This document shows, in pieces, positions 1 through 64,000 of a stretch of 64,000 nt of DNA (positions are counted from its first letter, which is position 1; each line of letters opens with the position of its first letter). This DNA is from Spinacia oleracea. Lineage: Eukaryota; Streptophyta; Magnoliopsida; Caryophyllales; Amaranthaceae. The position numbers and the translations under genes were made by a program. The notes under the pieces were generated by a model that was given only the letters and a program-made list of their open reading frames with translations, did no database searches and was not told the origin of the DNA. Where the stretch lies: positions 125,634,385 to 125,698,384 of the forward strand of contig NC_079487.1 of NCBI RefSeq assembly GCF_020520425.1, in the 5' to 3' direction.

Positions 1-466
1 GCAGAATATTAGTATACCATTTGAATGGTATACCTAGTATAGATTAAGACTTCCTCCCAGTGTTTGTATCCTCATTCTTGGAAGTTGTTACATGTACCAC
101 AGGGTACCAAATAGTAACATACCCTAGGTTCCTATTGATTGTGTTCACATAAACAACCCCACATGGGATTAAAATATAAATCTAAAATAGCAACTCCACA
201 TAAAATTTGAATTTTTAAACTAATCACAGCCAAGAGTTTCATACCCCGAGGGTACATGTAGCCTTTTCGCTCATTCATGACCCTATAACTTGATAAACGT
301 GACCAAAGCCAACCATGACAATATGACACTCTTTAGCTGCCATGTTGCCGGTGCAATTCCGTGCGCGGCCATTTTTTTAAAAAAAAAGCTGACTTCTTGC
401 CTGTATATGGTCGTCGTGTTTGCTTATTCTAAAATGATATTCAATCTAAAATCAATACTAGTCTAA

Positions 467-561
467 TCTAATATATAAAATATAACAGTTGGTATATATA
501 GGAGTTTTATTTCATTTTAACAATTTGATAGAATTCGTGCATCATAAGGGCTAAAATCTAG
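467..561 (+). mobile_element. Possible mini-Helitron (95 bp)
   Basis: The segment begins with TC after an A and ends with CTAG followed by T, which are Helitron-like termini. The region before the end (GTGCATC...GGGCTAAAATCTAG) resembles Helitron 3' ends, but the hairpin expected there is degraded. It is very short, so chance resemblance is possible. Confidence 0.28.
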
Positions 562-2056
562 TAAACTAAAAAAGTAATGGAGTTAAAGGGAGTGAAGAGA
601 GGGTGGGTAAAGGGAGGGCAAATGTGTATTTTCACACATAAAATGTGGGCATTTTTTAGGAATATGTGGGCGTCCTTTAAAAACCCCCTAATTAAATAAA
701 TGATGTCAACAAGATTCAATACGGAGTATCAAGTATTCATACTCGTACTCTGTTATGATCATTACTTCCATGAACTACGACTTTAACCAACTTTTAATAT
801 ATTGTGAGATTTTTGAGATGCATAAGAATTACGGACGTGGGTGTAGAATTCGTACTTGAGACTTATCGTACACATAAGCGGTTTTATTTTTAACCATTAG
901 ACCAAGACCTCGTCGGTACGTAGAGGGAAACTAATTAGTTACTCATAAGATATTATTAAACAATATATTGAAGCTGAGTGAAACAAGATCTCACATTATA
1001 TGTATTGAAATAAAATCAATTACATAAGAAATTTAATAAAATCTTCATCAAAACTATGATAGTCGCGCGAACAAATCTTGCATTGTGAGACATCTCTAGC
1101 TTACACATACAAATGGAAAATACAACATTTTCAGAGAGACGATATCACGATTTGTTGTAGTCAGGTCACAATGATGATTTCGTTTGACCCATCAGATTGC
1201 ATTCGAAAAATTTACAATGGCTACAAAAGTCTTGTGTAAATCTTCACCAACTAACCAATTTCATATACTCTGCCAATACTATACTGAACTCAAAAACTCG
1301 TCTTGAACAAGTGTCATCCCACCTCAATGGAACTCACTATAATCAAAAGTTGTAATTTTACTGAAATTAACAAAACAAACATGAATATGGAGAGGCGGAA
1401 TATGGGGATTTCTCTTGCAAGCAAGAAAATCAAACCCCTCTCATGCGGGTGGAAGGAGAGTCTTTTAACCACTAGTTCAATTACTAGGTCAACCCGTGAT
1501 TCTCTACAAAGATAATTGATGTATTGAAGATTTAACTCCATCTAATTCCATACACAAATGTATAGTAGACTAAAGCTTTAAATCCATCCGTCCATCTAAT
1601 TACCTACATGAAAATATAGTCAACTATATCCAAATTAACCTCAATTTCTAAAATAGTAAGTATGGAAAACTATGGTAATAATCAAAGAAGAATATTTACT
1701 AATCTATCCGAAAAATAGAAAATATGATAATTAATATCCCTTGTTTTTAGGTCATTAAGATTAACATAATTTGCTTGGTTGGAGTTACCATGAAACCTCA
1801 CAACAATCACAAGTCAAAACACGTTTTTATACCGTCCTTCGGTCCTTCCCCCTACACACACTCGTCTTGTTATGTTTGTTTATTACTTTATCTTTAATTT
1901 GATTTAATAATTTCATTTTTTTTATTTATTATCCTCCAAATCACAATCGTACGAAACTTCCTTCTCTTTTCTTTACTTTTTATTTTCGTTTTTTATACTA
2001 ACTTTCCTTTTTCAATTTTGTGTCGTTCCCTTTTTACCCCTCAATCCTCCTTTGTG
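562..2056. other. Intergenic, no gene recognised
   Basis: AT-rich sequence upstream of the MYB gene. Open frames here are short and share no recognisable motif. One TACGGAGTA 9-mer lies at 720-728. The last 200 bases are pyrimidine-rich, as is common for plant proximal promoters. Confidence 0.6.
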
Positions 2057-2060
2057 TATT

Positions 2061-2068
2061 TATATATA
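2061..2068 (+). promoter_or_regulatory. TATA box of the MYB gene
   Basis: TATATATA lies about 90 bases before the MYB start codon. Transcription starting about 30 bases downstream would give a 5' leader of roughly 60 bases. The position, not a test, supports the call. Confidence 0.5.
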
Positions 2069-2156
2069 CCAAACCAAACCTCAAACCCAAAAAAAATCCT
2101 ATCATTTAGAAAAACAACCCATCCAAAAAAAACAACAACCACCGCCACCTAAAAGA

Positions 2157-4752
2157 ATGACAGCGCCGCCATCTAAAACACAAAGAACATGCTCACAGTG
2201 CGGCCACAACGGCCACAACGCTAGAACTTGTACTGAACTTTCCGGTGCTCTTCCACCTCCTACACCTGGATTCATGCTATTCGGTGTCAGATTAACCGCC
2301 GCAGAAGGCTCTGTTTCGCCTTCTTCACCGCCGATTTCTCCGTCGTCTTCATCGTTGTCGTCGTCTTCGTTCTTTCGTAAGAGTATGAGTATGAATAATC
2401 TTTCTCAATATGAACAACGACAACAAGATCAACACAATTTTCCCCTCGATTCTTCTAATATTAATAACGTTGTTCCTTCTGGCTATGCTTCCGACGACGC
2501 TCTTCACGCTTCTGGTTGTCAAACCCGGGACCGCGAACGCAAAAGAGGTATAATGTTTTCTCTATTTATTTAATTTTAATAAAATACGTGTTAATTTTTT
2601 TCATTGGTTAGGATACGTGGGAGTTAAGAATCGTAAATTGCAGATATTTTGTTAATTTCTAATTGGTTATGGTGATTTTTAATTAATTAAATTAATTAAT
2701 TAATTGATCAAGTCATTGGTATAAATGAATCCATTTATGTACGATTTTGCATAAAGTTAGCGTTAGAATCCATCTTCTTTTTTAACAAATCAATTTTATT
2801 GCAGGGTTTGTACTTTGATTGATTGAAGGTTCATATTGGATTATACCAAATGACAATAGTAAAATGTAATTTAACAATGTTTGACACAATGTTTGACAGT
2901 TTAGATTTTAGAGTTTAGAGTTTAGAGTTTAGAGTTTAGAACACATTCATGACTTGTTAAATTAAGTCAAATGTAATTTAACAATGTTTGACAGATTAGT
3001 GTTTAGAGTTTACTTTAGAACTGTACTACATGTACCTTACCTATTTGGACTGTAGAATCGAGTTGAGTTTTGATACACCTAAACCTTTCTTATCTTATCT
3101 TTATGTTGAAATCAATGCAACTTTTACCAACACTTCAAAATTTCATAGAAATGTTTTGCAACTATGTAGGAACTCCCTGGACAGAAGAAGAGCACAAACT
3201 ATTTTTGATGGGGTTGGATAAGGTAGGAAAAGGAGATTGGAGAGGGATATCTAGGAACTATGTCAAGACAAGAACACCAACCCAAGTTGCTAGTCATGCT
3301 CAAAAGTATTATCTCCGGCGAACCAACCAAAACCGCCGTCGCCGTCGCTCCAGTCTCTTTGACATCACTACTGATACGGTGAGCTAACTTATTTTTGTTC
3401 TCAGTTTTGCTTGGTTGACAAATTACCATGAGAATTTTATTTTTTCTTATGCAATCACATTTTGTCCTCTTGTGTAAGGAGGTAGGAAGTAGCTTTCCAT
3501 GAAAAGTTTTTAAGCCTTTTTCTTTTATTTTCTTTGTTTGATTGTTTTTTTTGTTGGATACTAAAACAAGTCAAGTTTTGCACATCTACTACTCTATTTA
3601 ATATTCTAGCTTCCTTGATAGTATTGCTAAATAATAATAGAACTTGATTTGAGGCCGGCTAATATAAATCATTATATTTTTTCTTCTTACATTTAAGTAG
3701 TCAGAATAAGTTTAGTTATGTCAACCACTTTTGTATAAAATTGTTATGTGTCATTTTTGAGAATAGAACAAAAATGTTGTTTTCCATAATCATAGAGTAG
3801 CTACTAATTTAATGTCGAGAATGCTTTCTTTTTATAGTCGTGGATTCAAGGTCATTTATATAAATCTATAGATTATTATACACTCAACTCCGTACTTTAT
3901 ATTGCTTGTATCATTTTAATCAACTCATGTTATTCTATATTATCTTTCTTTATGGTGAGATATTTTTTTTATTGTTCATTATATAAAATAAAATGCACTA
4001 TCACGTTTCGATTAAGGCTAATCAGATGTGAGCTCCTCCTTAATTAGACGGAGTTCTTGATAGAAATTTGAGGACGCACCCGGAAGTTTTAACGTACCCG
4101 TATAATAAAATTGTATTTTGATTGTCTCACCCTCTCAACTTATGCATACAACTTATTTATAGTTGGTGTATCCTACTTTCTAGATTTTTCTACCCTTATT
4201 ACATAATTCCACATCACATATCCTAGATGCTTCTAGATATGATTTTTCATTACTCTGTTTGTTGATCAATGTTTTGAACTATTGTAGAAGTTTGTGATCC
4301 TAGATGTTTATATTTTTATTTGTTCCAAGTTTGTTAAATTAAACCATGTTATTCTTGGAAATAATTTTTTGCAGTTGAGCCGTTCATCAAGTGAGAGTCA
4401 ATTAGCAAGCCTAGACACAACTTGTCATCAACTAAAGGCAAGTGCACTTCATCAAGCAACACAATTTCCTTCCCCTTACCCTCCTTCATTTTCAACCAAA
4501 CACAGCCGTTCAATTCCGGTCCCACCTTCCTCAAAGATGGCCAGTCTTAATCTAAACCAATCACCAACAACGTCGTCACCATCATCATCAACATCAACCT
4601 ACAATACTAACAACAAAGAAATAGAATATGAACCATTCCTTTCCCTCAAGCTCTCACAACAAGCACCGTCAGATGAGGAATCGTCGAGGCGATCCCCCAC
4701 CTTTCGAGGATTCAACGACAGTGGTGGAGATAGCATTATTAGTGTTGCTTGA
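2157..4752 (+). CDS. R1/SHAQKY-class MYB transcription factor, MYBD-like
   Basis: Nuclear DNA-binding regulator, 325 residues from three exons: 2157-2547, 3170-3378 and 4375-4752. Both introns obey GT-AG and keep frame (phase 1, then phase 0). Domains in order: a CCHC zinc knuckle (C12, C15, H20, C25); an LFGVRL motif at 41-46 (the R/KLFGV-type repression motif); a serine-rich stretch; one MYB repeat from about 132 to 181 starting TPWTEEEH; then a run of arginines followed by SSLFDIT. Near the C terminus LSLKL (289-293) fits the LxLxL EAR repression motif. The order of parts and the [21 protein letters not shown] segment match Arabidopsis MYBD (At1g70000) and At1g19000, so a transcriptional repressor in light or hormone responses is likely by family. 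Oddity: the signature reads SHAQKYY (172-178) rather than SHAQKYF. An upstream in-frame ATG at 2052 lies before the TATA box, so 2157 is preferred. Confidence 0.92.
2907..2940 (+). repeat. Telomere-like heptamer repeat in MYB intron 1
   Basis: Four perfect TTTAGAG units plus a partial fifth, one base from the plant telomere unit TTTAGGG. A shorter stretch of the same words recurs at about 2998-3011, beside a repeated ACAATGTTTGACA word. Confidence 0.85.
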
Positions 4753-6576
4753 AAGAGAATAATAAAAAGAATATGATTATGAAGATAATGATTAGATTAC
4801 ATATTTGTTTGGGTTGTAAAGGGTGGTGGTGATGAAGATAAGTTTCTTTAGATCATATCATATTACTATATTAGTATCATCATATATAATTAATCATATT
4901 ATAGTCATGTGATTAGTCAAAATGCTATGATTTCAGATATGATTTTTGCAAGTATTTTTTAGGTGATTCCTTTTGGTTGTACAGGGCAAGAGGTCCAAAG
5001 TGATGCAATATGTGGACACAAGTTGAGTGAACATCGTTTTCTTTATGTTGTTTTTGCCTTTGTATTCACTCTTAATTTTGTTTTGTTTTGTATTTTGGTA
5101 GGATTTTTTTAATTTTTTATATAATATCGTGTCACGTTAATTTTTGGATTCTATCATTTCTTTTCTTCCTTCTATCTTTAGACGATGATACCTACAAAGT
5201 TGGCTAGAAGTACCTACGAGAATTACCATTTCAATAAGGTTATTAATCTTACCTTATAAAATAAATATAAGCTAATAAAATAAAAACAAATCCCAAAAAC
5301 CTCTTATTATTCTCCTTTCATAAAATCTACATGAAATCTACAACCGTTGTTTCTGTTAGGAGATTGGAAGGTGTCTCAACTCATCTAATCATGGCCATTT
5401 ATAGTTGAATTTGTCCATATATAGTACTAGTTTTCTTTGTTTTTTTATAATTAAAGTTTGATAATAATATGCGGAGATGCTTGTGGGTTTGATTGGGTCA
5501 CGTTCCAATTACTAGTAACCAATGAATATGGTGCTATGTGTTACTTGTTGCATTAGTTGCAAGTTGGCAATTGGCATAAATAGTTGACACTAATTTATGT
5601 AGGCCAATGACCTCACCAAGAAAAGGACTTGTACTATCACTATGGCTTGCTAATTTGTTCGTCATGTTTTTGTCTATTGGTTGGGGAGAAGGATCCATGA
5701 TAACAACCACACCCAACAGCGAAGGACTCTTTAATTCTTGTACTCTAAACAGCAACCACGGGGAGGGGTCATTCACCATACAGGTTGAGCGAACTTGATT
5801 AGGATAATAAAAGTGTCTCTATTATGTTCATCTTATTTTCAATTACTTTTTTAAAAATAAATCTCAAGTTGATTTCGTGTGCAACGATTTAAAATTTTCT
5901 ATGTACTTATATTATTCAATGACGCTAGGAAGTACACTAGTGTGTAGTACTATGTAGCTTTTAATTTCACTAATTAAGGTAAGTATAACATTGATCATGA
6001 TCTTCAAGAGATAAAACTACACAAAGTAAACAAAAATAACTTACACTTATTAGGTAACTGATTTTGGCACATAACTTTGTTGATTTTTGGCATCTCTATG
6101 TGAGTAGAGCACAAGAAGTTGTGCCCTCATACTCTCAGAGCGGTCTATGCATTAATTTTAGAAAAATTTAAGTTCATTAACCAATCAAGTGACAACTTGT
6201 CTATGAGTACATACGGGTCAATCACTGAAACGCGGTTGTTCTCCAAGATCTGTTTAACACCAAACAAAAATAGCTTAGCAAGTTAGCAACATTGGTCCAA
6301 TCAATTAATTCCATAGACATCCTAAATGGAGAAACATGAATGAAAAGACAACCTCAGTGAACTATGTTCACTAAGCAGGCCCATTCAAAACAGTTAAATA
6401 AGCCTACACCAACATAAAGGTCCACAATGAGTTGCCCAAAGATTTGAAGATCATCCACAAAACCTCAAAATAGGACAGCCCGTAAGGATATGTGGGCTCC
6501 TTAACCATATAATTCTTTTTTCTTTTATTGACAGTAACGTTTAATGGATCCACACATTACATAATACGTTACATAA
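4753..6576. other. Intergenic, one doubtful small ORF
   Basis: Holds the 3' flank of the MYB gene, then AT-rich sequence. Nothing is recognised apart from a doubtful 63-codon frame at 5607-5798, listed separately. Confidence 0.5.
5607..5798 (+). CDS. Doubtful small secreted-peptide ORF (63 aa)
   Basis: A 63-residue frame with a hydrophobic stretch near its N terminus (LVLSLWLANLFVMFLSIGW, about 8-26) that could be a signal anchor, followed by a polar tail with a single cysteine. A weak TATA-like CATAAATAG lies about 30 bases upstream. I recognise no family, and the reverse strand is also open here, so chance is a real possibility. Confidence 0.18.
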   Translation: MTSPRKGLVLSLWLANLFVMFLSIGWGEGSMITTTPNSEGLFNSCTLNSNHGEGSFTIQVERT

Positions 6577-7039
6577 TCTATACCTAGTCTATACCTAGTA
6601 TTTAAAAAGAATAACCATACATAATTAAATGACACATGTCATCTCCTTCTTTCATCCATATTTTTTTTTCCATTAGATGACACATGTCACCTCTTTCTTT
6701 CATCCATAGATATTTTCTTTTTATTAATTTTTTTCAATTTTTCATATTGTTTGTTATACGAAGCATTTAACAACTTCAATGCATTTTCCACTCCATCTTC
6801 CTCATCCAATCAATTCACCATTGAATTCATATTCAACCGCTACTATTTCATCTCCATCTTTGACACTTAACAATAATTCAACATATAATTTATATAATTT
6901 TTTTAAAAAAATTGATCACCTCTATATAAACCATATACTCTAAGTAAAACCACGAGCCCTCAATAAAATTAACACTTTAAAAAAAGGGCTTAACAAACAC
7001 TATATAATTGCCCGTTCTTTGAACGGGCTCCAAAGCTAG
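6577..7039 (+). mobile_element. Short non-autonomous Helitron
   Basis: Starts TCTATACCTAG after an A. It ends with an 8 bp hairpin (GCCCGTTC, TTT loop, GAACGGGC at 7010-7028), seven spacer bases, then CTAG followed by T. Insertion between A and T, the TC start, the CTRR end and the subterminal hairpin are the defining Helitron features. The 463 bp interior has no coding capacity. Confidence 0.82.
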
Positions 7040-7282
7040 TTAAATAAATACTCCATAAAAAAGTTGATAGTACAACGTTTCGACACATTTGTCCATGCAC
7101 AACTTTAACATTATTAAGTTTTATGCACTAGTAAAAGTTATATAGTCCCTTCGTTCTTGAATGTTAGTCTCATATCCGTATTGAGTTGTTCTTTTTTATT
7201 AGTCCCTTTTAAAAAAATTCCTTATTTGTCCAACATTTATCCTCATTATACCTTTAATAATAGCTATTTTTTTTATGTTGGT

Positions 7283-7738
7283 AAAGAACTACTCCGTTCA
7301 TCTAGGTTGAGTCTCTCCCGTTCCAAGGAAAGACTCCATGTACCTTTTCAAGAAGGTATAAGGTCACTGTCTCATTTGTTTGTGAGCATTTCACCCTGCT
7401 TACAAAGTTGGTTCAATCAATGAGTGGATTGTCTATCCTTCCGTGTCTCTCTTTGTCGTTCAAGTGTCACAGGGGTTCAAGGGCTTCCTTTCGACGTCTA
7501 CAAGCTTGCTTCGAGCCAAGTGAAAATGGGAATGAAGAAATGTTATGGGGCTTCATCAGTCAAGGGCTGACGATCAAAGTATTCAATGACTTCGCGGTTT
7601 TTTAACGTTTACTGTTTATTTTGGTTTGTAAGAGCTAGTAAAGCTCTAGTAGTAGTTTGTTGTAATATGTGAACCTTTTCAATTAAGTATGTTTAAGCCT
7701 AAGTCAAAAAAAAAAAAAAAAAAAAAGAACTACTCCGT
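7283..7738 (+). mobile_element. Retroposed insert: poly(A) tail and 15 bp target duplication
   Basis: AAAGAACTACTCCGT occurs at 7283-7297 and again at 7724-7738. Between them lies about 425 bp of unique-looking sequence ending in a run of about 21 A (7706-7726). This is the hallmark of LINE-machinery insertion. The body has no recognised domain. It could be a 5'-truncated LINE tail or a processed copy of an mRNA. Short frames at 7157-7423 and 7408-7605 cross its borders or lie inside it and are not credible genes. Confidence 0.82.
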
Positions 7739-8796
7739 ATAGTGAAAGTAAGCGTAAAAGTAAAAAGTTACAACTAAAGAGAACCGGCGAAATAAAGTAT
7801 AATTTTAATAATATACTCCGTATTTGTCAATTTGGTGCTTGTTTCGGGGAAATATTTAGTGACTGTTTATTGAATAACATGTCAACTATTTCGAATTTTC
7901 CTGAATTAAGAATATTGGCTCGAAATCTTAAGCTGAACTAGACTCGAACTTTCCATTCTTAAATCGAATCAAATTTGATGTGTGAATGAACCCTACTCAA
8001 ATTCGTTCCTTACTCAAGTAAAAGTATCATGAAAGACACGAATCAAATTGACTCTATATGAAACTGATCCAAACGACCCGCTTACCGATGTTACTTTTGT
8101 TTAGAGCCGATTTTATGCGGATTATTCTTGTGTGGACCTGGTCCACTATAATATTAGCGTGGACCCGAAATCAATAGTTTTCTCTAGCACCCTTTTTACA
8201 CTCATATGGATCTTTATTGTTCATATAGTAACTATAATAAATTAAACACCAAAATTCTTAGATATAGTAACCATTTTTTGAAGCATAGTAAACCTATGTT
8301 TTTAAAAGCAAATTGTGACTTAAAAAGTTAAAATCACATTATTCAAGCACCACATGTATCAACGATGCTAATTTGATAATTTTTTTCATAGTAATCCTAT
8401 TAAAATGCCAAAATAAATTAGGAACTAATTATTGACTTTTTTTTAATACAGAGTTCACAATAAATTTAGCGTGGACAAAATCATTTAAGGGTTGGCGTTT
8501 TTATACAGGGTGTAGGATATGATTATGATCACGAGGCATATGATTTGACCCCGGTCCCTAATACTCGTGGCTCCAACTCAAGCATCAAACTAACCAATGA
8601 AATAGGCTTATTTTGGCCCCTCTCAATAGTAAAAGAAAAAGGTCTATGTTCTACATTGTTCGTTTTTTTTGGTATGTTCAATGACAATGCTTTTGATGTC
8701 ATAACATAAAATGAAGTTTGCCCCCACATCATGTTATTTGTAATTTTGTGACCTACAGAGTATTAATTCCGCGGTAATATTCTTTTAGTAGTCTTA
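7739..8796. other. Intergenic, no gene recognised
   Basis: AT-rich sequence with two TACTCCGTA words near its left edge. The word GCGTGGAC recurs at about 8156 and 8469, facing GTCCAC at about 8141, which suggests an old small inverted-repeat element without clean ends. Confidence 0.5.
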
Positions 8797-8798
8797 TA

Positions 8799-9055
8799 CT
8801 CCCTCCGTTCTATAATGTTTATCACTTTTCCATTATGCGCGGTCTCCAATTGACTATTTTAACTGCTAATAATTTTAATTTCGTATGAGTAAAAATTATA
8901 AAAAAATTGATATGTAGAAATTTTATATTGAAACGAATCCAATGATATCCCACAAGTTAACAATTATACTCTTAATCATACTATTAATTACGATCGAAGT
9001 TTTTAAACTTTGACCATATGAAGTAAACATGAGGAACATTATGAAACAGAGGGAG
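8799..9055. mobile_element. Stowaway-like MITE
   Basis: Begins CTCCCTCCGTTCTATAATG and ends with the imperfect inverse CATTATGAAACAGAGGGAG. TA flanks both ends (8797-8798, 9056-9057). Length, TA duplication and termini fit Tc1/mariner-related Stowaway MITEs. Non-coding. Confidence 0.85.
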
Positions 9056-9456
9056 TAGTTTAATGTAAGAGTTCATGGGTTTTCTATAAAACCGTCATAC
9101 ATATAAGATTACTGAAGTTAGTAATTAAAAAAAACAATTGACTGGATATTATAATTATTTGATTGAATAGTATAATAAATAATACGGAGTAGTAAAATAT
9201 AATTAATTGATCATAATGAGTAATTATTTGATCCAAAGGTTTAACTATTTCGTAAGATTGTTCTTGTACATAAAACCGTTGGATATAAATTTTTGTATTG
9301 ATATGTTTAATGACTTTCACTCTAATAACTCGAAAAACTACGGAGTGACTTACATCAGTACTTCATTAGTTCATTCTCATTTTCAATCTGAACATACACG
9401 AAGTAAGTTACACGGTGTGTAAGGTTAATATATAGGTAACTCTCTTAAACTTAAAA

Positions 9457-9655
9457 TCTATACCTAGTATTTAAAAAGAGAATCATAGAGGTTAGATGAC
9501 CCATGTCATCCTCTCCTTTCATTCATCAATTGTTCTTTTTTTAAAGTATCTATTTTGTTATTAGCTACTATGCATATTTCTAACGTCTCTTCTAATTCAT
9601 CTTCCTCTTTCAACATCAAATCGCCATTTAACATTATTGAACCAATGTCTATCAC
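9457..9655 (+). mobile_element. 5' fragment of a Helitron related to 6577-7039
   Basis: Begins A|TCTATACCTAGTATTTAAAAAG and continues with a GATGACCCATGTCATC-type segment and a TTTCATTCATC run, all shared with the Helitron at 6577. No 3' hairpin or CTRR end follows; a SINE-like segment replaces it. Confidence 0.6.
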
Positions 9656-9775
9656 GTGTTAGCCAGTCCAGGTACACATGTTTATGCTTGAGTCACTCCT
9701 AATCATTTCACAACTGATGGAGCTCGACTCTGTGGCCTCCAAGTTACAAGGTTAGTTTCCCACCAACTTTACCAA
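9656..9775 (-). mobile_element. Degraded SINE copy
   Basis: Matches the SINE at 38609-38788 in order: GCTTGAGTCACTCC, then a B-box-like GGAGCTCGACTC, then CCTCCAAGTTACAAG and CCCACCAACTT. The tRNA-like side is on the minus strand. No clear target duplication is left. Confidence 0.6.
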
Positions 9776-9814
9776 CTTGTATTTTGTGTACTTTATTACG
9801 GAGTAGTATATATA

Positions 9815-10449
9815 CTCCCTCCGTCCCAAAATTATACTCCCTCCGTCCCAGATTAGTTGTTACACTTACCTTTGCACATAATTTTAGGTGATAAGTGGTT
9901 GTTTGGTTATCAATTGTTATTTCATTGAAAAAGCAGATGCGATAGGAGTTAGTGGAGTTTTTTTTAATTGAATGAGAGAGGGTGTGAGTACAAAAAAAAA
10001 AATTAGTGGGAAGAAAGACAATATAATAACTGGGGGGTCATTCCTAAATTAGAACTGTAACAACTAATATGGGACGGACGAAAAAGGAAAGTGTAACAAC
10101 TAATCTGGGACAGAGGGAGTAGTCCTGTTTTCAAATCGGACGTCCCAAAATTATAGTCTTATTTTCCAAATCGGACGTCCCAAAATTATAGTCATGTTTC
10201 TAATTTTGGCTATCAAGGTCCCCACTTTCCCATGTACTATATTAATTAAAAATATGTTGAAAACTCCACCTATGTACTCTATTTCACTTTTCTATGTACT
10301 ATATTCTATTTCCCATGTACTTCATTTCCCTTTTCCATGCAATTTAATTATCATTTGTACTTTATTCCACTTTTCCATGTACTATAATCCGTTTTTCTTA
10401 AAATCCGTGTTTTGTATCAAACGAGATTATAAATAAGGAACGGAGGGAG
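9815..10449. mobile_element. Outer MITE of a nested pair
   Basis: Starts CTCCCTCCGTCCCAAAATTA and ends GGAACGGAGGGAG with TA at both flanks. It is split near its left end by a second MITE (9837-10119). The rest contains two copies of AAATCGGACGTCCCAAAATT (10133 and 10168) and several CCATGTACT words. No coding capacity. Confidence 0.75.
9837..10119. mobile_element. Inner Stowaway-like MITE with doubled right end
   Basis: Begins CTCCCTCCGTCCCAGATTAG and ends CTGGGACAGAGGGAG, flanked by TA (9835-9836, 10120-10121). The right end carries the unit TGTAACAACTAATNTGGGAC twice, separated by a short CGAAAAAGGAAAG spacer. It interrupts the outer MITE at a TA. Confidence 0.85.
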
Positions 10450-10769
10450 TATAACCATTTGTTCTCTTTTGTGATAAAAAAAAGTACTTGAAACTTCTTT
10501 GTGTACAACAGCTTCAAAATAAAGCCAAGCATTATTCATGCCTTATCTATCAAGTTACACTCAAATCCCATCCAAAATAAAAATAAAAAAGGAAGTTGTT
10601 AATTAAATTAAATTACATACATACCCTTCTCTTATTGTAAGCAGTCACTGAGCTAGCTCCAAAATAACACAGCTCGATCATATCACTGCCTCACACACTA
10701 AACGTACATTAGTACATTGTGTACGTACTACATATATATCGTTACATACTTAGCTAGCTAGCTAGCTAG

Positions 10770-11339
10770 CTAGTACTTGAAAACTTGGGGAGGTGGTGGA
10801 GGCAAAACGTAACGCGACCGTCGCATGGACTCGTTGTTTAAATCTTTCATATTCTTCTCATGGAATCTCTTTATGTAATTCGCGGCTCTACCCTCCACTA
10901 TCGCGTTCTGCAGATCATTCTGCGTCTTCTCGTGGAACCGTTGTATGTAAGCGGCGAACTTCCCGTCGACAGTGGCGGTTTCGTCATGTTCAGGCAATAT
11001 GACGTAAGATATCTTCGACTCCGGTGGTTGTTCCGGCTTCTGTAACCTTTTAGACATTTTAGGCACCGGGACCACTATTGATGGGGTTTTATGACGACGG
11101 ACCGTCTTCTGATTATTACTATTATTATTAGTAATAGTCTTTTTCCTTTGAACAACCGATGAGACTTGATGAAGATCGTGATCGTGATCGTTGTTGTTGT
11201 CGTTGTCGTTGTCGTAGTCGTCGTCTGATGAGGTTGTTCTTCTTGTAAGGGAAAGTGAAGAGAGTTTTAGGATGTTTACAAAAACTAGCATGGATTCTTC
11301 ACAAAGGGATTTTCTTTCTTTGAATTTCATGCTACTCAT
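10770..11339 (-). CDS. DUF761-like plant protein with duplicated FHEK motif
   Basis: Intronless 189-residue basic protein. The N terminus (about 1-36) is amphipathic with LVFVNILKLSSLSLTRR. Residues 38-56 are an Asp/Asn/His tract coded by simple triplet repeats. TPSIVVPVPK (85-94) and SYVILPEHDETATVDGKF (111-128) look conserved. Two copies of a short motif follow, 24 residues apart: DGKFAAYIQRFHEK (125-138) and EGRAANYIKRFHEK (149-162). The tail is proline-rich and ends in VFKY. The YIxRFHEK element resembles the C-terminal motif of plant DUF761 (cotton fibre protein-like) proteins, whose biochemical role I do not know. A TATA box upstream and a homogeneous frame favour a real gene. Antisense frames at 10793 and 10860 are shadows. 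Confidence 0.8.
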   Translation of the reverse strand: MSSMKFKERKSLCEESMLVFVNILKLSSLSLTRRTTSSDDDYDNDNDNNNDHDHDLHQVSSVVQRKKTITNNNSNNQKTVRRHKTPSIVVPVPKMSKRLQKPEQPPESKISYVILPEHDETATVDGKFAAYIQRFHEKTQNDLQNAIVEGRAANYIKRFHEKNMKDLNNESMRRSRYVLPPPPPQVFKY

Positions 11340-11442
11340 TTTTTCTTGAATTTTAGAAAATATTCTAGCTAGTAGGTTAATTATTTAAAGGTTTATTGTT
11401 TGGGAAATTGGATGGTAGTTAGATATGATGATAAGATAACAT

Positions 11443-11454
11443 GATATATATATA
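11443..11454 (-). promoter_or_regulatory. TATA box of the DUF761-like gene
   Basis: TATATATATATC on the minus strand, about 105 bases before the start codon at 11339. This fits a leader of about 70 bases. Confidence 0.5.
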
Positions 11455-11849
11455 GCAAGATATGTATAAATGGTTAGGGAATGGCATTGTTATGTAGCCA
11501 ATGTAGGTGGGATAAATTCTCCAAGAAAGTAGTGACCAACTGGCTTTCTTACATATGCTTCTCCCTAAGCTCTATGTGTTTTCTTTAAAATAATAATTGT
11601 GTGTTGTTTAGATACACAAGCAAAGCATAATAGAGTATCATTCTTTCTCACAATCCCTAGCTTCTTCTTTTATTATTCTAAAAGACGAGCGATCAATGTC
11701 GACCAATAAAAAGCCGTAAATTTGTTACAATCTTATAATTATCAACTAATAGAAAAGAGTGACACAGTAAAGCTCTACAAATGTGTTTCACCCGTAAAAA
11801 ATAAAGTTATAGGATTCTCGATTGAGAGTCCAATATTGGTTATACACAC

Positions 11850-12815
11850 ACATTAATTTTCTTTTCCCTTTACATAAATACAAAGACATTCTATCTTCAC
11901 CTAGCTAGTTAATATTTCAAATTAGTGACAAAGACAAACCAATCGAGAATCTCACACACTGTTCATATTGTTGCTACTTTAATCTGTTTTTATTTTACTT
12001 AACAAAAATGTAATCATATGAATATTATTCAATAATCTTTTTTTTTTTTTTTTTGCACCGTACCATAATCATATTGGTTAAATGTTGAAGGGGATCTCAT
12101 TTCAACATATTAAGGGTTTTTTTTAATCTTTTCGACGGAGTAATAAATAAGTTAAGGTTGGTTAGAGTCTTGTACACCCAATCCATGAAGTACTGGTCTA
12201 ATGGTTAAAGCCTGTGCATAATAGGTATCAGATTCTCAGATTCAAATCGCCGCACCCTCATTTATAATTTATTTGCTCCTGTAGCTCATTCACACACAGA
12301 AAAGGTCTATAATTACACCCGTCATAAACAATGGTTCTTCAGAAATTGATCCAATAATGTTCGCACACATGCATTTCTTATAATTAATTAACTTCAGCTT
12401 TCTGTAAATAATATTCAATGCCAACGATGTTATCTCTTTATCTTGTTAATCTTTTTAATTAGTGACAGTGACAATTGAGATTAACAACCAAGCTAAGTAA
12501 GAATAACACGAACATTGTTGTTATTTTAATTAGCAAAAATAATACAATCACACAACTACATCCAATAATGACAAAACACAACATTAATTTTGTTTTTACT
12601 TTTCCGTAAACAATACTGTACAACAACATTTTCTCTTCACCTAGTTGATATTCAAATTAGTGACAATGACATTATGACATTCACGTTGTTTATACCCTAA
12701 TATATTGTTTTACTTAGCAAAAACGCAATCATTGATAAATGGAACTATTTAATAATATTTTTTTGCAACACCCTATTGGTTAAAATATGGAAGTGGATCT
12801 CATTTTCAACTTTTA
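11850..12815. repeat. Three diverged copies of a ~250 bp block upstream of the DUF761-like gene
   Basis: Copies lie at about 11850-12120, 12390-12600 and 12585-12815. Shared landmarks are ATTAATTTT, CTTCACCTAG, AATTAGTGACA, a TGTT...TTTTA segment, AGCAAAAA-type words before AATCA, TTGGTTAAA and GGATCTCATTT. The first and third are the closest pair. A SINE-like segment separates the first and second copies. Confidence 0.6.
12178..12330 (+). mobile_element. tRNA-derived SINE-like segment
   Basis: TGGTCTAATGGTTAAAGCC resembles a pol III A box. AGATTCAAATCGC, some 45 bases later, resembles a B box. The spacing is as in tRNA-derived SINEs. No poly(A) or clear target duplication is visible. Confidence 0.45.
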
Positions 12816-13160
12816 TTTTTTCTGAAAAACTTCAACAACCAAGTACCAACCAACTTAAAGAGTAGGGAACTGATTCTAACTTGTTAAGCTCATGCAACTT
12901 TATATATATGGTGCAACTTCATGATATCTTAATATATAATATATATGGCCCCACTATATAACTTCGGAATTGAGTTTAATTTTAACAAATAGTTTTAATC
13001 ACTACGTACTTTGAAATTTGAATGGATAAAACTGATATATGTGGGACAATTCTATGATTCGTCACTCCTTTTATTTTATGGTGCATCTGCTTTTTCCATT
13101 CACTTCGCTACTTATTCCATTAATTGGTTCTCCTCCGATCCACTTGTTGGTTGTTTAGTA

Positions 13161-13493
13161 CTCCATCCATCCGTCCCTTAATACTCGCATCGGTTTGACC
13201 GGTGTGGAGTTTAAGATATTTGAATTGATTTATTAATTATTAGGGTTTTTGTTGATAGTGTGGTATTTTTTTAACATAGTTAGTGGAAAATGTGTAAGGG
13301 GTGAGAGTGGTGAGTGAGGGGTGTTGATTTTTAAATGATTTTTTGTAGATAATATATAGGGATGTAAGTGGAGTAATAGGTAAGTGTGAGAAATAATATA
13401 ATATTGGTAAAGATTTCAATTTATAGAAGCGGTGCAAATATTAAGGGACGACCCAAAAAGAAAAGCGGTGCAAATATTAAGGGACAGAGGGAG
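13161..13493. mobile_element. Stowaway-like MITE with doubled right end
   Basis: Begins CTCCATCCATCCGTCCC and ends GGGACAGAGGGAG between TA dinucleotides. The unit GCGGTGCAAATATTAAGGGA occurs twice at the right end, separated by CGACCCAAAAAGAAAA. Its inverse CCCTTAATACTCGCATCG stands at the left end. This is the same plan as 9837-10119 with a different unit. Confidence 0.85.
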
Positions 13494-13495
13494 TA

Positions 13496-14460
13496 TTTTA
13501 GAGTTATCGGATCCAGGTTGAATTATCATCCCCACTAAGAAAACTAGATGTTAGAGGTGAGAGAAATTTCATAATTTTCCTATCATAAATAGTCCATTAT
13601 GATGCAGATCTGTCCGGGACTCTTGATTAGTTACTGGTCGAGGCAACTTTCAAATCGCCATTCAATTTCCCTTTTATCTTCGCCGTCATAGTATTTTTTT
13701 TATTAGAATAATGCTTTGAATCGGTCAACTGCAACGCCCTAACACGAATAGGGTTATCTGTTATGGGCTTATTTTTTGGGCTTTTTCGCTTCTGTCTAGA
13801 GAGTACTATATACACTTTTTAGGTCATAACCTAGTCGTATTCTGTAATATGTACTCCTCAAGATCAATAAAACTTTCCTCCCATCTTCCTGTGGACGTAG
13901 TTAACACATTGTTAGTGAGCCACGTTAAGTCTCTGCGCTCTTTATTACGTTATTTAATCTTTCTTTGCATCCGTTATAACATTTTTAGACCACACCTTTT
14001 CTTCGGATTGTTTTCCATGGCCGAAAAATAATGTAAAAGTCGTCTACTTTTTTTTTTTTTTTTTCTCAAGGCGGCAATTTTAGCTTTAGTCATTTGTTTG
14101 TACTCTGTTTTGTACTCCCTACTAGAGTATTACGAAGTAGGAACGAAGGAAGTACAGCGTATTTATCAAGGATGCAATGTAGTATACTACTATATACTAC
14201 GTACGTATGTGAATAATGTGGCCACTTGTAAGTTGTAGATAATTCTTCTTCTGGATGTGATGGAAAACTCCCATGCTCGTCACGTTATATATGCTACATA
14301 CTTTTTGCATCATTATCCAAATTTCGTATCTCAAAAAATAAGGAGAGCAATTCGGATGCAATCTCCATTGATGATATCCATATATTGATGCTTTTTGAAT
14401 GCATCTTGCGTCAATTAATGAAAAATATGTTACACTTTATTCCCATTCCATTTTAGAATA
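13496..14460. other. Intergenic, no gene recognised
   Basis: AT-rich, with short overlapping frames on both strands (about 13627-13815 and 13849-14031) that share no known motif. A T run lies at about 14048-14064. Confidence 0.5.
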
Positions 14461-14744
14461 AGGCCATGTTTATTTCACCTTATATCTCCTTATCTGATCT
14501 GATCTGAATGTATTTTTTCTGATCTGATCTGATCTGAACTTATTTTTTCTGATCTGATCTGGTTTGATCTGATCTGATCTGGTCTGATCTGATCTGATCT
14601 GATTCTTTATAAGTCAGTTTAAACAAAAATCTACATTTATTAATATTAAGCGACTTACCTGTAAAATAAATGTTGCACAAATTTATAATATTGTTATTAT
14701 TTATTTGACTTTGCTCATGATTTAACTGTTCCTTATATTAGATA

Positions 14745-15660
14745 GACCTAGACATGATCTAGATAGTTCGGTTATTATCTAGACATATAAGTTCTGATCT
14801 AGAAATGATCTGTATAGATCGGTTCTGATCTGGACATGATTTGTACAGAAGTTCTGATCTGGACATGATTTGTACAGAAATTCTGATCTGGACATGATTT
14901 GTACAGAAGTTCTGATCTGGACATGATTTGTACAAATCAGTTCTGATCTGGACATGATCAGTTCTAATCTGGACATGATCTAGACATGATTTGGACAACT
15001 CAGTTCTGATCTGGACATGATCTGTACAGTTCAATTCTGATCTAGACATGATGTGTATAGTTTAGTTCGGATCTGGACATGATCTGTACAGTTCAATTCT
15101 GATCTAGACATGATCTATATAGTTCAGTTTTGATCTAGACATGATCTGTACAGTTTAGTTATGATCTGGACATGATCTGTATAGTTCAGTTTTGATCTGG
15201 ACATGATCTGTACATATCAGTTTTTCTCTGGACATGATCTGTACAGATCAGTTCTGATCTGGACATGATTTGTATAGATCAGTTCTGCTCTGGATATGAT
15301 CTGTACAGACCAGTTCTGATCTGGTCATGACTTGTACAAATCAATTCTGATATGGACATGATCTTTGCAGATCAATTCTGATATGAACATAATCTGTACA
15401 GAGTCGATATCTAGACCAGTTATAATATACACATATCGATTCTAATCTGGACATGATCTGTACAAATCGGTTTTGATCTGAACATATTGGTTCTGTAAGG
15501 ATCGGTTCTGATATAGACAAAATCTTTGCAGATTTGAACATGATCTAGACATGATCTGTACAGATCAGTTATGATCTGGATATTATCTGATCCTCTAAGT
15601 TCTGGTCTAGATATATAATGGTTCTGATCTATAAAAATCAGTTATGATATGGACATGACC
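14745..15660 (+). repeat. 29-31 bp satellite inside the foldback element
   Basis: About 30 imperfect tandem units of the form TTCTGATCTGGACATGAT plus TTGTACAGA(TCA)G. Adjacent units at 14830-14930 are almost identical, while those toward 15660 are more diverged. The unit includes GATCTG words like the CTGATCTGAT arrays at both ends of the element. Minus-strand open frames rich in DHVQIR and SRSEL are by-products of the repeat. Confidence 0.9.
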
Positions 15661-15810
15661 TAATCATATTGTTTCTGATCTGGACTTAATGATTTTAATT
15701 TGGACATGATGAATTTGAATGTTTTGTTAATGTTTTTTTTATGCCTTAAGTAATAGATTTTAATTGCGCCTACAACAACATTCTTTTTTATTAAAGCAAT
15801 AATAGTAGTA

Positions 15811-15877
<67 letters not shown>

Positions 15878-16036
15878 CGAGTTCATGTCTAGGGTCTCAC
15901 GGGTTGCTCAGAGTAACACGGCTGTTGCTAACATTCCTTCTTTTCTTTTTCATCGTTTGTGTTTTGCTTTGAATAAGGGTGTCGGAGCCCAATTAGTGGC
16001 TAGGCTCCCATCCAACTTTGTGTAATCGCTTCTTTG

Positions 16037-16098
<62 letters not shown>

Positions 16099-16124
16099 TA
16101 AAATAAAATAATAATAATAATAAT

Positions 16125-16160
<36 letters not shown>
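15811..16160. repeat. TAA microsatellites flanking a short unique segment
   Basis: TAA runs at about 15811-15876 and 16037-16160 bracket about 160 bp of unique sequence. That segment ends TGTGTAATCGCTTCTTTGAT, reminiscent of a LINE 3' tail, so a small retroposed piece may sit within the microsatellite. The poly-leucine frame on the minus strand is an artefact. Confidence 0.75.
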
Positions 16161-16595
16161 TTGGTCTGATCTGATCTGATCTGATCTGAACTTTTTTTTT
16201 GATCTGATCTGATCTGAACTTATTTTTTCTGATCTGATCTGATTAGATCTGAAATAAGTAATAAGGTCCTGAAATAAGGTGAACTAAACAGGGCCTAAGT
16301 AGACTCTACTTCCACCCTTGTGGCCTTGTTTAAGAGGAAAAGAAAGGGTTTGAGTTTTGTGGTTAACTTGTGAATGGACCTTTTTTATAACTAAATGTCG
16401 GCATGTTCTCCAAAATTGTTTGATCACAATACCTCAATTTGTACCTTATTCCTAAAACGTTTTAATGCATGTTTCGTGTCAATTTAGGAAAGAAAATGGA
16501 ATAGAAACATGTATGGAGCAGAAACGGTAGTGTTAACAGTTACGGTTGCATTCTTTTGAACTCGTAAACATCTTATTTAAATACGGAGTAAGTTT

Positions 16596-17172
16596 TGTTG
16601 GAAATAATCCGGCCGGTTCGGTTCGTGCGCGGTGTGGTGGGGCTTCCTTTTTGGACCATGTCGTAACTGACGGTCCAGTTATTATGAGACCGTTTAGTTA
16701 CGTAGCCCATTCCGTAACGGTCGCATTTATTCCGTTCCTTGATTTCCGCTTCCGTTTTAATTCCCAAATCAATTCTGATTTTCAGTTTAATTGGCAGTTA
16801 ATTGCATGATCAATTCTGATTGGCAGTTACAAGTGTTTAATTGCCCAATTTAATTCTAATTTCGGTTACAAATCCTTGCGTGCTTTATAATCAGTTTTGG
16901 GGGATCAGTTTTGCATACACCTAAAAAATCCATCTCTCTTCTCCTATTCTTCTGAGCATATTATGAGTTCCTAGTTCGTTTTATTCGAGTGCACGTTAAA
17001 AATTCCAACTCTCTTCTCCTATTCTTCTGAGCATATTATGAGTTCCTAGTTCGTTTTATTCGAGTGCACGTTAAAACGAATTGCTGTGTAAAATCTTGGG
17101 GGGCAACGCCTATTACGATTGCACCATAGTCGGGGCGAATTTTGTTTCTAAGACAGTGTTTGCATAACACGT
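16596..17172 (+). mobile_element. Possible solo LTR fossil (Copia-like)
   Basis: Begins TGTTGGAAATAATCCGG, and the right part (GGGGGGCAACGCC ... ACCATAGTCGGGGCGAA ... AAGACAGTG) reminds me of 3' parts of Copia LTRs. No internal coding region and no clear target duplication are seen, so the borders are approximate. It contains a 75 bp tandem duplication. Confidence 0.3.
16934..17077 (+). repeat. 75 bp tandem duplication
   Basis: The block starting CTCTCTTCTCCTATTCTTCT and ending GTGCACGTTAAAA is present twice with a 75 bp period and is nearly identical in both copies, so the duplication is recent. Confidence 0.92.
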
Positions 17173-18251
17173 CACAGCTTTATATACATCAAATATTCGG
17201 CCCACATTTCATTCACATTTTCGGATTTTACAGTATTCTTTCCTACAAGTTTTAAATCAAATAAATTCAAATAAATTCAGATAAGTTCTTATAATTTAAT
17301 TAAGATCTTGTAAATTTGATAAGGCCTTATGAAATCTAATAAGGTTACATAATTCCAATAATTAGACTCTGTTTACGTAAACAGGAAAATAAATCATTGG
17401 AGCAACTTTTTTTTTTTTTTTTTTGGCTTGTCCGTTTTCTGATGAAGTGGTTGAAGTATGATAGAATAAGCTTTGTATGGACTCGATCAGGAGCTGGAGA
17501 TTGCTTTGAGTCAGGCAAGGATAAACTTTGTTCTTCACCAGTTATACAATAATTCTCCGTTACTATATATCACATTTTGAAGGAAAGAAATACGAGCAAG
17601 TTCCAGAATTGTGTTTCTGATACACCTAGTTTAATTAGAAGATTACAATATGTAATTTTTATGAGGTACGTGTTTTATGTGTTGGGGTTGATTTTGTAAT
17701 ACTTTTATAGGTTTTGCTTGGTTGGGGTGCCTTACTGCCTTCCTATAAGGGTTGTTCTTACAAGGGTTTCATCCTTGTTTTTCCTTGTAAATTGTACGGA
17801 TACTTGTTCTCATTTGATTAATAAAGCTTTATTTACCAAAAAATATAAAAAAGTAATGGTTTCGCAATTAACTATGATAGATACTCTAATGGCTAAAAGT
17901 TTAGATCTATAATAAATCCCATAAGTTCAAATAAGTCAAGTTTGTAAATTTCAGATAAGTTCATGTCCTATAAAATGAATAGTAGAACGCACCTAATTAA
18001 TGTTACCATTATTTGTTGTTTGGTATAAGTAAGGAAAAAATCCCTTAAATTAAATTTGGGATTGAGAAGAGTACCACAAGGTTAGAAAATGGTAACAAAT
18101 GGAGGATAATGACTACTTTTGAAATTAGAATGTGCCATCTTTCATATAGATAATTAATAAACTAACTAACTTGATGTTCTTAATATACTCCATAATAGGA
18201 AATTTATCATTAAAAAGGGGAAAGCTAAACGCGGTCTTACTTCACTAGCTC
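17173..18251. other. Intergenic; possible LINE 3' tail
   Basis: Stretches of AAATAAATTCAGATAAGTTC-type sequence at about 17265-17290 and 17920-17965 look like two parts of one repeat family separated by other sequence. The segment around 17700-17850, ending CATTTGATTAATAAAGC and an A-rich stretch, resembles the 3' tail of a plant LINE. No gene is recognised. Confidence 0.4.
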
Positions 18252-19010
18252 TAGGGATGTCAACGAGCCGAGTCGGACCGAGTATTTGGCCGTTCGAACT
18301 AAGCTTGATAAGAAATTTCTGAGCTCGAGCTCGAGCCGAGCTTAACCGAGCTTTTATTTTTCCTGCCTGAGCTTGGCTCATTTAAGTTTTTCGTTGTTCG
18401 AGCTTAGCTCACGAGTAGCTTGTTTAAGTTCAAGCTCGTTCCGAGTTGAGCTATTAACAAACGAGCCTCAATAAACGAAATTTTAACAAACGAGCCTTAA
18501 TAAACAAGCAAGATCAAATAAACGAAATATTATTTTAAAAAATTATAAAACATAAAAACATAAACTTAAGGGTTTTGACCTTTAAGAATTCTAGTAGATC
18601 CTTGATCGAAGAAATCAGAATAGTAAACATACATGGTTTTGGTAGTATACTAGTATATATATAGTTGATTTCTTACCCTTAATTTTAGCATAATTATATG
18701 ATTAATTTGATTAATATATTATTTGTTAATATTTTATCATATTTACTATAAATATATATTTTTTAGAAATTTAATATAAACGAGCTTGAACGATCGAGAA
18801 CGAATTGTTCGCGAGCTTATAAACGAACACGAACAAGCTTGGAAACGAACATGAACGAGTCGTTCGCAAGCCTAAACGAGTTGAACACTAGGTTGTTCGG
18901 GCTAGTATCATTTATTAAACGAGCTTTTTTTTTTGTTCAAGCTCGTTTATTACTAATGACCGAGCTTTGACCGAGTTGTTCACGAGCGTATCAGCTCATT
19001 GACATCTCTA
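18252..19010. mobile_element. hAT-like foldback element with GAGCTCGAGC words
   Basis: Ends are TAGGGATGTCAACGAGC and, inverted, TAGAGATGTCAATGAGC. Flanking 8-mers ACTAGCTC (18244-18251) and ACTAGCAC (19011-19018) match at 7 of 8 positions, which fits a hAT target duplication. Subterminal zones are saturated with CGAGC/GCTCG words; the centre is AT-rich and non-coding. Confidence 0.75.
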
Positions 19011-19259
19011 ACTAGCACAATCCTTTCCCGCATTAATTTTCTATTCACAAAAGAAAAACCTACACCATTCTTTCTCAACATCGCACATGTTGAATGTTGT
19101 AGTTACCCTGATGTCGTGTAATGAAACGTAAACTACTACTCTTACTTCATATAAATCGAACAAATAGATACTACTATTTCGTACTTCGTATAAATATTTG
19201 TATAAATTGAACAAAATATAGTGAGACAAATCCTACCAAAAGTAATATAATCTAGCATT

Positions 19260-19660
19260 ACACAAGCTTTCATGGCAAAAGCTTTTGCTCTTCGCAAAGG
19301 ACTTCAAGAAGCAAAACGCCTCAACAAAAAACACATAAGAATTGAAGGAGACAATTTGATGGTTACCAACGCCGTAAAAGGAACTTGGAAAATCCCGTGG
19401 AAGATCCATTTCATCATTCAAGATATCAAGGACATTCTCACCTTTTTCGACAATTGAGACATTAAGCACGTATATCGAGAAGCTAACTGAGCAACCGTTT
19501 GAATCGTAAATGTTGGTCACTTAATTAGCAACACCATGTGTATATGTCGAATCTTGTAATAGTCCCCAATTACTTTTCATTTTAGACAGTGATTATTTAG
19601 GAGTAACCCTCGTACGGAGGGACTCCTAATTTACTATTTTTCTTACCTTTTTCAAAAAAA
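19260..19660 (+). pseudogene. LINE 3' remnant with RNase H-like domain
   Basis: From 19272 the frame reads AFALRKGLQEAKRLN ... IRIEGDNLMVTNAVKGTW ... IKDILTFFDN and is then closed; further family-like words (KHVYREAN) follow with stops. ExxALRxGLxxA, EGDN and HVYREAN are landmarks of the RNase H domain at the C terminus of plant LINE ORF2 proteins and related RVT_3 proteins. A second copy lies at 45190-45535. Everything upstream is missing, as in 5'-truncated LINEs. Confidence 0.75.
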
Positions 19661-20271
19661 ATATGACTATATTTTATTTTACGTGTAAATCACAAACGAC
19701 GGTGAAAGAAAAAGTTTGTAAATGTTGTTAAACTTTATGTACCAAAATATTATGATAATTTTTTGTACAAAGTAGTTAACAAGAAGTAATGAACTTCTGA
19801 GTTCCTATTTGATCCCATTGCAGTGATGTTATGGAACCCAACTAGTATCGAACTTTTTTGAAGGGGGTGTTGTGGAATGGATATCAAAAATGATGCTAGA
19901 ACTTTTAAAAACCACATGATTAGTAGGGCAGCCTTTTAAGCTCTAACAACCCAAAAGCCCAAAAACATTGAAAAGAGTAACCCAGTTTCCAAGACCCAAC
20001 CACATCCCTTCAAAACTTCTCCTAAAAATTGGCAAAGAAATTAAAAAAATATATATATATTATACAGTTTGTAGTTTGATTGTTTGAACCCCCTTTGACC
20101 ATCTCTCTCCCAATCATTAGACCCCAAAAATAAAACAATTTAAAAGTTTCAATCCCTTTTCAGAACGACACCGTTTGGACCCATAATTTTCACTTTTTAG
20201 CTCTCCTCCCTTTCTTCACTTAAAAATACCAGTCAAAAAGCTGCTCCCTTTACTCTCCACTCTCTACTTCC
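19661..20271. other. Promoter region of the receptor gene
   Basis: No gene. The last 120 bases are CT-rich (CTCTCCTCCCTTTCTTCAC, TACTCTCCACTCTC), typical of plant Y-patch promoters. A weak TATA-like CTTAAAAATA stands near 20220. Confidence 0.4.
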
Positions 20272-20292
20272 ATGGCTTCCCTGAACTCCTAA
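20272..20292 (+). promoter_or_regulatory. Upstream ORF (6 codons) of the receptor gene
   Basis: ATGGCTTCC at 20272 opens a six-codon frame (MASLNS, stop) ending 41 bases before the main start, whose context ATGGCTTCC is the same nine bases. If the leader starts upstream of it, the short frame could lower translation of the receptor. Confidence 0.5.
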
Positions 20293-20333
20293 TTTATTTT
20301 CCTACAAAAAAAATTAAAAGAAAAATTAAAAAA

Positions 20334-22163
20334 ATGGCTTCCCATTACCCCCTCATTTTCTCTCTCCTTTTCTCTCTACTACTGACACTTTCTCTCTCAT
20401 TCGATGACGACGTAAAATGCTTACAGGGTGTAAAATCGTCACTTTCCGACCCCGAAAACCGCCTTTCTAACTGGCACTTCGACAACACTTCTGTAGATTC
20501 AATCTGTCGACTTACTGGAGTTTCTTGCTGGAACGAGAAGGAGGACCGTCTCCTCTCCCTCCAGCTCCAGTCGATGCAACTTTCCGGGAAACTACCTCCG
20601 TCGCTTCAATTCTGCCGGAGTTTACAGACACTTGTACTCTCCGGAAACCAAATCTCAGGCGAAATCCCACCTCAAATCTGTGACTGGTTGCCATATTTAG
20701 TAACCCTAGATCTCTCCGGGAATGAGCTCACGGGTTCAATTCCAGTCCAGATCGAGAACTGCAAGTTTTTGAATAGTTTAATATTGAGTGATAATAAGCT
20801 TTCTGGGTCGATTCCCTTTGAATTGGGGAGATTAGATAGGCTCAAGAAGCTTTCCCTTGATGGGAATCGGCTTTCGGGTACGATACCGGATGAGTTAGGC
20901 AAGTTTGGGAAAGATGGGTTTAGTGGGAATGATGGGCTTTGTGGGAATGTTTTGGGGATGAGATGCGGAAGGAATGGCAACCTTAAGGTGGTGATTATTG
21001 GCGGTGTTATCGGCGGTGGCGGTTCGCTTCTGTTAGGGTTTATGATTTGGTGGTGGTGTTGTTGGGATCACAGGAAGAAAGAAGATGAGGTGGTGTTTGA
21101 CGGAGAGAAAGGCGGTGTTGGTGGTGGGAATTTTGTGGGTTGGGTTGGGAAATTGGGTGCAAATAAGAACATTCAAGTAGTGTTCTTTCAGAAACCAATT
21201 GTGAAGATTCGGGTGGCGGATTTGTTAATCGCCACAAGTGGTTTCAGTGATGGGAAGATCGTTAATACCACGAAAACCGGTGATTCATATGGGGCGGTGT
21301 TGAGAGATGGATCGGCATTGGCGATTAAGAGACTGAGAGGGTGTAATAAGGCAAGTGATAAGCAGTTTAGGTCGGAGATTAACCGTTTAGGGCAGTTAAG
21401 GCATCCAAATTTGGTACCTTTGTTAGGGTTTTGTGTTGTTGAAGATGAGAAATTGGTGGTGTATAAAGATATGAGTAATGGTAGCCTAAACTCATGGTTA
21501 CACTCTGGTGGGATTCCCAATCAAGGTAGTGTGTTGGATTGGCGAGCAAGGGTTAAGATTAGTGTTGGTGCAGCTAGAGGGTTAGCTTGGCTCCATCATG
21601 GTTGCCAACCCCCGATCAAACACCAGAACATATGCTCGAATGTGGTATTACTCGATGATGATTTCGAAGTTAGGATCACTGAATTTGGGTTGGTTAGGCT
21701 CATGGGTATGGGGAATTCAAATGGTAGCTCTGTTGCTAATGGGGACTTTGGGGAGTTCGGGTATGTACCGCCTGAGTACGCGAGCACGTTGGTGGCATCG
21801 TTGAAGGGTGATGTTTACGGGTTTGGAGTCGTGTTATTGGAATTGGTAACTGGTCAGAAACCACTTGAAGTGAACAATGCAGGGGAAGGGTTTAAAGGGA
21901 GTTTGGTTCATTGGGTGACTTTTATGTCTAGCTCTGGTAAGATTAAGGATACAATTGATAAGTCCTTATGTGGGAAGGGTAATGACGATGAGATTATGCA
22001 GTTACTTCGAGTTGCTTGTACTTGTGTGGCCTCCAGACCTAAGGATAGACCTTCTATGTTCCGAGTTTACGATTCCTTGAAGAATATGGCTGAGAATCAC
22101 GGTTGTTTAGAGCAGTATGACGAGTTCCCTATGTTCTTGAATGAACAAGATGTTGTTGATTAA
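20334..22163 (+). CDS. LRR receptor pseudokinase, BIR2/BIR3-like
   Basis: Intronless, 609 residues, close to Arabidopsis BIR2/BIR3 (about 600). Parts: signal peptide 1-22; cysteine-capped N-terminal LRR cap; about five LRRs from 72 to 190 (LDLSGNELTGSIP, LSLDGNRLSGTIP); a GLCG..C end cap; a membrane span about 218-243; then a kinase-like domain about 290-580. Key catalytic parts are altered. The glycine loop reads NTTKTGDSYGAV. The ATP lysine remains (K332 in AIKRL). The HRD site is HQN (430-432) in HQNICSNVVLL. DFG is EFG (450-452). HQNICSN is typical of the BIR family. Arabidopsis BIR proteins bind BAK1/SERK co-receptors at the plasma membrane and restrain immune and brassinosteroid receptor complexes; the same role is inferred. 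A short uORF precedes it. Antisense frames inside are shadows. Confidence 0.95.
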   Translation: MASHYPLIFSLLFSLLLTLSLSFDDDVKCLQGVKSSLSDPENRLSNWHFDNTSVDSICRLTGVSCWNEKEDRLLSLQLQSMQLSGKLPPSLQFCRSLQTLVLSGNQISGEIPPQICDWLPYLVTLDLSGNELTGSIPVQIENCKFLNSLILSDNKLSGSIPFELGRLDRLKKLSLDGNRLSGTIPDELGKFGKDGFSGNDGLCGNVLGMRCGRNGNLKVVIIGGVIGGGGSLLLGFMIWWWCCWDHRKKEDEVVFDGEKGGVGGGNFVGWVGKLGANKNIQVVFFQKPIVKIRVADLLIATSGFSDGKIVNTTKTGDSYGAVLRDGSALAIKRLRGCNKASDKQFRSEINRLGQLRHPNLVPLLGFCVVEDEKLVVYKDMSNGSLNSWLHSGGIPNQGSVLDWRARVKISVGAARGLAWLHHGCQPPIKHQNICSNVVLLDDDFEVRITEFGLVRLMGMGNSNGSSVANGDFGEFGYVPPEYASTLVASLKGDVYGFGVVLLELVTGQKPLEVNNAGEGFKGSLVHWVTFMSSSGKIKDTIDKSLCGKGNDDEIMQLLRVACTCVASRPKDRPSMFRVYDSLKNMAENHGCLEQYDEFPMFLNEQDVVD

Positions 22164-23296
22164 ATTTAAGACTCTTAATTTGTTGTATTTTTTGCTGTCT
22201 TGTTGGAGATTCTCAAATACGTAAATTGGGTTTTCCAATTCCTGCAGCTTGTATCTTTCTAATGTTGGAATTTTTCTGTATAATACAAAAAGTTTTGTAT
22301 GCTATGTTACCTTTCTTTATTATCATGATTCATTTCCCATTACTCTGTTACCCACTCTTGTCTTCCTTGTTTGTTTAGTAGTGTTTTTCAGCACAAAAAA
22401 CATGTTCACATATGCCCCCATCCGATCCAAAATCTACGCTACCATTGTCTGAAAGTTTATCACTCCGACATATATCAGGAGATCGAGAATTTTCGGAATG
22501 CTTGGGGTTCTTATTGTTCTATGATTAATACTAATATAGTCATTGATCGATACGATCAGTGGGCATGTTCATGTATGAATGTATGATTGGATTCAGATTA
22601 TTGCTTTTACTTATGAATCATGCAGTTGCTGAATCAGGTGCAGTAAAGGAGTATAGCTAGCACCAAAAACAGGATTCTTGTGATCCTATTAAATGACTTT
22701 CTTTGTACTACCAGCTTTCATTATCTTTCACCAGATCCTTTCACTGGCGCCATTCAGGGCCCGACACCTAATAATTCTCTTAAACTATTAGTCCCAACGT
22801 CTCTAAAAGATTGCTCTATTGCAATTTATTGGGTCAAAATTTGAAAACTTTAACCATAACTTCTCATCAGCCAGTACGATATAATATCGTCATGTGGATC
22901 TTGTTAGATTCGTTTCATTGTACGAATTATATTTTTGGAATATCAATTTCTATACTTTTTTCACGTGTAGAATTAGAGATATTTACGTTTTAAGTCGTGT
23001 GTTAGAGATCGTGAAAAATCAAATAGGACAATCTTTCAGGGACGGAGCAAGTAGTTATACTTTGTATACACCAAAATATGTATATAAAATGTTGCAACAA
23101 ATTAATTGAATGAGCTACGAGAGCGCTGAAAATTCCTCTAAACCCAGGTGAAGGATGTGTTGGATTTTTTGAACAACAAGGGATGTATGGTCCTCATAAG
23201 GTAGACGTACATCGACACTTACACATTGGTGACTTACTTTCCCTGTTTACATCCATTATGTTATTGTGTCTTTTGAAACAATTCAGCCTATAACGG

Positions 23297-23430
23297 TAAG
23301 GTGACTTATGTTATTAGAACGAGAATATGATTCTATATGACAATAAGGTGGCTTATGTTATTAGAAACAAGAATATGATTATATAATAATAGTAAGGTGG
23401 CTTACGTTATAATTCAACAAGAGGTAAAAG
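23297..23430 (+). repeat. Tandem triplicate, 47-49 bp period
   Basis: TAAGGTGACTTATGTTATTAGAA and its variants start at 23297, 23344 and 23393, followed by (A)CAAGAATATGATT(C/A)TATA. The third copy is the most changed. Confidence 0.85.
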
Positions 23431-23855
23431 TTTCAAACTTTTTAATCCTTTATCTTTTTTTCTCGGACAAGATCCGCCACTGTGTTTCATGTTGAATTAT
23501 AGTTAGCCCTTTTCCCCCTTTTCTTTTCTCATCTAATCCATCTATCTGTCTAAGGTTACAGCTGAGGGGCCTGAAAATGTTGGATTTGGGGGACCATACA
23601 AACTCTGCATGTGAGGAAGGGTTGTGTGCTTTTGATATCTTACATTGCATTGTTGGTAGATGATGAGTATGACTTTTGGCTTTCTGCCTATAAATTGATT
23701 GGTAATATGATTTGTATGGATGCTGTTGCATTCTCTAATGAACCAGCACATGTTCTCGTCCCTACCCTCCATGACTATACTCTAAAAGGGATTTGTTTAT
23801 TACATATACTCTTTTTGCTCCATATATTCGTGATTTCAACTTCTCGAGAAAACTG

Positions 23856-23939
23856 CTCCCTCCATCCGAAATTAATAGTCGTGTTGCTCGTGTAATAGTA
23901 TGGATTAGAAATGTGACAACTATATCCGGATGAAGGAAG
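23856..23939. mobile_element. Very short Stowaway-like MITE
   Basis: CTCCCTCCATCCGAAATTAA at the left faces TATCCGGATGAAGGAAG at the right, an imperfect inverted repeat. At 84 bp it is probably an internally deleted MITE. TA follows the right end, but the left flank is TG. Confidence 0.55.
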
Positions 23940-25153
23940 TACATACAGAACTATCAATCAAAGTTAGTTGTAAAGCCTATAATGTTCATGTAGGCAATGA
24001 AAGTACCATGCTGATTGATTGTCAAGCCAAATGAAAGTATGAGAGAAATATAGCTTTCAGATTATGTTTGGTCAAATTTGAGCTAATTTTATACTTGAAA
24101 AGCTAGTTAAAAAGGATTACCAAAAAAAAAATAGCTGGAAAAGCTTTCATATTATCTTTCTATTTTAGTACTCTGCATCATGATTATTTTAGGAAAGATA
24201 GTCTTCCTTAATCACAAACTTGACCAAGATTTCCCAAGTCCAACTGTGAAGAAACTTTTTAGGCAAGTATTCCGTCCATTAAAAGTAAATATATTTAAGG
24301 AAAATAATACACTTTATTAATCCAAATAACATTTTATTTGAAGTTGGTGGGAAACTCATCTTGTGACTTGGTGGTTATAATTTCAATCTCATCAACTTTG
24401 TTATGATTTTGAACGGTTCCTTTACCATCCCTTATTCTCAAGCGCTGATTTGCGTTGTTAGACTGGCCAACATGAAATAGGTATTGATTCAATATGGTCA
24501 TTCTTCTTACTCATTATAATAATAAAAAAAATCACCTAAAACATTGTAGTGTCACGTGTTTATTGTTTCCAAGTCCCTTGCCAATTGCCACTGCTTATCA
24601 ACATGATAATATGTTCCAATCATGTTCAATTAATATACAGAGTAATGCTATAATAGATTTCGATAAATTCAGCTCAATTTTGTAAAAATGCCAAGGAGTC
24701 GGGTCAGCTTGAGGTGCGACATGGAAAAAGCACGACTCGACACGTACCCGGAAAGAGTACGGCTCAGCACGAGCTCGAAATCGTGGGCCAAGTGATGGGC
24801 CTGGAGTCCTGGACCATATACGATAAAATTTTACTGAACCAAATACGATAAAATACGTTAAATTGAGTGAAATTAGACTCAGACACGACAACACAGCTCG
24901 GCCATGAAACTTTAGATCTCATCCGTTGAAAAGGAAGTTGTCGCTCCGTAGTCCCTATCAGCCTAGCTAAACGAGAAATGATAGTTTACGTGACGAGATG
25001 ATGACTCTTTAATCTTTTATTTGTTGACTGAGAAAGTAAAAAAATAAAGGAAAAAAGTGAAGGGGTAAAACTGTAAATGTAGTCGAGAGGGAATACATCT
25101 GCCATGGTAGCGGAGAAAATATTTACACGCATCCACCATCTTCATCGACATCC

Positions 25154-28100
25154 ATGGCTTCCTTGATCAACTCTCCATCTCATGCGAACATTCTCTCTCC
25201 TCGATCTTTTCTCATAACTCTATTTCTCGTCTCGTCGCTTCTTCAACTCTCCCTCTGCCACCAACTGTAAGTTCCGATATCAACCACCACCACCTCCGCC
25301 GCCGCCGCCGCCGTCTCTGTCTTTATGTGAACTAATTCGTTTTTTTTATATTTTTTGTTTTATGTAGTAAAGAAAACGAAGAAGAAGAAAGAATAAGGCG
25401 TCGGAAACTATTAGGGTTCAAGGAAAAAGCAGCTGGTTCGAATACTACTTTTGAGTGCTCTCCTTCTGGTCCTTGCGTTCCCTGTCAGTACTCTGAGAAG
25501 GTTTTTACTCTCTCCAAAATCATCAATTTCATGTTTTAATTTTGTTTACATTTCTGTTAATTCAGTTTGATTCAATTGAATTTGATTAAATTGAATCCGT
25601 GGGAAAATTAATTTGTTCGGAATTAGGCTTTGATCTTGCTTTTGAATTTGAGTACTATTTAAATGGATATCCCTTTTATTGTTTTCCTTTCATTTTACCT
25701 GTAATTATGTTAAACTAGAGTAATTGTTTTGGGAAATTTGAGTGATGAACATTGTCTTGTTGGAATGGAGGAGTTGTAACATTTCTTTGGTAACTTAATC
25801 AAATAGTTTGCCTATTTGCTCCGTAATAAGGAGTCTTGGCTGTTGGTGGAAACCTCAAAATGTTTATACATTGTGCTGAAAGAGGTTAATTTTGGTCAGC
25901 ATGATAAATATTGGTCGAGTTCTAACTCACTTACTTAATGCTGTTTCATTTGGAATTTCAAGTTCTGGACATCGTGTTGTTGGAATGGAAAAGTTATGAT
26001 ATTGTTTTCATGCTTTGTAGAACTGTAGAAATACTTGCCTCTTAGCTGCTTTGTAATGGGTTGTTGTTCGGAATTCTTATACAATGTGCCTGAGTCGAGG
26101 CAAGAAGAGAAGATTAATTTTGATTAGTATGCTTTAAGCCCGTAGAGTTCTTTATGGCTCTTTAAGTGTTATAATTAAGGTGTTGGCTTCGGGTAAGTAG
26201 TTAAATTGTAATTGGCATTTAGTAAGATGGATGACTTCTGAATTAGAATGAGACAAGTAATACGAATAAGGAATAACGTCAGTGCATGTATACGTATAAG
26301 CGTCATTTAGTATGATTCTACCAGTGCTGATGATTTTTGTTTAGAGTAAAATAGGTGAAGTAAGATATGCTAATCTGAGATACTTGAGTTGCTAGAATTT
26401 GCAATTCAGATGTAAACGTGCATTCTATCAGGCTTGCAGCTAATCGAGTGAGAATTTTTTTTTTCTCACAGAAAGATGACAAATATCGCTGTAGTGAAAC
26501 TGGATATCGTATTCCTTTCAAGTGTATCAGAAGTGGAGATGTAACAAAGGGAGCAAGTGGTAATGTTCCCGAAAACAGCCATCCTACTGAAGAAGGATCT
26601 GTTAATGCAGACAATGCTGCAGCTAAGCACAGGTTGTTAGCAGATAAGTCCTCTAAGAAAAAGGGTAAACGTGAACCCAAGGAGTACGTGACTTATAGAA
26701 GTTGTATACAGGGTGTAAATGAAGAGAAGCTCTCGGTTCTTGGTTTTGAGGTATGTAATACTGACTGTTATTCAATTTATTTATTTAAAAAAAACGAAGA
26801 GTAGCTCTCGATTCTTTGCTTCCAAGGCATTATATTATTTGGTCTTTTGCAAGTGTTGCTGCTTACACAAGTCTATGGACACTTGATTTAAATTTTTTTC
26901 AGATGCCAGTCTTTTCTTTAGTTCCGTATAATTGTTGGTAGTATGATTGTTATTCCAATTGTCATGATCCAAGAACATATTTTCCATCCCATCATTCAAA
27001 CTTCTCCTTTGTTAATTGTCCTCTAAAGTTAGAGAAGTACTGTAAAATATTTGATAGCCTAACGTTCACCAAGGATCTCACTTCTGTAAAGGCATGAGTA
27101 CACGGTGGGATTTGTTTCGTCAAAATTAAAAATGGACTCTTAGGAGTGGAGTTGGTATAATTTTCTGTACTGATGATTAGTCTTCCTTGGGTTTTCTTTC
27201 AAATCATGCCATGGGACTCCTATGTCTTCAAGAGCTCTCTGTTAAAGTAAAGTGGTTCATCTCAAACAAGTCCTGGGATTCCTCCAGCCTTGACCTTATA
27301 CTACCACCTTATATCCTCCGGAACCAAAATCTCTGATTTTCCCTAAAATGACTCTCTTCGTTGGCTCTCTAAGTCTTAGAAACTTCTGTAACTCTATGGA
27401 ACCCTATTCCTTGCTGCATCCATGTCCCTTCCTCTCAGTTCTATGAAAAGCTAGGAAATGGGCTTTGGCATGCTAACCTGCCTCAGGAATTAAGTTCTTA
27501 CTTTGGTTAGCAACCAGGGAAGGAATACCTGCCAACCTCCCTTTCCAGAGAGGATAGCTATTTTCCAGCCCTTTTGTCCCAATGAGCAGCAATGTACTCT
27601 CCATTTTCTGAGGATTGCATTAATTAGAGCAGACGAAATCTGGAAAGCCATCCCCCTTCCTCCTTTAAACTTCTTTAACCTAAGTTTTCAAGATTAGCTG
27701 AAATCAAATCTCACATCTAACCACAAAAACTGTTCATTAGTCCTTTTCCATATAATTGTCATTGTTAACTAAGTAGGCCTCTATTTATAAATTATAATGG
27801 AATGTGATCTTATGCAACAGTGCTCAACCATTACAATTATAGATTCTTGAAGTGCAAAATCTAGGTGTTATTGTGTTTCATTGACACTATGACCGTCATT
27901 TTAACATGGAACCAAACTTGAACCTTCGAATCAGCGGACAACTTAGTTTTAGAATTTGCCAGTGTCAAGCAACTTCTAGTCCTGTGAACATGTTTCCTCC
28001 TTAGGGGAGTATGAACTATGAAGAGCCTCCTTTATGAAGGCTTAGATGTGTGGACTCCATCCACCGGAGGCTTCACTATGGGCTATAGTCTTCAGACTCT

Positions 28101-29312
28101 GGGCTACATTTCGTGGCCAAGAACCTTTGCGAAGAGGTTAGAATATGTCTGGCCTCTGTCAAAGATGTGTGCTTCATATTGACTTGTTTGTGTTTACTCA
28201 TGTGACTTTTTCCCTCTACTTTGTTGTCTTCTGTCTAATTACCTATCCTCCCACAGTGCCTGCTCTGTGTGTTTCTTACTATAACAAACTACTGAAAACA
28301 GGAGGAGAAACAAAAGATGATGGCTTTAGCACTTGCAAAGTATTGATATCCATAGTGCTGGATCCCCTAGACATTTCAACTTTCAAAGGTTTGCAGAAAC
28401 ATGAAGTGATTTGGGAGTTGGAACTTGAAAGAATGTGCAATCACTTTTTTTAGACCTCTTAGTGCACAAGTGAGAACACGTCACACAATACTTTCCATTG
28501 CCAGCAATTGAAGAATGAAAGTTATTTGTCATTTGATGCATGCTTTGCAGTTTGCACCATAGATATTAGAATATGATTTTCTCAAAGGTCTTGGCTTCAA
28601 CAAAAGGTTATCAGGGACAAAAAATCCGTAAACCAATTCCACCTGGTGAAACAAGGGTTAGTTTGGGTGTGTCTGGTTTGTATGGGTTACTTGTAATTTG
28701 TTTTATAGGGAATAACCAGCACCTTGTGGCTTGCTCCTAGCCTCCAGCAATCTTTGATATGCAAATTGGAACGCCCCATTATAATTAAATGGCTTTCTTA
28801 GACGTTACTTGTATAAGCCATGGGTTTGTTTAATGCATACTAATTCAAGGAAGACAATTGGAGAGTGCTTGAAAGTCAAGTGCATGCAATTAATTGATGT
28901 TTATGTAGCCAGCCTTTCTCCTTTATATTTCTTTAGTTTGAAATCCTTTCTGATGTACGTTAAAGATGATTGACTTTCTAGACCTGTTTTCTTCTCGCTC
29001 AATTTTGTGTGAGTTTTATTGATGTCCTAAAATTAGAAGTAACGTGTGAAATTCCCTTTTCCTCCGTTCTTGTAGCTGTGACTCCTGTCACTCTGTCTGT
29101 GAGTGATACTTCAAGATTTTCTTACAGCTTTCAATATATTTCTATATGGTTCAAACCATTGATCTCATAATATTACTTTTTGATTTGTACAACAGGTTCT
29201 TGTATTGGGTCTCTTGCTCGTTAGCGGATCATTTGTATTCTTCAGGAGAAAAAAGACTGTAACAATGGCTGGGGCTGGAAATTTGAGAGTTCAAAGCAAC
29301 TCTAGGTTTTAG
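25154..29312 (+). CDS. Conserved type I membrane protein, function unknown
   Basis: Four exons (25154-25266, 25368-25500, 26472-26750, 29196-29312) with GT-AG junctions and consistent phases give 213 residues. Residues 1-35 form a hydrophobic signal peptide ending in LSLCHQ. A basic-acidic segment (EEEERIRRRKLLGF) leads to a six-cysteine lumenal or apoplastic region: C68, C74, C77 in CSPSGPCVPC, C89 and C100 in YRCSETGYRIPFKC, and C160 in YRSC. N63-T-T is a possible glycosylation site. A lysine-rich linker and EEKLSVLGFE precede one membrane span (about 169-191), then a short basic cytosolic tail (FRRKK ... VQSNSRF). The strong motif pattern suggests a conserved plant family, but I cannot name it and propose no function. 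The last intron is 2.4 kb. The gene converges on the PP2A gene. Confidence 0.82.
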
Positions 29313-30722
29313 GTAATTCTTAAGGCTAGGTTACTAGTGTAATTGAAGTTTTTTGTCTTTCTACCTATTCTTTTGACAGGCTGTATGAAAGCTTTTACAA
29401 CAAATCAATGATGTTTCAACTCCCAGCCATTTCTCAGGTCATATACAGGTTGCCTGTAGGTTGTATGTAAAAAAAATATTGGTGGATTTTGTGATTCTAT
29501 TAACCAATTGTTGTTACATAAGGAGTATGAATATACTAAGTACTCAGTGTGATTTATGTTTGTGAACGGCTGGCTAACTACCTTGTTGAGGTCGCCTATA
29601 GTCGGACTCGTGGAATCATCATGTGCTTTGATTTTTCTTGTCAAAAAGGGTTTAAAGTCAAATAGCAGTACAACAAATTCACTCGTTGATAGTGTTGCAC
29701 AGTTGGTGTTTGTATTTTATTTTATTTTTTGGTTGCATGTATTATTATCCTATTTTAGGCAAGAACACCAACTCCATTTGCAGCAACTCCTTTCTCAATT
29801 TCTACTAAAAACTTTGAGATCAAACAATTTGGTTGAGTTGTTTCATTTTCATTAATAAATTAAACAAGTCAAGTTGCCATGATGGTTAACGGCGGTATAT
29901 TCAAGGCAAGTAGCGGTGTGGCATTGGATGGCAGAAGATTTGAAAAAAGTTCAATCAGGCAACAAAGTTCCAACAACGAAACCAGGGAATAATGCGCTTG
30001 AAATTCTGTTAGAAAAGGTTGACGACTGGCTCAAAATTTCTGACCTCTTTACTCTTCTCCAGATAATGTCATCCAGCGTCGTCCTTAAATTACTCATGTT
30101 AGACCCAACAAAATTACATAAAAGCCAGCAATCTCATCAAACTCAACAAAGTTCTGCACTACAAATTGAGCATGATTTCGTTAACAGCTGATACTTAAAT
30201 AAGATTCATAATGAAACAGAACGAGTTATGATTATGAGGTATACTTGAATAATCAAAACATTAAAAAATAGAACGGCTGCAGACTAACATGAGCAGCATC
30301 ATCTTCAAGTTCAAATTCTGGGAAATTTGAACAGGTATGCCACTGGAAATTGAAGCCCTACAGCTTATTTATAACATCAACCGCACATTCCAGTTGCCCT
30401 TTAGAGGAGTTGGCGAAAAATGGGACCAACATAAAACTGAAAACCCAGCCTTCTATCTTGAATTTGCAAAATTACAATAAGACATTGCCATCGTCGCTGC
30501 TGCTACTTGCTTTTCCGATGAAAAATATACAAATAAACTACTGGAACCCTTAATCAATACTGTGGATTATCTTGAGCAATGACAGCAGTAGCAAAAGACC
30601 ACTCCAAAGCAAAGAATGATGTTGACACTGATCCTCAAACAACCAAAATCCTCTCCTTTTAAATAAATCTACAGCAACACGAGGATAAACAGTTTTACAC
30701 ACATCTGGTCGAGCTATTGAAA
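29313..30722. other. Convergent intergenic region
   Basis: Lies between the 3' ends of the membrane-protein gene (+) and the PP2A gene (-), so it should hold both 3' UTRs and poly(A) sites. Frames such as 29556-29855 and 29916-30191 show no motif and are not credited. Confidence 0.55.
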
Positions 30723-36313
<5,591 letters not shown>

Positions 36314-36609
36314 TTTTCCTATTCAAAACGTCCAGAAAATGAAAAATCCTTGAAAAATCCGATCAAAATCTGTGGTTTTCCCCTTTCGAAAAATTCAAAA
36401 CAGCATTAGAATCGATATCGGAGAAAACTAGGGTTAGGGTTTCGAATCCGGAGAAATCGACAATTTATAGGAAGTACTTTGGGAAATGGATCAAAGTTTT
36501 GGAGATCATAACACAAATGGAAAAGAATTACGCCATTGATTTGGCTCCATTGAAGAGGGGAAAATAATTCAAGAATTCGGATTTATTTTCTCAACCTCTC
36601 GTCTGAATC

Positions 36610-36645
36610 GCTCTCTTTCTCTCTCTACTTTCTCTCTCTAAAAGA
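36610..36645 (-). promoter_or_regulatory. GA-repeat in the PP2A leader
   Basis: On the minus strand this is a near-continuous GAGAGA tract, just downstream of the predicted transcription start. GA/CT repeats at this position are common in leaders of highly expressed plant genes. Confidence 0.45.
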
Positions 36646-36676
36646 GCAAAATTTTGGGAAAAGATAAGAGAAATTG

Positions 36677-36684
36677 TATTTATA
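36677..36684 (-). promoter_or_regulatory. TATA box of the PP2A gene
   Basis: TATAAATA on the minus strand, about 365 bases before the start codon, giving a leader of about 330 bases. No better TATA element lies closer to the ATG. Confidence 0.5.
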
Positions 36685-36902
36685 CGAAAATGATGGGGCC
36701 TGAAATGAAATGCAAATCCAAATGAAATGAAAGATGGGGTGATAAAGCGGGGGTATTTTGGGCGTTTTATAAATCCGGTGGCTCCACCGAGTCCAAATCG
36801 ACCAGTCGTAATGACACGTGGGCAGTTTTGGCTGCGACCTACGGGAAACGGGAAGTTGGAGGAGAAATGAATTTTATTTTATGGTTTTTTATAATGAAAT
36901 AA

Positions 36903-37385
36903 CTAGTGTGAAGGCCGGGCGTTGTCCGAGTTTTGGCTTTTATTCGATTTTATTTGTTCTAAAATATGTGCTCGTATAGATGATGTTGTCATCGAATTAC
37001 GGTGGTGACATCAGTTTAGTGGTCGATCAACAACCTCCCCGATCTGAAACCCCACTTCCGGAAATCAAAATAAAGTCGGATCCTTTTCTTCAAAGTAATA
37101 ATTGTACATTAAGTAAACATTCCCTTTTTCATGCATTCACTTTTATTTGTTTATTGTAAAAATGAAGTATATGTTTATATGGAGAGGTATTACATAAGTT
37201 GTAGTTGGTTAAGATGGTAAGAAATGTAACTTTTAACAAAGTGGTCTGATGTTCAATCCTTGTTACATGTTTTTTGGTTGTAATGACATATCATGATGCT
37301 AAATGGTGGTGACGTGGCGTGATAAGGAGAGGTCTACATGACACGTATACGTTCTTAAAAACGCTTTTTAATAGATTAGTATAGA
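36903..37385 (-). mobile_element. Short non-autonomous Helitron upstream of PP2A
   Basis: On the minus strand it begins A|TCTATACTAATCTATTAAA and ends CACACTAG|T. A hairpin (CGGAC, AAC, GCCCG; one mismatch) stands about ten bases before the end. Length 483 bp, no coding capacity. A tRNA-like stretch (TAGTTGGTTAAGATGG, GATGTTCAATCC at 37200-37260, plus strand) lies inside. The 3' end is about 220 bp upstream of the PP2A TATA box. Confidence 0.78.
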
Positions 37386-38578
37386 TTCCGAGATTTGACT
37401 TTATTCACCATACATCCTTGTAATTTTAATTATTTATCATATACCTTTGAGATTTCATTTTCTTGCATGGAAGTTTTAGATACCAGAGGGGCATATGGTA
37501 AAAAAAATGAAAGTTTTTGATGATCCGGGTTCACCCGAGGGTACAATGATGCACCTAACGACAAAATCAAGTCATGCAAGAAATGAATGCACCCGAGTAC
37601 CTCGAGTTGCACAATGATCACTGTGCATCCTGTTTTTAAATGAACACATAGTCCAAATATAAATAACATATTGTTCATCCCTTATGAGCATATGATTCAA
37701 ATCCAAATAACATATAGTTCAAATATTCTACTTGTACATGTACATTGAAATCAGTCTCCGTGTTCATCAGATGATCAATAAATATTCACCAGGGTGCGTA
37801 ACGAACACTATGCATCCAACTAGGTGTATAATCCAATTTGCGTATAGAAGCATTGGTTCCTCATCCATATCACTATTGATGATAATCTATCTATTACTTT
37901 GTACTAAAACATACACCAGAAATTACCCATGTCACTTCCACGTGTAATTTTTTCCCGCAAAAAACATACCAGTACTTCCTAAAATATATCTACCTTTATT
38001 TTTTATTTTTTTGTTACTATCATTTTTTATAATGGTTTACGTATGGACAAAATATTGGATTACAGAATACGACAATAATAAATACCACATAATAATAATT
38101 TGTTCAGAATTATTTTGGAAATATTTTAGTCAAATCGGTATATCAATAATGAAAAATAGCATATTAAGCATATAAAATATGTAAACGTAGTAGGACATAA
38201 AATTTGTATTAGATGATTTATAAGTTTATTTAAGATTTATTAATTAGCTTTAATGGGGGAAATATTTTATACGGAGTAATATGGTAAAATAATAATTTTA
38301 TCATATTCGTATGTGCACGGGATATAATCTAGTACTCCGTAGTACTCTAAACAGATGTCCAACATCCGTATCCTCTTATATTAAAAAGCCCCAACGAAGG
38401 TTGGGTTTTGCATAATTTTTCTTTCCAAACTTGCCCTTTCTTAGTATATTAATTACAACTTGTTTTTTAAAAATATTTTCTATTATAGGTTTGATGGATC
38501 TTAATGCTTCTAGACATAGTGTCATAGCATATATCCATGTGGTTAAGGACTAAGGAGTACAAAGTAGAAAGTGTAATG
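37386..38578. other. Intergenic, no gene recognised
   Basis: AT-rich, with TACGGAGTA/TACTCCGTA words at 38270 and 38333. The frames at 37430-37678 and 37732-37947 carry no motif. Confidence 0.5.
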
Positions 38579-38595
38579 TACTCCCTTTGTCCCAA

Positions 38596-38801
38596 ATTAC
38601 TTGTCTCATTTTTTTTTTTTAATAGGTAAGAAGAAGGGACCCCTAACTGAACCAGCACCTAGCACAGGTTAACCAGCTTAGCTCCGCAGGTCATCGCTTG
38701 AGCCACTCCCAAGTATTTCGCAGTTGATGGGGCTCGAACTTGTGACCTCCAAGTCACAAGATGAGTTCCCCACCAACTTATGTTGGTCATTACTTGTCTC
38801 A
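38596..38801 (-). mobile_element. tRNA-derived SINE with perfect 13 bp target duplication
   Basis: ATTACTTGTCTCA stands at 38596-38608 and 38789-38801. The 180 bp body on the minus strand starts TAAGTTGGTGGGGAACTC (A-box side), has ACAAGTTCGAGCCCC (B box) and ends in an A run after CTTACCTATT. It sits in a MITE-like sequence starting CTCCCTTTGTCCC at 38581. A degraded relative is at 9656-9775. Confidence 0.88.
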
Positions 38802-39559
38802 ATTTGACTGTACACGTTTGTCAAGGTACAATTTGATCACTAATATCTTTAATTATTACATATTATAAAAACTTATAAAATGTTAATATTTTGAAAATAT
38901 ATACGCAGTATTACATATATATTAACATTTTTTTTATTTAATAAAAAAGAAACATGGTCAAAGTAAATTGCGTGAATAGTACAAAAAGTCAAAGGTACAA
39001 GTACAACAACATTACTTTAGTAATTGAAATATTACATTGAAAAATGTGATAAAAAATTATATCATCTAAATAATAACGAAGGAAATACGTTTTTAAATGT
39101 CACCCATTGACTAGTTGTCTAGTTCCACATAAATATTACGGAGTACAATACAAGTTGTTTTCTTACGGCCTTGCGGGAGATTGAAAGTTGGAATTTGGAG
39201 GCATATTTTTATTTAGTTTTTTTTTTTAAAAAAAAGTGTAATTGAGCAATTTTTCTTCTCTCCTTGCTTAAACCCTTCTTCAGTTCTTCCTCTCAAAACC
39301 CTCGAAGAAAAACAGCAGCTTGGAGTTGTAGTCGTATCTCTCTCTAGTCGGAGGCGCCTGTGCCAATCATCTCCCCGTGCTGCTGCTATTTTCGGTATTT
39401 ATCTAAAATAAATATTCTGTTGATTTATTTGTATTTTTATTGATTCAAAGATGTAATTTTCAACCTGTTAAATATATTCGGTTGGGTTTGTTTTGGTGTT
39501 TTCATGAGAAATTCTAATTCAAATCCTACAATCTTTTCTAAAATGATGAACATAGTAAT

Positions 39560-39770
39560 TGCGCAGTCCCAGGGATGAGCCTGTTGGGATTTTTTGTTCA
39601 TGATAATATGTATTAGGTTAAATTCGAACCTTTGACGCCTTAAAGTTTGATGATTAACAACTTAACAAGGCCTCAATACCACTGAACCACTAATTTCGCA
39701 CTGGGATGGGAAACTATGAAAATGGGCGGGCGCCCCTCCTGCCCTGGCTCAGGGACAGGCATGAATTGTC
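39560..39770 (-). mobile_element. tRNA-like repeat in the 5' intron of the Mediator-associated gene
   Basis: On the minus strand TTAGTGGTTCAGTGG and AAAGGTTCGAATTTAAC have A- and B-box form. Flanking GAGCCAGGGCAGG-type sequence recalls the CAGTGGCGGAGCCAGG family in PP2A intron 1. The borders are not clean. Confidence 0.4.
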
Positions 39771-39860
39771 TTATTTTCCTTTTTTATTCTGGATTCAATT
39801 AATGTTTTAAGTGAAATTTTGTTAATTTAAGCTTGGTTATTATTTGAATTAGGAAAAAAT

Positions 39861-42800
39861 ATGGAAAAGGCTGGAAAAACTAAGAAGGGTTATTTTCCGG
39901 GGCCTGATTACCAGGAAGATAACAAGGAATCTCTTATTGATATTGAAATGGATGATGATACTGAACTTTGGCTCATTCAGTTGCCTGATGATCAAGTATT
40001 TTTCTCCTCCTTTTAGTTAGTTTATTGTTTTCTTGTTGTTTATTTTTCCCCTTGATTTAGGTACTCCGTGCTATTTTAGAGGTGCCGCTGTGCCGGTATT
40101 GATTTTGTCTTAATTTCAATTTCGTGGGAATTGTTATAGAGTATTAAATGGTTTTCATGTTAGTCAGTATACTTGTGCAGTTGTGCCAGACACAAGTACA
40201 TGTTCAAGGTCCGACTTTAGCTAAAATGTGAAAAGTTTCCATGATTTTCCCAAAAATGAAGTGTCGGAATGTCGATGATACAACACAGGCACTTGAGGTG
40301 AGATGAAGAGTTCAAGGAACATACATAATTAACTGTTTTATTTTTGTGTTATGAGGGTACATGTGCACATGAAGTTTAAGAAATCCATAATAGTTTTACA
40401 AAGTGCAATGTATGGAGAAAATTAGTGGAATAGTCGATATAAAACTGTATGTGTGTCTCTTTCTTAAAATTTTACTAACGGTGAGAATATATGAAGAACT
40501 TGTATTGGCAACTTGGAGGAAAGAGAAAGTGATGCTTAGGATTCGACATTTGGTGAAGGACTGCTAAACCTGAAAAGTGATACCTTATTATTTTCACTAA
40601 AATGACCTGTTTTGTGTTATATAACGTTCTTTCTTATACTCCCTCGTCCCTTTGTCCTAGATGTTAGATTTAAGCTAACATTTTCCCTTAATGACTGTAT
40701 TAAGTACTGAGTTGACTTGCCAGTCTGTGTTTTTCTTTCCCCCTCAGTCTCCTCCTTTGATAACTTGACTCTTGGATAGAGAGAGTACTCTCATACTTAA
40801 GATCTTGCAGAAAATAAGTATCTTTTACAATGCTGAAGCTAGTTTCGCACTCAACTTGCCCTCTGATGTGTGATACTTCTGTGCGGAAGGCCGGTAATAG
40901 CTAGTAGTCTTTTTTAAGCTATTGGAGAAAATTTGACAATTTCAGTTATAATTAGAATATATAATGCACGGAGTATTATTTTTCATTTCTCCAAAAGAAG
41001 TTATTATATTCTTTTTCCAACATATGTTGTCCTCCTTGTATTATTAGTTTTGAATTGAGGTACTAGTACTGCTACTGTGTTGTGATATGAGCATTTTGTA
41101 TTCGTGTAATCATTCCCAGCCTTTTGGGCCAGAACTTGATGCAGTTTTTGTTAAAGGTTCGGAGCTCTTTTTATCTAATATCTGAATCTTAAGAACAAAT
41201 GAATTTATGAGCCATCTCAGTAGTGATTCATTTTATTAGTTGTGTCATTGTGTGTGCTTACTTGTTGCTTTGTATAAGCCTCTATTGAGAACATGTTCCT
41301 TGTATAGCTGAAAGAAGTATGGTTAGTCCTTTTGTCATTGAATGCAGCCCTGTTCAGGCTTGCAGGACCTTAGAGTAGTAAGCTTGGTGAATTGATGCTA
41401 CTACTATAACCAGTCAACATCTTATATGTGTACTGTGTAGCCATTAGTATCAGTGCCACCATTTAGCAACGTGACCTTGAGTGATGTCATATCACTGCCA
41501 CCATTTAGCAATGAGATTGGAACTGATGCTATGTCACTGCAAGTCTGCAACAATTTAGCAATAAAACTGATAGTGCTGCAGTCGCATCTATGCTTCCCTT
41601 TAATTCATTTAAAGATATATGACCTATTGACCTGGGTTCAAATTGGTGGCCTTTGGCTCCGAAACAACTTTTTGGAAAGTTTATACGAAGTACAAGCTAA
41701 TGAAGTGGCTTAGGTGTAATAAGGGTAATGACGGCCTGAGAAAATGCATTAGAAGTCTATGAGGTTACTTTGAAGTTTTAAGGCATTATAAGTAAGTTTG
41801 GAAGCAAGAGTGAAAGCGAATGGATTCTTTGTTGGTGGTCAACTTTTAGTAGCAATGTCTTCTTTGTTACCAACTATTTCAAGGTCATTTCACTTGGTGA
41901 TGAAAGTCGGGTTTGAAAGCTTTCCATGAGTAGGTCATACATAAACTTTTAGTTAAGGCGGGTGTAAAATAAATTTCATAAGGTGGGTGTAAAGTTACCT
42001 CAATGCTAAAAGGTTAGCTCGATATAATATAAAAGTCGTTTATTTTTTTAGTGATATAACTTTTCTCTTCAATAAATATCACCCCTTCGAAAATACTCGT
42101 AACTCATTATGTATGAAGATATCCATAATCCCTTTAAAAAAATTTCCCTTCAAAACTTACTTCCTATTTATGAAAAAGTTAATCAAAACATGATAAAAGT
42201 TATCAAAAAACTATTTAAAAGTTATCCCGATGTACAATAAATTTATTGTACACCCGGGGTACGCAAGACCTTTTGAAGATCATAAGCTAAAATCCGCCTT
42301 CAATTGAGCAAGTTATGGCTAATTGAAGTTGAGCTGCCATACCTGTCAGTTGCACGACAATTCATGCAAGTTAGCTGGCTCTTGCAAAATGATTGGAAGT
42401 CAGCGTAACATCTTGCACGACCAGTCTTGCAAATGTTTATGCTCATGCAACTTTCCGGGAACGTGAAATTTCACATCTCCGTGTTCTCTTTAACTGAAAT
42501 GGTATTACCCCTTCACTTCTAATCTGAGGGTCCATATTAGAAATTGTTAGGGTACCCTGAAGTAATACTAGCTACCCTATAAATGGGGTAGAGAAAACTT
42601 GTGTGCAAAACTTCTGTTTATTCATGAATTTATGAGATTTTCTCCCATATTGGCATCTTTGTGATTGTTCAATTGTAATCAAACTGTGTGTTAGATTTAA
42701 AATGGAGAACCTTGATTTCATTGAACTTTGTGATTATTGAATTAAATTTTTATGTTTTGCTTGCCTTCTTATTGATTATCGGATTTATCCCCAAAATGTA

Positions 42801-44307
42801 TTTGGTAGTATCTCTTGGCCACCAATACGTTTGATAAGTATGAACTGCGCACTGCCACTGACCACTGGTTCACTATCAGTTGTAATACTAAGTCAATGTC
42901 GGAGAATAATTTATGTGAGTCTAATAATAATGTTGTATTATGATTGTTGTCATTTCTTTTGGTGTTCTATGACTCTGCCATATTAGCAAATTAACATAGT
43001 CGTATCACTCACATGTGAAGTTTAGCTAATATTGTTAATTTTCTTTTAACATTATTGAGTTGGATTTACTAAAGGCTTGGAAAGGATTCATCAGTTTTTC
43101 CTGTTGAGCTTGCATGTATAAGCAGTAGCGGTTGGTGTTTTGTGTTTGTGTGCCACCAATGCAACGTTTTTTACTGAATGGATGTTGATTATTGTTGGTG
43201 ATAATCTTTCTGTTTTTTTGTTTTTAATTTTTTTTACCTTGAGTTGGATATTGCTTTGTTAACAGGCTGTTTCTTGTGTGTGTAGTTTCCTGATTTAGAT
43301 GGGCAAAAAGTGTCACTAGATCTTGATGCAGATGGACTCTTGGGCAGTGTTGAGGGAAAATCTGGTATTCCGCCAAAGCCCTAAACATTCTTTCAAATGC
43401 CCCTCACCCCGTCAAAGCTGCTTAGATAATAGCCTAAAATACATATGCTCCCCTGGCTTATTAACAGAGTGTCCAGAACTGTAAATTTTAGCATTGATGG
43501 TTGCTTGTTTGTTGCAGGTAAAGTTTATAATTTTGTCAATTATCCATCCGAGGTGGAAGATGTTACAGTCTTTCTATCCTCTCCATCTGGTCCGAAAGTT
43601 GGTACGTCTTAAATTATAATTTTGAGTTTCTCTTGTTGATGTTTTGAACAAAAGGGAACCAGAAACAACACCTCTGAATGATCAGTTCATTTATAATACA
43701 GAATTTCATAAAGAAAGGATCACTTGCGTATGAGCTAATTGCTTGTTTTGGACAAAACCTTTGTTGCAAATCATATTCAAAGTGCTGATCATTTTAAAAA
43801 AGATAGAAAATCATTTCAGCTTATTAACTATTGTATTCTCAAACACACATTAGTCAGATGCAAGGAGCCACATGATATATTTTCTCTGCCTAATCTGCAT
43901 CTGTTTTCCTGTCAGCTGGGAAGATTTCACGGCATGTTTCGCTGGTTAATTTTCCAGATCCAGAAGAACTAATAGCCCTTGAAAATGATACAAAAAACCA
44001 AGGGCCAATGAGTTCTATGACAAATTCTTCACGTAATTTTTCAACTCCTTCAAGGAGTCAGAAAACTCCACATTCACAAAGTAGGAGCCGGTCTTCTCTT
44101 ACTACCAGCAAAAGAAGCTCTCGATCAGAGGTAACTGATGTATCAAAACAGTCAAAAAGAACCAATGGTGAGTCATCCAGGTACACCAATCAATCTACTC
44201 AAGACTCGGGGCGGGGCCGAAGTGATGTTAGTCATGTGACCTATTCAGGCTCATCAGAGCTTTCGCAACGAAAGAAATCAAAGAGGAAGACAGATAGTCA
44301 AGTTTGA
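39861..44307 (+). CDS. Mediator-associated protein 2-like
   Basis: Four coding exons (39861-39995, 43286-43364, 43518-43601, 43916-44307) join in frame to 229 residues. The N-terminal half is the conserved part: GYFPGPDYQED, DDDTELWLIQLPDDQFPDLDG, then a short VYNFVNYPSEVEDVTVFLSSPSGPK beta-rich segment and GKISRHVSLVNFPDPEEL. The C-terminal third (about 150-229) is Ser/Arg/Lys-rich, unstructured, and ends in a basic RKKSKRK cluster likely to serve nuclear entry. The pattern matches, as far as I recall, Arabidopsis Mediator-associated protein 2 (At5g64680), a nuclear protein co-purified with Mediator. An upstream leader exon ending near 39394 and spliced to 39853 is likely, because GT follows a CT-rich leader there and AG stands just before the ATG. 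Intron 1 (3.3 kb) carries MITE-like sequence. Confidence 0.8.
40639..40785. mobile_element. Degraded MITE in intron 1
   Basis: TACTCCCTCGTCCCTTTGTC at the left faces GGATAGAGAGAGTA at the right. The inverted match is poor beyond the outer bases, so this is a tentative call. Confidence 0.35.
41957..42260. mobile_element. MITE-like element in intron 1 with 22 bp palindrome
   Basis: Left end AAGGCGGGTGTAAAATAAAT faces a right end whose inverse starts GGGTGTACAATAAATTTATT. A perfect 22 bp palindrome with arms TGTACAATAAA lies at 42231-42252. A near copy is at 55284-55305. Confidence 0.5.
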
Positions 44308-46692
44308 TAATGTCTGTAACTTGTCGAAGAATGTATTACCATGCATTTTGCACAACGATTGCAACATTTTAATAGATAATCTTTGTGTTTTCAGCAAGGA
44401 TGTGTTCATATTTTTAGAGAATGTTTTTCAGTAACTGCTTTGGCTTGTGATTAAGTTTAAACTTCATTTTGACATGAATTGAAATTAATCCGATATGGCT
44501 AACTGAATCTTGCTGGTCGTTTTGATTGGATTCTTTTACTATTTCAGCTTGTTCTTGAAGCTGCTTGGTTCTTTGATGTAATTGACTTGTTGGAATTCTG
44601 TTCAAGCTGAATTATGGTTGAAATATGTGTTATTTTGGCATGGAATCATAAACAATTCTCATGTTCTGTGTGGTATAAAATTTACTGCAAAGTTAAATTT
44701 GGTTGTGATAATTCTCAAGAGTGTGGTTCGAAGATGTTGATTACCAATCACTAAGATTCACATGCCAACTTCAGTTGAGTTAGACATGGAATTATCTAGG
44801 AATCTTTCTCCATTGATATATTTTTATTTGGTTTTTTTTTGTAACTAAAATTTTATTGATATCAACCAATTAGAAAAAATTCACAAGCTATGAGACAAAA
44901 GATTGTATTGCATCAACTCCTATAAAAAAAAACGTAAAAAAAGATTGTATTGCACCAACTACCATATGCTCAATAAAATATGAAGTAAATTATTTTGCCT
45001 AAAATTCATCGGCAAACAAAGTGGTGTGACTAACGCAAGACGAAAGGATCATATAGTACAAATACTTAAAGTTCAGTCACACATCTAGGTCATAGCAGGT
45101 TGTTAAGATTTTAAGAGACAATATAACTGTATGGGAAAATCTTCAATAGTTACTTTTAATTTGGACACCACACAAATTTACATGGCAGAAGCAATGACAC
45201 TTCATAAAGGACTTCAAGATGCAATCCCCCTCAACATCGACAACATCTACATTGAAGGTGATAATCTTTTAGTTATCAACGCTGTCAAAGGTATTTAGAA
45301 TGTTCCTCGGTAGCTTCACACTATCATCAACAATATCAAAAATTCTACTTCGTCATTTCTCTTCAGTTTATGTTTAACATGTCTACAGAGAAGCAAACAG
45401 AGCGGTAGATTGAATAGCTAATGTAGGATATCTCGTTACAGATTCTATGTATATCCAGCCTTGTAATGGTAAACAGTTAAATTCGACTGTAAACAATGAT
45501 TACTTGTATTTTCTTCTTATCTATCAAAAAGAACAAAAATATAGCCACATTAAAAGATCACATGTGAGTTTCCCACATTGCTTAAGAGAGACAGAAGGGT
45601 TCACTATGTAATGGTAAAGGACTACGAGTAGGACTCAAACCTATATTTAAACATGTATTTTACAATAGTTCAAATTAGGCCAGATCAAAACTTATAAAAT
45701 CCAATCCAAACATGCGATGCTTTCCTTTAATGAACTTTCAATTTTTTTGGGGGTTCTATTTCACAAAAACAATACTCCTAAAATATTTGAAAAAAGATGA
45801 TATGCACGTGATCTTCATCATATGGTGAGCTATTTATAATTGATGAAGCTTCTCACTCCTCTCAGGTTGTTTTTGTCCACTAAGCTTGTCCAGGTGGTCG
45901 TCTTGAATTCCCAGCTCTCCTGGATAAAGCAAAAGAAAAAAGAAGATTATAATAAGACATTAAGACTAATTACTGGAGTAATTATGTAATTAGTAATTAT
46001 TGATTCATCCTAGCTATACTTTGTACATAGTATGAAGTGAGGTACAAATTGTACATGGCAATGTAACCAAAAGTCTATTTTCGTTAATTGAAATAAAAAT
46101 GTTACTCTCAATTTCTTTTTTTAGGTACGATTTTCTTTACACTAGTTTGGTGTGGGCATTTGTTTTAATTCGATGGGAAATTTATTTTGTTTTGGCATAT
46201 TTGTTATTCCGTACTAGCTAAACATTATTGATTTCCTTTCTCATTTATTTCGCTGTCATGTAAATATAAAAGATGGCTGACACATGTCGCGATATACGGA
46301 TAAAAGTTGTTACAATTAATTTTAGATTATACTTCATATTTAACGGATGAGACATTATTCAAATCCATTTTGGATAAATTATTATATTTTTATGTAATGG
46401 GAGAAAATAAATCTTTACTACATAGTCATGTTACTCTTCAAACTAGCAAGTCTTGGAACAAGTCGAAATTGGCGATTATTCGATGTCTAATTTGAAGGAC
46501 CCACCAAATAAATATGCATCCATGGCCGAATTCTTGTGGAGTATGAGATATCCAAAGAAAATTTCAGAAAGAACTTCAAAGAAGTGGAATTAATAATATC
46601 TATCATACGGAGTATGTACATTTCGCACGAGTAAGCCCAAAGGGAATTACCCTCAACTACACGCACAAAGGTTAACACGTTAACGTTACATA
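44308..46692. other. Intergenic; LINE remnant inside
   Basis: 3' flank of the Mediator-associated gene, then a LINE RNase H remnant (listed) and AT-rich sequence. Small frames around 44414-44605 and 46307-46495 carry no motif. Confidence 0.5.
45190..45535 (+). pseudogene. LINE 3' remnant with RNase H-like domain, second copy
   Basis: Translation from about 45183 reads MAEAMTLHKGLQDAIPLN ... IYIEGDNLLVINAVKG and then meets stops. It aligns with the copy at 19260 (EGDNL, NAVKG, then an IIxxIK segment). The tail ATTACTTGTATTTTCTTCTT then a short A-rich stretch matches the end of the first copy in type. Decayed and 5'-truncated. Confidence 0.72.
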
Positions 46693-46974
46693 CTCCCTCC
46701 GTATTTATTTAAGAGATACACTTGGCCGGGCACGGGTATTAAGAAAAATAATTGAATGAAATAAAGTAATAAAACAAGTGGGGTTAAGTAGATATTTTAA
46801 TAAGAAAAACAAGTGGGGACCATGTCATTTTAGGGAGTGGGGGTGGGGGTGAGGTGTATATATATTATTTAATTAGATGGTGGGGTAGATAAGTTACTAA
46901 AAATGGCAAGTGTATCTCTTAAATAAATACGGCCGGAAAAGGCAAGTGTATCTCTTAAATAAATACAGAGGGAG
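46693..46974. mobile_element. Stowaway-like MITE with doubled right end
   Basis: Begins CTCCCTCCGTATTTATTTAA and ends AAATACAGAGGGAG between TA dinucleotides. The unit GGCAAGTGTATCTCTTAAAT plus AAATAC occurs twice at the right end, with GGCCGGAAAA between. Same plan as 9837-10119 and 13161-13493 with a third, unrelated unit. Confidence 0.85.
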
Positions 46975-46994
46975 TATATAATCAACTGCATAAC

Positions 46995-47330
46995 TTAAAT
47001 TTTTGAGCACATCTTTCGTTCTTTCCGCGGTTTAAAGTGATTGTTACGAACACGAGGGAACGCCCGTGGTCTCTCTAAACAACCAGCTAACCCGACCGCG
47101 TATTCCAAAAAGGGAGCGAGACTGCGGAGAGTGATCGGGGAGTTCAGAGTTTCAGACAACCGAATTGGTTGAAGGAAAGGAAAATCTTTAGTCAATTTAA
47201 TAAGCACGGAACGATTAAGCTAGGGCAAAATTAAATAGAATGATCTTTTTGGATTACGAGGTCGGGTCGGCCACACGTTCACGTTTCCAAAGTGAATGAC
47301 GCCGGCTCATGTATAACACACGCCATTTAG
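46995..47330. other. GC-richer block, possibly organelle-derived
   Basis: About 300 bp with much higher GC than its surroundings (GAACGCCCGTGGTCTCTC, CTAACCCGACCGCGTATTCC, GGGAGCGAGACTGCGGAGAG). A minus-strand frame (46995-47207) is open through part of it. The style recalls plant mitochondrial DNA inserted in the nucleus, but I cannot place it. Confidence 0.3.
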
Positions 47331-47772
47331 GTGAACATAGATCCATGTGTACATACACGACGCTAGATAGAGTACATTTTGCAAGAGAAAACAACTTTGA
47401 GGACTGTTTATGTGTTGCCTTTGCTTATTAAAGCATTCTTTGACCAGCTTTCCCAGTTCAAAACATGTACCCCGTTCAAAATTGTGGAGGGTTTGGCCGT
47501 CAAAAAGGGAATAAATAGTCAATTAAGAATGGATTTGTTCACTAATTAAGCATTAATTATGTATTCTTACTAGTAACTCTATGTACAAACTCAAGGATTC
47601 TCAATTACTCCGGCCGTAGTACATTTGTTAGTTGATACTTCCTTTGTTTTCTAACAGCTGCAACACTTTTTTCAAATGACAATTTAATTTTAATTGCATC
47701 GCTGTTATTTTTGGCAACAACTCACTATTCAAATTATAACTTTTCCCTTTACTTTGGTTTAATCTATTACTT

Positions 47773-48007
47773 AGGCTCTGTTCTGTTCGACTTCTTTTGA
47801 CTTATTATAGACAAAGTAAGATCAAATAAGTTCAGATAATATAAGTTCAGCAAAAATATGTTTTTGTCAGACATTTTCACACACAAATAAGTTTATTTCA
47901 GACAAAATTAGTTTTTTTTTTCCAGATAAAATAAGTTTAGAGAAGTTCAGTTAAATTCAGATAAATTTAGATAATATAAATTCAGTCAAAATAAGTCCAC
48001 AACGCCT
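47773..48007. mobile_element. MITE-like element with AGGC termini
   Basis: Left AGGCTCTGTTCTGTTCGACT and right inverse AGGCGTTGTGGACTTATTTT share their outer bases. The interior is full of AATAAGTTCAGATAA words on one strand and is non-coding. Confidence 0.42.
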
Positions 48008-48950
48008 AACACCCACTATTAATCCCCATATCCAAACCAACGTTACAACTACAATCCACAGAGTTCTAGAGAACGGAGGAGTATATATGCTAGTACTACG
48101 TACTAGTTACAGAGACTGAAAAGAGAGGCTTCTACTTTGATAAGGCAACAAAAGCAACTTGAAAATGCTAAGTTTTTGCAAGTTACTTTAAAGAAGATGC
48201 TTGTTTCAGAAAATAACCTCTTTAATATCTTTATTAAAAACAATTACTTAGCTAACAGGTTCTTCTCTGTAAGATATTGTAAAGAAGAAAAAAGATTGTT
48301 GCACAAATAAAATTAAAGAGTACGTTAGTTTCTGCAAAAAGCTTCATTCTATTCAAAGTGGAACCAAAATTATATGTTAATTAACTTTAACCAAATTTAT
48401 ATTCTACTTGGAATATAGTAAAGCATACAACAAGCTGAGTTTGCTTTTCATTTGCTTTGGTTGGTGAATATTGAAATTCAGGGGTACTTTAGTAAAATGA
48501 GTTTAGCTCACCCATTACGATTTACGACGACTTTAGTCATGGGCAACCTGATGATTTTTCCAAGGCAGTATTCACGTACTGCAAGGAAGCAATCGCAACA
48601 ATATAATTTGACATAACAAAGATGTTAAAATTAAAACTCGTAGTAATAAAAAACTTTCGCGTTATATTTATGCACGCCTCTATATGACTATATATGGAAG
48701 TTTTTCATTTTATGCATGCCCTTTAATAACATGAAAATTACGAGAATATATACTTGCTTTTTTAAGAGAAAATTTGTTTAGCTATGAAAATAGTATATTG
48801 AACTACTCCGTATATATAGAAGGCCAATATTCTTTGTTTACTTCAGGGCACACATGTGATATAGACAAATCATAGAATGCTTCTCAAGATAAGATAAATA
48901 ATAAATTACTTTACATTATTCTCAAACGAGTATGATAAGGGTATACATGT

Positions 48951-48984
<34 letters not shown>

Positions 48985-49480
48985 TTTTTTTTATTTTTAT
49001 GGAATATCTAAACTATATAATTAAGGGACATAAAAATCCTAGAAATTTTAGTATGGGGTCGTGAAAAAAAAACTACAAAATCAATTATAGTGTAAAGAAA
49101 ATGTCACAAATAATTATTACATTATTTCAGAGAAATCCTATATATAATCGCAAATAAACGATAATAAGGAAAATAACGGTATATTTTTCACTCATTTCAA
49201 AACTTTTAAATGAGCAAAATTTATTTTTGAGCAGAAATTGCACCCGAGTGCATAATAGAACTCCTGAAAAACACATGGATATGTATTCAATTATTCATGC
49301 ATGTATTTGGCCCAGGGTTTCGTTTAATTTCCATGCAAGAAGTACATAATAAAAGAAAATTTCAGAATTATTTAGAACATAATGGAAAATTGTGAATTAG
49401 GAAGTCCTTCTAACAAAGATTTAAACCTAAACAATCAAAAGAGGGAGATAAAACCTGAATATTAGAATGAAATTAACATT
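48008..49480. other. Intergenic, no gene recognised
   Basis: AT-rich; a long T run at about 48953-48982 and one TACTCCGTA word at 48804. It is the 3' flank of the CLE gene on the minus strand. Confidence 0.5.
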
Positions 49481-49780
49481 CTAGCAGCTATTAACACACC
49501 TGTTATGTATAGGATCAGGACCATTAGGTACTTTTCTTTTGCTCATGTAGTTAATATCCACCTTCGAACGCGCCGATAACTTCCCTCTTCCAACCGTGGT
49601 TACTTCATGTTTCACATTATGCTTGTCCTGAGATTTTGTTGTTGTTGTTGTTGTTGTCATCGTCGTCGTCGTTGTTCCTCTACTTGCTAAAACTCCAAAC
49701 AAAGAAAGCCACAAAAAGCTTACTAACGTAATTACTCTTAATAATCCATTCATAGACTTATTAAACTTCCTACTACTCAT
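49481..49780 (-). CDS. CLE peptide precursor, CLE25-type
   Basis: Secreted signalling-peptide precursor of 99 residues as drawn. A hydrophobic signal peptide (about 11-32), a threonine-rich spacer coded by ACN triplets, a basic linker, then the 12-residue CLE motif RKVPNGPDPIHN (82-93) before the tail RCVNSC. This motif equals what I recall for Arabidopsis CLE25, a root-derived dehydration and vascular signal perceived by BAM/CLV1-class receptors; the role here is inferred. Two points are open. First, a TATA box at 49811-49820 is so near the first ATG that transcription may start at it; the second ATG (residue 10, at 49753) gives a cleaner signal peptide. Second, AACAG|GTGTGT right after the motif looks like a splice donor, so the last residues could differ. 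Confidence 0.9.
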   Translation of the reverse strand: MSSRKFNKSMNGLLRVITLVSFLWLSLFGVLASRGTTTTTMTTTTTTTKSQDKHNVKHEVTTVGRGKLSARSKVDINYMSKRKVPNGPDPIHNRCVNSC

Positions 49781-49810
49781 ATTCCAACTTCTCTAATTTG
49801 TTCTCCTCCT

Positions 49811-49820
49811 CTATATATAA
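49811..49820 (-). promoter_or_regulatory. TATA box of the CLE gene
   Basis: TTATATATAG on the minus strand, 31-40 bases before the first ATG of the CLE frame. A start site about 30 bases downstream would fall at about 49782-49785 and favours the ATG at 49753. Confidence 0.55.
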
Positions 49821-50192
49821 GTTTTGGGAAACTAGCTAGCTAGAGCAAGGAAGATCGAAAATCAATGATTATTGCATAATGAGGAAGAATTGATGTGTAA
49901 GATAATTGGTTAGGGCGCGGGCCGAAAAGAGAGATTAAGAAAGTAATTAGTGATTAATTACTTAATTAGTCTAAGATTTATTTGTGTTTAGGGTTTTTCT
50001 CTAACTTGAAAGAGAGGAAATGAATGAGGAATAGCTAGAAAAGGCAAGGAAAGAATTCTTTCTTGTTAAGGAGATTGTGTCTAATAATAACTTGTCTTGA
50101 AGGATGTTTGCATGGTTGGTTTTTATTGTTGATATCTTTATAGGATTTTGTAACACTTTCTCGAACTTAGAGGAGAGAGAAAAGCTAATTAA

Positions 50193-50210
50193 GGGGGGGG
50201 GGGGGGGGGG
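50193..50210 (+). repeat. Run of 18 G
   Basis: An uninterrupted G18 tract about 415 bp upstream of the CLE start codon, C18 on the gene strand. The overlapping minus-strand frame (50001-50297) gets its proline run from this tract and is not credited. Confidence 0.9.
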
Positions 50211-51207
50211 ATGAGATGAAGATCTTAGGTGGTTTGGAACGTGACATGGAGACAAGGCTCCTCTTGCTTTATAGTGGTGAGTTCCCAATACCAACACTAC
50301 ACTTTTGCTTTGAATTGTGTATTTTCATGCATCTAGAAAAAAAATACAATGCCCCAAAAGGATATACTTAATATCATCCCTTAGGTATGTATGAGAACAA
50401 GATAGACCAATATTGTGTGACTCGAGCGATGTTCTATGTTTTTACTTTGAATCTCATATGGTCACTAATAGCAAATAAACACACACATATTTTAAATTAG
50501 ATTTATTTTTGCACGGGGCTGAAAAACGTTGTGAATAGCTTGTTTCGACTCAATAGAAGTTGGATAGCTTGTCAAAGAGGAATTTGAGTGGATCCATCTT
50601 TAATAATTTGTACATAAATCTGAAAGGAAAGTCAACATCCTTCCAATGAAAATGGTAGTTCATTTCAAATTACTTATCTTTTTCTTCATAAATTGCGGTT
50701 ATCATTTGAGATGGTATAAGGTGAGAATGAAAATTTGTGAAGAAAAATACAAGTCTGGAATAAGATTTCATTAGCATGGACATTATGAATCTATTTTCCT
50801 TGTCAAATCACACGTAAATTCGATCTCATTCCACAATTTAGTACCTGCCATCGAACTAACCGTTAAAATTATTGCTAAGCATTAGGCCTATTTGGTTCAT
50901 TATTAGTAAAGGCCGGAAAGGAAGAGAAAAGAAAGGAAGGGAAAAGAAAGAAAAGAAGGGAAATAGATTTTATTTTCCTGTGTTTGGTTTAAGGGAAAGA
51001 AATGAAGGGAAGAGAAAGAAAATATAAATGACAGCTTTTATTTTTCTCTTTCCTTCCAAATTCCTCAAATTTTGGGAGCGATTTCCTTCAATATTGTTCA
51101 AAGAACGTCAAATTCTCAAAATGCGCCACTTTTTAACTTAATTCCCATCATACCGTCCATGTCAGCATTAAAACCGTTTTTTTTTTTTTTTAAACGAAGC
51201 GGAACTA

Positions 51208-51280
51208 AACCGCTATCTCAGGTAGCGGTTGACTTAAGTAAACCGCTATCTGAGGTAGCGGTTTATATGAGATAGCGGTT
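51208..51280. repeat. GCGGTT hairpin cluster, left
   Basis: AACCGCTA-loop-TAGCGGTT occurs twice (51208-51230, 51241-51262), followed by one more TAGCGGTT half-site at about 51273-51280. Confidence 0.9.
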
Positions 51281-51318
51281 TATGATCACTATTTATAAAT
51301 GGTAAAAAAAAAAAAAAG

Positions 51319-51375
51319 CGCGTCAGGTAGGGGTCGAACCTATATATGACGCTCTATCCATTGAGCTACAGACGC
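51319..51375 (-). pseudogene. Truncated tRNA-Arg-like pseudogene
   Basis: On the minus strand it reads GCGTCTGTAGCTCAATGGAT (acceptor, D arm) and then TAGGTTCGACCCCTACC (T arm) with the pairing 3' acceptor TGACGC. Most of the anticodon arm is missing, so the length is 57. It resembles plant tRNA-Arg(CCU) as I remember it. Confidence 0.75.
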
Positions 51376-51441
51376 TGATGTTGATAAGTTAAATTTGGTA
51401 ATGTTTATAATTAATATTAAGAAATGGTAAAAAAGAAATAA

Positions 51442-51515
51442 GCGTGCTAGGTAGGGGTCGAACCCACGACCTTCTACTTAGAAACACGCTCTAACCACCA
51501 CTGAGCTACATACGC
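51442..51515 (-). pseudogene. Second tRNA-Arg-like pseudogene (74 nt)
   Basis: Minus strand: GCGTATGTAGCTCAGTGGTG, D stem GAGC, then a 5 bp anticodon stem TTTCT/AGAAG closing only a 4-base loop AAGT, then GTGGGTTCGACCCCTACC. Length is right for a tRNA. The anticodon loop is three bases short and the D loop is enlarged, so it should not be functional. Confidence 0.75.
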
Positions 51516-51597
51516 AATTGATGTCACAAGAGGTTACTTCTAAGTTATATTTCTATTTAAACTGTAATTCATGTTAAAAATAATTTACAACTAAGCA

Positions 51598-51725
51598 AAC
51601 CGCCATCTGAGATAGCGGTTTTGTTTTAAAGCAAACCGCTATCTCAGATAGCGGTTTATAACATTGAACCGCCATCCGAGATGGCGGTTTGCTTTAAAAC
51701 GAAACCGCTATCTCATATGGCGGTT
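51598..51725. repeat. GCGGTT hairpin cluster, right
   Basis: Four AACCGC(C/T)AT-loop-AT(A/G)GCGGTT hairpins in a row, separated by TTTAAAGC- or ACATTG-type spacers. Paired substitutions (CCATC/GATGG, CTATC/GATAG) tend to keep the stems. Confidence 0.9.
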
Positions 51726-52074
51726 CAATGCTGAACCGAAAAAAAAAATACTTCTCTTTCTCCCTGCTTACGTGGACGGTATGGTGGAAAATAACTTAGA
51801 AAGTAACGTATTTAGGGAATTATTCGATCTTTATGCAATATTGAAGAAAATCGCTCCAAATTTGGGAGGAAAGGAAAGTGAAAATTTTATAAATGAGCTT
51901 TCCTTCCAATTTTCTTCCTTTCTTCCACTTCCCATATAATTATTTGTACCCAATACAGGAAACCTTATTTTATCTTTCCTTTCTTTTCTTTTCCTTCCAA
52001 TTCCTCCCAACCAAATAAAGCCTTGATGAAAGGAAAAGTATCTAATATATAGAAGTAGTTTTAGACTTCTATTA

Positions 52075-52453
52075 AGGCTCCGTTTGGTAGGGCGTAAAAC
52101 ATTTTCCGATAAAACAGTTTTCCTCTGTATTCGATTTTACATTGTTTGGTTTGCAAAGGAATGTAAATCCATTTTTCCTTAGGAGTAAAGTTGCTCTCCC
52201 AATGATTGAAAACCATTTTCCCTTCAAAATGAAGGGAAAACGTACTGTTTTCCTCCCTTTTGCCTTATCTCTCTTGTACACTCTTCTCACTACTTGCTTA
52301 CGTTACTTTTCATTTTTCTTTTGTTTCTTCATTTTTCTTACATGCAACCAAACAACGGAAAACTAAATTTGAAATTGTGTTTTTCATCGTAAATTATTTT
52401 CCATGAAAATCATTTTACACTGAAAATGCTTTACACTCAACCAAGCAGAGCCT
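52075..52453. mobile_element. MITE with AGGCTC termini
   Basis: Left AGGCTCCGTTTGGTAGGGCG and inverted right AGGCTCTGCTTGGTTGAGTG continue with TAAAACATTTTCC and TAAAGCATTTTCA. The terminal repeats are 40 bp or more. It sits 50 bp from the previous foldback element. No coding capacity; frames on both strands are shadows. Confidence 0.72.
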
Positions 52454-52759
52454 AAAAAGTAAAAACTATTAAACCATTCCCTTCACTGATCAAGTTTAGT
52501 GGTCCGACACGTTTCATCACAGCATTGGAAGAGATACAATATATACGTGGACGGTGGACCCCCGTGCATCAAGTATATATGCTCTCATAGTCTCATCACT
52601 TGAACTGAACCACTCACGAAACTGAGACGCCAATCTTGTTAATTTATATGATATCTCAATTCGATCATATTAGGTGCTAATAAAGCTTGTTCATGAAGAA
52701 TACAGCAAGTTGTCGTGCCGTAAAATATAGGCTTATACATGAGTCATGGCACAATTGAT

Positions 52760-52935
52760 CAGTAGCGGATCCAGAAATTCGAGCTAGCGGGGTCATTATT
52801 TAAAAAGTTGATGAAACTTTCACTAAAATTATGTATTTTTTTAAAATAAAATTGAAATTTTAACTATAAAAAAAGAAAAATAATAATTAAAATGGGGTCA
52901 AGGACCTCTCAAAGAGGTCCGTGGCTCCGCCACTG
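52760..52935. mobile_element. MITE with CAGTGGCGGAGCC termini
   Basis: Left CAGTAGCGGATCCAG and inverted right CAGTGGCGGAGCCACGG. A perfect GGACCTCT/AGAGGTCC hairpin lies at 52902-52920, next to the right end. Related ends occur in PP2A intron 1. Confidence 0.7.
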
Positions 52936-54397
52936 TAATCGGTGGTACTCCGTATCTTGTAAAATATAACGTTTTTTTTTTCTTCTTCTCATGTGCTTAT
53001 TGGTTGTATGATAAAAATAGTCGTAGAATAATATTGATGTTAGTTAAGTATAGACCTTATCAAAAGATGGGCTGGGCTGGGCCAAACTCCGGGCCGAATT
53101 TCCTGTTAAAAAACCCACCATTTTAGGGGATCAATTTTATAACTAAAATTCTAATTTTGAGTTGTCCAAAATCACCCAATTTTTTTAAAAATCGGTCTAG
53201 GCTCGAAAAACTAGCCAAAAAATTCTGCCTAAAACACGCTATCAACCGGGTCTGGTTAAATGTAATAAATTAAATGAGTTAAAAAGGTTTAGTGAAGGGA
53301 ATATCATGCACAACATCTACCCAATTTGGTTAAAGTAAGCAAATGGTACTTGGTGCTGTTTTATGCTTTCTCTTTAGATTCACAGTAGTTTTAAAAGTTT
53401 TGGCCAAAGATAGAAGAATCAAATGCTCCTTCATATCCCCTATTTCACTTTCACTATGTCTAATCTTTATCACTCTTGATATAAAGTGTTTTGTAAATTT
53501 AAATTTTAAGGACCTCTTTGGTTTTGTTGCCATTGTTGCTAATATCCACCTCACTCTTTCTATTCTTTCTTTTTTATAAGGTAAATTTATTTATTTTTAA
53601 AAAACAATTCAAATTATACCACTATTATATCTACAACTTAAAAAAGGACTTCATGTCAAAAAAAAAAAAAAAACTTTAAAAAGAAAAGGCATGTACGGAG
53701 TATAGGCTTTAAGGTTTCAAAATTAGGTGCGCTTAACATGACATATTGCTATATATTTTTCGATATCAATACATGTCAAACCAATTTCAAAAACCGGCCT
53801 TCTCCTCCCTTCTCTATCTATCTAATTGACTAATTCCCACTTATACCTTGTTAAGTTGTCAATTTGTCATCGCCAAGTTTATTGTTGAGTTAAGTTAAGA
53901 ATTACGTACATTTTATCAAAACAAAAAAGTTAACCAATTAGGCACTCCTATTTAAACTAATAACTCATTTCTTGGTTTAGTCTAGAAATTTGACGCTGTA
54001 TCTCTAATATACGAGGGAACGCTTGAGGCTAGGGGTGTTAATCGGTCCAAATCTGGATTGGATCGGACCGAGTCGGACAGTTCAAAGACCGAAATTTCGA
54101 TAATTCAAGAACGAAGACCGGACCGATTATGCGTGGACCAAACCCGGTTCAGACCGAAAAAATTGGTCCACAACTTGGACCAGACCGGTTTAGACCGATT
54201 GTAGACCTATTTCTATATATTTTATATTTTCTCATAGAAATTATGGTAAAAAAGAAAAACTACATATAAAAATTCAATTGTTTAAGGCATTTTTTAGAAG
54301 ATAAAATATAATATATCATAATATAATAATATTTACAATATATTAAAGGAGAGAATTAAATTTCTAAATAGTTTATATTATATTTTACGAAAATGAT
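52936..54397. other. Intergenic; partial repeat ends
   Basis: GGGCTGGGCTGGGCC words at about 53068 and a TAGGGGTGTTAATCGGTCC start at about 54033 look like left ends of the same low-complexity foldback class as 18252-19010, without matching right ends. No gene. Confidence 0.45.
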
Positions 54398-54446
54398 AAA
54401 GGTCGCAACATGCGACCTTTAAGCCATGTCACAATGATGACATGGC
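54398..54446. repeat. Two adjacent perfect hairpins
   Basis: AAAGGTCGCA/TGCGACCTTT around ACA (54398-54420) is followed two bases later by GCCATGTCA/TGACATGGC around CAATGA (54423-54446). Both stems are perfect. Confidence 0.92.
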
Positions 54447-54725
54447 GTGCTTACATGTCATAATTTAAATTGGAAATTAAAATATTTAATTAATCCAACG
54501 ATTACGTAATCAATACAGGTTCCCGTAACAATGACTTAACCAAAACAATCCGGACCCAAAAAGAATAGGTAAGGCCCACAAAACCCACCTTACGCCCGCG
54601 AACCGCATTCTCAAGTGCCAAGGCCCACTACCCGTGGCCCGAGCCCAACCCGATACACGTGTTATGTGTCTACACATACCACGTACTCTCACACTTTCTC
54701 AAACAAGAGTTACACCCACACCCAA

Positions 54726-54760
<35 letters not shown>

Positions 54761-55931
54761 GGAGAATGTAAAGATTTTTTTTCCACGCAAAACTCTCTCA
54801 TTTTACACTTTTTCTTTTGTGTTCTCAACAAGAACTTCCAACATGTAATTGGTCATAACTTCAAAACTCCCCGACGGTACATAGCTGAACCATTGATCAA
54901 AATAATAAGGCGGCGGGTCTTAAAAGTTGAAACAAATCAACACCTACCTAACAAGTAACAATGCATGGGTTTGTCAGTACATAACAAAGTTCTAAACAAA
55001 ATCTAAATAATTCCAGGTAGCTTTCAATAATATTATCCTCGTCTAGAAGCAATTTCGATTCTTGTTGTGAATTGATGAGAATCTTTGGCATAGTTGTAAG
55101 ATATCAACAATCTAATATTATGCTTGGCGTCTACCCGAATATGATCCGTACCCAAACGGATGCAAGCCGAATCTGATATGAATAACTTGTTTGTCACTTC
55201 TAATTAATTATATTCATTACTTCGTATTTGCTAGATACCATACATATTTTTATACTCAATTTATACATAATCAAAAGGTGTTGTGTATAATAAATTTATT
55301 GTACACCGACAGAGAAGTAATTTTTATCCAGCTTTTTTTGTAACTTATAGTATGTTTTGATAACTTTAACTAGTTTTTTTTGTAACTTTAAGTATATTTT
55401 GATTAACTTTTATAATGTTTGATAATATTATTATGGATCTGACCCACGCAAAAATAATCCAAACTCAAATGGTGCAATAATCAAAAAGGAAGTATAGTAC
55501 ATGAGTACATATTAAAGGAACATTGACAATTTAGAATTTTGCACGGACGCCAAACTTGTACTAACTACTAATCATATGTTTAGCTTTTGGAATAGATCGA
55601 AATACTTGAATAAATAGCATAGGTAATTAATTTTGAAGAATAAAAAGGAAAATTATAATATTGGGAAAAAGAATTGACAGGGGATGATATGACAGTTGAT
55701 CATAAAATCAAACAACTCATAATTAACAGTAGGAATATAATCCAAACAACATATATATAGAGCAAGAGCAAATGAAAGCACAACAATATCGAAATACATA
55801 AAATAGAAAGCAACATAAAATACATGGTCTGTTATTTATTTAGGACCCCGCACACATGTACGTATGGAGATGCAATAGCTAGCTAGTCGGACGACCATGG
55901 TGGCTGGATGTGGTGGATCTAGCTACGCCGC
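54447..55931. other. Intergenic; GC-rich block and AAAT microsatellite
   Basis: About 54540-54660 is GC-richer with GGCCCAC words and ACACGTG, as in promoters, but no gene follows. An AAAT microsatellite lies at about 54724-54760. A near copy of the intron palindrome at 42231 lies at 55284-55305. Confidence 0.5.
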
Positions 55932-56156
55932 CTAGGACGACACGCATGTACCACTAAAGAAGCGGTTGCAGGTTCCGGTGCAACACCAATGTGCTATGAT
56001 ATCACACGGATGCCCATCCGCTACACAGCTATGTTCCAACAATAGTCTCCGACTTCCGTCCCAGTTCTGGCCAGCCGCACCAATGGCCCCGACCATAAGA
56101 ACGCTGGCAACAATAAGCACCAAGAGTACCTTAACACTTTTCCTAGTCTTCATCAT
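55932..56156 (-). CDS. Cysteine-rich knottin-type peptide precursor
   Basis: Intronless 74-residue precursor. A basic start (MMKTRKSVK) and a hydrophobic core to about residue 28 form a signal peptide. A short propeptide-like stretch with RR and LLLE precedes six cysteines: C44, C51, C58, C59, C63, C71. The spacing C-x6-C-x6-CC-x3-C-x7-C is the inhibitor cystine knot framework shared by Caryophyllales antimicrobial peptides, Amaranthus alpha-amylase inhibitor and others. The likely mature peptide is about 31 residues and secreted; antimicrobial or inhibitor activity is inferred from the framework only. A TATA box lies 51 bases upstream, and an AATAAA-type signal (about 55832-55840) lies downstream. 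The frame looks whole. Confidence 0.85.
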   Translation of the reverse strand: MMKTRKSVKVLLVLIVASVLMVGAIGAAGQNWDGSRRLLLEHSCVADGHPCDIIAHWCCTGTCNRFFSGTCVSS

Positions 56157-56206
56157 CTCGATCTTTTGCTAAAAATTAATTGTGTTTTGTTCAATAGATC
56201 GTATCG

Positions 56207-56215
56207 CTTTATATA
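56207..56215 (-). promoter_or_regulatory. TATA box of the knottin gene
   Basis: TATATAAAG on the minus strand, 51 bases before the start codon, predicting a leader of about 20-25 bases. Confidence 0.6.
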
Positions 56216-56569
56216 ATTAAGGTTATATGTATAATGACGTACCTTCTTAATAATTAAATGATAATAAAAGTCAACTCTTCCAAACGTATTATTTAGTACT
56301 ACTACGATATTATTAGTTAATGACTTCGTTATGAGGGTCAAATTTTATTAAACTTTTGCTTTAGGTACCGTGTTTAAAGACTCAATTTTGTAGCATGAAT
56401 TGATGAATGGTCACTTATCTAATAATGAAAACATTAATGTTTACTTGTGTTTTTTTTGGAGGCTATCTCAATTTGATTTAAACTATTTATATACTTAGGA
56501 GAAAGTGACTAGTTTTTGCAAAACATTTGCACTAGTATAAAAATTTCCTTTTTAATACTGCTACTACTG

Positions 56570-57120
56570 TTTTGGGTGTGAAGTGGGAACAACTGTCTGT
56601 GGGATTATGAACGTCTGTTGCAATCGCCGGCTGGGATCTGCACAACAAAATAGATTAACTAGCGTTGGGTGTGATTCGAGGATACCCCTCCGATGCTTAA
56701 GTAAGATTACTGGAGGTAGTTAGGGTTTAACTAAGCAATAATATATTAGGTTGAGTGTTTAAGTGTTTCGAACCTCGTAGCAATAAATGGGGTCCTTCTT
56801 ATATAGACAAACCAGATTGTACGATCAAGTAGACTCTTCCTCGTAGGATAGTGACCTCTTGGTGACTGATGATCACGTGGCACCAGAATTATGCTGATAA
56901 GAATACACATAATGTACCGGTAAGGCATAATTATCTTTGATGACCAAATTATTTACAGATTAGTTTTACTTATGGGGAGTTTTGCCGGTATGCAATGATG
57001 CCGGTAGAACATCCCGTACAACTAGCCCCCTCAGAGTGAGCGTAACCATGACAATTGTTGCGCTTGCTCTGAAGATAGGAAAACAATAAGTATATTTTGT
57101 TACCTGGCCGTACAACTACA
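56570..57120. other. Unclassified block, possibly LTR-derived fossil
   Basis: The segment with GATTCGAGGATACCCCTCCGA and AGCCCCCTCAGAGTGAGCG has the style of some plant LTR ends, but neither terminal TG/CA pairs nor a target duplication could be placed. Treat as unclassified. Confidence 0.22.
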
Positions 57121-57472
57121 ATATTTAAGTACGAGTAACTAATACTTCGTGTAACGGTTAAGGGTATACGTTTCCCGTATTTCTAGTATTGCTCCAAGGA
57201 AGACAGCGTACCCTATAATTGAATTAGTCAAGGCTAATTGTTAGTGATTCAATATCAAGTTTAAATATACGTGAGTATAACTTTTTCGGATTCAATTAAT
57301 TTACAAAGGTCTCCATTATTTTATGAACATAACCCTAAATTTTAAAATCTTAAGTTGATAATCCATACATGTAGAAACGTCTTGTATCACCTTCTATGAA
57401 ATTTAGTTGGGTCAAATATACAAGTATTCACTTAGCGTTTTAGGCCGCGTCTTAGCCCCTTCTAGTTTAAAA

Positions 57473-57498
57473 TTAGTATAGAACCCGTGCGATGCACG
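57473..57498 (-). mobile_element. Helitron-type 3' terminus
   Basis: Minus strand: hairpin CGTGC-ATC-GCACG, about ten bases, then CTAA followed by T. This is a standard Helitron end; its 5' partner would lie to the right. A matching TC start is present at 63179, but other elements intervene. Confidence 0.55.
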
Positions 57499-57842
57499 AT
57501 TTATAATCTAAAAATAAATTTGTATGAAATCTGGTAGACAACTATCATCAAATTAAATAGGTTTTATAAATATTCTTTAAATAAATAAATTAATGATAAA
57601 TAAATTTGTTATTGCTCATTCAGTGTTTTACTTATTAAAACAATTTAAACAAATAAGGGTACATGCATAGATAAAATTATTTTCATTCTCATTCACCATT
57701 TATGTCAAACATAAAACTATCTTACCCGCCCTTCAATTCGGTAGTAATACACTAATACCCACTTAATACTCCAACAGTCGCCCCCGTCAATCTCATGACC
57801 CGACCACTTAAACCCCTATCTATACCATTTACTTTATTGAGT

Positions 57843-58336
57843 TAGAGATGACTTTAAGGCGGGGCAGGGCCCGCACCCGCCTACAATTCTCATATTCACC
57901 CCCTCCATCCGCGATAGGAACAATACCCACCCCTCTCAACCCCATTTCAAGAGGTAAAAAATAAAATTTACCCCCTCTTCATCACCTCTCTTCCCGTGTA
58001 TTCACACCCACCCCTATACTCGACTTTTTTTTGGTAAAAGAGTTTTGAATTTTAAAACTCTATTATATAGAGCCTCTGAAAATTCATTTGTCTGATTAGA
58101 GTTATTGAGTAAATAAACAAACAAAACAAATATGTAAGTTAATAGTAATTTTTTTATATATATATTCATAATCAATGAGATGAAGGATTAGCGACTCAAG
58201 CGGGTCCCTTCACCCGCGACGAATACATTTTTTAACCCCATCACCCAATAAACTTTCCTCCGTCGTCACCCACTTGGGCCTGATGCACATAGGGATCTCC
58301 CAAAAAACTCACCTCAATAACAATCTGACATCCCTA
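57843..58336. mobile_element. Foldback element, TAGGGATG class
   Basis: Ends TAGAGATGACTTTAAGGCGG and, inverted, TAGGGATGTCAGATTG. The interior is rich in CACCC/GGGTG words. Flanking TATTGAGT and TATTCGAT match at only 5 of 8 positions, so this copy is older or the ends are slightly off. Confidence 0.55.
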
Positions 58337-58560
58337 TATTCGATAAATAATTCAATTTTCTTTCAACTAAATTTTAAATATACTGACATAATTTTATTAC
58401 GAAATATCAAAATGATTGTATAATTCTATAAGCTATAATATTGAAAAAATATTTAAAAGTGACAATAATAATTAGGATTGGGTGAGTGTTCTCAAATCCG
58501 ATCAATTCAAACTCGCCCCATCATCAAGGTGAGTACGTACATGTTATCCTTATACCCATC

Positions 58561-59113
58561 TAGAGCTAGCAATGGGTTGGGTTGGGTCGAAATTAGGTCG
58601 ACCCATTTATAAACGGGTTGAGATTTTCCCAACCCAATTCGACCTGTTCAATTAAACGGGTTGAGATTTTCAACCCAACCCAACCCAACTATAAACGGGT
58701 TGACATGAAGTTGACCCGTTTAATTTTTTTCCCACTTTTAATAGTAAATTAACTTTACTATAGAATTGCGAGGTGATTTTTATGTGGCATATCTCATAGC
58801 AAAAAGTAATATTTCAATATGTATTTAACATGAATCAAAATGTCAGATAATTATTCAATGTTGAAGGAAAAATGAGAAATTAAATCTTTTAAATAACATT
58901 ATACATATCTATATTACATACTTGCTTGAACTTAAACGGGTAGGCGGGTTATTTTTGGGTTGAAATTTTCAACCTGTTCCAACCCATTTAATTAAACGGG
59001 TTGGGTTGGGTTGACCCATTTAATTAAACGGGTTAAAAATCTTAACCCAACCCTTTATTATTGGGTTGAGTTCGATTTGGGTTGGTGGGTTGGGTCAATT
59101 TTTGCTAGCTCTA
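58561..59113. mobile_element. hAT-like foldback element with GGGTTGGGTT words
   Basis: Ends TAGAGCTAGCAATGGGTTGG and, inverted, TAGAGCTAGCAAAAATTGAC. Flanking 8-mers TACCCATC and TAACCATC match at 7 of 8. Arms are saturated with GGGTTGGG/AACCCAACCC words; the centre is AT-rich. Confidence 0.75.
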
Positions 59114-60607
59114 TAACCATCTACCAAAATCTCTTTTTGTTAGTCAACATTAGTCAATCATCTATATTTCACTTTTTCGACAGACCAATTTAAAATCCAA
59201 ACTCGCCCCAATATCACGTGTGATTCACCATTTACATATATAAATTTTATTTTGCATGGAATTTTTAAGTTATTGCAATCATTTACATTAATTTATATAA
59301 AAAAATTGATCGCAAACATATTAATAATAAGGAAACTTAATCATGTAGATCATATGACTTTGGACATAGTTGATTACGATATATTAGTTAAAATTTCAAT
59401 CAACATGCTCTTAAGACTTCAATATATAATATGAGCGAATAAATTATTATCCGTGCTCCGTATAAAAATGTTACGATAATTAGAATGTGGTAAAAGTTAT
59501 TTTTGACATTTAAGATTAAGTATAAGCTTCGTGCTAAAGAGATTATATGGCTAGGGGGCTCATTTTGTTAATTAGTTAACAAAGGGCCTATAAAATGTTT
59601 GAGACAACCTTGTTAAATACATTAAATCAATAGTTACCTTTTGTTATACATATCCGTATTCATCATATGCCACAAATTCTTAAATAGTTTATAGTATTAT
59701 AATAATATAATTGATAGTCCAAGTTAAACTATTATAAGATTTCTATATTAGTTATTAGAATTGTATGCAAAAAAATTTCATTGGATTACAAATAATAAAC
59801 GATAAAAGGAACGTTCCAACATATCATTACTCGGTATATGACAATTTCTAAACGAAACTTGATAGTACTTACAATTAGTCATTATTTATGTGCGGAGTAT
59901 ACTAAATAATTCGTAGTATAATCTATTATTAGCATACGTAATTAGAACATTTTAAGTAAAATATACACAAAGTATATTAATTATTTTAACATAGGTTAGT
60001 TACCGATATTATAAAAGAGACAAATAAGAGCGGCATTTGTTAGCTACACATCATTTTGCCTCTCTTTTAGTATAGTGCTCCGTATACAAATGTTGTTAAA
60101 AGTCAACTAAAATAAAGTCAATTGTTTAGCCTAAAATATTTGGAAGAGATTTTTTACGTAGAGAAGACTACATGTTAGTTGCGCATCATTTTTCTTGTTT
60201 ACTACTTCTTCCATTTTTTTTGGATAAACCACTTTATTTTCACGGTTATTAGTAAGTAACTTCAATTATTAATATCTTAAATTATCAATTAGTAAACATT
60301 ATTAAAAAAAATGGTAGTACTATGTAAGTATTTAGACAATCCACCAAAATGCTACGGAGTACATGAGTATGTTCATCATAGAATATAATCACCAAAAAAT
60401 AGAAAAAATAGAGGTATGTGTGAATATAATAGTCAGTGCAAAAATCAAATAGTTGCATCTAAAAAATTTAGGAATTACATAGTAATGTAGTAGATATTAT
60501 ATTACACAAGTTTTTCTCATGTTTAAAGAAGTTACATAATTTTCTTAAAGTAGTAAAATATTATTATTAATGGTGATGATAATTATAGAATTTAGTTGTT
60601 AAATATA
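59114..60607. other. AT-rich intergenic, no gene recognised
   Basis: Contains a minus-strand TATACTAAAAGAGAGGC segment at about 60055-60077 that recurs near 62673 and 63170. TACGGAGTA at 60353. Frames are short and AT-driven. Confidence 0.5.
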
Positions 60608-62111
60608 CGGATATTTCATGAAATGCCCCCGAGTTTTTCCATAATTCACCAAACGCCCATCAAGTTTCAATAATTCATAAAATACCCCTCACAATTCGTA
60701 CAAATACCCAACATACCCTTACTAATAACGGACCGTTAGTCTGCCGTTAGCCAAGTTTCCAATTCACCCAAATGCCCCTATTCTGAAACTTATTTCACCA
60801 AATGCCCCTATTGTGAAACTTATTTCACCAAATGCCCCAAACTTAAATATAACTATTTTGATGTTTCAGCGACTAGTTTTTGTGTTTGAAAGGTAGTTGT
60901 TGGTCACGGTTGACTATAAAAGCCCCTTTGCTGAATGGTTCTTGTAAGTTAGATGTTATTTTGATTTGCTTTGCTAATTTCATAAGATTTTTGTCATGAG
61001 TTTTCTTTCAAAATCATCATCCACACCCAATGATCGAGTCCACATATATTAGAGTACCTACCAAATTTTGTTATTGTGGTAGGAAATTTGTCATTCGAAG
61101 CTCTGATACAACACTCAATCCACAAAGGTTGTACTACAAGTGTGATCCTTGAAACAATCTGAGATGGTGCAAGGGAGTAGTTGAGAAAGAAAACAAGGGG
61201 CAACAACACGAAGGAAAATGCGGGGTAAGCTTAGACGAAGGAGAAAGTATTGAAAACAGGCGAAACAGTAAGATGCAAGAAGAATTGAAGTAAATGAAGA
61301 AGAAGCTAAAACAACAACAAAAAGTAGTCAAAGTTGTAATACAAATGGGGATATTGATGTTTGTAATTTTACTGTTTGTAATCATGAAGTAAACACAAGT
61401 AATGAGAAACAAATTCACATTTCATAAATAATTGATGTTGCATAATCTGCACAAAATACCAAACTGTGAAGCATTTCTGTTTTTAGCTTCACTTACAAAA
61501 CATCGTTGCACCAACTACATTTAATGTTATTTTCTACTCAATGAATATGTGCAAGATCAAAACAAATGTTCAAAAAACTACCCCAAAAAGCATTAGCAGC
61601 TATCCAAAAGAGCTTGTGGAACACCACTTCAACCTCCATTCCTACCACAATAACAAAATTTGTTAGGTACCCTAATATATGTGGACTCATTGGGTGTGGA
61701 AGATGATTTTAAAAGAAAACTCATGACACAAATCTTATAAAATTAGCAAAGTAAAGTAAAATAACATCTAAAATACAAGAACCATTCAGCAAAGGGGTTT
61801 TATAGCCAACCATGACCAAGAACCAGTTTTCAAACACAAAAACTAGCCGTCGGAATATCAGAATAGCTATATTTAAATTTGGGGCATTTGGTGAAATAAG
61901 TTTCATAATAGGGGCATTTGGTGAAATAAGTTTCAGAATAGGGGCATTTGGGTGAATTGGAAACTTGGCTAACGGCGGACTAACGGCCCGTTATTAGAAA
62001 GGGTATGTTGAGTATTTGTACGAATTGTGAGGGGTATTTTATGAATTATTGAAACTTGATGGGCGTTTGGTGAATTATGGCAAAACTCGAGGGCATTTCA
62101 TGAAATTTCCG
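60608..62111. mobile_element. Mutator-like element with long inverted arms
   Basis: TTAAATATA is duplicated exactly at 60599-60607 and 62112-62120, the 9 bp target size of Mutator elements. Ends are CGGATATTTCATGAAATGCC and, inverted, CGGAAATTTCATGAAATGCC. Arms of about 475 bp (60608-61085, 61639-62111) match closely. Each arm contains a TATA box (CTATAAAA) and the first codons of a small GRF zinc-finger gene. The middle carries the rest of that gene. No transposase. Confidence 0.88.
60996..61392 (+). pseudogene. GRF-type zinc-finger gene remnant inside the MULE
   Basis: From an ATG at 60996, about 80 bases after a TATA box, the sequence encodes MSFLSKSSSTPNDR. After a frame change it encodes VPTKFCYCGRKFVIRSS, TTLNPQRLYYKCDP, then a stop in place of a residue, NNLRWCKGVVEKENKG. 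A charged linker with another stop and a hydrophobic tail (VVIQMGILMFVILLFVIMK) follow. CxCG, NPxRxYYxC and a final W/C are zf-GRF landmarks, and a C-terminal membrane segment is usual in small plant zf-GRF proteins. The mirror arm (minus strand, ATG at 61724) starts with an undamaged MSFLLKSSSTPN ... FCYCGR but stops at its arm border. Confidence 0.75.
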
Positions 62112-62244
62112 TTAAATATACTACGTATAAAATAGTACAATCGATGACAGTTATAATTTTCTCATTTAGTTCCTTAATATACTACGTATAAAATAGTAAT
62201 ATAGATGACTTTTTATAATTATCGCATTTATCTTTTAAAATATT

Positions 62245-62792
62245 ATAGAGTACTATTGCAATTTTTTTATACACTCTTATGCATATTTGATTGATTTTCT
62301 AATTTATTTGTGTTCGAATTATGTAAGTACGAAATACAAATAAGTAGACTACTCTTGAAATTTTATAAAAATCATACTACGTACTCGGTATAATGCATGT
62401 ATTAAGTTTTTATAAAAAGATAATCTTATATTGGTTATATTTGTTACCAAATATAGAAAAGGAATATAATTTTAAAAAATATTCCGTATCTGTAGAATGG
62501 AATATTTTTATTTTGAGCAAAAGATAATCAAATATATTTTTGAGGTAAATGTTAACAAAATAATTATAGAATCAAGTATTTTATTTTATTTTTATATTAT
62601 TTTTATATCTGTAAGAGAGGCCAATCAATGAGTGAAAATTGTCTTCACCACATTGATTTCCTCTCTTTTAGTATAATAAATATATATAAGGTAATGTAAT
62701 TTTTTTTAATACATTCTTATTCATACTTGATTAATTTTCTAATTTATTTGTATTCAAATTATATAAGTACGAAATAAAAATAAATAGACTAC

Positions 62793-62823
<31 letters not shown>

Positions 62824-63179
62824 AAGTCATACTATGTACTCCGTACAATGGATTAAATTTTTATAAAAATATAATCTTATATTTGTTATCAAATATAAAA
62901 AAGATAATCTTATTATTCTTATATTGGTTATATTTGTTACCAAATATAAAAAATATTTATAATTTTAAAAAATATTCTATATATAGATTGAAATCTTTTT
63001 TATTTTCAGGAAAAGAGAATCAAATATTTTTTTTCGAAGTAAAAGTTAACAAAATAGTTATAGCATCAAGTATTTTATTTATTTTTTAATTTTTTTTAAT
63101 ATCTATAAGAGAGGTCAATCAATGAGTGACATTTGTCTATCACCATATTGATTTGCTCTCTTTTAGTATATTATATAGA
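62245..63179 (-). mobile_element. Helitron-like 5' end with two diverged tandem copies
   Basis: Minus strand starts A|TCTATATAATATACTAAAAG at 63179, a Helitron-type start. Two blocks of about 440-495 bp (62245-62695 and 62700-63175) share, in order, TTCTAATTTATTTG, AAGTACGAAAT, TTGTTACCAAATATA, AATCAAATA, TCAAGTATTTTATTT, AATCAATGAGTGA and CTCTCTTTTAGTATA. A long T run sits in the second copy. Non-coding. Confidence 0.55.
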
Positions 63180-63447
63180 TTTCGTTGGACGAATTTATAG
63201 TTTTGACAAATCAGAACGTGAATTAACTGAAAATTTGAGATTTTCTGAGACTAAAAGTAAGGAGGAAAATACAAAATAAAGCCCACATAGTCAATGAAGA
63301 CGGTAAAACACATAAAATGTGATTATTTTCAAATTGTGCAAAATAGAAGGCGATAATTCCATAAGTATTTACAGAGTAAAAAATAATCGCAATAGAAACC
63401 CCATTTACAAAAAAGACCAATAAGGCCAACCCAATTTCAGCGGGACG

Positions 63448-63748
63448 ATGAGTGTAGCGGTGAGCAAGCTGCCACCATTTCCAATGCCGATGCTGCTGCA
63501 CCAACTGCGCACATTATCATCTTCTTCATCATCTCGATGCTTCTCCTCCTCCTTGTCAATGAGAAGATCAACATCATCATCACCTTCATTGAGCTGTTTT
63601 CCGCGATCATTTACCACGACAGTAAAAAACGACGGCGGCCACGAAAACGATCTTCATATTGAAGAAATCTTCGCGAAGAAGCGCTCACTTCGTACTCAGA
63701 TACGTAAACAGCTCAAGAACATGAGCCCAGATCAGAGAACTGAAGAAG
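63448..63748 (+). CDS. 5FCL: 5-formyltetrahydrofolate cyclo-ligase, first exon (partial)
   Basis: Only the first exon is inside the window; it ends GAAGAAG|GTGTTT with one base of the next codon. The 100 residues comprise a Ser/Arg-rich transit peptide (about 1-58, no acidic residues) fitting mitochondrial import. Then IEEIFAKKRSLRTQIRKQLKNMSPDQRTEE (71-100) matches the conserved N-terminal helix of plant 5-FCL (compare Arabidopsis At5g13050). The enzyme converts 5-formyl-THF to 5,10-methenyl-THF with ATP, recycling photorespiratory folate. The catalytic core lies beyond the window. The reading past 63748 runs to an early stop, which supports the splice site. Reverse-strand frames are shadows. 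Confidence 0.82.
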
Positions 63749-64000
63749 GTGTTTTTCTTCTCTCTTTTTTGTGTTGAGTGCCAAGTGTTTGATGAAATTC
63801 CTCAGTGAAAATTCTAGGTTATGGCAATTTTGTTTAGTATGACGGAGGTTTATGTTAGTGGGTTGAGTTAATTTTGCGACTTATTCTTTAAATTCTTTGA
63901 AATGGTTGTGCAAAAGCTATTGAAGTTCTGATTTGGGGGTTTGTTCAATTCTGGAGAAATGTTGTATTCCTCGATGAGGGGAGTCTAAGTATAGGCTAAA
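63749..64000 (+). other. Start of intron 1 of the cyclo-ligase gene
   Basis: T-rich intronic sequence after the predicted donor at 63749. No second exon is seen before the window ends. Confidence 0.6.

Follow-up and report, generated by a model that had tools for sequence, protein, structure and literature searches.

The closest described counterparts of the element analyzed here belong to the maize MuDR/Mu system. MuDR has long, promoter-bearing TIRs and two convergent genes, one of which encodes the transposase (PMC3310237, PMC3440606); mudrB, which faces mudrA, is apparently required for integration (PMC6446971). Mu killer, described as a locus, is an inverted duplication of a MULE end, the mudrA end, that includes the TIR and the first part of the gene, and silencing is reported for Mu killer only (PMC3440606). 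Accessory genes are likewise found in other plant MULEs, namely vanB and vanC of VANDAL and MULEs with an antisense PMD (PMC6446971), and Abermu of barley combines a transposase with a second open reading frame (ORFR) in opposite orientation (PMC9168764). Pack-MULEs and multiple-TIR MULEs are non-autonomous, with rearranged ends and pieces of genes (PMC3310237).

Our window, 64,000 nucleotides of Spinacia oleracea DNA (NC_079487.1), contains a 1,504-bp MULE at 60608–62111 that shares features with all of these systems. It resembles MuDR/Mu in its target duplications (TSDs) of the 9-bp class, its promoter-bearing long TIRs and its link to a convergent two-gene, putatively autonomous element, in which a GRF gene faces the transposase gene as mudrB faces mudrA; this last likeness is one of arrangement. 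The second gene differs from that of MuDR in that its product is a GRF zinc-finger protein whose tail is hydrophobic, and, unlike the Mu elements, the non-autonomous element repeats a single end as a palindrome. Like Mu killer, it is an inverted duplicate of one MULE end with the TIR, promoter and gene start, but the duplicated end is the GRF end, both termini are good and the junction recurs at 154 genomic places. By analogy, the window element is a mirror-image Mu killer in build that has kept two good ends. In contrast to Pack-MULEs, its gene piece comes from the family's own two-gene element, and the protein domains of the VANDAL and PMD-bearing MULEs differ from GRF. The main text of the Abermu paper (PMC9168764) leaves GRF unmentioned, and the term has 0 occurrences in the main text of PMC6446971.

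The element is flanked on both sides by the identical sequence TTAAATATA (60599–60607 and 62112–62120). Its left arm (60608–61085, 478 bp) aligns with the inverted right arm (61639–62111, 473 bp) at 92.05% identity over 478 columns. An earlier note on this DNA had claimed an exact 9-bp target duplication and inverted arms of ~475 bp, and had made arm alignment beyond about 100 bp a test of its reading; the sequence bears out both claims and passes the test. The 9-bp TSD falls within the 9–11-bp range of MULEs, and the arms are long terminal TIRs as in that class. The element tips have CGGATATTTCATGAAATGCCC outermost and CGGAAATTTCATGAAATGCCC read from the opposite side, followed by 30-bp subterminal repeats.

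On the plus strand, the left arm comprises the TIR, the subterminal repeats, the GRF promoter and the first part of the GRF gene, with ~86% identity to the GRF end of a two-gene relative, L081. The outer TIR, common to both L081 ends, spans 60608–60749 (element positions 1–142 match 5295–5155 of the reversed locus, L081r, at 87%, and also 214 onward), and the tandem subterminal repeats (CCAAATGCCCCTATT..., repeat families D1–D6) lie at 60768–60838. The TATA box CTATAAAA follows at 60914–60921 and the ATG at 60996. The right arm has the same TATA box on the minus strand (61798–61805) and a GRF start codon at 61722–61724; the start-codon context is the same in both arms (60996, plus; 61724, minus). 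Whereas the left GRF copy runs on through the complete frame to a stop at ~61392, followed by the region 3′ of the gene as in L081 (61398–61562, plus), the right copy stays open up to the arm border at 61639 and ends there (open frame 61629–61742, minus). Sequence and alignment thus agree with the earlier note, which had described a TATA box and a GRF gene start in each arm, with the left copy reaching the middle and the right one stopping at the border. Beside the inner border of the right arm lies a transposase-coding remnant (61588–61641, minus; frame FHKLFWIAANA, in an open frame at 61538–61708, minus).

Scoring 40 of 2,653 first-look candidates (E = 0) identified at least 40 genomic copies, including the window copy, at 97–100% identity, which excludes a chance origin and answers the question of whether other copies share these termini. 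All but one of the 40 are practically full length, the exception starting at base 63. A script called an exact 9-bp TSD in 38 of the 40, among them L036, where the call is ambiguous because the element sits in an A tract; L047, which the aligner had clipped owing to a deletion, was added by inspection as the 39th, and L029 has no TSD. The last TSD base is A in 35 of the 38 script-called cases. Pairwise divergence among the 40 copies ranges from 0.13 to 3.5% (median 2.2%), and each copy is 0.9–1.9% from the consensus; the presence of several tight subgroups suggests that more than one copy acted as a source. A 33-base pattern across the central junction, allowing at most 3 mismatches, had 154 matches in the genome (reversed control, 0), a count of pattern matches that is to be distinguished from the 40 copies read individually. 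The shared junction suggests that a single rearrangement founded the family. Misassembly is a common hazard with palindromes; given that the same junction recurs at all these places, on several contigs, and that the TSDs differ among the copies read, we regard the chance of an assembly or sequencing artefact as negligible.

The GRF frame in this family is a pseudogene. In the window copy (60996–61392, plus; 90.1% nucleotide identity to the intact GRF gene of L081), a frameshift puts the left-arm ATG in a different frame from the GRF domain, and the domain frame is interrupted twice, by TGA and by TAA. Alignment to the L081 protein shows between one and three stops in the domain frame of every one of the 40 copies; the left-arm ATG is in frame in 16, out of frame in 19 and not measurable in 5. 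The window frame matches the Pfam GRF model weakly (E = 0.074; 13.6 bits, below the curated cut-off of 25.9), so its identification comes from intact relatives. What the earlier note called a small GRF zinc-finger gene therefore keeps its GRF identity through those relatives, but not its status as an intact gene.

A search of the genome with the Pfam GRF model (150 scored of 485 candidates, 148 matches listed) gave, among the listed matches, a high-copy group with an open frame of 164 residues. The m164 element, on C2, is 6.7 kb long with identical 165-bp TIRs and the TSD TATTTATTA; it has a GRF gene at its left (PF06839, E = 1.7e-7) and a MULE transposase on the opposite strand (DBD_Tnp_Mut, 3e-12; MULE, 2.2e-6). 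At its ends, GGAAATTTTGTGCAACACTACC, it resembles the window element, while the rest of the DNA is dissimilar. An open frame of 296 residues, of aminotransferase type by eye, lies ~300 bp past its right end (L078, C2 ~3.969–3.970 Mb), so m164 sits beside a gene.

At E = 1e-3, none of the first 30 GRF loci (L048–L077) matched the window element in DNA, which hinted at a separate origin; that idea was dropped when a protein search with the window GRF frame (150 scored of 1,086 candidates, 21 of the 150 stop-free) gave close stop-free relatives. Among these, L081 is a 5.1-kb element (L081r 214–5295) with the exact TSD TATAAAATA, ends that are 90% identical over 145 bp and an intact 130-residue GRF frame convergent to transposase-coding stretches, which are 38% identical to m164 over the catalytic part (tblastn against m164 pieces). 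Relatives with similar TIRs thus enclose a MuDR/MULE-type transposase, as detected by tblastn in L081 and by Pfam in m164 and L080. The L080 element was rejected as the candidate autonomous partner and replaced by L081, because it is a deletion derivative (SWIM, 2.7e-6, Pfam) without the catalytic region and with a non-canonical right terminus; its GRF protein had no PF06839 match at E = 0.1 and matched Zn_ribbon_GRF_2 at E = 0.015. A further L081-type locus, L079 (C3:100114700–100122200), is 99.4% identical to L081 over 1,892 bp; its GRF and transposase matches are 12 kb apart, with an open Copia-type frame (by eye; reversed locus 4340–7499) between them.

To gauge how general the pairing is, we compared window-type GRF matches with the 150 best matches of the L081 transposase piece. 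A convergent transposase lies within 5 kb of 10 of the 21 stop-free GRF matches (extending the limit to 15 kb gives 11, and a twelfth has one at 15.2 kb), as against 2 of the 129 matches with stops. Among the 11 stop-free matches unpaired at 5 kb, six have, by eye, a transposase end within 5 kb without a catalytic match and, as in L080, look like internal deletions. The other five comprise two with a transposase at 12 and 15 kb and three with neither within 20 kb, except for one transposase end ~19 kb away. Viewed from the transposase, all of the ten best L081-type matches have a GRF match on the convergent side (eight at ~2 kb, two at 12–15 kb); over the best 36, the tally is 13 with a GRF match and 23 without one within 16 kb.

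The m164 type gives a comparable picture. Of the 148 listed Pfam GRF matches, 56 have one of the 150 best m164-transposase matches at a distance of no more than 5 kb, and all 56 pairs are convergent; random placement gave a mean of 0.235 and a maximum of 2 such pairs in 200 trials. Spacings are 1.8–1.9 or 2.7–3.0 kb, with one at 4.3 kb. The pairs form two groups, comprising 21 of the 26 transposase matches nearest m164 and 32 of the 45 ranked 105–149, which are mostly 59% identical to m164; middle-ranked transposases have a GRF match in only 3 of 78 cases. The remaining 92 listed GRF matches have no transposase within 5 kb among those 150, and the 150 best PF10551 matches pair with only 1 of the 148 within that distance; because each partner list holds the best 150 matches, a missing partner is not proof of absence. 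In this genome, three transposase groups thus regularly carry a GRF gene as their second gene, which is a finding for these groups rather than for all MULEs. The earlier note had offered the GRF gene as either a cargo or an ancient partner of the family: its intact, convergent presence in related elements supports the partner reading, and the cargo reading found no support. Three clustered GRF matches on C2 (L048, L049 and L053; 55.69–55.74 Mb), 97–99% alike over 3 kb, are perhaps tandem genes outside MULEs.

The element maps onto L081 piecewise. Positions 1–955 are collinear with L081 214–1155 and include the TIR, the promoter, the whole GRF gene and its 3′ region; 981–1034 match L081 2176–2234 (83%), within the transposase; and 1032–1499 match L081 687–219 inverted, which is the GRF end again. 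The ~25 bp from 955 to 981 match neither L081 section. Both ends of the element are thus GRF ends, and the element is very probably a non-autonomous MULE derived from a two-gene MULE in which the transposase end gave way to an inverted copy of the GRF end. The parent type would have had a small GRF zinc-finger gene with its promoter at the left end and, convergent to it, a MuDR-type transposase gene at the right. In a single event, for which aborted gap repair or template switching following excision is the most likely mechanism, the right end would have been exchanged for an inverted copy of the left end; ~54 bp of transposase sequence would have stayed behind between the arms, and both termini would have become TIRs with a GRF promoter behind each. 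Judging from the similar TIRs and the target duplications, a related transposase probably amplified the element in trans. The GRF open reading frame of the palindrome decayed. Copies of the 30-bp subterminal repeat also occur inside L081 (reversed locus 2362–2490), between transposase-coding stretches and ~130 bp from the stretch retained in the palindrome; these internal repeats may have helped template switching.

Consensus arms differ by 6.1% from each other (29 of 473 positions) and by ~13% from L081. Where the arms differ and both relatives agree, 10 changes fall in the left arm and 9 in the right, 8 more are common to both arms and 10 sites are unassignable; these near-equal numbers indicate a common ancestor for the two arms and a similar amount of change in each by the time the sampled copies spread. 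Identity to the closest intact relatives is only ~86%, and the direct parent was not found among the scored matches.

Two other origins were weighed against end replacement. Because gene capture by MULEs is known and the unpaired GRF matches, including the three-match cluster on C2, mean that host GRF genes may exist, the element might be a Pack-MULE whose arms took up part of an ordinary GRF gene of the host. A host-derived internal fragment is not what we found: the left-hand 955 bp run collinear with L081, a two-gene MULE, and the closest intact homologs examined lie in MULEs with the same ends and the same order of TIR, promoter and GRF gene, which makes capture highly improbable. The second alternative takes the element for an ordinary MULE with long TIRs that have always held a promoter and gene start at both ends, in line with the long promoter-bearing TIRs typical of MULEs (PMC3310237). 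The ends shared by the relatives are too short for this, at only ~145 bp in L081 and 165 bp in m164, and a search with the L081 transposase end (40 scored of 94 candidates) yielded no inverted pair by eye; on both grounds we rejected ordinary long TIRs, an origin that we rate as very improbable. The GRF end of the m164 family likewise gave no palindromes by eye (40 scored of 46 candidates), so palindromes are not the rule in these elements. Self-comparison of L048–L077 found a single inverted repeat of at least 60 bp, of 61 bp in L076.

The GRF protein of the relatives shows the marks of a GRF zinc ribbon. In an alignment of five family proteins, C24, C26, C48, C57 and the CYCG and T..NP.R motifs are invariant, in agreement with the PF06839 pattern CxCG...T..NP.R...C...C, and the C terminus is hydrophobic by eye. 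A profile built on the family had 8 matches in the PDB, led by NEIL3 (two) and ZCCHC4 at E = 0.006–0.04; NEIL3, ZCCHC4 and APE2 carry GRF domains. An AP-lyase was fifth (E = 0.29), and the last five matches also included RPN1 and three unrelated DNA enzymes (two phage integrase entries and PacI). An NCBIfam search with the m164 GRF protein gave no match. GRF domains of repair proteins bind single-stranded DNA, which suggests testable roles for the GRF protein in transposition intermediates.

When L081 is compared with L080, identity reaches 94.6% in the GRF coding sequence, as against 82.7 and 82.9% in its flanks (Fisher p = 1.6e-8, coding versus flanks) and 86.7% in a transposase exon. The dN/dS ratio for this GRF pair is ~0.36, from small counts of change (8.5 synonymous, 12.5 non-synonymous; Fisher p between 0.02 and 0.05 according to how these are rounded). 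Within the m164 group, dN/dS values of 0.21 and 0.16 come from just 7 and 16 changes, and the flanks are less conserved than the GRF gene in one comparison and slightly more conserved in the other, that of L069 with L068, where GRF identity is 96.2% and the flanks are at 97.0 and 97.3%. The GRF protein of the relatives is a conserved second gene product, probably with an accessory role like that of mudrB in MuDR, a role in transposition that we infer from the gene arrangement and the mudrB analogy.

The earlier note had also proposed that two facing promoters would give convergent transcripts and hairpin RNA, making the element a source of small RNAs. The promoters hold at the level of sequence: CTATAAAA is kept in three aligned relatives and is present in both arms of all 40 copies (shifted by the deletion in L047), which makes hairpin RNA plausible. 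The predicted transcript (60938–61780) would fold at −274.7 kcal/mol, against −163.0 kcal/mol for 20 shuffles, although any palindrome folds by construction and the energy is no evidence of function. Exact 24-mers shared between the arms of the 40 copies and the relatives number 38 positions in L081, 33 in L079 and 10 in L080; in L081 they form blocks in the TIRs (5–32, 35–63 and 5020–5049) and in GRF codons (421–479), so putative small RNAs from the element could partly reach the two-gene relatives.

By analogy with Mu killer (PMC3440606), and compatibly with the origin by end replacement, double-stranded hairpin RNA might then be processed to small RNAs that silence the GRF gene and TIRs of the two-gene relatives. 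Both TATA boxes have been retained throughout, the identity blocks cover the TIR and the GRF codons, and the predicted fold lies below that of the shuffles; yet retention may only reflect youth, the exact 24-mer matches are few, a palindrome folds in any case and stop-free relatives persist, and we hold this added function to be possible but doubtful. A broader proposal would join it to the protein: a previously unrecognized, conserved GRF accessory gene facing the transposase, with a charged, helix-like middle and hydrophobic tail (by eye), and a multiplied palindromic "GRF killer" that would silence the two-gene relatives through hairpin RNA. We consider this combination unlikely; if true, suppressor palindrome and GRF accessory gene would evolve against each other.

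In the mostly open-access literature searched, we found no report of GRF genes in MULEs; GRF and transposon terms co-occur in papers on a wheat QTL (PMC7729826) and spinach vitamin C (PMC11844115) and in PMC3503983 and PMC5413045. Within that scope, the multiplied palindrome of a GRF end and the convergent GRF gene appear to be new. Mu killer is known as one locus, and the spinach family offers a countable, genome-wide case of a multiplied inverted-end MULE derivative. For many small plant GRF genes, a likely origin is as transposon genes, which bears on gene annotation, and the pairing bears on the open question of what the second genes of MULEs do.

Other repeats occur in the window. Just beyond the element, a 34-bp direct repeat (91%; 62115–62148 and 62176–62209) starts within the right TSD, and a longer one (62254–62685 and 62692–63180, together 62254–63180) is 76% identical. 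Dense, diverged direct repeats, ~68–74% alike, fill 14745–15695. At 37388–37445, ~57 bp resemble the element's subterminal part (71–72%; E = 0.02–0.3), a similarity that may be fortuitous or may mark where an older, related MULE ends. An inverted repeat of ~320 bp at 70% identity spans 50947–51991, with a palindromic stretch at 51598–51725, and is perhaps another old foldback element.
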